From positions 19,613 through 55,942 of the IMG/VR virus record IMGVR_UViG_3300029448_000048: DNA of 36,330 nt. One strand, given 5' to 3'. The translations under genes and the position numbers were made by a program. The stretch is from a virus. The notes beneath the pieces were generated by a model, which was given only the letters and a program-made list of their open reading frames with translations, ran no database searches and was not told the DNA's origin. Shown piece by piece: positions 1-36,330 of the stretch (its first letter is position 1; the number at the start of each line of letters is the position of its first letter).

Positions 1-555
<555 letters not shown>

Positions 556-588
556 TCATTTTCCTTTTTTTTTGTATTTCGCTAGTAG

Positions 589-594
589 ATTATA
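589..594 (-). promoter_or_regulatory. -10 box (TATAAT) for groEL
   Basis: TATAAT on the minus strand is preceded by TTTTTTAG and would start RNA near 582. This leaves a leader of about 27 nt that contains the AAGGAAAA ribosome site of groEL. The stretch 595-649 between it and the upstream small gene is nearly pure A/T. No CIRCE-type inverted repeat or heat-shock promoter is seen, so control is probably by phage timing rather than by host stress. Confidence 0.5.
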
Positions 595-649
595 CTAAAA
601 AATATAAAATTTAAAATTAAATTTTCGATAATCTATTCGGTTAATTTTT

Positions 650-796
650 TTATTGATAGTTACTACCGTCTTTAAACAGTATGTAAACAACGAAAGCGGT
701 AAGTAGATTAATGGACCAATTTTCATTACCACCAAATAGTCCTAAGCTTGCACTAAATAAGTTTAAGCCAACTGTAAACCACATTAATAACCTCAT
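650..796 (-). CDS. Small membrane protein, 48 aa
   Basis: This unrecognised 48-residue reading frame has two hydrophobic stretches, about residues 3-21 (LLMWFTVGLNLFSASLGLF) and 29-41 (INLLTAFVVYILF), joined by a short polar GGNENW loop. It is probably a small two-pass inner-membrane protein. The start is well supported: TAGGAGAATAT lies directly before the ATG, and the TAG of that ribosome site is the stop codon of the methyltransferase gene upstream, so the two are translationally coupled. T4-like phages carry many such tiny membrane proteins; no function can be given. Confidence 0.65.
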   Translation of the reverse strand: MRLLMWFTVGLNLFSASLGLFGGNENWSINLLTAFVVYILFKDGSNYQ

Positions 797-807
797 AATA
801 TATTCTC

Positions 808-1779
808 CTACTTGGTTACACCAATTAATTCTAACTCTTCATCTTTATATTGTATTCTTGCTTGATTATCTAAAACTTTGTATAAAAGAAAAGGACCTGT
901 TTTGTGATTTACAACACCTGTATAGACACTCTGTCCTTTTTCTATTGCTAGACCAAACTGCATCCAGTGATTAAAGTTTTTTGAGGAAATATCTGGTCCA
1001 TTATGTACGAACATTTCATCTCTACAGAATGCTCTCCAGTAAAATATCAGATAGTTATGTTTAGGTTCTTTTTTGACAGCTTCGGATATGTCGAAAGTGT
1101 TTTGTATTCCATAACCCTCAGGCCACTTATTAAAATACATTTCGTATAAACCATTATCTTTAACTGGTGTATCATCGATTCTTGTAAATCTTCCTGCTCT
1201 GATTGGTGAGAAACATGAGTCTTTCATTCCATCGAGATTAATAGGATAATCTTTTATAAATTCAATCTCTTTGTCTAACTCTGGAAAATAACATGTCGAC
1301 CAGTATATGTCCAGTCTATCAGGTATTGAAATACAGTTTGGGTATTTTTCGACCAGTTGAGCATATTCATAGGTCATCGTCCGTTCAACTCCGAAATCAC
1401 CTAAACACTCCGACACACACACATCAAAATAATCTTCATTTTGAGGAAGTTCAGATACATCAGTAACTACTTTCCAATTATAGTGTTCGTTATGGTTGGT
1501 TGAAACCATGTCACGAATAATACTATGTAAACTTTGCATCTCTTCAACAAACCAAACTTCTTTTGCACCACACATGAGTGCATATGTACCTAAGATTCCA
1601 GAACCGGCACCGAAGTCAACAACGATTTTATCCTTACAATGCTTTTTAATCTGTTTAAAAAAGGCGGTTGCTCTTAGTCGATCTTTCAACATACACATAT
1701 GTGATTCAAGTTGTTGGTATTCACCACTAAAATGTGAAAAAGCATGTTTACTAAATACTGTATTTTCATAGACACTCAT
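808..1779 (-). CDS. PRMT-type protein arginine methyltransferase, 323 aa
   Basis: This is a SAM-dependent methyltransferase with the full signature of the protein arginine methyltransferase family, rare in bacteria and phages. Visible in order: an N-terminal helix region like the PRMT YFxxY segment (FSHFSGEYQQL, ending HMCMLKDRLR); SAM motif I VVDFGAGSGILG at 53-64; the acidic ribose-binding turn FVEE at 77-80; the double-E loop SECLGDFGVE at 123-132 (E124 and E132, one residue shorter than in PRMT1); IPDRLDIY after it, like the IFPDRATLY region; and a THW-like loop NHW at 270-272. The ATG at 1779 is chosen over an in-frame TTG at 1794 because a TATAAT box sits 6 nt before the ATG and no ribosome site is visible. 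It would methylate arginine guanidino groups, perhaps on host or virion proteins; the substrate is unknown. Confidence 0.85.
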   Translation of the reverse strand: MSVYENTVFSKHAFSHFSGEYQQLESHMCMLKDRLRATAFFKQIKKHCKDKIVVDFGAGSGILGTYALMCGAKEVWFVEEMQSLHSIIRDMVSTNHNEHYNWKVVTDVSELPQNEDYFDVCVSECLGDFGVERTMTYEYAQLVEKYPNCISIPDRLDIYWSTCYFPELDKEIEFIKDYPINLDGMKDSCFSPIRAGRFTRIDDTPVKDNGLYEMYFNKWPEGYGIQNTFDISEAVKKEPKHNYLIFYWRAFCRDEMFVHNGPDISSKNFNHWMQFGLAIEKGQSVYTGVVNHKTGPFLLYKVLDNQARIQYKDEELELIGVTK

Positions 1780-1785
1780 ACGACT

Positions 1786-1791
1786 ATTATA
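1786..1791 (-). promoter_or_regulatory. -10 box 6 nt before the PRMT start
   Basis: TATAAT is followed by AGTCGT and the ATG at 1779. If used as a sigma70-type -10, RNA would begin at or next to the start codon, giving a leaderless message; no Shine-Dalgarno sequence is present. The box follows directly on the terminator at 1811-1841, consistent with a fresh transcription unit. Confidence 0.5.
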
Positions 1792-1810
1792 CAAACTGTT
1801 TTATATTTTT

Positions 1811-1841
1811 ATAAAAAAAGGAGCGTCAAAATACACTCCTT
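1811..1841 (-). terminator. Rho-independent terminator
   Basis: On the minus strand an 8-bp stem (AAGGAGTG pairing with CGCTCCTT, one G-U pair) with an 8-nt loop is followed by a T-run. It lies 20 bases past the stop of the 92-aa gene and ends its transcription before the methyltransferase unit. Confidence 0.8.
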
Positions 1842-1863
1842 CAGAGGTTATTTATCAATGAGT

Positions 1864-2142
1864 TTAAAATGGATATTCTCCAGAATAATAATTATCTCGT
1901 GGATCATTTGACCAATTAACGTAACTTCCGAATAAATAATCAAATGCATTTAAGAATTTACAATACACAGATTCTATGCTCTCGTAAGAATCAAATGTTC
2001 TTTTTAAATATAAATCGACAAGTTCATCATCAATATCCAACTGCGAAGTCCAAGTTTTAGCCAGAACATAAAGCTGATCTAACGACCACTCATTAAAATC
2101 TATATCTTTCTTTTCCGGTAAATTTAAAAGTTTCTTTTTCAT
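1864..2142 (-). CDS. Hypothetical protein, 92 aa
   Basis: This unrecognised small acidic protein is rich in aromatic residues. It begins with a basic MKKKLLNLPEKK segment, then a probably helical middle (DQLYVLAKTW, DDELVDLYLKRTF) and an aromatic tail (NWSNDPRDNYYSGEYPF). The AAGGACTAAA before the ATG supports the start. It lies between a hairpin (2184-2203) and a terminator (1811-1841), so it may be its own short unit or be reached by read-through from the AAA/VWA trio. No function can be inferred. Confidence 0.6.
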   Translation of the reverse strand: MKKKLLNLPEKKDIDFNEWSLDQLYVLAKTWTSQLDIDDELVDLYLKRTFDSYESIESVYCKFLNAFDYLFGSYVNWSNDPRDNYYSGEYPF

Positions 2143-2183
2143 TTTAGTCCTTACGGTGGAATTTTCCTTAACTTTAAAGAATT

Positions 2184-2203
2184 AGGGAGGTTTTACCCTC
2201 CCT
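2184..2203. terminator. GC-rich hairpin after the DUF3150-like gene
   Basis: AGGGAGG pairs with CCTCCCT around a 6-nt loop. A clean T-run follows only on the plus strand (GAGTTTTTTG); on the minus strand, where the genes lie, the 3' flank is AATTCTTT. It may be a weak terminator or an RNA-processing or stability hairpin for the upstream minus-strand messages, or a terminator for antisense RNA. Confidence 0.5.
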
Positions 2204-2231
2204 TGAGTTTTTTGTTTCTTTCATTATGAGG

Positions 2232-3098
2232 TTAAAAGGTGATTTCATCTAATGTCTCAAGTATCTCTTTCGACTTGTTTTTAAGATTAGACTTAACTTG
2301 TGACGACTCTTTGATCAGGTCGCTGTCTGTTCCGGCAATCTCTTTCTTGATCAACTCGGCAACATCGTTTAACTTCTTATCTTCTAGAATGTTTAAACTC
2401 ACAACTGAATCAGTCAACTCAGACAGGTTTTGTAACGCTCGCTTGTATCGACTTCCTTCGGTCTCAGTTTTCTTTAAGATGCCTTCAACAGACTTCTTGA
2501 GATTTGCTACCAACTCACCTTGAGCGGACTTCAAATTCGACTCATACTCACGAATTGTTTCTGCCTTGATCGTCTCAAGTTCGGCATCGGTCAAACCTTC
2601 AATTCGAAGGTCAGTCATATCGGTGATAGGTTCGAAGAACAACACCGCATTGAATCGGTCCATAATGTCTTCTTTCTCAGGAAAAGAATCTGAACGGTAA
2701 AGATCACCTAATCGTCTTTGAGCCATCTCTTGAAGAATTTCATAGTTCATGTAAATTTCATCATAAACATAGGAACGAAACGCCTCTACTCGCTTTTGAA
2801 TCTCTTTGTTCAAAGCGGGATAATCTTTGGCGGGCATAATACGATAACCACCGTCTTGGAAAGGAAGACTAGCTTTCGCAACCGCTTTACGAATACCGAT
2901 TGAATGCTCACGAATCTCTTTCTGAACCGATTTCGGAAACATACTCACACCGACATTAATCGCATCTGCATCGGCAGAGTTATTACTGGCCAGTTCGTAC
3001 TGACCATCAGTTGACTTCACATTACCGTTGAAAGATGAAACTCGAATGCGAGTCTTAACTAACTTTTTGATAACAGAAGTAGCATCAATTTTACTCAT
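2232..3098 (-). CDS. DUF3150-like coiled-coil partner of the AAA/VWA pair, 288 aa
   Basis: The protein is mainly helical and charged, without membrane segments. Its second half (about residues 165-288) is rich in K/E heptad-like stretches such as LVANLKKSVEGILKKTE and LKNKSKEILETLDEI. Length, helical character and position next to a MoxR-type ATPase and a VWA metallopeptidase-like gene recall DUF3150 proteins, which accompany such pairs in some phages and integrative elements; this is from memory of gene context, not a search. The start at 3098 is preferred over the upstream ATG at 3170: AGAGG lies 5 nt before it, and the upstream ATG falls inside the predicted promoter (3159-3187). It may be an adaptor or substrate-binding subunit of the complex. 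Confidence 0.65.
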   Translation of the reverse strand: MSKIDATSVIKKLVKTRIRVSSFNGNVKSTDGQYELASNNSADADAINVGVSMFPKSVQKEIREHSIGIRKAVAKASLPFQDGGYRIMPAKDYPALNKEIQKRVEAFRSYVYDEIYMNYEILQEMAQRRLGDLYRSDSFPEKEDIMDRFNAVLFFEPITDMTDLRIEGLTDAELETIKAETIREYESNLKSAQGELVANLKKSVEGILKKTETEGSRYKRALQNLSELTDSVVSLNILEDKKLNDVAELIKKEIAGTDSDLIKESSQVKSNLKNKSKEILETLDEITF

Positions 3099-3158
3099 TT
3101 TAACCTCTTTCTTTTTTTGAATTTTCAAATTTAATTTCTCACTCATCGTTATATTAGG

Positions 3159-3187
3159 AATATAGGACATTTCCTTCGGAATGTCAA
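3159..3187 (-). promoter_or_regulatory. Sigma70-type promoter of the DUF3150-like gene
   Basis: TTGACA (3182-3187), a 17-nt spacer and TATATT (3159-3164) form a near-consensus promoter overlapping the last codons of the ATPase gene. The spacer contains the small inverted repeat TTCC-GAA-GGAA. RNA would start near 3152, giving a leader of about 54 nt before the ATG at 3098. Confidence 0.75.
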
Positions 3188-4239
3188 TTACTTATTTCAG
3201 CTAATTTCGATAATTTTGTGTAGCTTGGACAAACACATGACTCTGGGTTTTTCTCAGACATCATCGCTAAGATCGTTGCCTTGTATTCAGCAGGTAGTCT
3301 CATCGCATACTGATAAACCTTCTCACAAAGGTCGGTGTCATCTTTGGCATACTCAACCAAGCCAGTAGTCACGGCAAACAATACTGAAGGCTCGTAATCG
3401 ATTCTGGCATTATCAGGGTCAGCAACGATTTGGTCAGGAGTTTCCGCTTCTTTGTAAAGGTCGATAAACGCCTTGTACTGAATCGAAGCGGGAACACCGA
3501 TTAGACCAGCCATCACTGGAAGCATAATGTCCTTGGTTTCAAAGTTGAAACCTTTGTTGATTGAAGTGACAACTCGGTCAACGAAGTCGAGTGAACGCCT
3601 TGTGGCGAAACTTTGGTCTTCAAAATCTTCATCAGCTTCTAACACTTGGTGGCCAGCAAACTTGTCGAATGCCCGTCTTTCGGGTGAGATACCATTCTCA
3701 CTTGCCCACTTGTCATAAGACTCATTATCACCGGAAATGTACAGCATACATAAACGGTTGATGGCAGCCTTAGATAAAGGAGTTGTATACATGTCACTCG
3801 AACCGTTCATAGCACCGACAAAGACAACTTTATCCGAAATCTTTTCGTTAGCAATCTTACGACCAAGTAAAATGTTTAGAATCACGTTCTGTAACATCTG
3901 GTCACAACGGTCAAGTTCATCAAAGAAAATCACCGTCAAAGGGTCATCTTCTTTCGCATCTCTCTCAAGAGGAATCCATTCAGCACAAACTTCATGGACA
4001 CGACCTTCAACTTCTTTAGGAAGAGAGAAGTTTGAAATATCCATCTGAGACAGAATACGAGTCTCAAGGACAGCATTGATACCGTTCTTGTTTAACGCAC
4101 CCACAAAATCTTCGATAGCGGTAGTTTTACCACAACCAACAGGACCGACAAGTACTGGTGGAATCTTAGATTTCATCAAAACAGCGATTGCCCGTTTGGC
4201 TTGCTGTGGTGTGATTTTCATAACTTTACTTTCACTCAT
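3184..4239 (-). CDS. MoxR/CobS-type AAA+ ATPase, 351 aa
   Basis: This AAA+ ATPase is of the MoxR/CobS class, ring-forming chaperone-like motors that act with VWA-domain partners to remodel proteins or insert metals. Walker A is GPVGCGKTT (about 32-40), Walker B VIFFDELDR (about 104-112), and sensor 1 lies in VVFVGAMNGSSD, followed by an arginine-containing SKAAINRLCML segment that fits the sensor-2/arginine-finger side. The C-terminal 150 residues are helical and end with two cysteines (ESCVCPSY). The start has GAGGTTAT upstream and its own promoter at 4271-4299. Its neighbours, a VWA metallopeptidase-like gene before it and a coiled-coil gene after it, point to a three-part complex. The substrate is unknown. 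Confidence 0.85.
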   Translation of the reverse strand: MSESKVMKITPQQAKRAIAVLMKSKIPPVLVGPVGCGKTTAIEDFVGALNKNGINAVLETRILSQMDISNFSLPKEVEGRVHEVCAEWIPLERDAKEDDPLTVIFFDELDRCDQMLQNVILNILLGRKIANEKISDKVVFVGAMNGSSDMYTTPLSKAAINRLCMLYISGDNESYDKWASENGISPERRAFDKFAGHQVLEADEDFEDQSFATRRSLDFVDRVVTSINKGFNFETKDIMLPVMAGLIGVPASIQYKAFIDLYKEAETPDQIVADPDNARIDYEPSVLFAVTTGLVEYAKDDTDLCEKVYQYAMRLPAEYKATILAMMSEKNPESCVCPSYTKLSKLAEISN

Positions 4240-4270
4240 AATTTTTTATAACCTCACTTTCAATACCTGG

Positions 4271-4299
4271 AATATATCCTATTTTAATAAAATTGTCAA
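4271..4299 (-). promoter_or_regulatory. Sigma70-type promoter of the AAA+ ATPase gene
   Basis: TTGACA (4294-4299), a 17-nt spacer ending in ATAGGA, and TATATT (4271-4276) match the promoter of the next gene in box sequence and spacing. The -10 lies inside the near-palindrome GGATATATTCC. RNA would start near 4264. Confidence 0.75.
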
Positions 4300-4307
4300 C
4301 AACTATT

Positions 4308-5636
4308 TTACTTAACATGAATTGTTTTTCCCACCTCACCTTTGAGCCTTGAGGTTGACAACCACAGACAGTCAATACCTTTTAGGTCTTTTTTGAAAGA
4401 CTTAGGACCTGGGTCATCTTGGTGCCAGTCCCACTCAAATTCGAGATCAGTCATTACGACCATTAACTTTGGTTTTTGTTTGAGGGTTTTAAGTTTGTCA
4501 ACAACACATTGAAACTTAGTACCACCTCGACCAACCATTTCAACCTCTTCAAGATTTGTATTTTTCGTGATTGTTCTTTCATCACGAACCTCTGTATCGA
4601 ACTGCCATAAATCGTAACTATCTAATGACATCAAGGCATTTTGACCTTCCGTTAAGGTCGCATCAAAATCATCTTGTCGCATAGAGCAGGATGTATCCAT
4701 AACAAATAGAATATCACCTGGTGTTTTTACTTGTCGAGTAGGCATAATAAAATTACTACGAACTCGTCTCGAAGGAACTAACCAGTTATAACCAGCTTTT
4801 TTCTGAGACGACAAATAGTTTCGAAGAAGAACCTTCCAGTTTACTTCACCTTTTCCTGTTAGTTCGTTTATCTTTTCTTTTATAGAACTTGGAACATGGT
4901 CACCGGATTCTTGAGCGGCCGCTATCGCCTGCATTATCATTGAGTTAGCTTCTTGTTCAGCCTCTTCTAAATCATCAGGTTCACAAGCTTCAAATTCACC
5001 AAAAGTATTTGTAGTATCCGAACCTACTTCAGTATCATCAGAACTTTCTTCGTCAGAACTTTCACTATCACTACCTGAAGAGTCATCACTTGAATCATCG
5101 GAGGAATCACCGTTTGAACTCGATGAATCGCCTGGGTCAGTTGCTACTGAATATTCTTCTGTCTCATTTTCTTGAGACTCATCTGACTGATTTTCTTTTT
5201 CCTCTTCTTTTTTCTTTTGAATTAAATCGTAATAATACTCAGCACTCTTACCGAAAGGATAGTCGCTGTAATCACCTCTACCGGGAAGAAGAGCATCTTC
5301 TGGGAAACCGTCTAAATCAAAAATCTCACAGTTGAGTGCTAGGTCGGCCGCCACATTATAATCACGGTGATTATAGTTTTTGATTTTTGAACCTCTTAAG
5401 TGGTGCTTAAACACAAGGTGTAAAATCTCATGCATCAAAATAACTTTTGTGGTTGAAAACTTTAGAGAACTTGCAAAATCTGGATTGTAAAGCAACTCTT
5501 TTGAGTTGATTGCAAACGTATTGATCTTTTTAGTCTCTACTAACTTGAGTCGTAATAAAATACTAGCGTAGAACGGCTCTGTCTTAATTAGTGACATCCT
5601 CGCTTCTTTTACAATGTCTTTAATGTCGAAACTCAT
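4308..5636 (-). CDS. Metallopeptidase-like VWA protein (DUF2201 type), 442 aa
   Basis: This two-domain protein is of the kind paired with MoxR ATPases. The N-terminal half has a zincin-type HEILH motif (about residues 69-73 from this start) inside VILMHEILHLVFKHH, as in DUF2201_N putative metallopeptidases. A long acidic Ser/Asp/Glu linker (about 140-225) follows, then a VWA-like domain with a MIDAS DTSCS (about 314-318), GGTKF and MTDLEFEW carrying the other metal-site residues. The start at 5636 is chosen because a promoter -10 (5659-5664) overlaps the earlier in-frame ATG at 5660, and GAGAGAT lies just before 5636; starting at 5660 would add 8 residues. It probably acts with the ATPase next door, either as a real protease or as a metal-dependent adaptor. 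Confidence 0.85.
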   Translation of the reverse strand: MSFDIKDIVKEARMSLIKTEPFYASILLRLKLVETKKINTFAINSKELLYNPDFASSLKFSTTKVILMHEILHLVFKHHLRGSKIKNYNHRDYNVAADLALNCEIFDLDGFPEDALLPGRGDYSDYPFGKSAEYYYDLIQKKKEEEKENQSDESQENETEEYSVATDPGDSSSSNGDSSDDSSDDSSGSDSESSDEESSDDTEVGSDTTNTFGEFEACEPDDLEEAEQEANSMIMQAIAAAQESGDHVPSSIKEKINELTGKGEVNWKVLLRNYLSSQKKAGYNWLVPSRRVRSNFIMPTRQVKTPGDILFVMDTSCSMRQDDFDATLTEGQNALMSLDSYDLWQFDTEVRDERTITKNTNLEEVEMVGRGGTKFQCVVDKLKTLKQKPKLMVVMTDLEFEWDWHQDDPGPKSFKKDLKGIDCLWLSTSRLKGEVGKTIHVK

Positions 5637-5658
5637 ATCTCTCTCACTTTCTACAGAC

Positions 5659-5687
5659 ATCTTATCCTAGATATGGCGGAAAGTCAA
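5659..5687 (-). promoter_or_regulatory. Sigma70-type promoter of the VWA gene
   Basis: TTGACT (5682-5687), a 17-nt spacer starting TTCCG and ending CTAGGA, and TAAGAT (5659-5664) repeat the layout seen before the other two genes of the trio. The -10 is weaker. The box begins 3 bases after the stop of the glycosyltransferase-like gene. Confidence 0.55.
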
Positions 5688-5690
5688 CAG

Positions 5691-6386
5691 TTAAATTGAG
5701 ATATTTTTAAGGTCGTCTATTAAGTAAAAATCCCAACTGGGATGAACTCTTTCTTCAATAGCTTGTATATTTTGATTTTTACATAAGACTCTTGCACCAC
5801 ACATAGCACCGAAATAAGGTACAAAACCCTCGGGTGATATAATTGTATAAGCGGATGCTAATATATCAACCAATTCTTGAATGCTTGTTTTATTATACAA
5901 AGAGTTTCTATATTTTGAATACTTCTGTTCATCATCTCCACTACCTACTATATAAGTATCTGGGTATCTAGACATGAATTCCTCTATTTCTTGCTCACTA
6001 AATTCTTTCTTTCCGTAATCGACACCGCCCGATCTTGGATTTAAAACTATGTTTACATCAACAGCATTGTGATTTATTTCAGGAAAAGGTTCTATAACCC
6101 AAGAGTCTTCATCTCCTGGGTTTTTATCCGACCAACCTGTTCCAAGAAACATGTCAAATTCATCTCGGTGTTCTTTTTGCCAGTCCCAAGAGTCAACCGT
6201 TATTACTTCGTTTGATATGTTCTGTGAATTGTAAAATTTATGTATGACCTCATTGAGCGAGTCATTTCGTGTTCTTATATGAGTTACATGAACATTCGAT
6301 AATTCATCTTTTGTAAAAACTGCATGAAGTTTTGCAAAAGATAGTGCTGAGTCTCCGAATCCACCGCTTGTTAAAGCTTTTACCAT
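5691..6386 (-). CDS. GT9-like (heptosyltransferase-type) glycosyltransferase, 231 aa
   Basis: The protein resembles family 9 glycosyltransferases (ADP-heptose transferases of the LPS core) in its plan: an N-terminal glycine turn (TSGGFGDSALSFAKLHA), a middle VNIVLNPRSGG at the start of the second domain, VGSGDDEQKY, and a C-terminal TSIQELVDILASAYTIISPEGFVPYFGAMCGARVLC, which matches the donor-binding part where heptosyltransferases read roughly sL.elaali..a.l.i..dsG..H.A.a.g. It is shorter than typical members (about 330-350 aa). It overlaps the upstream GT2-like gene by 7 nt, so the two are made together. It could modify host LPS or a phage glycan; the sugar is unknown. Confidence 0.65.
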   Translation of the reverse strand: MVKALTSGGFGDSALSFAKLHAVFTKDELSNVHVTHIRTRNDSLNEVIHKFYNSQNISNEVITVDSWDWQKEHRDEFDMFLGTGWSDKNPGDEDSWVIEPFPEINHNAVDVNIVLNPRSGGVDYGKKEFSEQEIEEFMSRYPDTYIVGSGDDEQKYSKYRNSLYNKTSIQELVDILASAYTIISPEGFVPYFGAMCGARVLCKNQNIQAIEERVHPSWDFYLIDDLKNISI

Positions 6387-7222
6387 TTTGGGTTATACCT
6401 TTTTCTAAAGTCATCTATACTATGTAATGTCTTATTCATTATATGATGTGGATGTTCGCCTTTATGTTCAAATAATAACCCATCATTTGTAATAAAATCA
6501 CTTATCTGGAAAGGTGTTCTATGTCCAAACATTTGTTCATTTTTATCTACCCATGTTTCCTGATCATTCAAATCAAATTTTAAATATACTTCATCCATCC
6601 ACTGAACTTTGTAGTTTTGCTCTGTTGGATATTCTGTTTCCCAGAACGCTCTCTTACAATATGGATCGAGTAATAAACTATAGTGATACATGTAACTATC
6701 ATGTTTGAAAACATTTTCTTTTGGTCTGTTCCATCTTTGGAGGGGAACATAATGATCGGACTTATCAGTAATTTTAAAAAGTCTTCGTCTGTCATTCAAC
6801 AGATAGTTTTGCATATTAATATAAAAGAACTTTTCTTTTGTTTCCACACAATCGTAGTCAGAATCGAATATGTTCTTTTTAATGTCTTCCCAATCTTCCT
6901 TGAAATAAAACTCATCACAATCCAATAACCACACCCAGTTGCCAACTTCAAAGTTATCACTAGCTTGAAGCATGGCATTTAGTGTGGGTGTCTTAGATTC
7001 GTAATGTGTTCCACCAAAGTATGTTGGTACATATTTTACTTTTTTATTATCAAGATACAAACTTACTGTCTTGTAAGTGTCATCTTCAAAATGTTTTACG
7101 GCATCGGAATGATAACCAACGGACACAATAACTTCGTCACAATATTCTTGTGCTTGCTCAAGTGCTGGTCCTATAAATTCCTGACAAGCCCATGCGTTAA
7201 TAAGTCCGATTACTTTATTCAT
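6380..7222 (-). CDS. GT2-like glycosyltransferase, 280 aa
   Basis: This is a GT-A-fold glycosyltransferase of the family 2 type. The N-terminal beta strand and turn (KVIGLINAWACQEFIGPALEQA...DEVIVSVGYHSD) are followed by WVWLLDCDEFYF (about 97-106), with D101/D103 as the metal-binding DxD. The C-terminal half is rich in Trp, Tyr and His (LFKITDK, HKGEHPHHIMNK). It lacks membrane segments, so it probably works in the cytoplasm on a soluble or peripheral acceptor. The start ATG overlaps the stop of the FlbD-like gene (TAATG), and the end overlaps the GT9-like gene by 7 nt, making a translationally coupled set. Confidence 0.75.
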   Translation of the reverse strand: MNKVIGLINAWACQEFIGPALEQAQEYCDEVIVSVGYHSDAVKHFEDDTYKTVSLYLDNKKVKYVPTYFGGTHYESKTPTLNAMLQASDNFEVGNWVWLLDCDEFYFKEDWEDIKKNIFDSDYDCVETKEKFFYINMQNYLLNDRRRLFKITDKSDHYVPLQRWNRPKENVFKHDSYMYHYSLLLDPYCKRAFWETEYPTEQNYKVQWMDEVYLKFDLNDQETWVDKNEQMFGHRTPFQISDFITNDGLLFEHKGEHPHHIMNKTLHSIDDFRKRYNPKW

Positions 7223-7476
7223 TAATCTTCCAGTCGCTTCATGATGTGTGATGTCTCACCTAGATTAATAATTCTTTCTACAATCTCATCATAACTTCCT
7301 ACAACTGTGAGTTCTTTACCACATCTCAATCTGATTTCTGCACGGTTAGGAGACTTTGTTGATGTTTTAACATTAAGTCCATCGATAGCAATTAAACGTC
7401 TATTTTCAGGTACTTTTAATTCATTTGTAGGTTTGTTCCATTCTTGAATTGGAATAGTGTATACTTCAATAAACAT
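7222..7476 (-). CDS. FlbD-like small protein, 84 aa
   Basis: The pattern AEIRLRCGKELTVVGSYDEIVERIINLG in the second half resembles small FlbD-type proteins, a compact beta fold with ..I.l..Gk.i.V.es..ev...I; the first half (FIEVYTIPIQEW... RRLIAIDGLNV) adds another strand pair. The role in phage is unknown. The ribosome site is AAAGGA, 7 nt before the ATG. It is coupled by TAATG to the GT2-like gene and lies 11 nt after a 26-aa membrane peptide gene. Confidence 0.6.
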   Translation of the reverse strand: MFIEVYTIPIQEWNKPTNELKVPENRRLIAIDGLNVKTSTKSPNRAEIRLRCGKELTVVGSYDEIVERIINLGETSHIMKRLED

Positions 7477-7487
7477 ATTATTGTCCT

Positions 7488-7568
7488 TTACTTTTGTTGT
7501 GTCTTAAGTATATATGTAGCAAAAACGGCTACAGCGATTACCATCATAATTATATCAATACTTGTCAT
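7488..7568 (-). CDS. 26-aa single-span membrane peptide
   Basis: The sequence starts MTSIDIIMMVIAVAVFATYI and ends LKTQQK: one hydrophobic span followed by a basic-polar tail. There is no ribosome site; instead TATAAT lies 5 nt before the ATG, the same spacing as before several larger genes here. It sits at the head of the FlbD/GT2/GT9 set. The codons for AVAVF form one arm of a 14-bp inverted repeat with 7585-7598. It is probable but not proven. Confidence 0.5.
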   Translation of the reverse strand: MTSIDIIMMVIAVAVFATYILKTQQK

Positions 7569-7598
7569 GAGGTATTATACTAAACTGTAGCCGTTTTT
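7521..7598. repeat. 14-bp perfect inverted repeat around a promoter
   Basis: AAAAACGGCTACAG (7521-7534) is matched exactly in inverted form by CTGTAGCCGTTTTT (7585-7598), with 50 bases between. The -10 box at 7574-7579 and the ATG of the 26-aa peptide lie in the loop. On minus-strand RNA reading through from hsp20 both arms are present and the downstream arm ends in U5, so it could act as a long-looped terminator; RNA starting at the inner promoter has only one arm. Confidence 0.6.
7574..7579 (-). promoter_or_regulatory. -10 box 5 nt before the 26-aa peptide start
   Basis: TTTAGTATAAT then ACCTC and ATG. It is probably the promoter for the small peptide, FlbD-like and glycosyltransferase genes, giving a leaderless or nearly leaderless first gene. 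Confidence 0.5.
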
Positions 7599-7617
7599 AT
7601 TATTTTTTTAGCTTATG

Positions 7618-8058
7618 CTATTTAACCTTGATCTCACGAGGTTTCTTACCTTCTGGTATGATTCTCTCAAGAGATACAGTTAAAAGTCCGTCTTTGAGTT
7701 CAGCATCCTTTACTTCGACATCTTCTGCCAATGTGAAAGTTCTTGTAAACTTTCTTTTACTAATGCCTTGATGAACTAGACTTTCCTTTTTATCATCTGT
7801 CCATTTTTCATGATTAGATGATATAGTTAGTTCGTTATCTGCATACTTAACACTAATATCATTCTTACCAAAACCAGCCAATGCGAGTTGAATGTCATAG
7901 GTAAAATCACCTGTCTTTTCAATGTTATATGGTGGATAGTTTCCTGATTGTGTTACTTCTTTGTTTTGATACATCTGCTCGAAATGGTCAAAGACACTAT
8001 CGAAGCCGATTGTGAGTGGTCTTAATTGATTAAAGACCGATGCATAATTTGCTGTCAT
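7618..8058 (-). CDS. Small heat-shock protein, Hsp20/IbpA type, 146 aa
   Basis: This ATP-independent holdase keeps unfolding proteins soluble. It reads like IbpA/IbpB along its whole length: LTIGFDSVFDHFEQM at the N-terminus, YPPYNIEKTGDFTYDIQLALAGF opening the alpha-crystallin domain, HQGISKRKFTRTFTLAEDVEV in the middle, and DGLLTVSLERIIPEGKKPREIKVK at the end, including the conserved G-L-L and a C-terminal I-x-V tail (IKVK). Start 8058 has AAGGAGAAAAAT before it; a longer in-frame start at 8088 lacks one. Hsp20 is common in marine T4-like phages, where it may aid particle assembly. It has a structured leader with two promoter-like boxes. Confidence 0.95.
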   Translation of the reverse strand: MTANYASVFNQLRPLTIGFDSVFDHFEQMYQNKEVTQSGNYPPYNIEKTGDFTYDIQLALAGFGKNDISVKYADNELTISSNHEKWTDDKKESLVHQGISKRKFTRTFTLAEDVEVKDAELKDGLLTVSLERIIPEGKKPREIKVK

Positions 8059-8140
8059 ATTTTTCTCCTTATTAAGCAAGTTAAACAATGAAACCCATTA
8101 GGCGTTTCAATGTGCAATTATATTTACACCCTATTATACT
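8059..8140 (-). promoter_or_regulatory. hsp20 leader: two promoter boxes and a hairpin
   Basis: From upstream, the minus strand shows GTATAATAG (TATAAT, about 8133-8138), then the T4-late-like 8-mer TGTAAATA (8121-8128), then a hairpin (CATTGAAAC with GTTTCATTG, one mismatch, 9-nt loop), then AAGGAG 6 nt before the ATG. Early and late transcripts could both feed hsp20. The hairpin does not cover the ribosome site as drawn, so an RNA thermometer is not supported without folding. Confidence 0.5.
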
Positions 8141-8160
8141 ACAATATTTTTTTAATTTAA

Positions 8161-8188
8161 AAAAAATACACACCTCGTTTGAGGTGTG
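8161..8188 (-). terminator. Rho-independent terminator
   Basis: CACACCTC pairs with GAGGTGTG around a 4-nt loop and is followed on the minus strand by ATTTTTTTT. It ends the transcript of the 70-aa gene and the cluster above it, just before the hsp20 promoters. Confidence 0.9.
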
Positions 8189-8221
8189 CAACCTAATCTT
8201 TAAGGATTTACTAACTATAAA

Positions 8222-8434
8222 CTAGCCCGCAACTGCTAAAGCATCTGTACGAGCATGCCGGGTTTGTCCACCCGGACGGTAACACTTGTAATAGAAGTGA
8301 CCGTGTGCATCAGTCAAATGACCATCACGGCAGATTTTCCAGGTACGAGAATCTTTCTTACCTTTTCCAATCTGAACACTGTCTCCTGCAAAGAAACGCA
8401 AAGGACGACCTCTCATGCTACTTTTCTTAACCAT
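8222..8434 (-). CDS. Small basic hypothetical protein, 70 aa
   Basis: This unrecognised, strongly basic protein (MVKKSSMRGRPLRFFAG..., many K/R/H) could bind nucleic acid; it has CRDGHLTDAHGHFYYKCYRPGG, in which two Cys and three His are spaced irregularly, without a standard zinc-finger pattern. An AAGGAGTATATT ribosome site supports the start. It is the last gene before the terminator at 8161-8188. Confidence 0.6.
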   Translation of the reverse strand: MVKKSSMRGRPLRFFAGDSVQIGKGKKDSRTWKICRDGHLTDAHGHFYYKCYRPGGQTRHARTDALAVAG

Positions 8435-8455
8435 AATATACTCCTTATTTTTGGT

Positions 8456-8659
8456 TTACTTGTAACGGTTAGACAATGACATCAATGTTGGAGCCCAAAG
8501 TCCAACAAAAATACCTGTCAATTTAGACATAGTTGGATGTGTACCAAATATAGGTACTTCCAACCAAATAAGAATAGACAAAACTACTGACGTAAGTGAA
8601 AGGTAAAAGAACCAATCGCTCTTTGTCATAGATGCTACTTTATTTAGATAATTACTCAT
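8456..8659 (-). CDS. Small two-span membrane protein, 67 aa
   Basis: Two hydrophobic stretches, about residues 17-37 (FFYLSLTSVVLSILIWLEVPI) and 44-60 (MSKLTGIFVGLWAPTLM), flank a short loop, with a basic C-terminus (SNRYK). AGGAG lies 9 nt before the ATG. It is unrecognised; small inner-membrane proteins of this kind are frequent in T4-like genomes. Confidence 0.65.
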   Translation of the reverse strand: MSNYLNKVASMTKSDWFFYLSLTSVVLSILIWLEVPIFGTHPTMSKLTGIFVGLWAPTLMSLSNRYK

Positions 8660-8674
8660 GATTTATATCTCCTA

Positions 8675-9037
8675 TTATTCAGCTTCTTCGGAAGATTCTT
8701 CTGAAGCTTGTTCCTGTGCTTGTAACTCCCTAGCTTGTGCAACCATATCTTTGATAACTTCATCTAACGCAGGCTTGAATTGTTCACAAGCTTCTGATAG
8801 ATGTTTAGCTTCAAGGTTAGCTTGAATAGGGAAACTCTGTCCAGTTGGATCTTGAATTGTGGTCATCGCTATAAATACTGGATCACGACTTCCGTCAACT
8901 ACATCAACACCTTTTTCATCTACTGGAAAAAATGCTTTGATACCACCTGCTTCTAGGTCTGTGTAGCTTTCTTCTCGATACAGGCCATCAGCATTTACAC
9001 TTGTCTGTATCTCAATACTATCTTTTTCTTCCGACAT
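8675..9037 (-). CDS. Acidic hypothetical protein, 120 aa
   Basis: This soluble, acidic protein has a beta-rich N-terminal two thirds (IKAFFPVDEKGVDVVDG, DPVFIAMTTIQDPTGQSFPIQANL) and a helical tail ending in a Q/E/S-rich segment. AAAGGAGTATAG before the ATG supports the start. It is unrecognised and sits in a run of small minus-strand genes. Confidence 0.6.
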   Translation of the reverse strand: MSEEKDSIEIQTSVNADGLYREESYTDLEAGGIKAFFPVDEKGVDVVDGSRDPVFIAMTTIQDPTGQSFPIQANLEAKHLSEACEQFKPALDEVIKDMVAQARELQAQEQASEESSEEAE

Positions 9038-9058
9038 TACTATACTCCTTTTTTAAGT

Positions 9059-9724
9059 TTAAAGTGAACCCTTTTCAATTAGACTTACACAAGAGCCTTT
9101 ACCTCTTGTTTCGTAAGCACCAACTTCTTCTAACATTTCATAATCATAATCTAGACCTTCAACTATCGCAGAACCGTCTGATAATGTCAACACACTAAAT
9201 GATATTTTTTCAACATCAAAATTATTATCAGGAATTAAATATGCTCCAAAGCAACCCTTTTCCCATGATTGTACTTCAATCAGATGACTCTCTTTTGATG
9301 TATCTTTAATTCCCTCATCATCACACTCAATACAACATGCTTGAATTTCTAAATCTTCATAAAGTACTTCTTCTTTATGATCATTTGACCAAAAATCAAA
9401 ATTTTCGGGTTCTACATCTGGGTAACGAGTAATTCTCATAACACCACTAGAATAATCTACACCTGTATGATGAATAATCTGTTCGGACATTTCGTACCAT
9501 TGTGTATATCCGTCCAGGAATTGTGCTTCTTCGGGTATTCTGTTTTCTGCTATAAACTCTTCTCTATCAAAAGCAAATACATATTCATCAACATCATACT
9601 CTACTTCACCCTCTTCATAATTAAGTCTATTGTCTTTCCAAAAATCATACTGATCTTGATCTAGTTTTCCTACAGATACTTCCGCACCTGATCCTAATAA
9701 TTCAACTAAAATTGTTCCAGCCAT
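9059..9724 (-). CDS. Acidic hypothetical protein, 221 aa
   Basis: A very acidic protein (long runs of D/E, e.g. YEEGEVEYDVDEYVFAFDREEF) with four Cys, including CCIEC at about 134-138. It is unrecognised. The start at 9724 (MAGTILVELLGSG) is chosen because GGAG lies 6 nt upstream; a longer frame to 9763 has no such support. TATAAT directly abuts this ATG (GGAGTATAATATGG), so both a ribosome site and a promoter-like box are present. Confidence 0.6.
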   Translation of the reverse strand: MAGTILVELLGSGAEVSVGKLDQDQYDFWKDNRLNYEEGEVEYDVDEYVFAFDREEFIAENRIPEEAQFLDGYTQWYEMSEQIIHHTGVDYSSGVMRITRYPDVEPENFDFWSNDHKEEVLYEDLEIQACCIECDDEGIKDTSKESHLIEVQSWEKGCFGAYLIPDNNFDVEKISFSVLTLSDGSAIVEGLDYDYEMLEEVGAYETRGKGSCVSLIEKGSL

Positions 9725-9725
9725 A

Positions 9726-9944
9726 TTATACTCCAGATGTATTCGCTGATGTTGTAGAATCACTAGTTGTGGTACTCGTGCTTGTCGTTGTAGATTTTGT
9801 TTCTTCTACTGTTTCTTCAACCACCTCTTCGGAAGACTGTTCAACCACTTCTTCTGTAAGACCGCCGGGTGTTTTATTTTTTGCTTCATATTCAGCACCT
9901 AAACTGCTTTCTACTCCGTCAGTATTATTTGTTCGCATTGGCAT
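9726..9944 (-). CDS. Low-complexity Thr/Ser/Glu-rich protein, 72 aa
   Basis: The protein is of low complexity: a Glu/Val-rich middle (EEVVEQSSEEVVEETVEET) followed by a Thr/Ser tract (STTTSTSTTTSDSTTSANTS). It is likely disordered. AAAGGAGATTATAA precedes the ATG. It overlaps the end of the nucleotide kinase gene by 20 nt and ends 1 base before the next start, so it is part of the same message. No function is known. Confidence 0.55.
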   Translation of the reverse strand: MPMRTNNTDGVESSLGAEYEAKNKTPGGLTEEVVEQSSEEVVEETVEETKSTTTSTSTTTSDSTTSANTSGV

Positions 9945-10518
9945 TTTTATAATCTCCTTTTATTAACATCCATTTTATAGCTTCGCATGTTTGTGTAGGT
10001 GTTTCTTCTTCATTATTATACACTATATCAAAATTTTTATAGTCATCTAATTGATTTTCTGACACATGTGACATTTTAGATGGATTTCTAGTTAAACGGA
10101 TTACAATTCCACCAGATTTTTGTATGGCTTCTACTTCATCTATAAATCTCACATCGGTGCAAGTTACAGTTTTATATTTTTTGGACTCTTGTATAAACAA
10201 ATCAACCCAGGTACTAGAATGAAAAGACCTTACTACATCTGTGCCAAAATACTGTAAGAGTTCTCTACCTGTTAGATTGCTACCTATTCTATCTTCACTT
10301 AGCTGTGAGTTGTCACATAACCAACTAGATACTTTTATGTGTATTTCATCATCTTTTTTCTCATAGAAGTTTTCAATAGGAATAGTGAATATGTTACTAC
10401 ATAATTCTTTTAAACTTTTTGCAAGAGGTATCTTAATATCAATAATACCTTCTCTTACTAGATAATCTCCTACGGTGTCCTTACCACTACCTGCTTTACC
10501 TGAAATACCAATAATCAT
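9925..10518 (-). CDS. Deoxynucleoside monophosphate kinase (T4 gp1 type), 197 aa
   Basis: This enzyme phosphorylates dNMPs to dNDPs using ATP, feeding phage DNA synthesis. P-loop GISGKAGSGKDT is at about residues 4-15. LTGRELLQYFGTDVVR is the hallmark segment of the phage dNMP kinase family, and TCTDVRFIDEVEAIQKSGGIVIRLTRN is the Walker-B-like strand and following helix. Length is close to the family's 190-240. The ATG at 10518 has only GAGAT after a TATAAT box 5 nt upstream and no good ribosome site. It overlaps the Thr-rich gene by 20 nt. Confidence 0.85.
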   Translation of the reverse strand: MIIGISGKAGSGKDTVGDYLVREGIIDIKIPLAKSLKELCSNIFTIPIENFYEKKDDEIHIKVSSWLCDNSQLSEDRIGSNLTGRELLQYFGTDVVRSFHSSTWVDLFIQESKKYKTVTCTDVRFIDEVEAIQKSGGIVIRLTRNPSKMSHVSENQLDDYKNFDIVYNNEEETPTQTCEAIKWMLIKGDYKNANANK

Positions 10519-10523
10519 ATCTC

Positions 10524-10529
10524 ATTATA
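10524..10529 (-). promoter_or_regulatory. -10 box 5 nt before the dNMP kinase start
   Basis: TGTATAAT, GAGAT, then ATG. It has the same geometry as the boxes before the helicase, primase and PRMT genes and is likely the promoter of the kinase-to-8222 gene run. Confidence 0.5.
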
Positions 10530-10546
10530 CATGTGATAAGATTTTT

Positions 10547-10792
10547 TTAATCATATTTTATCAAAGGATTTATGGGTAGCACTGGATTTTTTACAGTATA
10601 TATGTCACCATTATCTAGTTCAATAATATCAATCGATGCATATAAAATACCTTCATTATCCTGTGTAGGGTCTATGTCTCTTGTAGCCGGATTCTTTCCG
10701 AAGTTAGTATACTTAGTACCCTGAATGGTAATAAATGATTCTCCTGGACTTAGTGCCTCCACTTTTTCCCACCATGTATTTTCTTCACTCAT
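10547..10792 (-). CDS. Hypothetical protein, 81 aa
   Basis: This unrecognised small soluble protein looks mostly beta (ESFITIQGTKYTNFG, GILYASIDIIELDNGDIYTVKNPVLP). The start at 10792 is chosen over 10804 because GAGGAAC lies just before it. It overlaps the last codons of the subtilase gene by 8 nt, so it is translated from the same message. Confidence 0.6.
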   Translation of the reverse strand: MSEENTWWEKVEALSPGESFITIQGTKYTNFGKNPATRDIDPTQDNEGILYASIDIIELDNGDIYTVKNPVLPINPLIKYD

Positions 10793-13700
10793 TATGTTCC
10801 TCATTCAGTATGTTAATAAATTCAAAAGAACTCGCTCTTGAATTTCTATATTTATTATTTAAAAACAAAACAGCCGATGTGGCTTTTGTGTTTACTGGTT
10901 GAGGATAAGCATCGTTACCTTGTAAAAAGCTGTTCATACCTTCTCGTTCGGGTGTTTCCATGAAAGGTACGGTTGCAGATGTTACTATATCAAGTCTATT
11001 TCCAAAATTACCATTAAACCAGGGATAATATCTTCTATTAGTTGTATTAACTCCATAGTTTCCTTCACCTCTACAACCGTTCATGATAATACCTGAGATA
11101 GCGTCATTTAGTAGACTAGCTTTTGCTTGAACGGGTGTATATTCTGGGTGTGCTTGTAATTTCAAGGCTAAAACACCAGCAACTTGAGGTGAGGCCATTG
11201 ATGTTCCTCCTATTTTATGTATCTTAAAATTAGTATCTAATGGATATGTATTCCTTCCTCGAACATATTGCTCAGACAAAAGAAGAGATGGTTCTGTAGG
11301 GAAAGAACTCTGTATGTTTTCACCAAACGCATATATATCAATACCTGAACCATAGTTACTAAAATGGGAAGCCATGTATTTTGCACCTGATAGTATAGAA
11401 GAGGTTTCAACCATTGAGGCTCCGCTTGCTAAAGAACCTTGGGTTATTCTGATTGGTTCACCGCTTCCTGATCTATGATTTGGTATTGCATGATTCAGAT
11501 AAGGTCTATATAATAAATTTTGCATTCTATCTCGACTGAGTAAAGGTATGGCAGATCGTCCTGCACTAAGGGTATTATAATGACCACTTACAATACCGGT
11601 TATTTCTGGGTATCCAGAATGTGGTAAGTATCGAACTGTTTGTCCTCTAGCACCTGCACGATCTCCGTTTGAACCTTTTGACCAGCTATATTCATACCTC
11701 ATTCCTGTTGATACTGGTTGTGAACTAAGTCCATGATGGTAAACGGTCATATCCATGATCATCTCATTAAATGACGATTCTCTTAGTGAACCAACTGTAA
11801 AATGTCTTTGTTGTTTTCCACCTGTAGTTCTATCACCGGGTGAATTACCACGAGTATAATGTTGAGCATCATATCCTTGATACTGAGGTAGATGTAAAAA
11901 ATATGCGGCAGAATTCGGAACCGAAGACAAAGGTCCTGATGATAAAGGCGGAACTGAGGGTAAAGCAGATGGTGGAGCACCGATGTAATTACCCCAATTT
12001 GCGTGTTTTGGTGATGCTATATATCTTCTATCATTACCGGCCGCAACCACAACATGAATACCCTCGTCTATCATCTCACCAACATCTTGATCAAAGGCGT
12101 TGATTCTCACTGATCCTACTGGAGTAAGTAGTGTGTTGGTTGATTCTGAACTATAAGGTAGGGGCGCCATAGGAAAAGCATAATTTCTTTCAAATCCGAA
12201 TCTAGAGCGAATTGATTTTTCCGATTCATGAGTTTGAAATCTAAATGTTTCAGCGGAACCTTTTACTCCTTGAGATAGTAAAAAGGTCTCGTTTGTACTG
12301 GCTTTGTAGCCAACCATACCACTATAAGGGTACTGATTCCATGCTTGTCCATTACCAGCACTCTGCTGTGTAACACGACCGCTAAGAATAGGATCAAAAT
12401 CGTAATTACCATAAGAGGCACTTAAAGGTAAAGGAATTATATTAGTCGCAGAAAGTGCCGTACTAAGAACTGACGGTGGTGTGCTTGTTGGATGAGAACC
12501 TGTACCTGATATTGTATCATAATACATTGTCCCTCCAAATTTTATATTTGTGAGTCTTCTTCTACCAAATCTAGGATTATAAGCAGGTACATTCCATATC
12601 CATGGAATATGTTCATCTGTATTTAAATAGTCTCTCGCATTCAATACAGCAAATTTTCTCCACTCGGAATCATCTGCTGATGAAGATTTAAATTGTGCTA
12701 TACCGCTTGGATATAAAGCGGATAAGGGACCTTTTGCTAATGTTCCTGACATAGGTATAAAGCCTGCGCCTGACGAGGGTATGGCACTTGTATAATAAAC
12801 ATCATTTAATCTACTCAATGCGGAAAGTGGTGATTCCGCTTTTATATAACCACCGTGTCCAATAATTTTTCCGTCACCGTTTCTTGGATACCAGGAAGAA
12901 CCCCAACTCATATTAACAATCGTTGGTCTTTTATATCCCGTTTTAGGATCAATCGGCTTATTTCTATGCCATAGTTTTATTAAGTCAAATGAATCGTTAA
13001 GTGATATACATTCAGATGCTGGTGTGCCTGTAGCACCACCAACGGCTATTTTGTGTGCATAGATTCTGGCATTTTTAGCCCAGCCATATGTTTTACCGGC
13101 TACGGTACCTGCAACATGTGTTCCGTGTCCATGTCTATCTGTATAATGTGCGGAAGGCATTTGTGTAGATAAAGGAAAGGAAGAGGCCGCAGTTCCTATA
13201 GCTGATGTATGATACCAGTTTATTTGCTGAAGTCTTGATACACCATTTTCGTCAAAAAATTCTGGATGATCGGCTTGTATACCTGAGTCTTGAATTACTA
13301 CATCTACACCTGTTCCATCCATTGAAAATCGATACTCATCAAATTCTGAAAATGCTTGTTGTTGCATTCCAAAAGCATATCCAGTAGAAGATGTTGCTTT
13401 ACCGGATGCGGGTCCACCGGAAATAATAGGTCTTAAATAGCACCATTTAGGTAATCCGGTTAAGGCTATGTTATATGGTTCTGCTGTTCCTTTTTCTCGT
13501 TCGAAGGCATCTCTAATAAATGAATTACCAGTAACCGGTATATATGTGTGTAAAATTTTAGCAAAGTCTTTATGTCCAGATGTTCTCTCACTTCCTGTTC
13601 CTCTTCCATTTCGACCTACACTACCTATAGTACCGTCTTCGTTTATTGTGAGATTAACGGAGACCTGTCTGTTTAATTTTATAAAAGGACCAGATTGAAC

Positions 13701-13967
13701 TGAGTTTAAATGAAGTATTACATGTGGGTCTTTCTCTGGCGGTATTGTAACACTTTGAACTCTATGGTCTTTTAAAAGACACTTAGCCTCTTCTTCGGTC
13801 AAATCATAGTGTGTGTTTACTTTAGAAGCTACTCTTGGATTAATTACGTCTACACATCTTGAAGGTACTGATGATCCACCACCTTCTCTACACATTTCTT
13901 TGCAGAATTCGTCATGATCTTCACCTCTAACTAATGTTACAATGTACTCTTTTCTTTGAGTAGACAT
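10785..13967 (-). CDS. Giant subtilisin-family (S8) serine protease, 1060 aa
   Basis: This serine protease has the full subtilase catalytic set: Asp227 in VVIQDSGIQADHPE, His281 in DRHGHGTHVAGTVAG, oxyanion-hole Asn645 in VVAAGNDRR and Ser933 in GGTSMASPQVAG. Residues 1-80 (KEYIVTLVRG... LLKDHRVQSVTIPPE) look like an I9-type pro-domain with the ending that abuts subtilase domains. The very long insertions (about 360-620 and 660-900) are Ser/Gly/Tyr-rich. No signal peptide is visible, which fits a virion or lysate protein rather than a secreted one. AGGAGG before the ATG suggests strong translation. Its place beside a fibre-like gene suggests a structural or tail-associated protease. S8 proteases are known from other marine phages. 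Confidence 0.93.
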   Translation of the reverse strand: MSTQRKEYIVTLVRGEDHDEFCKEMCREGGGSSVPSRCVDVINPRVASKVNTHYDLTEEEAKCLLKDHRVQSVTIPPEKDPHVILHLNSVQSGPFIKLNRQVSVNLTINEDGTIGSVGRNGRGTGSERTSGHKDFAKILHTYIPVTGNSFIRDAFEREKGTAEPYNIALTGLPKWCYLRPIISGGPASGKATSSTGYAFGMQQQAFSEFDEYRFSMDGTGVDVVIQDSGIQADHPEFFDENGVSRLQQINWYHTSAIGTAASSFPLSTQMPSAHYTDRHGHGTHVAGTVAGKTYGWAKNARIYAHKIAVGGATGTPASECISLNDSFDLIKLWHRNKPIDPKTGYKRPTIVNMSWGSSWYPRNGDGKIIGHGGYIKAESPLSALSRLNDVYYTSAIPSSGAGFIPMSGTLAKGPLSALYPSGIAQFKSSSADDSEWRKFAVLNARDYLNTDEHIPWIWNVPAYNPRFGRRRLTNIKFGGTMYYDTISGTGSHPTSTPPSVLSTALSATNIIPLPLSASYGNYDFDPILSGRVTQQSAGNGQAWNQYPYSGMVGYKASTNETFLLSQGVKGSAETFRFQTHESEKSIRSRFGFERNYAFPMAPLPYSSESTNTLLTPVGSVRINAFDQDVGEMIDEGIHVVVAAGNDRRYIASPKHANWGNYIGAPPSALPSVPPLSSGPLSSVPNSAAYFLHLPQYQGYDAQHYTRGNSPGDRTTGGKQQRHFTVGSLRESSFNEMIMDMTVYHHGLSSQPVSTGMRYEYSWSKGSNGDRAGARGQTVRYLPHSGYPEITGIVSGHYNTLSAGRSAIPLLSRDRMQNLLYRPYLNHAIPNHRSGSGEPIRITQGSLASGASMVETSSILSGAKYMASHFSNYGSGIDIYAFGENIQSSFPTEPSLLLSEQYVRGRNTYPLDTNFKIHKIGGTSMASPQVAGVLALKLQAHPEYTPVQAKASLLNDAISGIIMNGCRGEGNYGVNTTNRRYYPWFNGNFGNRLDIVTSATVPFMETPEREGMNSFLQGNDAYPQPVNTKATSAVLFLNNKYRNSRASSFEFINILNEEHNE

Positions 13968-13978
13968 TTTTACGCCTC

Positions 13979-14347
13979 CTAGTGTAAGTCAACCCAAGAG
14001 CCATTTACTCTTGCCTGCACCTTATTGGTTGTAGTATTTAATATAAGGTCTCCATCTATTGCAAATAGATTATTTCTTTGACTTGTTGTAAAAGATGCGA
14101 GTCTAAAAGGTGAATTACTTATTATGACCGATTCGCTTGCTGACAATGTTATTGTAGAGTTACTAGCTATAACAGGTGATCCTGTTCCTGTGTTTTCTAT
14201 TCTTTCATAATTTAAAATCGATACACCACTTAAAGTACCTTTAAAAACATTATTTGAATTTTTAAAGTAAACTTGTTCATCTACAGAATTAGATGAAAGT
14301 GTTTTTACTAAAGTACCTTTTGTTGCAGATGTGGTAAAGCTTGGCAT
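13979..14347 (-). CDS. Fibre- or tail-like protein, 122 aa
   Basis: This Ser/Thr/Asn-rich beta-type protein has the closing pattern FAIDGDLILNTTTNKVQARVNGSWVDLH, common in phage tail-fibre and other virion proteins, where a '..GDlwyNtttnklq...nG.Wv.l' segment is frequent. That supports a structural role, although no family can be named. AGGAG is present 7 nt before the ATG, and the ATG shares bases with the stop of the upstream kinase gene (TAATG). The gene ends 12 nt before the subtilase start. Confidence 0.6.
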   Translation of the reverse strand: MPSFTTSATKGTLVKTLSSNSVDEQVYFKNSNNVFKGTLSGVSILNYERIENTGTGSPVIASNSTITLSASESVIISNSPFRLASFTTSQRNNLFAIDGDLILNTTTNKVQARVNGSWVDLH

Positions 14348-15336
14348 TATTTATCTCCTGATAATCTCTTAGTGTATGTACCACCAAAAGGATGTCTAAC
14401 ATCAGTATCATCTATCTCAGTTCCTGTTTTCATACCGACAGTTGTTGTGGTCATTTGTTCTTCTTTTTTCACGACTCCTTTTACCTCAGAAGTTGACCAT
14501 GTATTTGCGTTTGGTACATAGTTTGCAATTTTAGCCAAAATATTTTTATCTATACTGTTTTTTGATAATGCTGGTTTACCTGATCTTTTAACATAAAAAT
14601 AATCAGCCTGTTTGATGTACTTACCACCTGATTTTCCTATTTCTAATTCGGTATCAACATTAACTTTATTAAATGCGAAAACAATATCACCATCCATATA
14701 TCTTTTCAGACCTTTACCCATGTTAACAATATCCAACATGGTCTGGGAGGCACCTCGATGAGTATTCACAAGAATCTCAACGGGTACAACTCGACCTCTA
14801 GATGGATTTAGATTTTGTTTCTTAGCAACTTCAATATCATTAACTACCCAGACGATGTGTATGTTTTTAGGATCGTAATTAAACTGTCTTGCTAATCTGG
14901 TTATATTATCCAACTTCTGTAAATCTTTTAGTGTAACATCGAATATGACATTTGGTTTTTCTTTTGCACCGCTATAAAACATACTCTTAAAGAATACTTG
15001 CTGTGCCTTACTTGGTAGATTTAATTCTCTTCCAATTATATCATGTAGCTTGGATACATCATCACCCTTTAATAAATTTATTTTGGATAAGTCTACTCCA
15101 AATTCATCTTGAACTTTCTTGTTAAGCTTGGGTGCTTTTAAGGCCTTTGATTTTAAATCATCAACATCAAATACTTTACCTTCTAATCCGATTAGCTCTT
15201 TTAGAACAAATCCTTTACCTGAACCGGCACCACCTGCGAGTATCAGTAGGTTACCAGACCTTGGATAAGCTTTATTCGCAAAGGTAATTAATTTTTCATC
15301 TACTTGCTGTGTTTCGTAAAATTTCTTAAATCTCAT
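14347..15336 (-). CDS. P-loop kinase, zeta-toxin/polynucleotide-kinase-like, 329 aa
   Basis: An N-terminal P-loop LLILAGGAGSGKGFVLKEL (Walker A at about 35-43) is followed by VFDVDDLKSKAL, a substrate-side DxD region as in zeta-type kinases, and NVIFDVTLKDLQKLDNI plus IHIVWVVNDIEVAKKQNLNPSRGR with arginines suited to bind phosphate. The last 100 residues are unlike kinases and may be a separate domain. The start at 15336 has TGAGGAGAA before it and overlaps the cupin gene by 11 nt; an earlier in-frame start at 15351 lacks a site. The substrate is unknown; it could be a nucleotide, sugar or protein kinase. Confidence 0.65.
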   Translation of the reverse strand: MRFKKFYETQQVDEKLITFANKAYPRSGNLLILAGGAGSGKGFVLKELIGLEGKVFDVDDLKSKALKAPKLNKKVQDEFGVDLSKINLLKGDDVSKLHDIIGRELNLPSKAQQVFFKSMFYSGAKEKPNVIFDVTLKDLQKLDNITRLARQFNYDPKNIHIVWVVNDIEVAKKQNLNPSRGRVVPVEILVNTHRGASQTMLDIVNMGKGLKRYMDGDIVFAFNKVNVDTELEIGKSGGKYIKQADYFYVKRSGKPALSKNSIDKNILAKIANYVPNANTWSTSEVKGVVKKEEQMTTTTVGMKTGTEIDDTDVRHPFGGTYTKRLSGDK

Positions 15337-15592
15337 TTTTTTTCTCCTCAATTTTTACTACAAGGTTTGAATCACCTTTTATAATTCTATGATACTCATT
15401 CTTATTTACATGAATTATGTCACCTTTATTGAGGTTTACTGGTAATTGATTATCGTATTGAAATTTCCAGTTTTCACCTTCTAAAACCGTTATCTTTCTA
15501 TCTTCATGATCTCTATGCCAGACGAAATTTCCGACTGGTTGATTTACATCAAAGTATCTCAATCCTTCTTTATCTATATATGGGTTTACCAA
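15326..15592 (-). CDS. Small cupin-fold protein, 88 aa
   Basis: The single-domain cupin pattern is visible: motif 1 as VWHRDHEDRKITVLEGENW (H..H....E-like metal ligands), motif 2 as GDIIHVNKNEYHRII (His ligand near 68). At 88 aa it is a minimal barrel. Cupins bind a metal and may be enzymes or sugar binders; the substrate is not visible. It overlaps both neighbours (7 nt with the upstream gene, 11 nt with the kinase gene), indicating tight coupling. Confidence 0.7.
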   Translation of the reverse strand: MVNPYIDKEGLRYFDVNQPVGNFVWHRDHEDRKITVLEGENWKFQYDNQLPVNLNKGDIIHVNKNEYHRIIKGDSNLVVKIEEKKNEI

Positions 15593-16149
15593 AAGTAGTC
15601 TCCTCCACCTTCGAGTCCTAACTCTTTTGCATACATAGGTAATCTACAAGACCAGTACCCTGGCTTGGTCTTATCATTCTTTGTGTCACATCTATGTCTT
15701 GATGCAAAGTTTTTGGCTGCCGATCTGTCGTTTATTTTAGCTTTTAAACCCGTTGTGTCACCAAACTCGATTTTGATTATATTACCTTTGTCGTTCTTTA
15801 CATATACATAGAACTTTTTAGAACCACCTCTTTTTGGTGAATCTAATTCGACTTCTCTACCATCATATTCAGCTTCGACTAAAGGTATATCAAGAGGTAT
15901 TCTTTCACCTTCATATTCAGACCACTGACCTAAATCAGTTTCAATGAAAAGTTTTCTAGTTAAGTCATCAACTTTTGGATATTTATCTATGTTCTCGGAA
16001 AGTTCCTTTGTTAATTCATAGTATGCGTCAGAATGAGGTCTGTACACATTGTGAACAGGTACATTGTTTTTATTTGCATACTCTACGATTTTATCTAAAG
16101 GTTGAGTTTGCTCTTCAATATTACTGTATATTTCTTTGAATGTTTTCAT
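15586..16149 (-). CDS. Conserved phage protein with RHRC...PGYWSC motif, 187 aa
   Basis: The C-terminal part ASRHRCDTKNDKTKPGYWSC followed by RLPMYAKELGL is a segment I associate with conserved phage proteins (two Cys 16 residues apart, many K/R); its function is not known to me. The N-terminal part (MKTFKEIYSNIEEQ) resembles the start of many T4-like virion-cluster proteins. The start has GAGGGAAT upstream. That ribosome site is inside a 9-bp hairpin with a late-promoter-like box in its loop (16157-16192), suggesting late-only expression, which fits a virion protein. Confidence 0.6.
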   Translation of the reverse strand: MKTFKEIYSNIEEQTQPLDKIVEYANKNNVPVHNVYRPHSDAYYELTKELSENIDKYPKVDDLTRKLFIETDLGQWSEYEGERIPLDIPLVEAEYDGREVELDSPKRGGSKKFYVYVKNDKGNIIKIEFGDTTGLKAKINDRSAAKNFASRHRCDTKNDKTKPGYWSCRLPMYAKELGLEGGGDYFW

Positions 16150-16156
16150 TTATTCC

Positions 16157-16192
16157 CTCACTATTTGGCTATATTTACAACATAACAGTGAG
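16157..16192 (-). promoter_or_regulatory. RBS-masking hairpin with late-type promoter box in the loop
   Basis: On minus-strand RNA CTCACTGTT (16192-16184) pairs with AATAGTGAG (16165-16157), one G-U pair. The right arm contains part of the GTGAGGGAAT ribosome site of the 187-aa gene. The loop holds TGTAAATA (16179-16172), the 8-mer also found before the gp15-like gene and hsp20. RNA begun there would lack the left arm and leave the ribosome site free. Confidence 0.6.
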
Positions 16193-16200
16193 AAAATAAT

Positions 16201-17517
16201 CTATCGACCAACTGCATTCAAATACTTTTCTCTAGCTTCTTCCCAAGTCATATGAAGCATGTCCGAATAGTAAAGACTTTCGTCTAGATTCAAACGACCT
16301 TGGTTCTCTAATGATTTAAATCGCTTAGATGCATATTTGTTTTTCCATTTGTTAACAATGGTTTCTACACTGAAGTCTACATTCTTTTTAAGTTCTTCAT
16401 GTGTAATCTCGTTTCTAAGATATGCATCGGTATTTTCATAGAATCTACAGAAGTAAACACCTCTTCTATGTTCTGATCTTATTTCATCACGATCGATGTT
16501 TAAGTTCTTTTTAGCAAATGCTGTTATGATAAATCTAGTCTTAGAATCTTTGAAGCCTGTCCAACCTTTTGGTCCGGGTTTTAATGCAAGATTGTACTTC
16601 CAATAATTCCAAGGGTCATTGACTTTCATCCAGTCTTTAATTAACTTTCGATTATCGGGTGTGGGGTCAACCATCACAGTACCATTGGAGAATCCCATAG
16701 TCTTCCAATATGGTTTAAGACCTGAGTATTGTGATACTGGTTTGTCACCTGCTGATTTGTCATATAAGCTGGTCGTAGTACAACCACCAGGAAAGTCACC
16801 ATACTTTTCATACCATGCTTTCTGAACAACATCAGATGTAACTAACATAGCTAATAGTTTGCCACCAGTAAAGTTGAAACCAAGAGGTTGTGTAGGAACG
16901 ATTGTGGAACCAATGTAAGTTCTGTTGATTAAATGTTCCATAGACCTTTGTTCACGAGTCCAACCAATCTTGACATCACGACATGTGAGGTCAAGAAAGT
17001 CTGAAGATACACAAAAGACACCTAGGTATTTTCCGGTAGGCTTGTCTCTTACGATAAAGAATAAATTTCTACCTAAGTTCTGGTTATTAGGCATTGTGCT
17101 AGTAAATGTTCTCAGGGTATTCCAGATGAATAATAGATTTTTATTATCTTTTGTGGATATAACCTCTATATCTAGTTTTTCAAAATCTTCATATGAAGTC
17201 GGTCTCCAGATATTTTCACGAATCTCAAGTATCTGTTGCATTACTTTTGGTTTTACCCAAGCAAACTTTGTTTGTATCTCATTCCATTTTGTCCACAAAG
17301 TATACTCTTCAACCGGCATATTTCTCTTGAATCTAAAATCTTCAAGTAAAGTATTTCGAAGTTCTTCTGTATCTGTTGGATAATCAGGTATAAACTCTTG
17401 TGGATAGAGTCGTCTACACTCTTCATAAGATGCTTCTAAAAATTCATTTCTTTCATCTAAAGAAAGACTTGTCCACCTAACACCTTCATATTTTTCAGGG
17501 TTGTGTGTATATCTCAT
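16201..17517 (-). CDS. Possible DruA/DUF4338-like protein, 438 aa
   Basis: A large soluble protein without clear catalytic motifs. The middle (about 140-270) reads IVRDKPTGKYLGVFCVSSDFLDLTCRDVKIGW, then STIVPTQPLGFNFTGGKLLAMLVTSD, YEKYGDFPGGCTTTSLYDKS and LKPYWKTMGFSNGT. This order recalls DUF4338, the domain of DruA in the Druantia anti-phage system (ig.i.fgsD...l..RD..IGW ... n...lLG..l..l...w...YG..p.l.eTf.d....GtcY.a.gW...G.t.G). The match is remembered by eye and is loose. The ATG at 17517 has AGAGGAAAT before it and overlaps the upstream stop (ATGA); a longer frame to 17541 is less likely. The C-terminus is charged and helical, perhaps DNA-binding. Confidence 0.45.
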   Translation of the reverse strand: MRYTHNPEKYEGVRWTSLSLDERNEFLEASYEECRRLYPQEFIPDYPTDTEELRNTLLEDFRFKRNMPVEEYTLWTKWNEIQTKFAWVKPKVMQQILEIRENIWRPTSYEDFEKLDIEVISTKDNKNLLFIWNTLRTFTSTMPNNQNLGRNLFFIVRDKPTGKYLGVFCVSSDFLDLTCRDVKIGWTREQRSMEHLINRTYIGSTIVPTQPLGFNFTGGKLLAMLVTSDVVQKAWYEKYGDFPGGCTTTSLYDKSAGDKPVSQYSGLKPYWKTMGFSNGTVMVDPTPDNRKLIKDWMKVNDPWNYWKYNLALKPGPKGWTGFKDSKTRFIITAFAKKNLNIDRDEIRSEHRRGVYFCRFYENTDAYLRNEITHEELKKNVDFSVETIVNKWKNKYASKRFKSLENQGRLNLDESLYYSDMLHMTWEEAREKYLNAVGR

Positions 17518-17753
17518 ATTTCCTCTATTTTTAAAATACAACCTTTTGGTATTACAATTTTATCCGCTAGGCTATCAAAGCCTTGTTCTGAATAGTATCT
17601 AGATGTAACTAGTCTTATCCATGTTTTACTAGAGTTGTCTACCCAACCAACTGTTTCAGCTTTAACAGGTTCTATCTCATTGTCAGTATGAAGTTCGGCT
17701 TGAATATCTTCCCATATTACTAGGACCCTCATACCTTTTTTTACCTGTTTCAT
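17514..17753 (-). CDS. Hypothetical SH3-like small protein, 79 aa
   Basis: A short beta-rich sequence (MRVLVIWEDIQAEL, AETVGWVDNSSKTWIRLVTSRYY, KIVIPKGCILKIEEI) suggests a small barrel such as those found in many phage regulatory proteins. It is unrecognised. The stop overlaps the next start as ATGA. The upstream ribosome site is weak, and a second in-frame ATG at residue 8 is possible. Confidence 0.55.
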   Translation of the reverse strand: MKQVKKGMRVLVIWEDIQAELHTDNEIEPVKAETVGWVDNSSKTWIRLVTSRYYSEQGFDSLADKIVIPKGCILKIEEI

Positions 17754-17763
17754 ACTACACCAT

Positions 17764-17889
17764 TTAGCTTACTTTTTTTTGATTTTTTAACGAAACCTTT
17801 TTCTGTTTCTTAATCTTTCTTTCAATCTTATCGGAATCATAAGATTTTTTCTTCTTGGCTTTATCGCCTTGTTTTCTATTGTAGCTCAT
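17764..17889 (-). CDS. Very basic 41-aa protein after gp32
   Basis: A short frame starting MSYNRKQGDKAKKKKSYDSD and continuing KIERKIKKQKK. About 40 percent is Lys or Arg, so it would bind nucleic acid or another acidic partner. It begins 13 nt after the gp32 stop and was probably translated from the gp32 message; no strong ribosome site is seen. The low complexity makes chance possible. Confidence 0.45.
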   Translation of the reverse strand: MSYNRKQGDKAKKKKSYDSDKIERKIKKQKKVSLKNQKKVS

Positions 17890-17902
17890 TGTACTGAATC
17901 GT

Positions 17903-18982
17903 TTAGAACAGATCATCAAGGTCTGGAATATCCTTCAGAACATCATCAACATTGATCTCATCTGTTACCAAATCTTCCTTTTCTTTTTTATCAACTTCTT
18001 CTTCTTGGTCTACATCTGTAATATCAATATCATCAATATCAATATCATCCGTATCAGATACATCAGAGGAACCCATTTCTACTATATTTTCGGTATTTTT
18101 ATCCTCAGCTTGTTTAATAGGTTGTGTATCTTCTGTATTCCCTATTGAAATATCAAAGTCATCTTCTGGTAAATCAGAGGGTGCAGTATGTTTTGCCAAA
18201 AAGGCCTTTAACTCCATCTCGGTCGAGTATGAATATAAAGAGTCAAAGTCTATAGCTTCAATTTGTGATACTGGTATATCAATATCATGAGGCTTACTAC
18301 CAAACTGGAACTTAAGTTCTTTTCTAGTATATGGTTTACCTGTGTATTGATTAATTCTTTCAGAACCATCTTTATTCTTTTGAGCAACTTCTGAAACAAC
18401 AACTGCCAGGTCAACCGCACCTTCACCGTTAAAGACAGGTGACTCATGTTCTTTACCTTTAACTTGTTCACATAATCTCTTATAAATATCACGGTCACGA
18501 ATTAAGAAAAGCATAATACGACCATTATTTTCAGGTACATTAGGGTCAGAAATAATATAAGCTGGTATAAATGCAACAAATTGTCTACGCATCTTTCTAT
18601 GATTTGCACTAGCTACTTTATTACTAAAGTTAGTAGACTTCGCAAGTTCAAATTGATTATTTGAATACTGACAAATAGGACAGTTCTGCCATGCATTCTT
18701 AATATTAAGATATGGTGATGTAGGACAAGTAACAAAATCGACTGTTAACTTTCCGTTTTCATCTCTATCATAAACTGTATGATTATATTGTTCTATGAAA
18801 GGTATATTACGATTACTGTTTTCATCTACAAACCATAAAAGTCTCATTCTATAATAAGAGCCTTCTGGTGTTGGTGTTGGTGTTAGAAAATTTTTCCACA
18901 TTTGGTCATTGTTATTATTTCTACCGGCACCTGATTTTTTAAGTGCTTCAGTTAATGACCCACTTGTTAGCTTAATAGACAT
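17903..18982 (-). CDS. 32: Single-stranded DNA-binding protein gp32, 359 aa
   Basis: This protein coats ssDNA during replication, recombination and repair and organises the T4-type replisome. The zinc site is visible: H68, C86, C101 and C104, in QYNHTV...VTCPTSPYLNIKNAWQNCPIC, the same order as His-Cys-Cys-Cys in T4 gp32. The N-terminal basic region (MSIKLTSGSLTEALKKSGAGRNN) serves cooperative binding in the family. The C-terminus (about 285-359) is strongly acidic with repeated DIDDIDI-type runs, as expected for the arm that contacts partner proteins. AAGGAG lies before the ATG in a leader nearly identical to that of the clamp gene. Neighbours are helicase and possible loader genes, as around T4 gene 32. 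Confidence 0.93.
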   Translation of the reverse strand: MSIKLTSGSLTEALKKSGAGRNNNNDQMWKNFLTPTPTPEGSYYRMRLLWFVDENSNRNIPFIEQYNHTVYDRDENGKLTVDFVTCPTSPYLNIKNAWQNCPICQYSNNQFELAKSTNFSNKVASANHRKMRRQFVAFIPAYIISDPNVPENNGRIMLFLIRDRDIYKRLCEQVKGKEHESPVFNGEGAVDLAVVVSEVAQKNKDGSERINQYTGKPYTRKELKFQFGSKPHDIDIPVSQIEAIDFDSLYSYSTEMELKAFLAKHTAPSDLPEDDFDISIGNTEDTQPIKQAEDKNTENIVEMGSSDVSDTDDIDIDDIDITDVDQEEEVDKKEKEDLVTDEINVDDVLKDIPDLDDLF

Positions 18983-18983
18983 A

Positions 18984-19011
18984 TGTTCTCCTTGTTATAT
19001 AAATTATTATA
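18984..19011 (-). promoter_or_regulatory. gp32 promoter -10 and shared leader element
   Basis: TATAAT at 19006-19011, RNA start expected near 18999, then ATAACAAGGAGAACA (18984-18998) and the ATG at 18982. The 15-mer is identical before gp45 and nearly so before uvsX, so beyond a ribosome site it may be a binding site for a translational regulator. The leader is only about 17 nt. Confidence 0.55.
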
Positions 19012-19020
19012 CCTATAATT

Positions 19021-19689
19021 TTATTTTTTTAATACTTTTTTTATGTTGTTGTTCACTACAGCCGAAACGCTAGGTAATTCAACACCTTTTACGTCAACAA
19101 ACGATTGTATTGTGTTACCTCTAAGTGCATCTCTATGTTTTATCACAGTGTTTTCCAGTATACTTGCAATATCAGGTTCTATGTTATACTTTATAGACTT
19201 TAGTACATCTAGTGGTAGAAGAGATAAGAAATATTTTGACAGTCTATTAGACGCTATGTGCAAACCTAAAACTTCACCTTTTATCGACTCTTCTAAATAC
19301 TCTTGTAGGTTTTTGAGATCATTCTCTTTACAGAACTTCACAATAAACTTCATACTTGATATTGTTTTCTCAACAACCTTATTTGAGTTTGACATTGCTT
19401 CTGCTTTTTTATGTCTATGCGACCACATCTCAAGATTGGAAGGATTTAGAAGTTGTTTAGGATGGAAATATTTTCCTTTAAATTTCTTTGCTACCATTGG
19501 AATATACTCGTGAAGATTTATCTTGTAGTCTCTTGCTACTATCGAAAGCTTTTCGAAGCATACCCACTTTGTTGTGTCTTCTCGGTGTTTATCAAAGTTC
19601 TTGAATCTTCTTATGTATATACCTTTGGATTCTTTCTGATAATACTTCCAATATAACCAACATGATTCTTCTGGTGTGTACTCGTACAT
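19021..19689 (-). CDS. Possible gp59-type helicase loader, 222 aa
   Basis: The sequence is not firmly recognised. Length (T4 gp59 is 217 aa), basic character and the place between gp32 and gp41 genes suggest the helicase loader, which recruits gp41 onto gp32-coated DNA. WVCFEKLSIVARDYKINLHEYIPM resembles the gp59 FFQKLS region only loosely. The start ATG overlaps nothing but follows the stop of the 98-aa gene within 3 nt (TAGTATATG), so translation is coupled. No ribosome site is seen. Other DNA-metabolism proteins cannot be excluded. Confidence 0.45.
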   Translation of the reverse strand: MYEYTPEESCWLYWKYYQKESKGIYIRRFKNFDKHREDTTKWVCFEKLSIVARDYKINLHEYIPMVAKKFKGKYFHPKQLLNPSNLEMWSHRHKKAEAMSNSNKVVEKTISSMKFIVKFCKENDLKNLQEYLEESIKGEVLGLHIASNRLSKYFLSLLPLDVLKSIKYNIEPDIASILENTVIKHRDALRGNTIQSFVDVKGVELPSVSAVVNNNIKKVLKK

Positions 19690-19692
19690 ATA

Positions 19693-19989
19693 CTAAAAAG
19701 GATAATTAGGTTCTTTACAAATTTTTTCGTTTAACTCTCTCTTCAAGTGTGGTGTTATTATAGTAGTATTATAATTATATGTTAGTATAACTAGATATTT
19801 TAAATCAACTTTTAATCGATTAAGAAAGTCACACAACAACTCCCTGTCACGATATATATCTTTCATCTTTGATGCCATCTTTTCTTTTTTAAAACTACCT
19901 GCATATTCAGATAGTATACTTTCAAAAAGATTCATATCGATCTTTACATGTGTTGCTGTTTCTTCGTCATCAAAGAAGTTGTTTAACAT
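19693..19989 (-). CDS. Small protein at the gp33 position, 98 aa
   Basis: In T4 the late-transcription co-activator gp33 (112 aa) is encoded between genes 59 and 32 regions; this 98-aa gene sits in a similar block. It is helical (NLFESILSEYAGSFKKEKMASKMKDIYRDRELLCDFLNRLKVD) with an acidic N-terminus (NNFFDDEETATHV). The sequence itself gives no clear match to gp33, so the assignment is by context only. The ATG overlaps the helicase stop (TAATG). Confidence 0.5.
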   Translation of the reverse strand: MLNNFFDDEETATHVKIDMNLFESILSEYAGSFKKEKMASKMKDIYRDRELLCDFLNRLKVDLKYLVILTYNYNTTIITPHLKRELNEKICKEPNYPF

Positions 19990-21410
19990 TAGAATAATCC
20001 TCCGAAGTCATCGTCATTATTGTTTTTAACAGAGTCAACAATGTCACCTGCATCGTTACCTGTTTGAACATCGAAATCATCAATGACTAAGGTTTCATAA
20101 TCAATAGATAATCTATTTCTAACATGATTTTTACCATATCTGTTCTTTAGAAATTTTGCGTTGATGCAACCAGCTTCGATGTCATCTTCCTCTTGTGATA
20201 GTGCAATAACGACATCGGCAGTGTGTGCGATACCTTTTGACTCACTTGTATTTTCAAGGCCTATGTTTGATGTATTATAACCTTCTGTATTGACCTGTGT
20301 AGCGGTAACAACTGGTCTACCAAATTTGGCACTCAAGGCTCTTAAGTCACGAGCAACATCACCAACTCTTTCATACATTGTAGAATTGTATGTCTTGTTT
20401 TTTGGTAACATCAAGTTCAAATAGTCTACAAAGATAATATCAGGTGTTCTTCCAATAGTCTTTATAAGTTTATCAATATAGTTCTCTAAATTCATTGTAG
20501 TAACACTATTTTCTGGAAATCTTTTAACCACCAACTTTGAGCCTGGATGTTGAGTGAAATATTTCTCAATCTTGGCTTGTGAGTCTTTTCTGGTTTCACG
20601 AAGATTATCAATGTTATTACCCGAAATGTGTGCTGAGAATCTTCTTTGATACATCTTTTCCGATAACTCTAAAGTTATAACCAAGGCGAAGCCGTTGCTG
20701 TCTAAAACCTTTTTAGCAATGTTAGACAACATAAGTGATTTACCCAAACATGGTTGTGCCATGAATACTAGTAGACAGTCACCATCAGAAGATATACCAC
20801 CATTTGTTGTTCTATCTAAACAACCAATACCAAGTGGTACTTTTGATTCTGGACTACAAAGATCATCAAAGTGACCAGCAATGTCTGTAAAGTAATCTGC
20901 ACCTAAGTCTTTATATAGTGTTACACCCAGTGCTTTTTCAAATGCTTCGATGCATTTTGTAGGATCTTTTTTAGATTCTATTCTTTCAATGTTATCCATG
21001 ATCGCATAATACAGTGCTTTCTCACGAATAAAAGATAGAACCTGTTTCTCTACGAAAAGATTATCTTGTTCATCACTTTTTGAAATGTCAAGGTCTAGTG
21101 CATCATCGTAAGCATCTAATATAGATTTCTTTCTTTGTGTCAATGAATCATTTGTTTCTGACAACTTATCTACATATGCGGACATCAAAGACCTGTTAGG
21201 CACAGAATCATATCTCTTGAAGTGTTTAAGACAGATACCCAACTGTAGTTTTATATCTTCACTATCAAACCATCTTTTGTCAAACGACTCTAAGAATAGA
21301 TGTGTGTATGTTTGATCTGTTAATACTTTCTTAAGAATTAAAGATTCAACTACATCATTGGACAAATCCGGTCTTAACGGAATATCGTTATCATACTTTG
21401 TATCAGACAT
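19989..21410 (-). CDS. 41: Replicative DNA helicase gp41 (DnaB family), 473 aa
   Basis: This hexameric helicase unwinds the phage fork and, with primase gp61, forms the primosome. An N-terminal helical domain is followed by the RecA-like motor: Walker A AQPCLGKS at about 218-225, LVITLELSEKMYQRRFSAHISGN as the H1a-like segment, Walker B DIIFVDYLNLM near residue 320, and RPVVTATQVNTEG plus KGIAHTADVVIALSQEED as H3 and beyond. Length equals T4 gp41 (475). No ribosome site: TATAAT lies 5 nt before the ATG and overlaps the uvsX stop codon. The acidic C-terminus (DAGDIVDSVKNNNDDDFGGLF) probably docks primase or loader. Confidence 0.93.
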   Translation of the reverse strand: MSDTKYDNDIPLRPDLSNDVVESLILKKVLTDQTYTHLFLESFDKRWFDSEDIKLQLGICLKHFKRYDSVPNRSLMSAYVDKLSETNDSLTQRKKSILDAYDDALDLDISKSDEQDNLFVEKQVLSFIREKALYYAIMDNIERIESKKDPTKCIEAFEKALGVTLYKDLGADYFTDIAGHFDDLCSPESKVPLGIGCLDRTTNGGISSDGDCLLVFMAQPCLGKSLMLSNIAKKVLDSNGFALVITLELSEKMYQRRFSAHISGNNIDNLRETRKDSQAKIEKYFTQHPGSKLVVKRFPENSVTTMNLENYIDKLIKTIGRTPDIIFVDYLNLMLPKNKTYNSTMYERVGDVARDLRALSAKFGRPVVTATQVNTEGYNTSNIGLENTSESKGIAHTADVVIALSQEEDDIEAGCINAKFLKNRYGKNHVRNRLSIDYETLVIDDFDVQTGNDAGDIVDSVKNNNDDDFGGLF

Positions 21411-21415
21411 GTACT

Positions 21416-21421
21416 ATTATA
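21416..21421 (-). promoter_or_regulatory. -10 box 5 nt before the gp41 start
   Basis: GTATAAT, AGTAC, then ATG; the TAA within the box is the stop codon of uvsX. It may be a promoter producing leaderless gp41 message. It may also owe its sequence partly to the coding of Val-stop, so it is less independent than the other boxes. Confidence 0.4.
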
Positions 21422-22511
21422 CTTCTGTTTCTAGATTATTAAAATCATCGATTTGATTAACAGAAGAATAAGCCAGTTCTTTCTTTGAGGCTTCATTAAA
21501 CTCATCTAGGAATGTATTCCAGATTTCATCATTCTTTAAAAGTTCTGATCTTTGAACTTTCTTATCTGAATAAGAAGGTACTTCATACCAGGCACCAGCT
21601 TGTTTGATAAACCCATAGTTAACAGCAGGTTCGATAAGACCGTCCCACTTATCTATTCCTCTGGAAAAGTCGATATGCATTTCAGCTTCTACGAAAGGTT
21701 TTACAAGTCTGTTTTTAACGGTGAAGAATTTTAAGTCAGCACCATTGTAATGACCTCCGTCTGGACCTTTGTCTTTCTTTTCAGCTTTCAATAATGCTTT
21801 AGTACACTGAATGGTTACGGTGGCAACATAAGCAAGTTTTTTACCACCTGATTGATTTTTTATTTTTTGCGTATACATTGAACCTGGGTCATCATATACA
21901 TGATTGATTGCAATAAAGGTGGTATCGGCTTTTAATGCCGGTATAGTTGTAGACTGCATAAGTCCGTTACACGCTCTTGCTCTAAGACCCATGTCGGTAA
22001 CTTGTTTATCTTTTTCAATAGCATCTGTATAAAATTTCTCAGTAACTAAGTTACCTAAAGAGTCTAGTACAATAAGAAACTGATCTTCTGGATTCTCTTT
22101 CTTGTGTTCAATGATTGAATCATAAATTTTATTAACCATTGACGTAGTTTCTTCTACAGTGTTGACTAGAATGTGTTCGATTCTATCTAGGTCGCAACCT
22201 AAGTTTGTAAAGAAATCTTTAAGACCACCACCTTCGGAGTCTAGATAGAAGATGTGTTTGAATCCTGAATCTAAGGCATTTTTAATAATTTGTGCGGCGA
22301 TTAGCGACTTACCTACACCGGATTCACCGCCAAATAAAACATTGCGACCTTGAGGAATACCACCATTAATATCACCTGAAATAATTCGATTGAGTGCCAT
22401 ACACCCTGTGTTGATGTAACTGCTTATTTCACCATATACTGAATCCGTGAATGTAGAACTACCTGTTCTTTTTCGGATTGCATTCATCATCTTGTTTAAA
22501 TCACTAGCCAT
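21417..22511 (-). CDS. uvsX: Recombinase UvsX (RecA/Rad51 family), 364 aa
   Basis: This strand-exchange protein drives recombination-dependent replication and repair. Walker A GGESGVGKSLIA is at 61-72; Walker B FLIVLDSLGNLV near 144-155; LKADTTFIAINHVYDDPGS and YTQKIKNQSGGKKLAYVATVTIQ give the L1/L2 DNA-binding region. The N-terminal MASDLNKMMNAIRK is like the T4 UvsX opening. AAGGAG is present before the ATG, in the ATAACAAGGAGCA context shared with gp32 and gp45. It lies directly upstream of gp41. Confidence 0.93.
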   Translation of the reverse strand: MASDLNKMMNAIRKRTGSSTFTDSVYGEISSYINTGCMALNRIISGDINGGIPQGRNVLFGGESGVGKSLIAAQIIKNALDSGFKHIFYLDSEGGGLKDFFTNLGCDLDRIEHILVNTVEETTSMVNKIYDSIIEHKKENPEDQFLIVLDSLGNLVTEKFYTDAIEKDKQVTDMGLRARACNGLMQSTTIPALKADTTFIAINHVYDDPGSMYTQKIKNQSGGKKLAYVATVTIQCTKALLKAEKKDKGPDGGHYNGADLKFFTVKNRLVKPFVEAEMHIDFSRGIDKWDGLIEPAVNYGFIKQAGAWYEVPSYSDKKVQRSELLKNDEIWNTFLDEFNEASKKELAYSSVNQIDDFNNLETEV

Positions 22512-23021
22512 TTATTGCTCCTTGTTATTATAACTACTTATCTTATCTTTTAAAAACCCATAATAAGCTAATAGATAAGACCACATGTAACAGTTTACCA
22601 CCTGTTTACTCCTTAATTTTACCATATCGTACACAAGATTATACTGGTTATTGTGCATTTTTTTAGAGAGTATCTTATCGTGAAATTCTTTTTTTGTTTT
22701 TATATCTAATAAATGCATGATTCGATTTTGAACTTTTTCCTTTGTGACGATCTTTATTGAGACATCTCTAAAATGAGATATACCATATAACATTCCTATG
22801 AACTGATTATATATCTTAGATTGTTTACTTTCCAGAAATTTTACATCATTTATGTGTAAATGTATTTTACTTTCATCACAATAAGAAATGATATTTTTAC
22901 ATATGTAGGATATAGAATCACCTGATTTAAAAAACCAAAACTTAGGACACAGATCATTGGGATTGTAAAAACAAACAAGTCCACCCATTTTTGGTTTAAA
23001 GAATATACCGATGTAGTTCAT
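22512..23021 (-). CDS. Unknown protein, faintly RuvC-like, 169 aa
   Basis: The start MNYIGIFFKPKMGGLVCFYN follows the tail-gene stop (TAATTATG). It has the look of the RuvC/RNase H first strand (IGIDPG..G), but the catalytic Asp position is Phe. Later, IYNQFIGMLYGI..FRDVSIKIVTKEKVQNRIM and KQVVNCYMWSYLLAYYGF follow the order of helices in RuvC-type resolvases. If related, the active site is degraded. T4 uses gp49 for junction cleavage, so this identification is weak. The ORF could be read from further upstream but that part would overlap the tail gene. Confidence 0.4.
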   Translation of the reverse strand: MNYIGIFFKPKMGGLVCFYNPNDLCPKFWFFKSGDSISYICKNIISYCDESKIHLHINDVKFLESKQSKIYNQFIGMLYGISHFRDVSIKIVTKEKVQNRIMHLLDIKTKKEFHDKILSKKMHNNQYNLVYDMVKLRSKQVVNCYMWSYLLAYYGFLKDKISSYNNKEQ

Positions 23022-23023
23022 AA

Positions 23024-24205
23024 TTAGTATGTATAGCCCGAAGTGGCTCCTGATACTGTGCTTCCTTGACCTGATATAGTATTCGTCACACAAACGGCAC
23101 TTGTTGCACCACTTAATATGAATGTATCTGTGTTTATCCAGGTATCTCCCTGCGTTTCGGTATCTTCTCGTGTTGCATCTCCCGAACCAGTTTGGAATAA
23201 TAGTAGACCACCTTTATTATCAACAAAGTACACTTCTTCTCCATTGAATATAAATTCGTCACCTAGGTTTAGATCAAGATTTAAGTCTCGCAAATAGCCT
23301 GATGTTACATAGTCCGGTGAACCACTAGTAAGTCCACTCATAGCCAGGCTGTCGTAATATTCTGGGTTTATAACTCCAGATGCTATCATATTTTCATACT
23401 TATCGAAACTGGTACCCCGTGGAACAGAGTAGAAGTGGCTTAAGCTGTATATATCTCCGTAGTATGTGCTTGTATCAACTTCATAGCCGAGATTTGTGGA
23501 TAGTTCATGTGCTGTTGAATAACCGCTAGTAACTGGGTTATCATTTGAGTTACTTAATAATTCTTGAACACCTATTGAACATAAGTTTGGATGAACATTA
23601 AATTTCTTGATGAGTTTCTGTTCTGTGAGTTTGTTTTCTGTTCCTGCCCACATCCATGTTTTAAATGTAAATTCTGTTTCCGCTGTTATGAGTTCTGCCG
23701 ATTCAAAATCAACCTCTGAATTATCAACCTCTGTTATTGATCCTGTCCAAATCACCTCATGTTTTATTACTTGTCCAGGAATCTTAGGATGTGGTGTATT
23801 AACAAAGAATGATTGATTACAGAAAGGAACAAAATTAGAAAGTATTCTATCCATATCCGATTGTGTCTTCGTTACAACTGTTAGCTGAAAAGTTAAATTA
23901 ATAGGGTTTGGTGTGTAGTAGTTATAGTTGATTTCACTACCGGTTGTTTTTAATAGGTATCTATTCAGATCAGCGACTCTTTCAGAATCTCGTTCCAAAC
24001 CTGTTCTCACGACTGCAATCAGAGGTGGTTTTATAGGTGTTCTACCAGGATTTTCAAGAGACTTAAATATTCGGCTTCTTCTACCATTTAGTAGTTTAAC
24101 CTTTATACTCTTACCGCTTGTTCTTTTTATGGTGATGTCATTGAATGCGTCCATGAACATTGCAGTTGCATGAAGGATTTCTTTATTATAGGACTCTACT
24201 TTCAT
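23024..24205 (-). CDS. 15: gp15-like tail sheath stabilisation protein, 393 aa
   Basis: The N-terminal half follows the T4 gp15 family in outline: ATAMFMDAFNDITIKR (FNDI segment), TPNPINLTFQLTVVTKTQSDMDRILSNFVPFCNQSFFV (the '.p.p..i.f.l.i..k..dd..qIleqi.pyF.p...v' stretch) and SAELITAETEFTFKTWMW at the end of the fold. gp15 terminates the tail tube and sheath next to the connector. This protein is longer than T4 gp15 (272 aa) because of a Ser/Thr/Gly-rich C-terminal extension of about 150 residues. No ribosome site; TGTAAATA lies 6 nt before the ATG, as for a late gene. Confidence 0.6.
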   Translation of the reverse strand: MKVESYNKEILHATAMFMDAFNDITIKRTSGKSIKVKLLNGRRSRIFKSLENPGRTPIKPPLIAVVRTGLERDSERVADLNRYLLKTTGSEINYNYYTPNPINLTFQLTVVTKTQSDMDRILSNFVPFCNQSFFVNTPHPKIPGQVIKHEVIWTGSITEVDNSEVDFESAELITAETEFTFKTWMWAGTENKLTEQKLIKKFNVHPNLCSIGVQELLSNSNDNPVTSGYSTAHELSTNLGYEVDTSTYYGDIYSLSHFYSVPRGTSFDKYENMIASGVINPEYYDSLAMSGLTSGSPDYVTSGYLRDLNLDLNLGDEFIFNGEEVYFVDNKGGLLLFQTGSGDATREDTETQGDTWINTDTFILSGATSAVCVTNTISGQGSTVSGATSGYTY

Positions 24206-24211
24206 AAATGG

Positions 24212-24219
24212 TATTTACA
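24212..24219 (-). promoter_or_regulatory. Late-type promoter box TGTAAATA
   Basis: TGTAAATA, CCATTT, then the ATG of the gp15-like gene. It differs from the T4 late box TATAAATA by one base and is identical to boxes at 8121-8128 and 16172-16179. The gene encodes a tail protein, as expected for late control. The terminator just upstream (24231-24263) insulates it from the clamp message. Confidence 0.6.
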
Positions 24220-24230
24220 CTCACAAATTG

Positions 24231-24263
24231 AAAAAACCTCTCAAGCACAAGGCTTAAGAGGTT
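24231..24263 (-). terminator. Rho-independent terminator after gp45
   Basis: AACCTCTTAAGC pairs with GCTTGAGAGGTT (12 bp, one G-U pair) around a 5-nt loop, and the minus strand continues TTTT. It ends the clamp gene message. Confidence 0.9.
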
Positions 24264-24302
24264 GCAACTATCAAGTATTAGTTGACGGTTCGATATATTA
24301 AA

Positions 24303-25073
24303 CTATCCCTCCAGTATACTAGATAGTACCCAGATTTTAACAAAAGACTCACCATCATCACTTGTAATTTTTTGTGTACTCACAAGTGCTTGAATTTCTG
24401 GTAAAGTCATTTCAATTTCATCGATTTGTTCAAACAGTGTAAACATATCCATTCTGTTGAAGTTAAGAACAACATCCTTTTCTAGACTACCAGACTGAAT
24501 GCTACCAAAATCTACAGTAATTGCATTTGAATATGGATTAGAACGATTGTTTAGTTCTGCCTTCATTTTAGAAGGATTGTTTTCATCTGCAAACAAATAA
24601 ATTCTCGCAACATTTTGATCGGAAAAGATGAAAGAAGACCTGCGAAGTTCTTTAATGTTATCAGCAGTTGTTACAAATTTACATTTTTCTTCAATCGTGC
24701 TGTTAAACTCTTTGTCTACATAATTAAGAATGACCTCTTCTTTTACTAGGGCGAACTTTGATTTAAATGGCTTAGACTTGATGTTTACAAATCCATTATC
24801 CACTTCTAAAGTAATCTTATCGTTTTTGTCTAGTTTGGACTGTGCAATTTGAAGTACTTTAACAAAGCTTGGTAAGTCACCAATACAAAAGCTTACTTCT
24901 TCATCTGAAGAAATTGAGTTTGTTGTCATCTTAAGTCGAGCAACTGGATTTTTAGATAATACCTTTGCTTGCTCACTTCCTACAGTAATCTTAATACCTT
25001 CAACGGCCGATGACATTGCTTTCATTGATTCGACAAGCATATCAAAGTTATTAATATTCAGTTTTGTTGCCAT
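24303..25073 (-). CDS. 45: Sliding clamp gp45, 256 aa
   Basis: This ring-shaped processivity factor tethers the phage polymerase and, in T4, also late transcription. The T4-clamp segments NPVARLKMTTNSISSDEEVSFCIGDLPSFVKVLQIA (inner helix and strand) and VVLNFNRMDMFTLFEQIDEIEMTL near the C-terminus are visible; length is close to the 228 aa of T4 gp45, with a slightly longer N-terminal part. The acidic and basic residues alternate in the pattern of clamp subunits. Start has AAGGAG in the ATAACAAGGAGAACA leader shared with gp32. Transcription starts from the divergent region at about 25.1 kb and ends at 24231-24263, so it is monocistronic. Confidence 0.85.
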   Translation of the reverse strand: MATKLNINNFDMLVESMKAMSSAVEGIKITVGSEQAKVLSKNPVARLKMTTNSISSDEEVSFCIGDLPSFVKVLQIAQSKLDKNDKITLEVDNGFVNIKSKPFKSKFALVKEEVILNYVDKEFNSTIEEKCKFVTTADNIKELRRSSFIFSDQNVARIYLFADENNPSKMKAELNNRSNPYSNAITVDFGSIQSGSLEKDVVLNFNRMDMFTLFEQIDEIEMTLPEIQALVSTQKITSDDGESFVKIWVLSSILEG

Positions 25074-25074
25074 C

Positions 25075-25109
25075 TGTTCTCCTTGTTATTTAAAAGATAG
25101 TCTATTATA
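25075..25109 (-). promoter_or_regulatory. gp45 promoter -10 and shared leader
   Basis: TATAAT at 25104-25109, RNA start near 25097, then ATAACAAGGAGAACA (25075-25089) before the ATG at 25073. The leader 15-mer is identical to that of gp32. Confidence 0.55.
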
Positions 25110-25141
25110 TTATGTGACTTATTTTTTTATAGTATTTTTTT

Positions 25142-25149
25142 AGTAAATA
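25142..25149 (+). promoter_or_regulatory. Late-like box AGTAAATA before the plus-strand cluster
   Basis: AGTAAATA, AGCAT, then the ATG at 25155. No Shine-Dalgarno sequence is present. The same 8-mer occurs at 27386-27393. It is likely the left-most promoter of the rightward gene run. Confidence 0.45.
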
Positions 25150-25154
25150 AGCAT

Positions 25155-25682
25155 ATGTCAGTAAACAAAGCCATAGACAATACCTTTCTCAATATTCGAG
25201 ATTTATTAACTGAGACACAGCTTAAGATAGTTGATAGACGATTAAAGAAGGGCATAAAAAAGGATTTTGCGTCTCTTGATTTATTACTTAGGAGAAATCT
25301 AGTAGAATTAGTTTTTTTAAGAAAAGGTGATTTTCGACCAGGCTTCAAACCTCATAGACATATGCTTTGTACAAGAAATTTTTATTTAGCAAAGAAGTTA
25401 GCTAAGTTAAAAGGTGTGAAGATGAATGTCAATGAACCAAGAGGAAAAGACTTCTACAAAGAGAAAAATATACTCTTGGTTTGGGACATCGTTTTTAATG
25501 ATTGGAGAATGGTAAGTTTTGAAAATAGAACCAAAATGGGTATAATAGACTATGTACCTTTTAATAAAAGAGAACATTTCATACCTGTTGCTGAAGCGTA
25601 TGTTAAGAATTTCAAGATGATAAAAGATTTAGGTGGTTCGAGAGCAAGAACATATTGTAATATTATCAAAAAAGGTGTTTAG
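25155..25682 (+). CDS. Basic hypothetical protein, 175 aa
   Basis: A strongly basic protein (many K/R) with a helical N-terminal half (IRDLLTETQLKIVDRRLKKGIKKDFASLDLLLRRN) and a C-terminal part containing LLVWDIVFNDWRMVSFENRTKMGII, reminiscent of small SH3-like (WYL_2) domains where a 'W..d....w..~f..~~i' pattern occurs; this is tentative. The position next to the clamp gene made RegA worth considering, but length and sequence do not fit. It is the first of the rightward genes. Confidence 0.55.
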   Translation: MSVNKAIDNTFLNIRDLLTETQLKIVDRRLKKGIKKDFASLDLLLRRNLVELVFLRKGDFRPGFKPHRHMLCTRNFYLAKKLAKLKGVKMNVNEPRGKDFYKEKNILLVWDIVFNDWRMVSFENRTKMGIIDYVPFNKREHFIPVAEAYVKNFKMIKDLGGSRARTYCNIIKKGV

Positions 25683-25684
25683 TT

Positions 25685-26419
25685 ATGAAAGAAGTTATGG
25701 TGATTGGCCTAGGAGAAATAGGCACATCGGTAAAAAACATTGAAGAAAAAGCTGGTAACAAAGTCTATGTTCGAGACTTAGATCCTGATAATTGCAAATT
25801 TAATCTTACGGACAATTATGATGTTGTTCATGTTTGTATTCCTTATAAAGGATATGATTTTGTTCATACTGTTGTAGGATATTGGAGAAAATATAATTCA
25901 CCAATGTTTATTATACACTCAACTGTTCCAGTCGGTACAACAAGCTTAATAGAGGGTTATGGAGTTCCGGCTGTTCACTCTTTTGTTCGTGGTGTTCACC
26001 CAAATTTAGAGGAAGGACTTTTAACATTCGAAAAACCTGTTGGATCTTCGAGTGAAGACTTTTCTGTAAAAGTGAGTAAACATTTAGAATCGTTGGGTAT
26101 TAAAACGAAAATACTTTCAAGTTCAGAGGCATCTGAATTGTCTAAATTACTATCAACCACCTATTATGGTTATAATATAATATTTGCGAAGATAGTAAAT
26201 GAGATGTGTGAACAAGAAGGTGTCGATTTTGACGAAGTATATACTTGGGCAAATGAAACATATAATCAAGGATATAAAGAACTTGGTAAAGAAAACGTAA
26301 TTAGACCGGTGCTTTTTCCTCCAGAAGGAGAGATTGGTGGTCATTGCGTAGTTCCTAATTTCAAACTACTTCCACCAAATGATCTATCAGAGTGGTGCAT
26401 TTCACAGAACTCTAAATAA
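25685..26419 (+). CDS. Short nucleotide-sugar dehydrogenase, 244 aa
   Basis: Related to UDP-glucose/UDP-ManNAc dehydrogenases that oxidise a sugar C6 alcohol with NAD. Rossmann strand VMVIGLGEIGTS at 4-15, HSTVPVGTT at 78-86, ELSKLLSTTYYGYNIIFAKIVNEM (K154 at the family's catalytic Lys position) at 151-174, and GEIGGHCVVPN (C221 as catalytic Cys) near the end. It stops right after the Cys motif, so the C-terminal UDP-binding domain of the 430-aa family is missing; it may have a different substrate or need a partner. There is no frameshift visible. It starts 3 nt after the preceding stop, so it is co-translated. Confidence 0.75.
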   Translation: MKEVMVIGLGEIGTSVKNIEEKAGNKVYVRDLDPDNCKFNLTDNYDVVHVCIPYKGYDFVHTVVGYWRKYNSPMFIIHSTVPVGTTSLIEGYGVPAVHSFVRGVHPNLEEGLLTFEKPVGSSSEDFSVKVSKHLESLGIKTKILSSSEASELSKLLSTTYYGYNIIFAKIVNEMCEQEGVDFDEVYTWANETYNQGYKELGKENVIRPVLFPPEGEIGGHCVVPNFKLLPPNDLSEWCISQNSK

Positions 26420-26423
26420 ATTG

Positions 26424-26429
26424 TATAAT
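26424..26429 (+). promoter_or_regulatory. -10 box 5 nt before the primase start
   Basis: TTGTATAAT, AAAAT, then ATG at 26435. No ribosome site is present. It is the clearest plus-strand example of the box-to-start spacing seen on the minus strand. Confidence 0.5.
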
Positions 26430-26434
26430 AAAAT

Positions 26435-27394
26435 ATGGTAGATGTAGAACAATCATTCTGGATTCAACAGAAAATAAAGCAAAATGTATCTAAGTGTTCT
26501 GACCAAGGTAGTCAGTTGAATATGAGATGTTTTATCTGTGGTGATTCTCGTAAGAATCAATCAAAGAGACGAGGTTACTATTATAAAGGTACCTGTTCTT
26601 ATTATTGTTTCAACTGCGGTACTCATCTACATGGTGTCAAGATTGTATCAACTCTTGAGAATAGACCTTTTAAAGAAGTGAAGTCTGAATATCTGATGGA
26701 AAGATATGGTAAAAGCTTCAAGGTTAAGAAAGAAGAGTATAAGAAACCAAAGTTTGAACTTAAACTGGATCAATTTACTAACAAGTTACCGGAGTATGCC
26801 TTTCGTTATCTGGAGGATAGAAAGATATTTGATGCACCTTTTCTATCAGAAGATGCGGAGTTTCTGTTTGATGAAGAGACAGAGCGTTTGATTATACCTT
26901 GGTATCTAGATGATAAGGTTGTTTACTATCAGAAAAGACTTGTTAAAGATTCATCACAACCAAAATATTTATTTCCTTTTGGTGTAGATAAGTCTGTCTA
27001 TAATATTGATAGAATTGATCCTGCATTTCCCTATATATTTGTATTAGAAGGTGCATTAGATTCTATCTATGTATACAACGGTGTTGCCATAGGTGGTAAA
27101 AGTATTACGAATCATCAGAGAGATTTAATTAAGAGTAAGTTTCCAAAGCATAAGATTGTCTACTTCTTAGATAATCATCATAATGAGTCATCAATGGTTT
27201 CTCATCTACTAAGACTTGCTGAGAAAGAACCATCTTCTCACTTTCTTCTCTTTCCAAAAGCTATGAAGAATGTGAAAGATGTCAACCAATGGATAGTTGC
27301 AGGTGGTGTAAATATATGGGAAAGCAAAAAGTGGTTAGAAAAGAATATATTATCATCATTAAAACTAAAGTTCACACTCTCGACAAGTAAATAG
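26435..27394 (+). CDS. 61: DNA primase gp61, 319 aa
   Basis: This primase makes RNA primers for lagging-strand synthesis with helicase gp41. N-terminal zinc finger: C32-x2-C35 (RCFICGD) and C58-x2-C61 (YCFNCG). The Toprim-type core includes FVLEGALDSIYVYNGVAIGG (E and following residues for Mg) and KIVYFLDNHHNESS (DxD-like). Length is close to T4 gp61 (342 aa). There is no Shine-Dalgarno sequence; the ATG is 5 nt after TATAAT. The stop overlaps a late-like box (27386-27393) that precedes the next gene. Confidence 0.92.
   Translation: MVDVEQSFWIQQKIKQNVSKCSDQGSQLNMRCFICGDSRKNQSKRRGYYYKGTCSYYCFNCGTHLHGVKIVSTLENRPFKEVKSEYLMERYGKSFKVKKEEYKKPKFELKLDQFTNKLPEYAFRYLEDRKIFDAPFLSEDAEFLFDEETERLIIPWYLDDKVVYYQKRLVKDSSQPKYLFPFGVDKSVYNIDRIDPAFPYIFVLEGALDSIYVYNGVAIGGKSITNHQRDLIKSKFPKHKIVYFLDNHHNESSMVSHLLRLAEKEPSSHFLLFPKAMKNVKDVNQWIVAGGVNIWESKKWLEKNILSSLKLKFTLSTSK
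27386..27393 (+). promoter_or_regulatory. Late-like box AGTAAATA before the acidic gene
   Basis: AGTAAATA at the primase stop, followed 15 nt later by the ATG at 27409, with TAGGTAAAATT (weak AGG) between. It could drive the acidic protein and gp4 late in infection. Confidence 0.4.
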
Positions 27395-27408
27395 CATTAG
27401 GTAAAATT

Positions 27409-27804
27409 ATGGCTGAATTGAAAGATTTGCAAAACACAACAAACTTAGCAGGAGATGTCCGAGATATTTTAGGACTTAAACTCTGGCAGAATGTAAAATC
27501 GAGTGGAGATGTATCGGAAAAAATATCCGTACTTACAGATTTTATTGTTGATTCGTATGGTATTTTCTTCAACCAAGAGGATAAGATAGATGATGAAGCT
27601 TTTAGTTTGGAGTTGTTAACATCACTAACAGATAGCGATTTTGAAACAACTGATGAGATCATCAATTCAATCATTAACATAAATCAGGTTGTTGAAGAAG
27701 AGGACTTTATTGATGATGATATAAAAGTCAATATCAAAACTATTCTGGTTTATATGTTGGAGTTGCTTCAAGATGAACCACAAGAAATTAACCAGATCGG
27801 GTAA
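27409..27804 (+). CDS. Acidic hypothetical protein, 131 aa
   Basis: An acidic, mainly helical protein with no recognised motif (NLAGDVRDILGLKLWQNVKSSGD..., EIINSIININQVVEEEDFIDDDIKVNIKTILVYMLELLQDEPQEINQIG). It overlaps the head-completion gene by 32 nt, a long overlap for this genome, so the two are probably translated together. No function is known; the virion-assembly neighbour hints at a structural or assembly role. Confidence 0.6.
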   Translation: MAELKDLQNTTNLAGDVRDILGLKLWQNVKSSGDVSEKISVLTDFIVDSYGIFFNQEDKIDDEAFSLELLTSLTDSDFETTDEIINSIININQVVEEEDFIDDDIKVNIKTILVYMLELLQDEPQEINQIG

Positions 27805-28240
27805 GTATAGTTCACTACAAGGTACATTTAGACCTCTTAATGAGAGTAAGTATGTAGGTGATTCTAACCCCAAGTTTAAGTCTAAACTAGAGCTAAAGAT
27901 GATGACATTCTGTGACAAAAGTCCTTTAGTTACAAAGTGGTCTTATGAGAGAATTGTTATACCTTATACCGATAAGACTAGAAATAATAGTCGTCACAAT
28001 TATTATACTGACTGTAAAATAACAATGAAAACTAAAACGGGTTTCAAAACATTTCTTATTGAAGTTAAATCTAAGAAAGAGACTATTGCACCGGTAAAAT
28101 CCAATAGAAAGAAGCCTGAAACTTATAGAAAAGAAGTTGAAACTTGGGTTAGAAATAATTGTAAGTGGGAGGCCGCTAGAAAGGTTGCTAAATCTCGTGG
28201 TTGGGAATTTAAGATACTTACTGAAGATCAATTAGGATAA
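27773..28240 (+). CDS. 4: Head completion protein gp4 (TnsA-type nuclease fold), 155 aa
   Basis: The T4 gp4 family closes the filled head before tail joining and has an endonuclease fold. Typical segments: the N-terminal KKLTRSGKYSSLQGTFRP, SKYVGDSNPKFKSKLELKMMTFCD (E40 as first acidic residue), WSYERIVIPYTDK, then YTDCKI (D80), FLIEVKSKKET (E97 and K99, the ExK), and the closing NCKWEAARKVAKSRGWEFKILTEDQLG. The catalytic set E-D-ExK is complete. Length matches T4 gp4 (150 aa). The start overlaps the previous gene by 32 nt. Confidence 0.9.
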   Translation: MNHKKLTRSGKYSSLQGTFRPLNESKYVGDSNPKFKSKLELKMMTFCDKSPLVTKWSYERIVIPYTDKTRNNSRHNYYTDCKITMKTKTGFKTFLIEVKSKKETIAPVKSNRKKPETYRKEVETWVRNNCKWEAARKVAKSRGWEFKILTEDQLG

Positions 28241-28336
28241 AATAGGCACTTTCAAGTCATACCTAGGACCACTTTCAGTAAAACTTTTTCTAGACCGGTT
28301 CGTCCCTTTTTTGGTAACGCTAGATACTTGTTTTAC
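28232..28336 (-). other. 34-codon open frame with good ribosome site but GTA at the start position
   Basis: AAAGGAG lies 6 nt before a GTA that opens a frame of 34 codons, beginning KQVSSVTKKGTNRSRKSF after it and closing with a stop that overlaps the end of gp4 on the other strand. The peptide is basic and not of low complexity. No ATG, GTG or TTG start fits: the codon before GTA is a stop. It may be a chance frame, a decayed gene or a real use of a rare start. Confidence 0.25.
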
Positions 28337-28374
28337 TTATTTCTCCTTTGTTTCGGTGATACATGTATGAAAAT

Positions 28375-28447
28375 TGGAGCGAGTGAAAGACTTTAACTTT
28401 ACCTTCAATCTGGATTGATTGATGTGCTGACGTTACACCACACTCGC
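28375..28447 (-). tRNA. Degenerate tRNA-Gly(UCC)-like cloverleaf
   Basis: The 73-nt minus-strand sequence folds by eye as a tRNA: acceptor stem GCGAGTG/CACTCGC (7 pairs), D stem GTGT/GCAC in GTGTAACGTCAGCAC, anticodon stem TCAAT/ATTGA, T-stem AAAG/CTTT, discriminator T and an encoded CCA. The GCG...CGC acceptor with UCCA end and TGGTGTAA opening are typical of tRNA-Gly. The anticodon loop CAATCCAG has 8 nt with UCC shifted by one, U33 is lost, and the T-loop TTAAAGT lacks the TTC. It is probably a decayed tRNA or a tRNA-like RNA. A TATAAT box lies upstream (28462-28467). Decoding activity is doubtful. Confidence 0.5.
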
Positions 28448-28500
28448 ATAAGTTATAGTTTATTATACAACTTCAAGGATAATTTAAAGTTATTTTTTTA
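28448..28500 (-). promoter_or_regulatory. TATAAT box 5' of the tRNA-Gly-like element
   Basis: TATAAT at 28462-28467; RNA would start near 28455, about 8 nt before the cloverleaf. This would let the element be transcribed on its own, since the terminator at 28502-28534 separates it from the two upstream tRNAs. The rest of this stretch is A/T-rich without other visible features. The wider gap 28241-28374 holds only the 34-codon frame noted separately. Confidence 0.45.
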
Positions 28501-28501
28501 T

Positions 28502-28534
28502 AAAAAAAAGAAGATTCTTTTGAGGAGAATCTTC
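28502..28534 (-). terminator. Rho-independent terminator after the tRNA genes
   Basis: GAAGATTCT pairs with AGAATCTTC (9 bp) around a 7-nt loop, followed on the minus strand by TTTTTTTT. It ends the unit that begins at the 29344-29371 promoter and includes two proteins and two tRNAs. Confidence 0.9.
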
Positions 28535-28560
28535 GTAACAACCTTAGTGGCCTCCTAAAT

Positions 28561-28636
28561 TGGTGGACTCTGAGGGACTTGAACCCCCGGCCAAGTCGTT
28601 ATGAGCGACCTGCTCTGACCACTGAGCTAAGAGTCC
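28561..28636 (-). tRNA. tRNA-Ile2 (anticodon CAU, expected to be lysidine-modified)
   Basis: A 76-nt cloverleaf: acceptor GGACTCT/AGAGTCC with encoded ACCA, D-arm TAGCTCAGTGGTCAGAGCA, anticodon loop CTCATAA, T-arm GGGGGTTCAAGTCCCTC. The anticodon is CAU. The body (CTTAGCTCAGTGG..AGAGCAGG, ACTTGG..., TTCAAGTCC) is much closer to bacterial tRNA-Ile2 than to elongator tRNA-Met, so it should read AUA after host TilS modification. AUA is frequent in the genes here. It is possible but less likely that it is a tRNA-Met. Confidence 0.9.
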
Positions 28637-28645
28637 TTTTTAAAA

Positions 28646-28722
28646 TGGCGCACCTGGCAGGATTCGAACCTGCGACCGATGGAGTAGAAATCCATTGCTC
28701 TGTCCAACTGAGCTACAGGTGC
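28646..28722 (-). tRNA. tRNA-Arg (anticodon UCU)
   Basis: A 77-nt cloverleaf: acceptor GCACCTG/CAGGTGC with encoded GCCA, D-arm TAGCTCAGTTGGACAGAGCA, anticodon stem ATGGA/TCCAT with loop TTTCTAC (UCU), and T-arm GCAGGTTCGAATCCTGC. It reads AGA/AGG, the dominant arginine codons in the phage genes. Its first base is also the last base of the stop codon of the 75-aa gene, so the tRNA must be cut out of a message that is also translated. Confidence 0.96.
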
Positions 28723-28949
28723 TAATAAATTGGTGGTCCAAATTCATGTTCGCCAAGAACTTTTCCTTCTCTTTTTAGAATTTGTTTTTGTATTCGAAAT
28801 GCTTTTTCTTCAGCTTGAATGGCTTTTGTGTTATAGTTGGACCATCTATCACCACCTACATTCTTGCAGTCATCTCTGTTGCGAGTGTATTTTAAAGCCT
28901 TCGCTCTTTCTTTCGTGAAGTCTTCTTGTAGTTGTTTTTTTGATGCCAC
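28722..28949 (-). CDS. Charged hypothetical protein, 75 aa, GTG start
   Basis: A Lys/Arg/Glu-rich helical protein (KQLQEDFTKERAKALKYTRNRDD, KAIQAEEKAFRIQKQILKREGK) without recognised family. It starts with GTG, supported by AAGGAGAGGC directly before it. Its TAG stop shares its last base with the first base of tRNA-Arg. It belongs to the unit driven by the promoter at 29344-29371, probably an early unit. Confidence 0.65.
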   Translation of the reverse strand: MASKKQLQEDFTKERAKALKYTRNRDDCKNVGGDRWSNYNTKAIQAEEKAFRIQKQILKREGKVLGEHEFGPPIY

Positions 28950-28963
28950 GCCTCTCCTTATCG

Positions 28964-29293
28964 TTATTTAAATTCTACAACTGTATTGATTCTTTCAAAT
29001 ATACCTTTGATATTTTTATCATTATAACCATCATCTTTTAAAAGTTCTTTAACTCTTTCAACAGGAACATATCCATGAACTATACATTTTCCTTCAGGGT
29101 TATCTGCTCTATCTTTTAGTTCTTGGATCAAAATCATATCACCAGTGTCTTCGTCAAAGAAGGCTACCTCTACATGAGAGTAGGGTCCATAATTACTTTT
29201 TGGAATACAATATGCGTGTTTATCCGCTTGAATTGAAAGTTCACCACCTCTAAATGGTATTGGGTAATTTGATTTCTTTATTCTATTTTTCAT
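28964..29293 (-). CDS. Hypothetical protein, 109 aa
   Basis: An unrecognised basic-to-neutral protein: beta-type start (YPIPFRGGELSIQADKHAYCIPKSNYGPYSHVEVAFFDEDTGDMILIQEL) and a helical end (PVERVKELLKDDGYNDKNIKGIFERINTVVEF). The first gene after a strong sigma70-type promoter; a possible 6-codon leader frame (start MIKL) ends just before its ATG. The ribosome site is weak. Confidence 0.6.
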   Translation of the reverse strand: MKNRIKKSNYPIPFRGGELSIQADKHAYCIPKSNYGPYSHVEVAFFDEDTGDMILIQELKDRADNPEGKCIVHGYVPVERVKELLKDDGYNDKNIKGIFERINTVVEFK

Positions 29294-29343
29294 TTTACTT
29301 TTTCAACTTAATCATAATTTAATCTCTCATTGTCTATACATAG

Positions 29344-29371
29344 ATTATCACAGTTCTACCAGTAATGTCAA
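29344..29371 (-). promoter_or_regulatory. Strong sigma70-type promoter of the small-gene/tRNA unit
   Basis: TTGACA (29366-29371), a 16-nt spacer and GATAAT (29344-29349) on the minus strand. RNA would start near 29337. Upstream of it (29374-29436) lie direct repeats GTATATGTC (29374-29382 and 29414-29422) and TGTACAT (29400-29406 and 29430-29436), possible activator or repressor sites. It drives 28964, 28722 and the two tRNAs down to the terminator at 28502-28534. Confidence 0.75.
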
Positions 29372-29462
29372 CAGTATATGTCGATTTTAGACATAAAAAT
29401 GTACATATTATTTGTATATGTCTATTCTGTGTACATTTAAACTGTGGCCGATTGTCACAACT

Positions 29463-29549
29463 TCAATCTGGGTCTTCCGTTGTTGAAAGCCATAAAAGAG
29501 AAATAAGTATTACTATAGCTAGTATTCCAAACCGTATTAAATCAGTCAT
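29463..29549 (-). CDS. 28-aa single-span membrane peptide
   Basis: The sequence starts MTDLIRFGILAIVILISLLW and ends LSTTEDPD: one membrane span with an acidic tail. Its ATG overlaps the stop region of the 80-aa gene (ATGACTGA), so it would be coupled to it. No separate ribosome site is present. It resembles the 26-aa peptide at 7488-7568 in type. Confidence 0.45.
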   Translation of the reverse strand: MTDLIRFGILAIVILISLLWLSTTEDPD

Positions 29550-29784
29550 CTTCGTATTCCGAATACCAATTATCTATAATCGCTGTGAAACCAGAGTACA
29601 TAACACTGTACTCATTCATTGATTCACGAAACTCTTCTACTTCTTGGATTTGCTCTTTGGTTAGATCAAACTCATCCTCTACGCCATAGTGTTCTGAAAT
29701 TTGAGAACGAACATCATTGGCAATTTCTTGCTCATAGTTGTCTTCCCACTTATACATTCTTTCCCATTCGAATTTATTTCTCAT
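29542..29784 (-). CDS. Acidic hypothetical protein, 80 aa
   Basis: A very acidic, helical protein with many Trp and Tyr (MYKWEDNYEQEIANDV, EQIQEVEEFRESMNEYSVMYSGF, WYSEYEDD). No family is recognised. Starts within the stop of the DUF2061 gene (ATGA) and ends in the start of the 28-aa peptide, so three genes form a coupled chain. Confidence 0.55.
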   Translation of the reverse strand: MRNKFEWERMYKWEDNYEQEIANDVRSQISEHYGVEDEFDLTKEQIQEVEEFRESMNEYSVMYSGFTAIIDNWYSEYEDD

Positions 29785-30008
29785 AGTTCATACCACTCCC
29801 TTTTATTAAACAACCCTGCACCAGTTCTTTTGCTATTAGGATATTCAAAACGATCCCAAACTCTTTCAAAAAAATAATGTACGAATGTCATCATTACCGA
29901 TAGGAATATTCCAAACATCGTTACATGCCAGTCACCAAACCATATTCTACCAGCTAATGTACATAACACTATGGATAGAACTCTCCAAACAATTACTTTT
30001 TTAGCCAT
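29781..30008 (-). CDS. DUF2061 membrane protein, 75 aa
   Basis: A small two-span membrane protein of the DUF2061 type: KKVIVWRVLSIVLCTLAGRIWFGDW, then TMFGIFLSVMMTFVHYFFERVWDRFEY, where the WR and HYFFERVWDR parts match the family's conserved WR...yY.hERvW signature. The function of the family is unknown to me. Start at 30008 (MAKKVIVWR) is more likely than a longer frame to 30026; the ribosome site is weak. Confidence 0.75.
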   Translation of the reverse strand: MAKKVIVWRVLSIVLCTLAGRIWFGDWHVTMFGIFLSVMMTFVHYFFERVWDRFEYPNSKRTGAGLFNKREWYEL

Positions 30009-30071
30009 AATTAAAACCAATAACAAAAAATAAGTTTCATATTAACGTACCTGTTGTATTTCTACTAGTCT

Positions 30072-30077
30072 ATTATA
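30072..30077 (-). promoter_or_regulatory. -10 box upstream of the DUF2061 set
   Basis: TTTTGTATAATAG; RNA would start near 30065, giving a leader of about 57 nt that contains a 9-codon frame (MKLIFCYWF) before the DUF2061 ATG. It is probably the promoter of the 30008-29463 chain. Confidence 0.45.
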
Positions 30078-30084
30078 CAAAAGT

Positions 30085-30348
30085 TTAAAGATTTTTAAGG
30101 TAATGAGACATTAGATTTTCAGATATTTGTTTTTCAGGCTCTTTGGATTGACCACCTATTATCGGTGTGTAGTCTTTAATATTAAGTTGATTCATATAAG
30201 CTTCTCTGAATTGAACATTTTCACTGAATTTTTGTTCATCTTTAGGTATAGACTTTCTTAACTGAGAAGTGTCTCTTGCAGATGCTCTACCGGATTCTTC
30301 CATCTTTTTATAGGCATTTGTTATTTGATTTGTCAGTTCGTTGTTCAT
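30085..30348 (-). CDS. Hypothetical protein, 87 aa, with T4-type late promoter
   Basis: A charged protein (NELTNQITNAYKKMEESGRASARDTSQLRKSIPKDEQKF...) with no recognised motif. The ATG at 30348 is chosen because TATAAATA, the exact T4 late box, lies 5 nt upstream; a frame open to 30429 would overlap the kinase gene by 73 nt and lacks support. Late control suggests a virion or assembly protein. Confidence 0.6.
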   Translation of the reverse strand: MNNELTNQITNAYKKMEESGRASARDTSQLRKSIPKDEQKFSENVQFREAYMNQLNIKDYTPIIGGQSKEPEKQISENLMSHYLKNL

Positions 30349-30353
30349 ATTGG

Positions 30354-30361
30354 TATTTATA
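30354..30361 (-). promoter_or_regulatory. T4-type late promoter TATAAATA
   Basis: An exact copy of the T4 late -10 element, inside the near-palindrome GGTATATAAATACC. CCAAT separates it from the ATG of the 87-aa gene. It overlaps the stop of the heptose kinase gene. In T4 such boxes are read by the host polymerase with gp55 and gp33 on gp45. Confidence 0.65.
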
Positions 30362-31256
30362 TACCAAATATATCCTTTGTTAGTGTGGTAACACCTCTTT
30401 TTTGAACAAGTTGTGACGCACAGTAACATGCTTTTTCACAAGCTTCAAATATATTTTCACCTTTATCTATGTAGTGTGCTATTACAGCCATTACACTATC
30501 ACCAGCACCTGTTACATCAAATACATCACCATTTGTGAGACATGCAAAATGTTTGTGTATAAAATCGTCTCTTCTAAATACATGCAGACCTCTGGGACCA
30601 TCTGTAACAACCAACCATTTCCACTCATACTGATCTAGTTTTTGAAAAGACTTTTCTACTGAGAAATCACCGAACCATTCTTTATATTCTTTCATATTGG
30701 GTTTTACAAGAAAGACGCCTTTATAATAGTGAGGTTCATTCTTTGGGTCTACAAGAACTTTACAATGATCTTTTAAGTTATCCACTGCATGTATAATTTC
30801 TTTTTCTTGAATAACACCTTTGTTGTAATCACTAATACATACAACATCATCCTTTTCGGTATCTTCAATAAGATGTTTCCAAAGTTTTTCTGACTTCTCT
30901 GTAGCTTTACTATCTATGTCTAATCTAACAATGTGTTTACCACTATTGTCGGTTATTCTCGTTTTTGTTGTTGTTAGAGTATCGTCAACAGGTATAACAT
31001 TCTTAGTATTGATATTAACATACTCACTCAGTAGACCGTTGACCGATTCAGCATTTTCATCAAAGCCTATAATCGAATATAGATTTACTTTATCTTCTAT
31101 GTTGGATAAGTTTACCGCAAGATTACCACAACCACCTATATTTCTAACTATATTACTTCTGTTCACAACAGGAACAGGTGCTTCTGGACTAATTCTGTTT
31201 ACGTCACCAGAAATCCATTCATCTAGCATTAAATCACCTATGACATGAATGGCCAT
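30357..31256 (-). CDS. hldA: D-glycero-beta-D-manno-heptose-7-phosphate kinase-like (PfkB family), 299 aa
   Basis: A ribokinase-fold sugar kinase matching the kinase half of HldE: VIGDLMLDEWISGDVNRISPEAPVPVV at 5-31 (the hallmark 'GD.mLD.y..G...RiSPEAPVPV'), NIGGCGNLAVNLSNI, TTTKTRI..GKHIVRLD, VLVDPKN, VKPNMKEYKEW and DVTGAGDSVMAVIA with catalytic D253. It would make heptose 1,7-bisphosphate for ADP-heptose, an LPS-core precursor; no HldE adenylyltransferase half is present. Starts right after the stop of the upstream gene (TAAATG). The GT9-like gene at 5691 is of a family that uses ADP-heptose. Confidence 0.88.
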   Translation of the reverse strand: MAIHVIGDLMLDEWISGDVNRISPEAPVPVVNRSNIVRNIGGCGNLAVNLSNIEDKVNLYSIIGFDENAESVNGLLSEYVNINTKNVIPVDDTLTTTKTRITDNSGKHIVRLDIDSKATEKSEKLWKHLIEDTEKDDVVCISDYNKGVIQEKEIIHAVDNLKDHCKVLVDPKNEPHYYKGVFLVKPNMKEYKEWFGDFSVEKSFQKLDQYEWKWLVVTDGPRGLHVFRRDDFIHKHFACLTNGDVFDVTGAGDSVMAVIAHYIDKGENIFEACEKACYCASQLVQKRGVTTLTKDIFGI

Positions 31257-31778
31257 TTAGTCTCCTAGTTTTTCCCAGTCCTGTATTTGAATGTTTTTAG
31301 AATCTGTAATCTTAATCTTACAGCCTAGTTTTTCTTCGAGTTCTTTTAAAGTTGTTTTTTTCCAACACCTTTTATGTAGTTCTCCATTTTTCAACATGAA
31401 CTCTTGATTTCCGTCTTTCCATATTTTTTCAATGGCTTGCAGACGATGAGGCTCTGAAGTATTAACGGGTTGAGGTGCGGGTTGACTATACTCTTGTTTA
31501 ACTTGTTCCTCTGATGGTCTGATCTCTTCCGGTAGGTCATCAATAGACATCATATTAACAGTACTACCATCTTGATTAACTATGTTGATAGGTTGTGTTA
31601 AAGCTGGTCCTTTTTGAGGTTGATTATCTAGTCTTTTTTCTTCAAGTATTTGAAATTCGGTAATACCCATTGAAGAGTATAATTGTGAAACTTGCTGTGG
31701 ACTTTCAGCATTAATTTCTTCAATTTCACCGTCTACTCTAACTATGTACTTTCTTAAACTGTTAGCATAAATAGGCAT
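31257..31778 (-). CDS. Hypothetical protein, 173 aa
   Basis: The N-terminal 45 residues (SLRKYIVRVDGEIEEINAESPQQVSQLYSSMGITEFQIL) look like a small alpha-beta unit; the middle is Pro/Gln-rich and probably disordered (PAPQPVNTSEP); the C-terminus (LKELEEKLGCKIKITDSKNIQIQDWEKLG) is charged. No family is recognised. AAGGAG before the ATG supports the start. It is between the kinase gene and gp46, in one leftward run. Confidence 0.6.
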   Translation of the reverse strand: MPIYANSLRKYIVRVDGEIEEINAESPQQVSQLYSSMGITEFQILEEKRLDNQPQKGPALTQPINIVNQDGSTVNMMSIDDLPEEIRPSEEQVKQEYSQPAPQPVNTSEPHRLQAIEKIWKDGNQEFMLKNGELHKRCWKKTTLKELEEKLGCKIKITDSKNIQIQDWEKLGD

Positions 31779-31779
31779 A

Positions 31780-33585
31780 TTATTTCTCCTTCGTAATTTT
31801 ACTTATACCGTTTGTTTTGTCTACACTTATAATATTATCAAATGAATTTAACTTAACTGCCTCTCTATGAGAGATAACGTATACATTTTGATTATACAAA
31901 ACATTAAACTCTCTTAAAATTTTAAATATTTCTCTAACCGCAAGATCATCTAAGTTTCCGTCTATGTACTCATCCAATAGTAAAATATTACTGTTTATAC
32001 CAGACCTATTCATTATAAAGTCACGAAATGCGAAGCTGATGGCTATTGATAGTCTCATCTTTTCACCACTAGAGAATGAGCCATACTCTGTCTCACCATT
32101 GGAGGTAATGAACTGATAATTAAGGTCTTTATCAAACATACATGTATAATCTGCACCCATGGATGCCAAATATGTTTGTATTTGTTTGTTTAACATCTTA
32201 ATAAGGTCTGATACGACTAATCTTCTTATGTTGTCTTCACCTACAACCTTTTCTATAAAGTTGAGTATATTTTTATTTTCGACACACTTGTCTATCTGAC
32301 CTTGTGTTTTTTGTAGGTCTTCTTTCTTTTTGTTAAGTAGTTCAGTAATAACAGGATCGTCAGATGAACCATCGAGTTCTCTTTTTATTATTAATAGTCT
32401 TGTATCAATCTCTGATAATCGTCTCTTTTTGCTCTCGACTTCTTCTTTTATATTTTTTAATTTATTTAAGTTGTTTTTAATTTTTTCATCGACAACCAGT
32501 TTTCCAATATTCTTAATTAGTTTTTTTAGCTTTTCTCTTTCTTCTATTATATTACTTGCCAAACTTTTCGCCTGTTCTTTTACATCATCTAGACCTAGTT
32601 TTTTAGAAACAATAGGTTTACTATGTTCGGATATTTCATTATAGGTGTCTATATATTTTTTAACATAGTTTATTTTATCTTCATATTCTTTCTTGAGAAT
32701 GTTAGTTATTAATTGTTTCTTATTAGTTATCTGAACATCTAGAGACTCTCTTTTAGATTTTACACCGTTTATAAACTCTGTTATTGATTGTATACCGGAC
32801 TCAATCTTATCGATGTCTATCTTTTCTGTAGACAAAAGAATTTGTCCCTTCTCGGTATTTAACTCTGTTTGTTCGTTCTCAAGTTTTTCAATTTTCTCTG
32901 ATTTATTTATATCTCTTTCTTTTTGACCACTTTCAATATCAGTTATGTCACCTCTTTGTGTATATGCTACTCGTTCTACAGCCGTTAGTTCTTTTTCATT
33001 TTCCAAATTATCTTTGTGTATGTTTCTGTACATTTCACCAAATATCTTTAGATCAAATATGTTTTCGATAAACACTCTTTTGTCTTGTTTGGTCATTGAG
33101 AAAAAGCTGTAAGCCTGATCTGAGGTGAGTATGAAGGACCTTAAGAAAACTTCAAAGTCCGTTCTTAGAATATTCTTTTCTATGTAGTTTCTTGTTTCTC
33201 TACTGCTATGCTTTGTTAATTCATTTTCTTTTGATATTGAGTTTTTGTAAAGCTTGCAGTAACTCTTAAATGGTGATACAGATACACCGGAAACTATGAC
33301 AAAGGGTTTGTCGTCAGCCTTAAAGTATAAGATAACTTCTGTATTTCTAACAGGTAGTTGTCTGTTTGATATTCTCTTAAGACTTACTTGATTTAACATC
33401 TTACCGAAAAGTGCAAAGGTGAATGCATTTATCAGTGATGATTTTCCGCATCCGTTCTTTGAACCAGGAATATCATTGTTTATACCTGTTATTAAACTTA
33501 TACCCTTATTTGAATCGAAGTCAAATTGCTCTTTATCGAAACACATAAAGTTGTCGATTTTTATTTTTTCGAATGTCAGATTCAA
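31780..33585 (-). CDS. 46: Recombination nuclease subunit gp46 (SbcC/Rad50 type), 601 aa
   Basis: This ABC-type ATPase with coiled coils works with gp47 to resect DNA ends and drive recombination-dependent replication. Walker A GSKNGCGKSS at 41-50; long coiled-coil arms in the middle (about 190-430, K/E-rich with Leu heptads); signature SFSSGEKMRLSIAI and Walker B NILLLDEYID near the C-terminus, then VYVISHREAV (H-loop). No CxxC zinc hook is evident, though the coil tip may use another contact. It starts with TTG (33585) overlapping the gp47 stop (TTGA); AGGAG lies 10 nt before. Length is close to T4 gp46 (560 aa). Confidence 0.93.
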   Translation of the reverse strand: MNLTFEKIKIDNFMCFDKEQFDFDSNKGISLITGINNDIPGSKNGCGKSSLINAFTFALFGKMLNQVSLKRISNRQLPVRNTEVILYFKADDKPFVIVSGVSVSPFKSYCKLYKNSISKENELTKHSSRETRNYIEKNILRTDFEVFLRSFILTSDQAYSFFSMTKQDKRVFIENIFDLKIFGEMYRNIHKDNLENEKELTAVERVAYTQRGDITDIESGQKERDINKSEKIEKLENEQTELNTEKGQILLSTEKIDIDKIESGIQSITEFINGVKSKRESLDVQITNKKQLITNILKKEYEDKINYVKKYIDTYNEISEHSKPIVSKKLGLDDVKEQAKSLASNIIEEREKLKKLIKNIGKLVVDEKIKNNLNKLKNIKEEVESKKRRLSEIDTRLLIIKRELDGSSDDPVITELLNKKKEDLQKTQGQIDKCVENKNILNFIEKVVGEDNIRRLVVSDLIKMLNKQIQTYLASMGADYTCMFDKDLNYQFITSNGETEYGSFSSGEKMRLSIAISFAFRDFIMNRSGINSNILLLDEYIDGNLDDLAVREIFKILREFNVLYNQNVYVISHREAVKLNSFDNIISVDKTNGISKITKEK

Positions 33586-34826
33586 AGCATTTGCTCCTGT
33601 GTTATCTCAAAATATTCTTTCACCTTTTCTAAAATTACACTCTTCTCAACAGAAAATTCCTGAAATATTTTATCGTCTAGAGATTCTACATATTGATTAA
33701 TGTATTCTAGTTTTGAATTTTTATGATCTACATCTGGTTTGTTACTGTCATCATCTTCAAACTCTATAGAAAAGTCGTAATCTACAACACAAGGTTCTTT
33801 CGGCTTTTTTTCATTTATATGTGAGATAATCTCATTCAGTTTACCATAATCAAATTGTTTGTTCAGTATAAGTCTAACAAAGTTATTCTTGATATGTTTT
33901 TCTTTAAAAACTTCGTCTACAGGAAGTTTATCTACCGGTAAATCAGAAATAAAATATTTTCTGTGCATTGGTGATTCGTTGTTTTCGATAAACTCAACCT
34001 TTAGTGTATCGCAGTTTAAAATGTAGTGACCTCTATCGGAAGTTTTTGAGAATTTATTAAAATCACCCCATGTAAGCTGAAAAGGTGTTCCTAAAAATGT
34101 AAAGTTTCTATCTTTAATATTAAAGGTTCTTCTTTGGTGAATATGTCCACTATATATTTGACCACCCTTTTTACAAAGTTCGATAAACTCTCCTATATGT
34201 TTTTTTGAATTAGCTTTCTTAATTGTGGTGTTTTTATCTAGGTGTGGGTTTTCAGTTAGATCAAGATCAAAACCACTTTTAATCATTATGTTAGATATTT
34301 CAGCTTGTGAAACTTCTTCCGACATGTGATCTTCCATATAGGCTTCAATTAGATACTTATGTGATATATCAAAGTGGCCAAACATTCCATCATATTCTTC
34401 TTTTTGAAAGTGTTCAAGTTCGGATAGCCAGGGACATAAAAGAACTTTATTCTTTTTCATCATACACTCGGTTGGATTTTCGATGAGTTCAACATTTTTC
34501 ATGTTTTGAAGCCACCTCATAGAGGATAAATTTGTTTCTGTGTTCGTTACCAGGTCATGATTACCTATGATAAAGATAAGCTTTGCATGTTCTGTTATCT
34601 TTTTTATCATTTCTATAGAGTAACACATTGTCTCTACAGCAATAGACGGTCTTTCATGATGCCAATCACCACCAAAAAGAACAGTTTTAATATTTCTTTC
34701 TTTTATTGTTTCTACGAGTCTGTTGATATAATCGTTTGCAACTTCTAATCTGGATTGTGCGTTTGATTTTATACCTACATGAATGTCAGAAAATACTAAA
34801 ATTTCTTCATCATTTATCTGAATCAT
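33582..34826 (-). CDS. 47: Recombination nuclease subunit gp47 (SbcD/Mre11 type), 414 aa
   Basis: This metallophosphoesterase nuclease partners gp46. Motifs are complete: VFSDIHVG (D14, H16), LFGGDWHHERP (D54), FIIGNHDL (N99, H100, D101) and YSGHIHQRR (GHxH). The C-terminal third is the typical capping and ATPase-binding part, with a charged segment (EFEDDDSNKPDVDHKN). The start MIQINDEEILVFSD at 34826 is chosen; it overlaps the RmlD-like gene by 17 nt, and an upstream in-frame start at 34853 is less likely. Its stop overlaps the TTG start of gp46, as expected for a coupled complex. Confidence 0.93.
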   Translation of the reverse strand: MIQINDEEILVFSDIHVGIKSNAQSRLEVANDYINRLVETIKERNIKTVLFGGDWHHERPSIAVETMCYSIEMIKKITEHAKLIFIIGNHDLVTNTETNLSSMRWLQNMKNVELIENPTECMMKKNKVLLCPWLSELEHFQKEEYDGMFGHFDISHKYLIEAYMEDHMSEEVSQAEISNIMIKSGFDLDLTENPHLDKNTTIKKANSKKHIGEFIELCKKGGQIYSGHIHQRRTFNIKDRNFTFLGTPFQLTWGDFNKFSKTSDRGHYILNCDTLKVEFIENNESPMHRKYFISDLPVDKLPVDEVFKEKHIKNNFVRLILNKQFDYGKLNEIISHINEKKPKEPCVVDYDFSIEFEDDDSNKPDVDHKNSKLEYINQYVESLDDKIFQEFSVEKSVILEKVKEYFEITQEQML

Positions 34827-35661
34827 AATCTTGGAGTCCACCCTTATCTGCAATCATTCTAATTTCTTCAAATGCGTCTTTTGGAATATATCCAGTATCA
34901 TCGATAAGCTTGTCTAAAGACATCACATTGTTAACGAGATGAAGCTTTTGTGAACAAATTAATTCATGTTGATTCATAACTTCATACCATTCTGGTTGTC
35001 TAAACGCATCTGCTAGTTGTGATATTGTATATGTACCTGTGTTTCCTATATTATACACACCATTTAGATTTCGTTTAAGTAATTCAATGGTTGAGTTTAC
35101 TATCTCTTCGGTTGAGCATACCGTATTAAATTCGTTTAAAAACTTATTAAATTTTTCCAGTTTGTAAAGTAAGTTTTTAGGATCTTTATACTTATTAAAT
35201 AATAATCTAGGTCTTAGTATTAAATCGTCTTTATTACAATGAAGTTCACCAATCATTTTAGATACTGTATAGTTACAGTGAGTTTCTGTCTTACCATTCT
35301 CGTATTTTAATCCTTGTGTATTTTCATACAGACAGCCTGTTGAGATGTGTACAAACTTTTTTCCATAAAATTTACAGAGATTGCTTAGATGTCTTACAAA
35401 GTCTCCGTTAATTGTTTGTACTTTTAGCCAGTTATTTTTGTCTTCGCAATACCTGGTATCTGATATACCTATACAGTTTACAATATTATCATATTTGTAT
35501 AGTTCTTCTAAAAATACTTTACTGTAAGTGCCTTCTATTATCTCATCTACGTTGACGTAACTTCGGTCTTTAACGGTGAATCCATATCTTTCAAATTCTT
35601 TTCCTACAAAACCTCTACCTAAAACTAATGTTTTCAGTTTTACTTCTGACTCTGAAACCAT
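34810..35661 (-). CDS. RmlD-like NAD(P)-dependent sugar-nucleotide reductase/epimerase, 283 aa
   Basis: A short-chain dehydrogenase of the extended type: Rossmann turn VLGRGFVGKEF near 13-23, IVNCIGISDTRYCED, FVHISTGCLYENT (S107/T108) and NYTVSKMIGE with Y131/K135, the catalytic pair; NLNGVYNIGNTGTYTISQLADAFRQPEW matches the substrate-side end of RmlD/epimerases. The exact reaction is not visible; with the RmlB-like gene upstream it could make a deoxysugar such as dTDP-rhamnose or a talose form. AGAGGACAG before the ATG supports the start; it overlaps the RmlB-like gene by 22 nt. Confidence 0.8.
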   Translation of the reverse strand: MVSESEVKLKTLVLGRGFVGKEFERYGFTVKDRSYVNVDEIIEGTYSKVFLEELYKYDNIVNCIGISDTRYCEDKNNWLKVQTINGDFVRHLSNLCKFYGKKFVHISTGCLYENTQGLKYENGKTETHCNYTVSKMIGELHCNKDDLILRPRLLFNKYKDPKNLLYKLEKFNKFLNEFNTVCSTEEIVNSTIELLKRNLNGVYNIGNTGTYTISQLADAFRQPEWYEVMNQHELICSQKLHLVNNVMSLDKLIDDTGYIPKDAFEEIRMIADKGGLQDYDSDK

Positions 35662-36330
35662 TCTACTGTCCTCTTTAAATTTGATTTAAAATTAGATTTG
35701 ATTTTATCCGTATCATAGATACAACTTAATTTAAAGTTATCAACTGCATATTTGAGATCATGCATGTTTCCTCTAGGGTCTTCTACAAATTCAATATGAT
35801 TGTCTGAATCTGTGTCCAATATTTCGCAAATATTTTTAATAAGTTCAACATTAGATAGGTCAACACCACTTCCTAGATTTAAGTATTTCATGTGGCCGTT
35901 ACTATTATCGGCCACTCCCCATATTACTAGTTTGGTTACAATATCTGCTGTATCTCCGACATACAACCATTCTCTTTCGTTTTTACCTTCACCATAAACA
36001 GGTATCTTCTTATCATTCTTAATACTGTTTAAGATTACTGGTATAAATTTTGTTTTATCTTGATATTCACCAAAGTTATTAGATGGTCGTAATATTAAAT
36101 ATTTTCCTTTTTCATGATATTCAATATTAGCTAAATTAATCATTTGCTCTGCGAATAACTTAGAAACTGCATATGGATTTCTGGGTTTAGGATATCGCTC
36201 TTCTTGAAATCTATCTTCATCTCCAAATTCTAGATGACCATAAATCTCATCTGTGGAGAAGTGTATAAGTCTTATATCATTTTTAAAGCACCATTTTGCA
36301 ACTTCGTATGTACCTTTTACGTTTGTATGT
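35640..36330 (-). CDS. rmlB: RmlB-like nucleotide-sugar 4,6-dehydratase, C-terminal 229 residues
   Basis: The frame is open to the right edge, so the N-terminal Rossmann part is missing. Visible: HTNVKGTYEVAKWCF, LIHFSTDEIYGHLEF (the T-D-E catalytic set of 4,6-dehydratases), PRNPYAVSKLFAEQ (YxxxK), ILRPSNNFGEYQ, PVYGEGKNEREWLYVGDTADIVTKL (substrate-loop and the W.yV.D family signature), and the C-terminal TVEWFQSQK. It fits dTDP-glucose 4,6-dehydratase, but the UDP/GDP/CDP type cannot be told without the N-terminus. An ATG at 36143 is internal, not the start. Confidence 0.88.
   Translation of the reverse strand, partial: HTNVKGTYEVAKWCFKNDIRLIHFSTDEIYGHLEFGDEDRFQEERYPKPRNPYAVSKLFAEQMINLANIEYHEKGKYLILRPSNNFGEYQDKTKFIPVILNSIKNDKKIPVYGEGKNEREWLYVGDTADIVTKLVIWGVADNSNGHMKYLNLGSGVDLSNVELIKNICEILDTDSDNHIEFVEDPRGNMHDLKYAVDNFKLSCIYDTDKIKSNFKSNLKRTVEWFQSQK

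Follow-up and report, generated by a model that had tools for sequence, protein, structure and literature searches.

MoxR/VWA machines are common, and targets are known for few of them. In the NorQ-NorD and CbbQ-CbbO systems, a MoxR-class AAA+ ATPase is paired with a VWA partner, and dedicated enzyme targets are known. These systems have two components and no DUF3150-like protein; those of NorQD (PMC13036017) and CbbQO (PMC4660213) served as our templates for mechanism. Three-component arrangements also exist. In the VMAP-type MoxR-vWA ternary systems, the third component is VMAP. Canonical DUF3150 loci, in turn, encode a CbbQ-like AAA protein, DUF3150 and a CobT-like HExxH-VWA protein.

In phages, the closest described systems have two parts. 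Escherichia phage N4 gp24/gp25 and their counterparts in related schitoviruses (PHROG 1297 and 1314) comprise an AAA+ ATPase and a DUF2201_N plus DUF2201-VWA protein, in the order ATPase then VWA; in N4, both are middle genes (PMC4193335). Group 2.2 jumbo phages carry a MoxR-vWA pair in which the VWA protein has an N-terminal metallopeptidase domain, with a proposed role in virion assembly (Iyer et al. 2021, PMC7824862); the available portion of that paper mentions no third gene. The preliminary description of the locus analysed here did not mention these phage pairs.

Here we describe a trio from a marine virus of bacteria, in which a MoxR-class ATPase and a VWA protein of the N4 families, with about 23-30% protein identity to the N4 and schitovirus proteins, are joined by a DUF3150-like protein. 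Since AAA/VWA pairs have been described in phages before, what is added here is the third gene.

Organization and domain content of the locus

The window, which is the whole 36,330-nt stretch of DNA analysed, contains three consecutive minus-strand ORFs (4308-5660, 3184-4239 and 2232-3170), confirming the three-gene set of the preliminary description. Transcription runs first through the gene for a VWA protein with an N-terminal HExxH/DUF2201 domain, then through that for a MoxR-type AAA+ ATPase and last through that for a predominantly helical protein. The likely true starts are at 5636 for the VWA protein (gene at 4308..5636), 4239 for the ATPase (3184..4239) and 3098 for the helical protein (2232..3098, 288 aa). 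Starts 5636 and 3098 were preferred because the longer ORF starts, 5660 and 3170, lie inside promoter hexamers or spacers; 5636 is also the end coordinate given in the preliminary description. In addition, L004, a relative with 89% identity, does not preserve the stretch that the 3170 start would add to the helical protein. Purifying selection acts on all three genes, with dN/dS values against L004 of 0.115 (VWA), 0.044 (AAA) and 0.096 (DUF3150-like). These low values, together with the finding of the same three genes in each other's company elsewhere, indicate that the trio is not a chance assembly.

The VWA protein matched the Pfam families DUF2201_N (PF13203; E 2.3e-30, 106.6 bits against a cut-off of 23.2) and DUF2201 (PF09967; E 5.7e-10, 39.8 bits against a cut-off of 26.4), as well as phrog_1314 (E 1.5e-79), which is the N4 gp25 family. 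Its putative metallopeptidase domain carries an HEILH motif at residues 77-81 of the 450-aa ORF (5418..5432, minus strand). Among 10 homologues, H77, E78 and H81 are invariant, as are N102, D106 and N110 downstream, and D106 may be a metal ligand of the HExxH domain. Fold matches of the predicted model of this domain to selecase and jannalysin were weak (E 0.02-0.03), as was the sequence match to selecase (E 0.054). An acidic Ser/Asp/Glu-rich linker (4956..5219, minus strand), which is of low complexity, modelled with low confidence and variable among homologues, joins this domain to the VWA domain. The MIDAS of the latter begins with DTSCS at residues 322-326 (4683..4697, minus strand) and is completed by T381 and D405; D322, S324, S326, T381 and D405 are all invariant in the homologues. 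In a single-chain model of moderate quality, the top-ranked fold match of the VWA domain was that of NorD (Z 10.8); pTM values were 0.47 and 0.46 for the DUF3150-like and VWA proteins, respectively. The earlier assignment of a VWA domain and a metallopeptidase-like domain to this protein was thus borne out by the Pfam matches, the invariant residues and the NorD-like fold.

The second protein exceeded the Pfam cut-offs for AAA (4.4e-8) and AAA_5 (5.9e-6), and matched phrog_1297 (E 1.3e-50). Its AAA+ motif set is complete, comprising Walker A, Walker B, sensor 1, arginine finger and sensor 2. Walker A (GPVGCGKT; 4123..4146, minus strand) contains G35 and K38, and Walker B (VIFFDE, within VIFFDELD; 3916..3933, minus strand) contains F105 and D107; these residues, sensor-1 N145, Arg162 and Arg215 are invariant among 12 homologues. 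In a profile search of solved structures, midasin ranked first by far (4.9e-31) and NorQ appeared further down (1.5e-6). On this sequence comparison, the protein is placed in the MoxR-class midasin/NorQ/CbbQ group, in agreement with its previous designation as a MoxR-type ATPase.

The third protein and its association with the pair

The third protein, predicted to be mostly helical, had been described as DUF3150-like. It gave no significant Pfam match, including to DUF3150 (PF11348), and the same was true for DUF3150 of a protein annotated as such in MinM2, which it matched by tblastn (2e-8). A Cupriavidus relative scored 22.1 bits against DUF3150, under the cut-off of 24.9. In profile-profile comparison using hhalign, the third-protein profile matched true DUF3150 with a probability of 94.7 and an E-value of 5.6e-8, as compared to 0.28 for a reversed control and 0.074 for the best among 100 column shuffles. 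An iterated profile also reached true DUF3150 (8e-6), and the predicted model matched the fold of a phage DUF3150 protein in BFVD (E 1.6e-13). Judged by profile-profile comparison and predicted fold, the third protein is a remote DUF3150 relative. We call it DUF3150-like rather than a DUF3150 member because the Pfam cut-off was not reached, so that the earlier designation stands for remote homology and not for family membership. Foldseek and HMMER searches of solved structures returned helical-bundle matches only, none of them a convincing relative, and no Pfam VMAP model matched. The canonical DUF3150 loci share the three-part design, with AAA and VWA proteins from other subfamilies (AAA_5 with CbbQ_C; CobT/CobT_C) and a remotely homologous third protein. 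DUF3150 is a family of unknown function, of which we found no mention in the literature searched; the trio supplies a context for it.

Conserved co-occurrence of the three genes was evident in IMG/VR. Among 91 third-gene loci with enough flanking sequence, 81 contained both the AAA and VWA genes and none contained just one, with gene orders AGV, GAV and AVG (G, third gene) all represented. The remaining 10 had a different AAA+ ATPase, and neither a MoxR-type AAA nor a DUF2201-VWA gene was detected anywhere in those records. That an AAA+ ATPase is present in all 10 exceptions suggests that the third protein is a partner of AAA+ proteins. In the first 19 loci checked, both genes accompanied the third, save for two loci that each lacked one partner at a contig end. 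Narrow queries (the first genome scan and early viral scans) gave few or no relatives; broader alignments gave more than 100. Distance-matrix correlations across 125 unique loci were 0.72-0.78, as compared to null maxima of 0.17-0.20, indicating co-inheritance. Together, co-occurrence and co-inheritance rule out that the third gene is a chance neighbour.

The trio occurs in viruses, on bacterial chromosomes and on conjugative plasmids, consistent with the earlier statement that AAA-DUF3150-VWA sets are found on mobile elements, which also holds around true DUF3150. All six plasmids checked carried it. The plasmid trios (Burkholderia, Cupriavidus, Paraburkholderia, Rhodovastum, Simplicispira) have all three families adjacent or a few kb apart in the order AAA-third gene-VWA, some adjoining type IV secretion genes, and their third proteins are 18-21% identical to that of the window. 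The movement of a fixed trio between plasmids and phages implies that the third protein is part of the machine. Not every AAA/VWA machine requires it, since most phages with the pair seem to do without it: the VWA protein was found in 306 records and the third protein in 3. Searches that included the surroundings of the AAA/VWA pair found no third gene in N4, CRP-7, SCTP-2, PA5oct, G or LUZ7; for N4 and LUZ7, unlike the window phage, this held anywhere in the genome.

Promoter-like sites, proposed mechanism and alternatives

A pattern scan placed a sigma-70-type promoter-like site before each gene, on the minus strand: TTGACT-N17-TAAGAT for the VWA gene (5659..5687), and TTGACA-N17-TATATT for both the AAA gene (4271..4299) and the DUF3150-like gene (3159..3187). 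The VWA-gene hexamers are identical in L004; at the other two sites the hexamers are kept and spacer bases differ. The strict pattern matched five times in the window against 2.24 expected (at least five in 6 of 100 shuffles), and three of the five matches sit directly before the trio genes. At a loose threshold, counts over the whole record were no higher than in random controls. No late motif, TATAAATA, was found just upstream of the trio genes. The three conserved promoter-like sites suggest early expression, which lends indirect support to the previous proposal that the module acts early.

We propose, with a probability of roughly 0.6, that the trio encodes a single MoxR/VWA-type machine that uses ATP to remodel proteins, is inherited as a unit and acts early on a target of importance to both plasmids and phages. 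Complex formation, force transmission, the adaptor role, proteolysis, timing and target are what we infer. By analogy with NorQ-NorD and CbbQ-CbbO, a hexamer of the AAA+ protein would grip the VWA domain and the C-terminus of the VWA protein. ATP hydrolysis would rotate the VWA domain, and the acidic linker would carry the strain to the HExxH domain at the N-terminus and to the ligand bound at the MIDAS. The DUF3150-like protein, as an AAA+ partner, might present or anchor the target, which could be clipped by the HExxH domain once exposed. The phage probably produces the trio early using host RNA polymerase, and the target would be an establishment, counter-defence or competition factor for plasmids and phages rather than a virion part.

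In an unlikely alternative, the target is a virion part: the AAA/VWA pair would act as an assembly chaperone that helps to form the particle, and the HExxH domain as a maturation protease that processes structural proteins. This reading draws on the jumbo-phage proposal of Iyer and colleagues and the archaeal-virus precedent given with it (PMC7824862), on the note "ESI-MS/MS" in the PA5oct ATPase record, on four RPP1 virion proteins encoded near gp24/gp25 homologues (PMC4193335), and on GroEL and Hsp20 encoded by the window phage. However, plasmids carry the same trio and make no virions, the three genes have sigma-70-type sites rather than the late motif, the N4 pair is expressed from middle genes, and viral trios have neighbours of varied kinds, among them genes for DNA polymerase, primase, terminase and endonucleases. 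Somewhat less likely again is a self-contained, moron-like cassette that harms rival phages or plasmids. A separate promoter for each gene and the spread over conjugative plasmids, chromosomes and viruses would fit such a unit, but no PADLOC defence family matched beyond weak coiled-coil or P-loop hits, and the AAA/VWA pair is kept among the middle genes of N4-type phages, unlike optional cargo. Very improbable is a role in metal insertion, as in a cobalt or magnesium chelatase or in NorQD. NorD is the closest fold to the VWA domain, and canonical DUF3150 loci include CobT-like VWA proteins, but the cobaltochelatase profile match was weak, the subunit model scoring 23.9 bits against a cut-off of 779.45, and the neighbouring genes examined included none recognisable as a tetrapyrrole or metalloenzyme gene.

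Extending the remodelling-machine proposal, we tentatively suggest that lytic phages, prophages and conjugative plasmids share an undescribed three-component AAA+/VWA-peptidase/DUF3150-like system by which one and the same host or rival protein is remodelled and cleaved, and that the DUF3150-like subunit may be a general AAA+ adaptor, switched in some phages to another AAA+ ATPase, one whose core is permuted. The trio provides a genetic handle on the target and makes the function of N4 gp24/gp25, an old question, directly testable. Many records, and PHROG 1314, label gp25 and its relatives as HNH endonucleases; we rejected this label because Pfam detects DUF2201_N and DUF2201 only.

The trio and its promoter-like sites

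The window (bases 19613-55942 of a 55,942-base IMG/VR virus record) contains T4-type genes for a UvsX-like recombinase, a DnaB-type helicase, a single-strand binding protein and a tail sheath stabiliser. The trio is transcribed from the minus strand in the order VWA gene (start 5636), AAA gene (start 4239) and third gene (start 3098). This order is identical in L004, a related viral locus with 87-95% protein identity to the window, and all three genes are under purifying selection between the two loci (dN/dS 0.115 for VWA, 0.044 for AAA and 0.096 for the third gene). Directly upstream of each trio gene is a promoter-like site, TTGAC(A/T)-17 bases-TANNNT. These three are among five such sites in the window, as compared to an expectation of 2.24, and five were reached in 6 of 100 shuffles. 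Relative to L004, changes were found at 0 of 36 hexamer positions of the trio sites and at 10 of 51 spacer positions (p = 0.003). The late motif TATAAATA was not found just upstream of the trio genes. As judged from sequence, the trio sites fit early transcription by the host polymerase.

In the VWA protein, an acidic linker joins an N-terminal DUF2201_N domain, a putative metallopeptidase (E 2.3e-30), to a VWA-like DUF2201 domain (E 5.7e-10); each domain exceeds its Pfam cut-off. Its HExxH, the N...D...N pattern downstream of it and all MIDAS residues were invariant in ten divergent homologues. The VWA domain of the predicted model best matched that of NorD (Z 10.8, 2.7 A over 126 residues), with further VWA domains ranking equally, and the N-terminal domain gave weak matches only, to the small archaeal metallopeptidases selecase and jannalysin. 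In the AAA+ ATPase, the Walker A, Walker B, sensor 1 and arginine-finger positions were kept across twelve homologues. By profile, the solved structures nearest to this protein are midasin (4.9e-31) and, lower in the match list among many AAA+ proteins, NorQ (1.5e-6), so that it belongs with the MoxR/midasin group.

The third protein had no fitting family in Pfam, PHROG or NCBIfam. Its relatives include plasmid proteins and a Synechococcus phage MinM2 protein that carries a DUF3150 annotation. Profile-profile alignment of 17 relatives with six genuine DUF3150 proteins gave an E value of 5.6e-8, as compared to 0.28 for a reversed profile and 0.074 for the best of 100 column shuffles. Predicted phage DUF3150 proteins also matched its predicted fold (mean pLDDT 75, pTM 0.47) over their full length (E 1.6e-13). 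Because the protein falls below the Pfam DUF3150 cut-off, we refer to it as DUF3150-like.

Partners of the third gene

In MinM2, all six plasmids examined and two more viral and eight bacterial contigs, AAA and VWA genes were found within ~5 kb of the third gene, the exceptions being contig ends. Two broader scans of IMG/VR yielded 153 third-gene loci, which include duplicates of one contig, and partners were counted in the 91 that are flanked on both sides by 4.5 kb or more. Both partners were present in 81 of these, neither in 10 and a single partner in none. Gene orders on one strand were AAA-third-VWA, third-AAA-VWA and AAA-VWA-third; thus, the linkage survives rearrangement. Distance correlations among 125 unique trios were 0.72-0.78 (null maxima 0.17-0.20). 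Since the sample was anchored on the third gene, it shows what this gene needs and not how often it accompanies AAA/VWA pairs; among phage records, a VWA-protein relative was present in 306 and the third gene in just 3, which represent a single phage type.

Neither the MoxR-type AAA nor the DUF2201-VWA protein was matched anywhere in the ten exception records, in a search run without a positive control, so that this empty result is weak. A different AAA+ ATPase of ~500 residues lies upstream in all ten, although in two of them it is represented by shorter open reading frames alone. Seven of the eight full-length proteins (L205:2274-3824, L199:3375-4865, L211:2268-3854, L197:3522-5018, L203:1440-3095, L198:4271-5809 and L200:3530-5053) have the Walker B block (VIIFMDEIEKA) before Walker A; the eighth, L195:4131-5621, has the usual motif order, with the same block at its normal position. 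The AAA+ core thus appears to be permuted in seven ATPases adjoining DUF3150-like genes. In all 91 loci, the third gene is thus accompanied by an AAA+ ATPase of one type or the other, suggesting that the third protein is an AAA+ partner or adaptor.

Genuine DUF3150 genes of bacterial genomes lie between or beside genes for a CbbQ-like AAA protein and a CobT-like VWA protein that has both HExxH and MIDAS. The AAA / DUF3150 / HExxH-VWA design therefore has at least two versions; the window trio shares it but is built from different subfamilies.

Possible mechanism and genomic surroundings

In NorQD, ATP turnover drives rotation of the VWA domain and stretching of the linker to the N-terminal domain of the VWA protein (PMC13036017); in CbbQO, the target is bound at the MIDAS through an acidic residue (PMC4660213). 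The window VWA protein is organised as in NorQD: its C-terminus is conserved, and a long linker connects the VWA domain with an N-terminal domain, here a putative peptidase. Going beyond these papers and the domain layout, we infer a mechanism in which the linker would be pulled, as in NorQD, the N-terminal domain and MIDAS would act on a target, and the DUF3150-like protein might serve as adaptor or anchor.

The AAA/VWA-peptidase pair has already been described in N4-like phages and in jumbo phages, with a proposed role in virion assembly; such a role does not sit easily with the presence of the whole trio on plasmids. The literature searched, the coverage of which was incomplete and leaves novelty unproven, contained neither the third gene as a constant partner nor its DUF3150 link, its spread over phages and plasmids or the parallel CobT-type trio. 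N4 gp25, the VWA protein of phage N4, its relatives in RefSeq phage records (e.g. NC_008720, NC_013691, NC_071039) and PHROG 1314 are widely labelled 'HNH endonuclease'. We rejected this label for gp25, which had strong Pfam scores for DUF2201_N and DUF2201 and no HNH match.

In plasmid loci L022, L024 and L025, type IV secretion genes (VirB11-like ATPase, VirB2/3/4) are located downstream of the trio, a hint that the trio may have a role in conjugation or establishment. Near the window trio is a GroEL chaperonin gene (1-555, minus strand, continuing at L006:18464-19699), whose recorded sequence is broken by unknown bases; its L006 part matched phrog_5725 (E 2.9e-108). Between GroEL and the trio, 808-1794 (minus) encodes a methyltransferase-like protein (Pfam Cons_hypoth95, 6.9e-7; weak PRMT5 match) with a diverged counterpart at L004:9390-10373. 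Also on the minus strand are a phage Hsp20 small heat-shock protein (7618-8088; phrog_432, E 4.2e-43) and a 1060-aa protein (10785-13967) that matches phage protease family phrog_3677 (E 3.2e-29) and phrog_9158.
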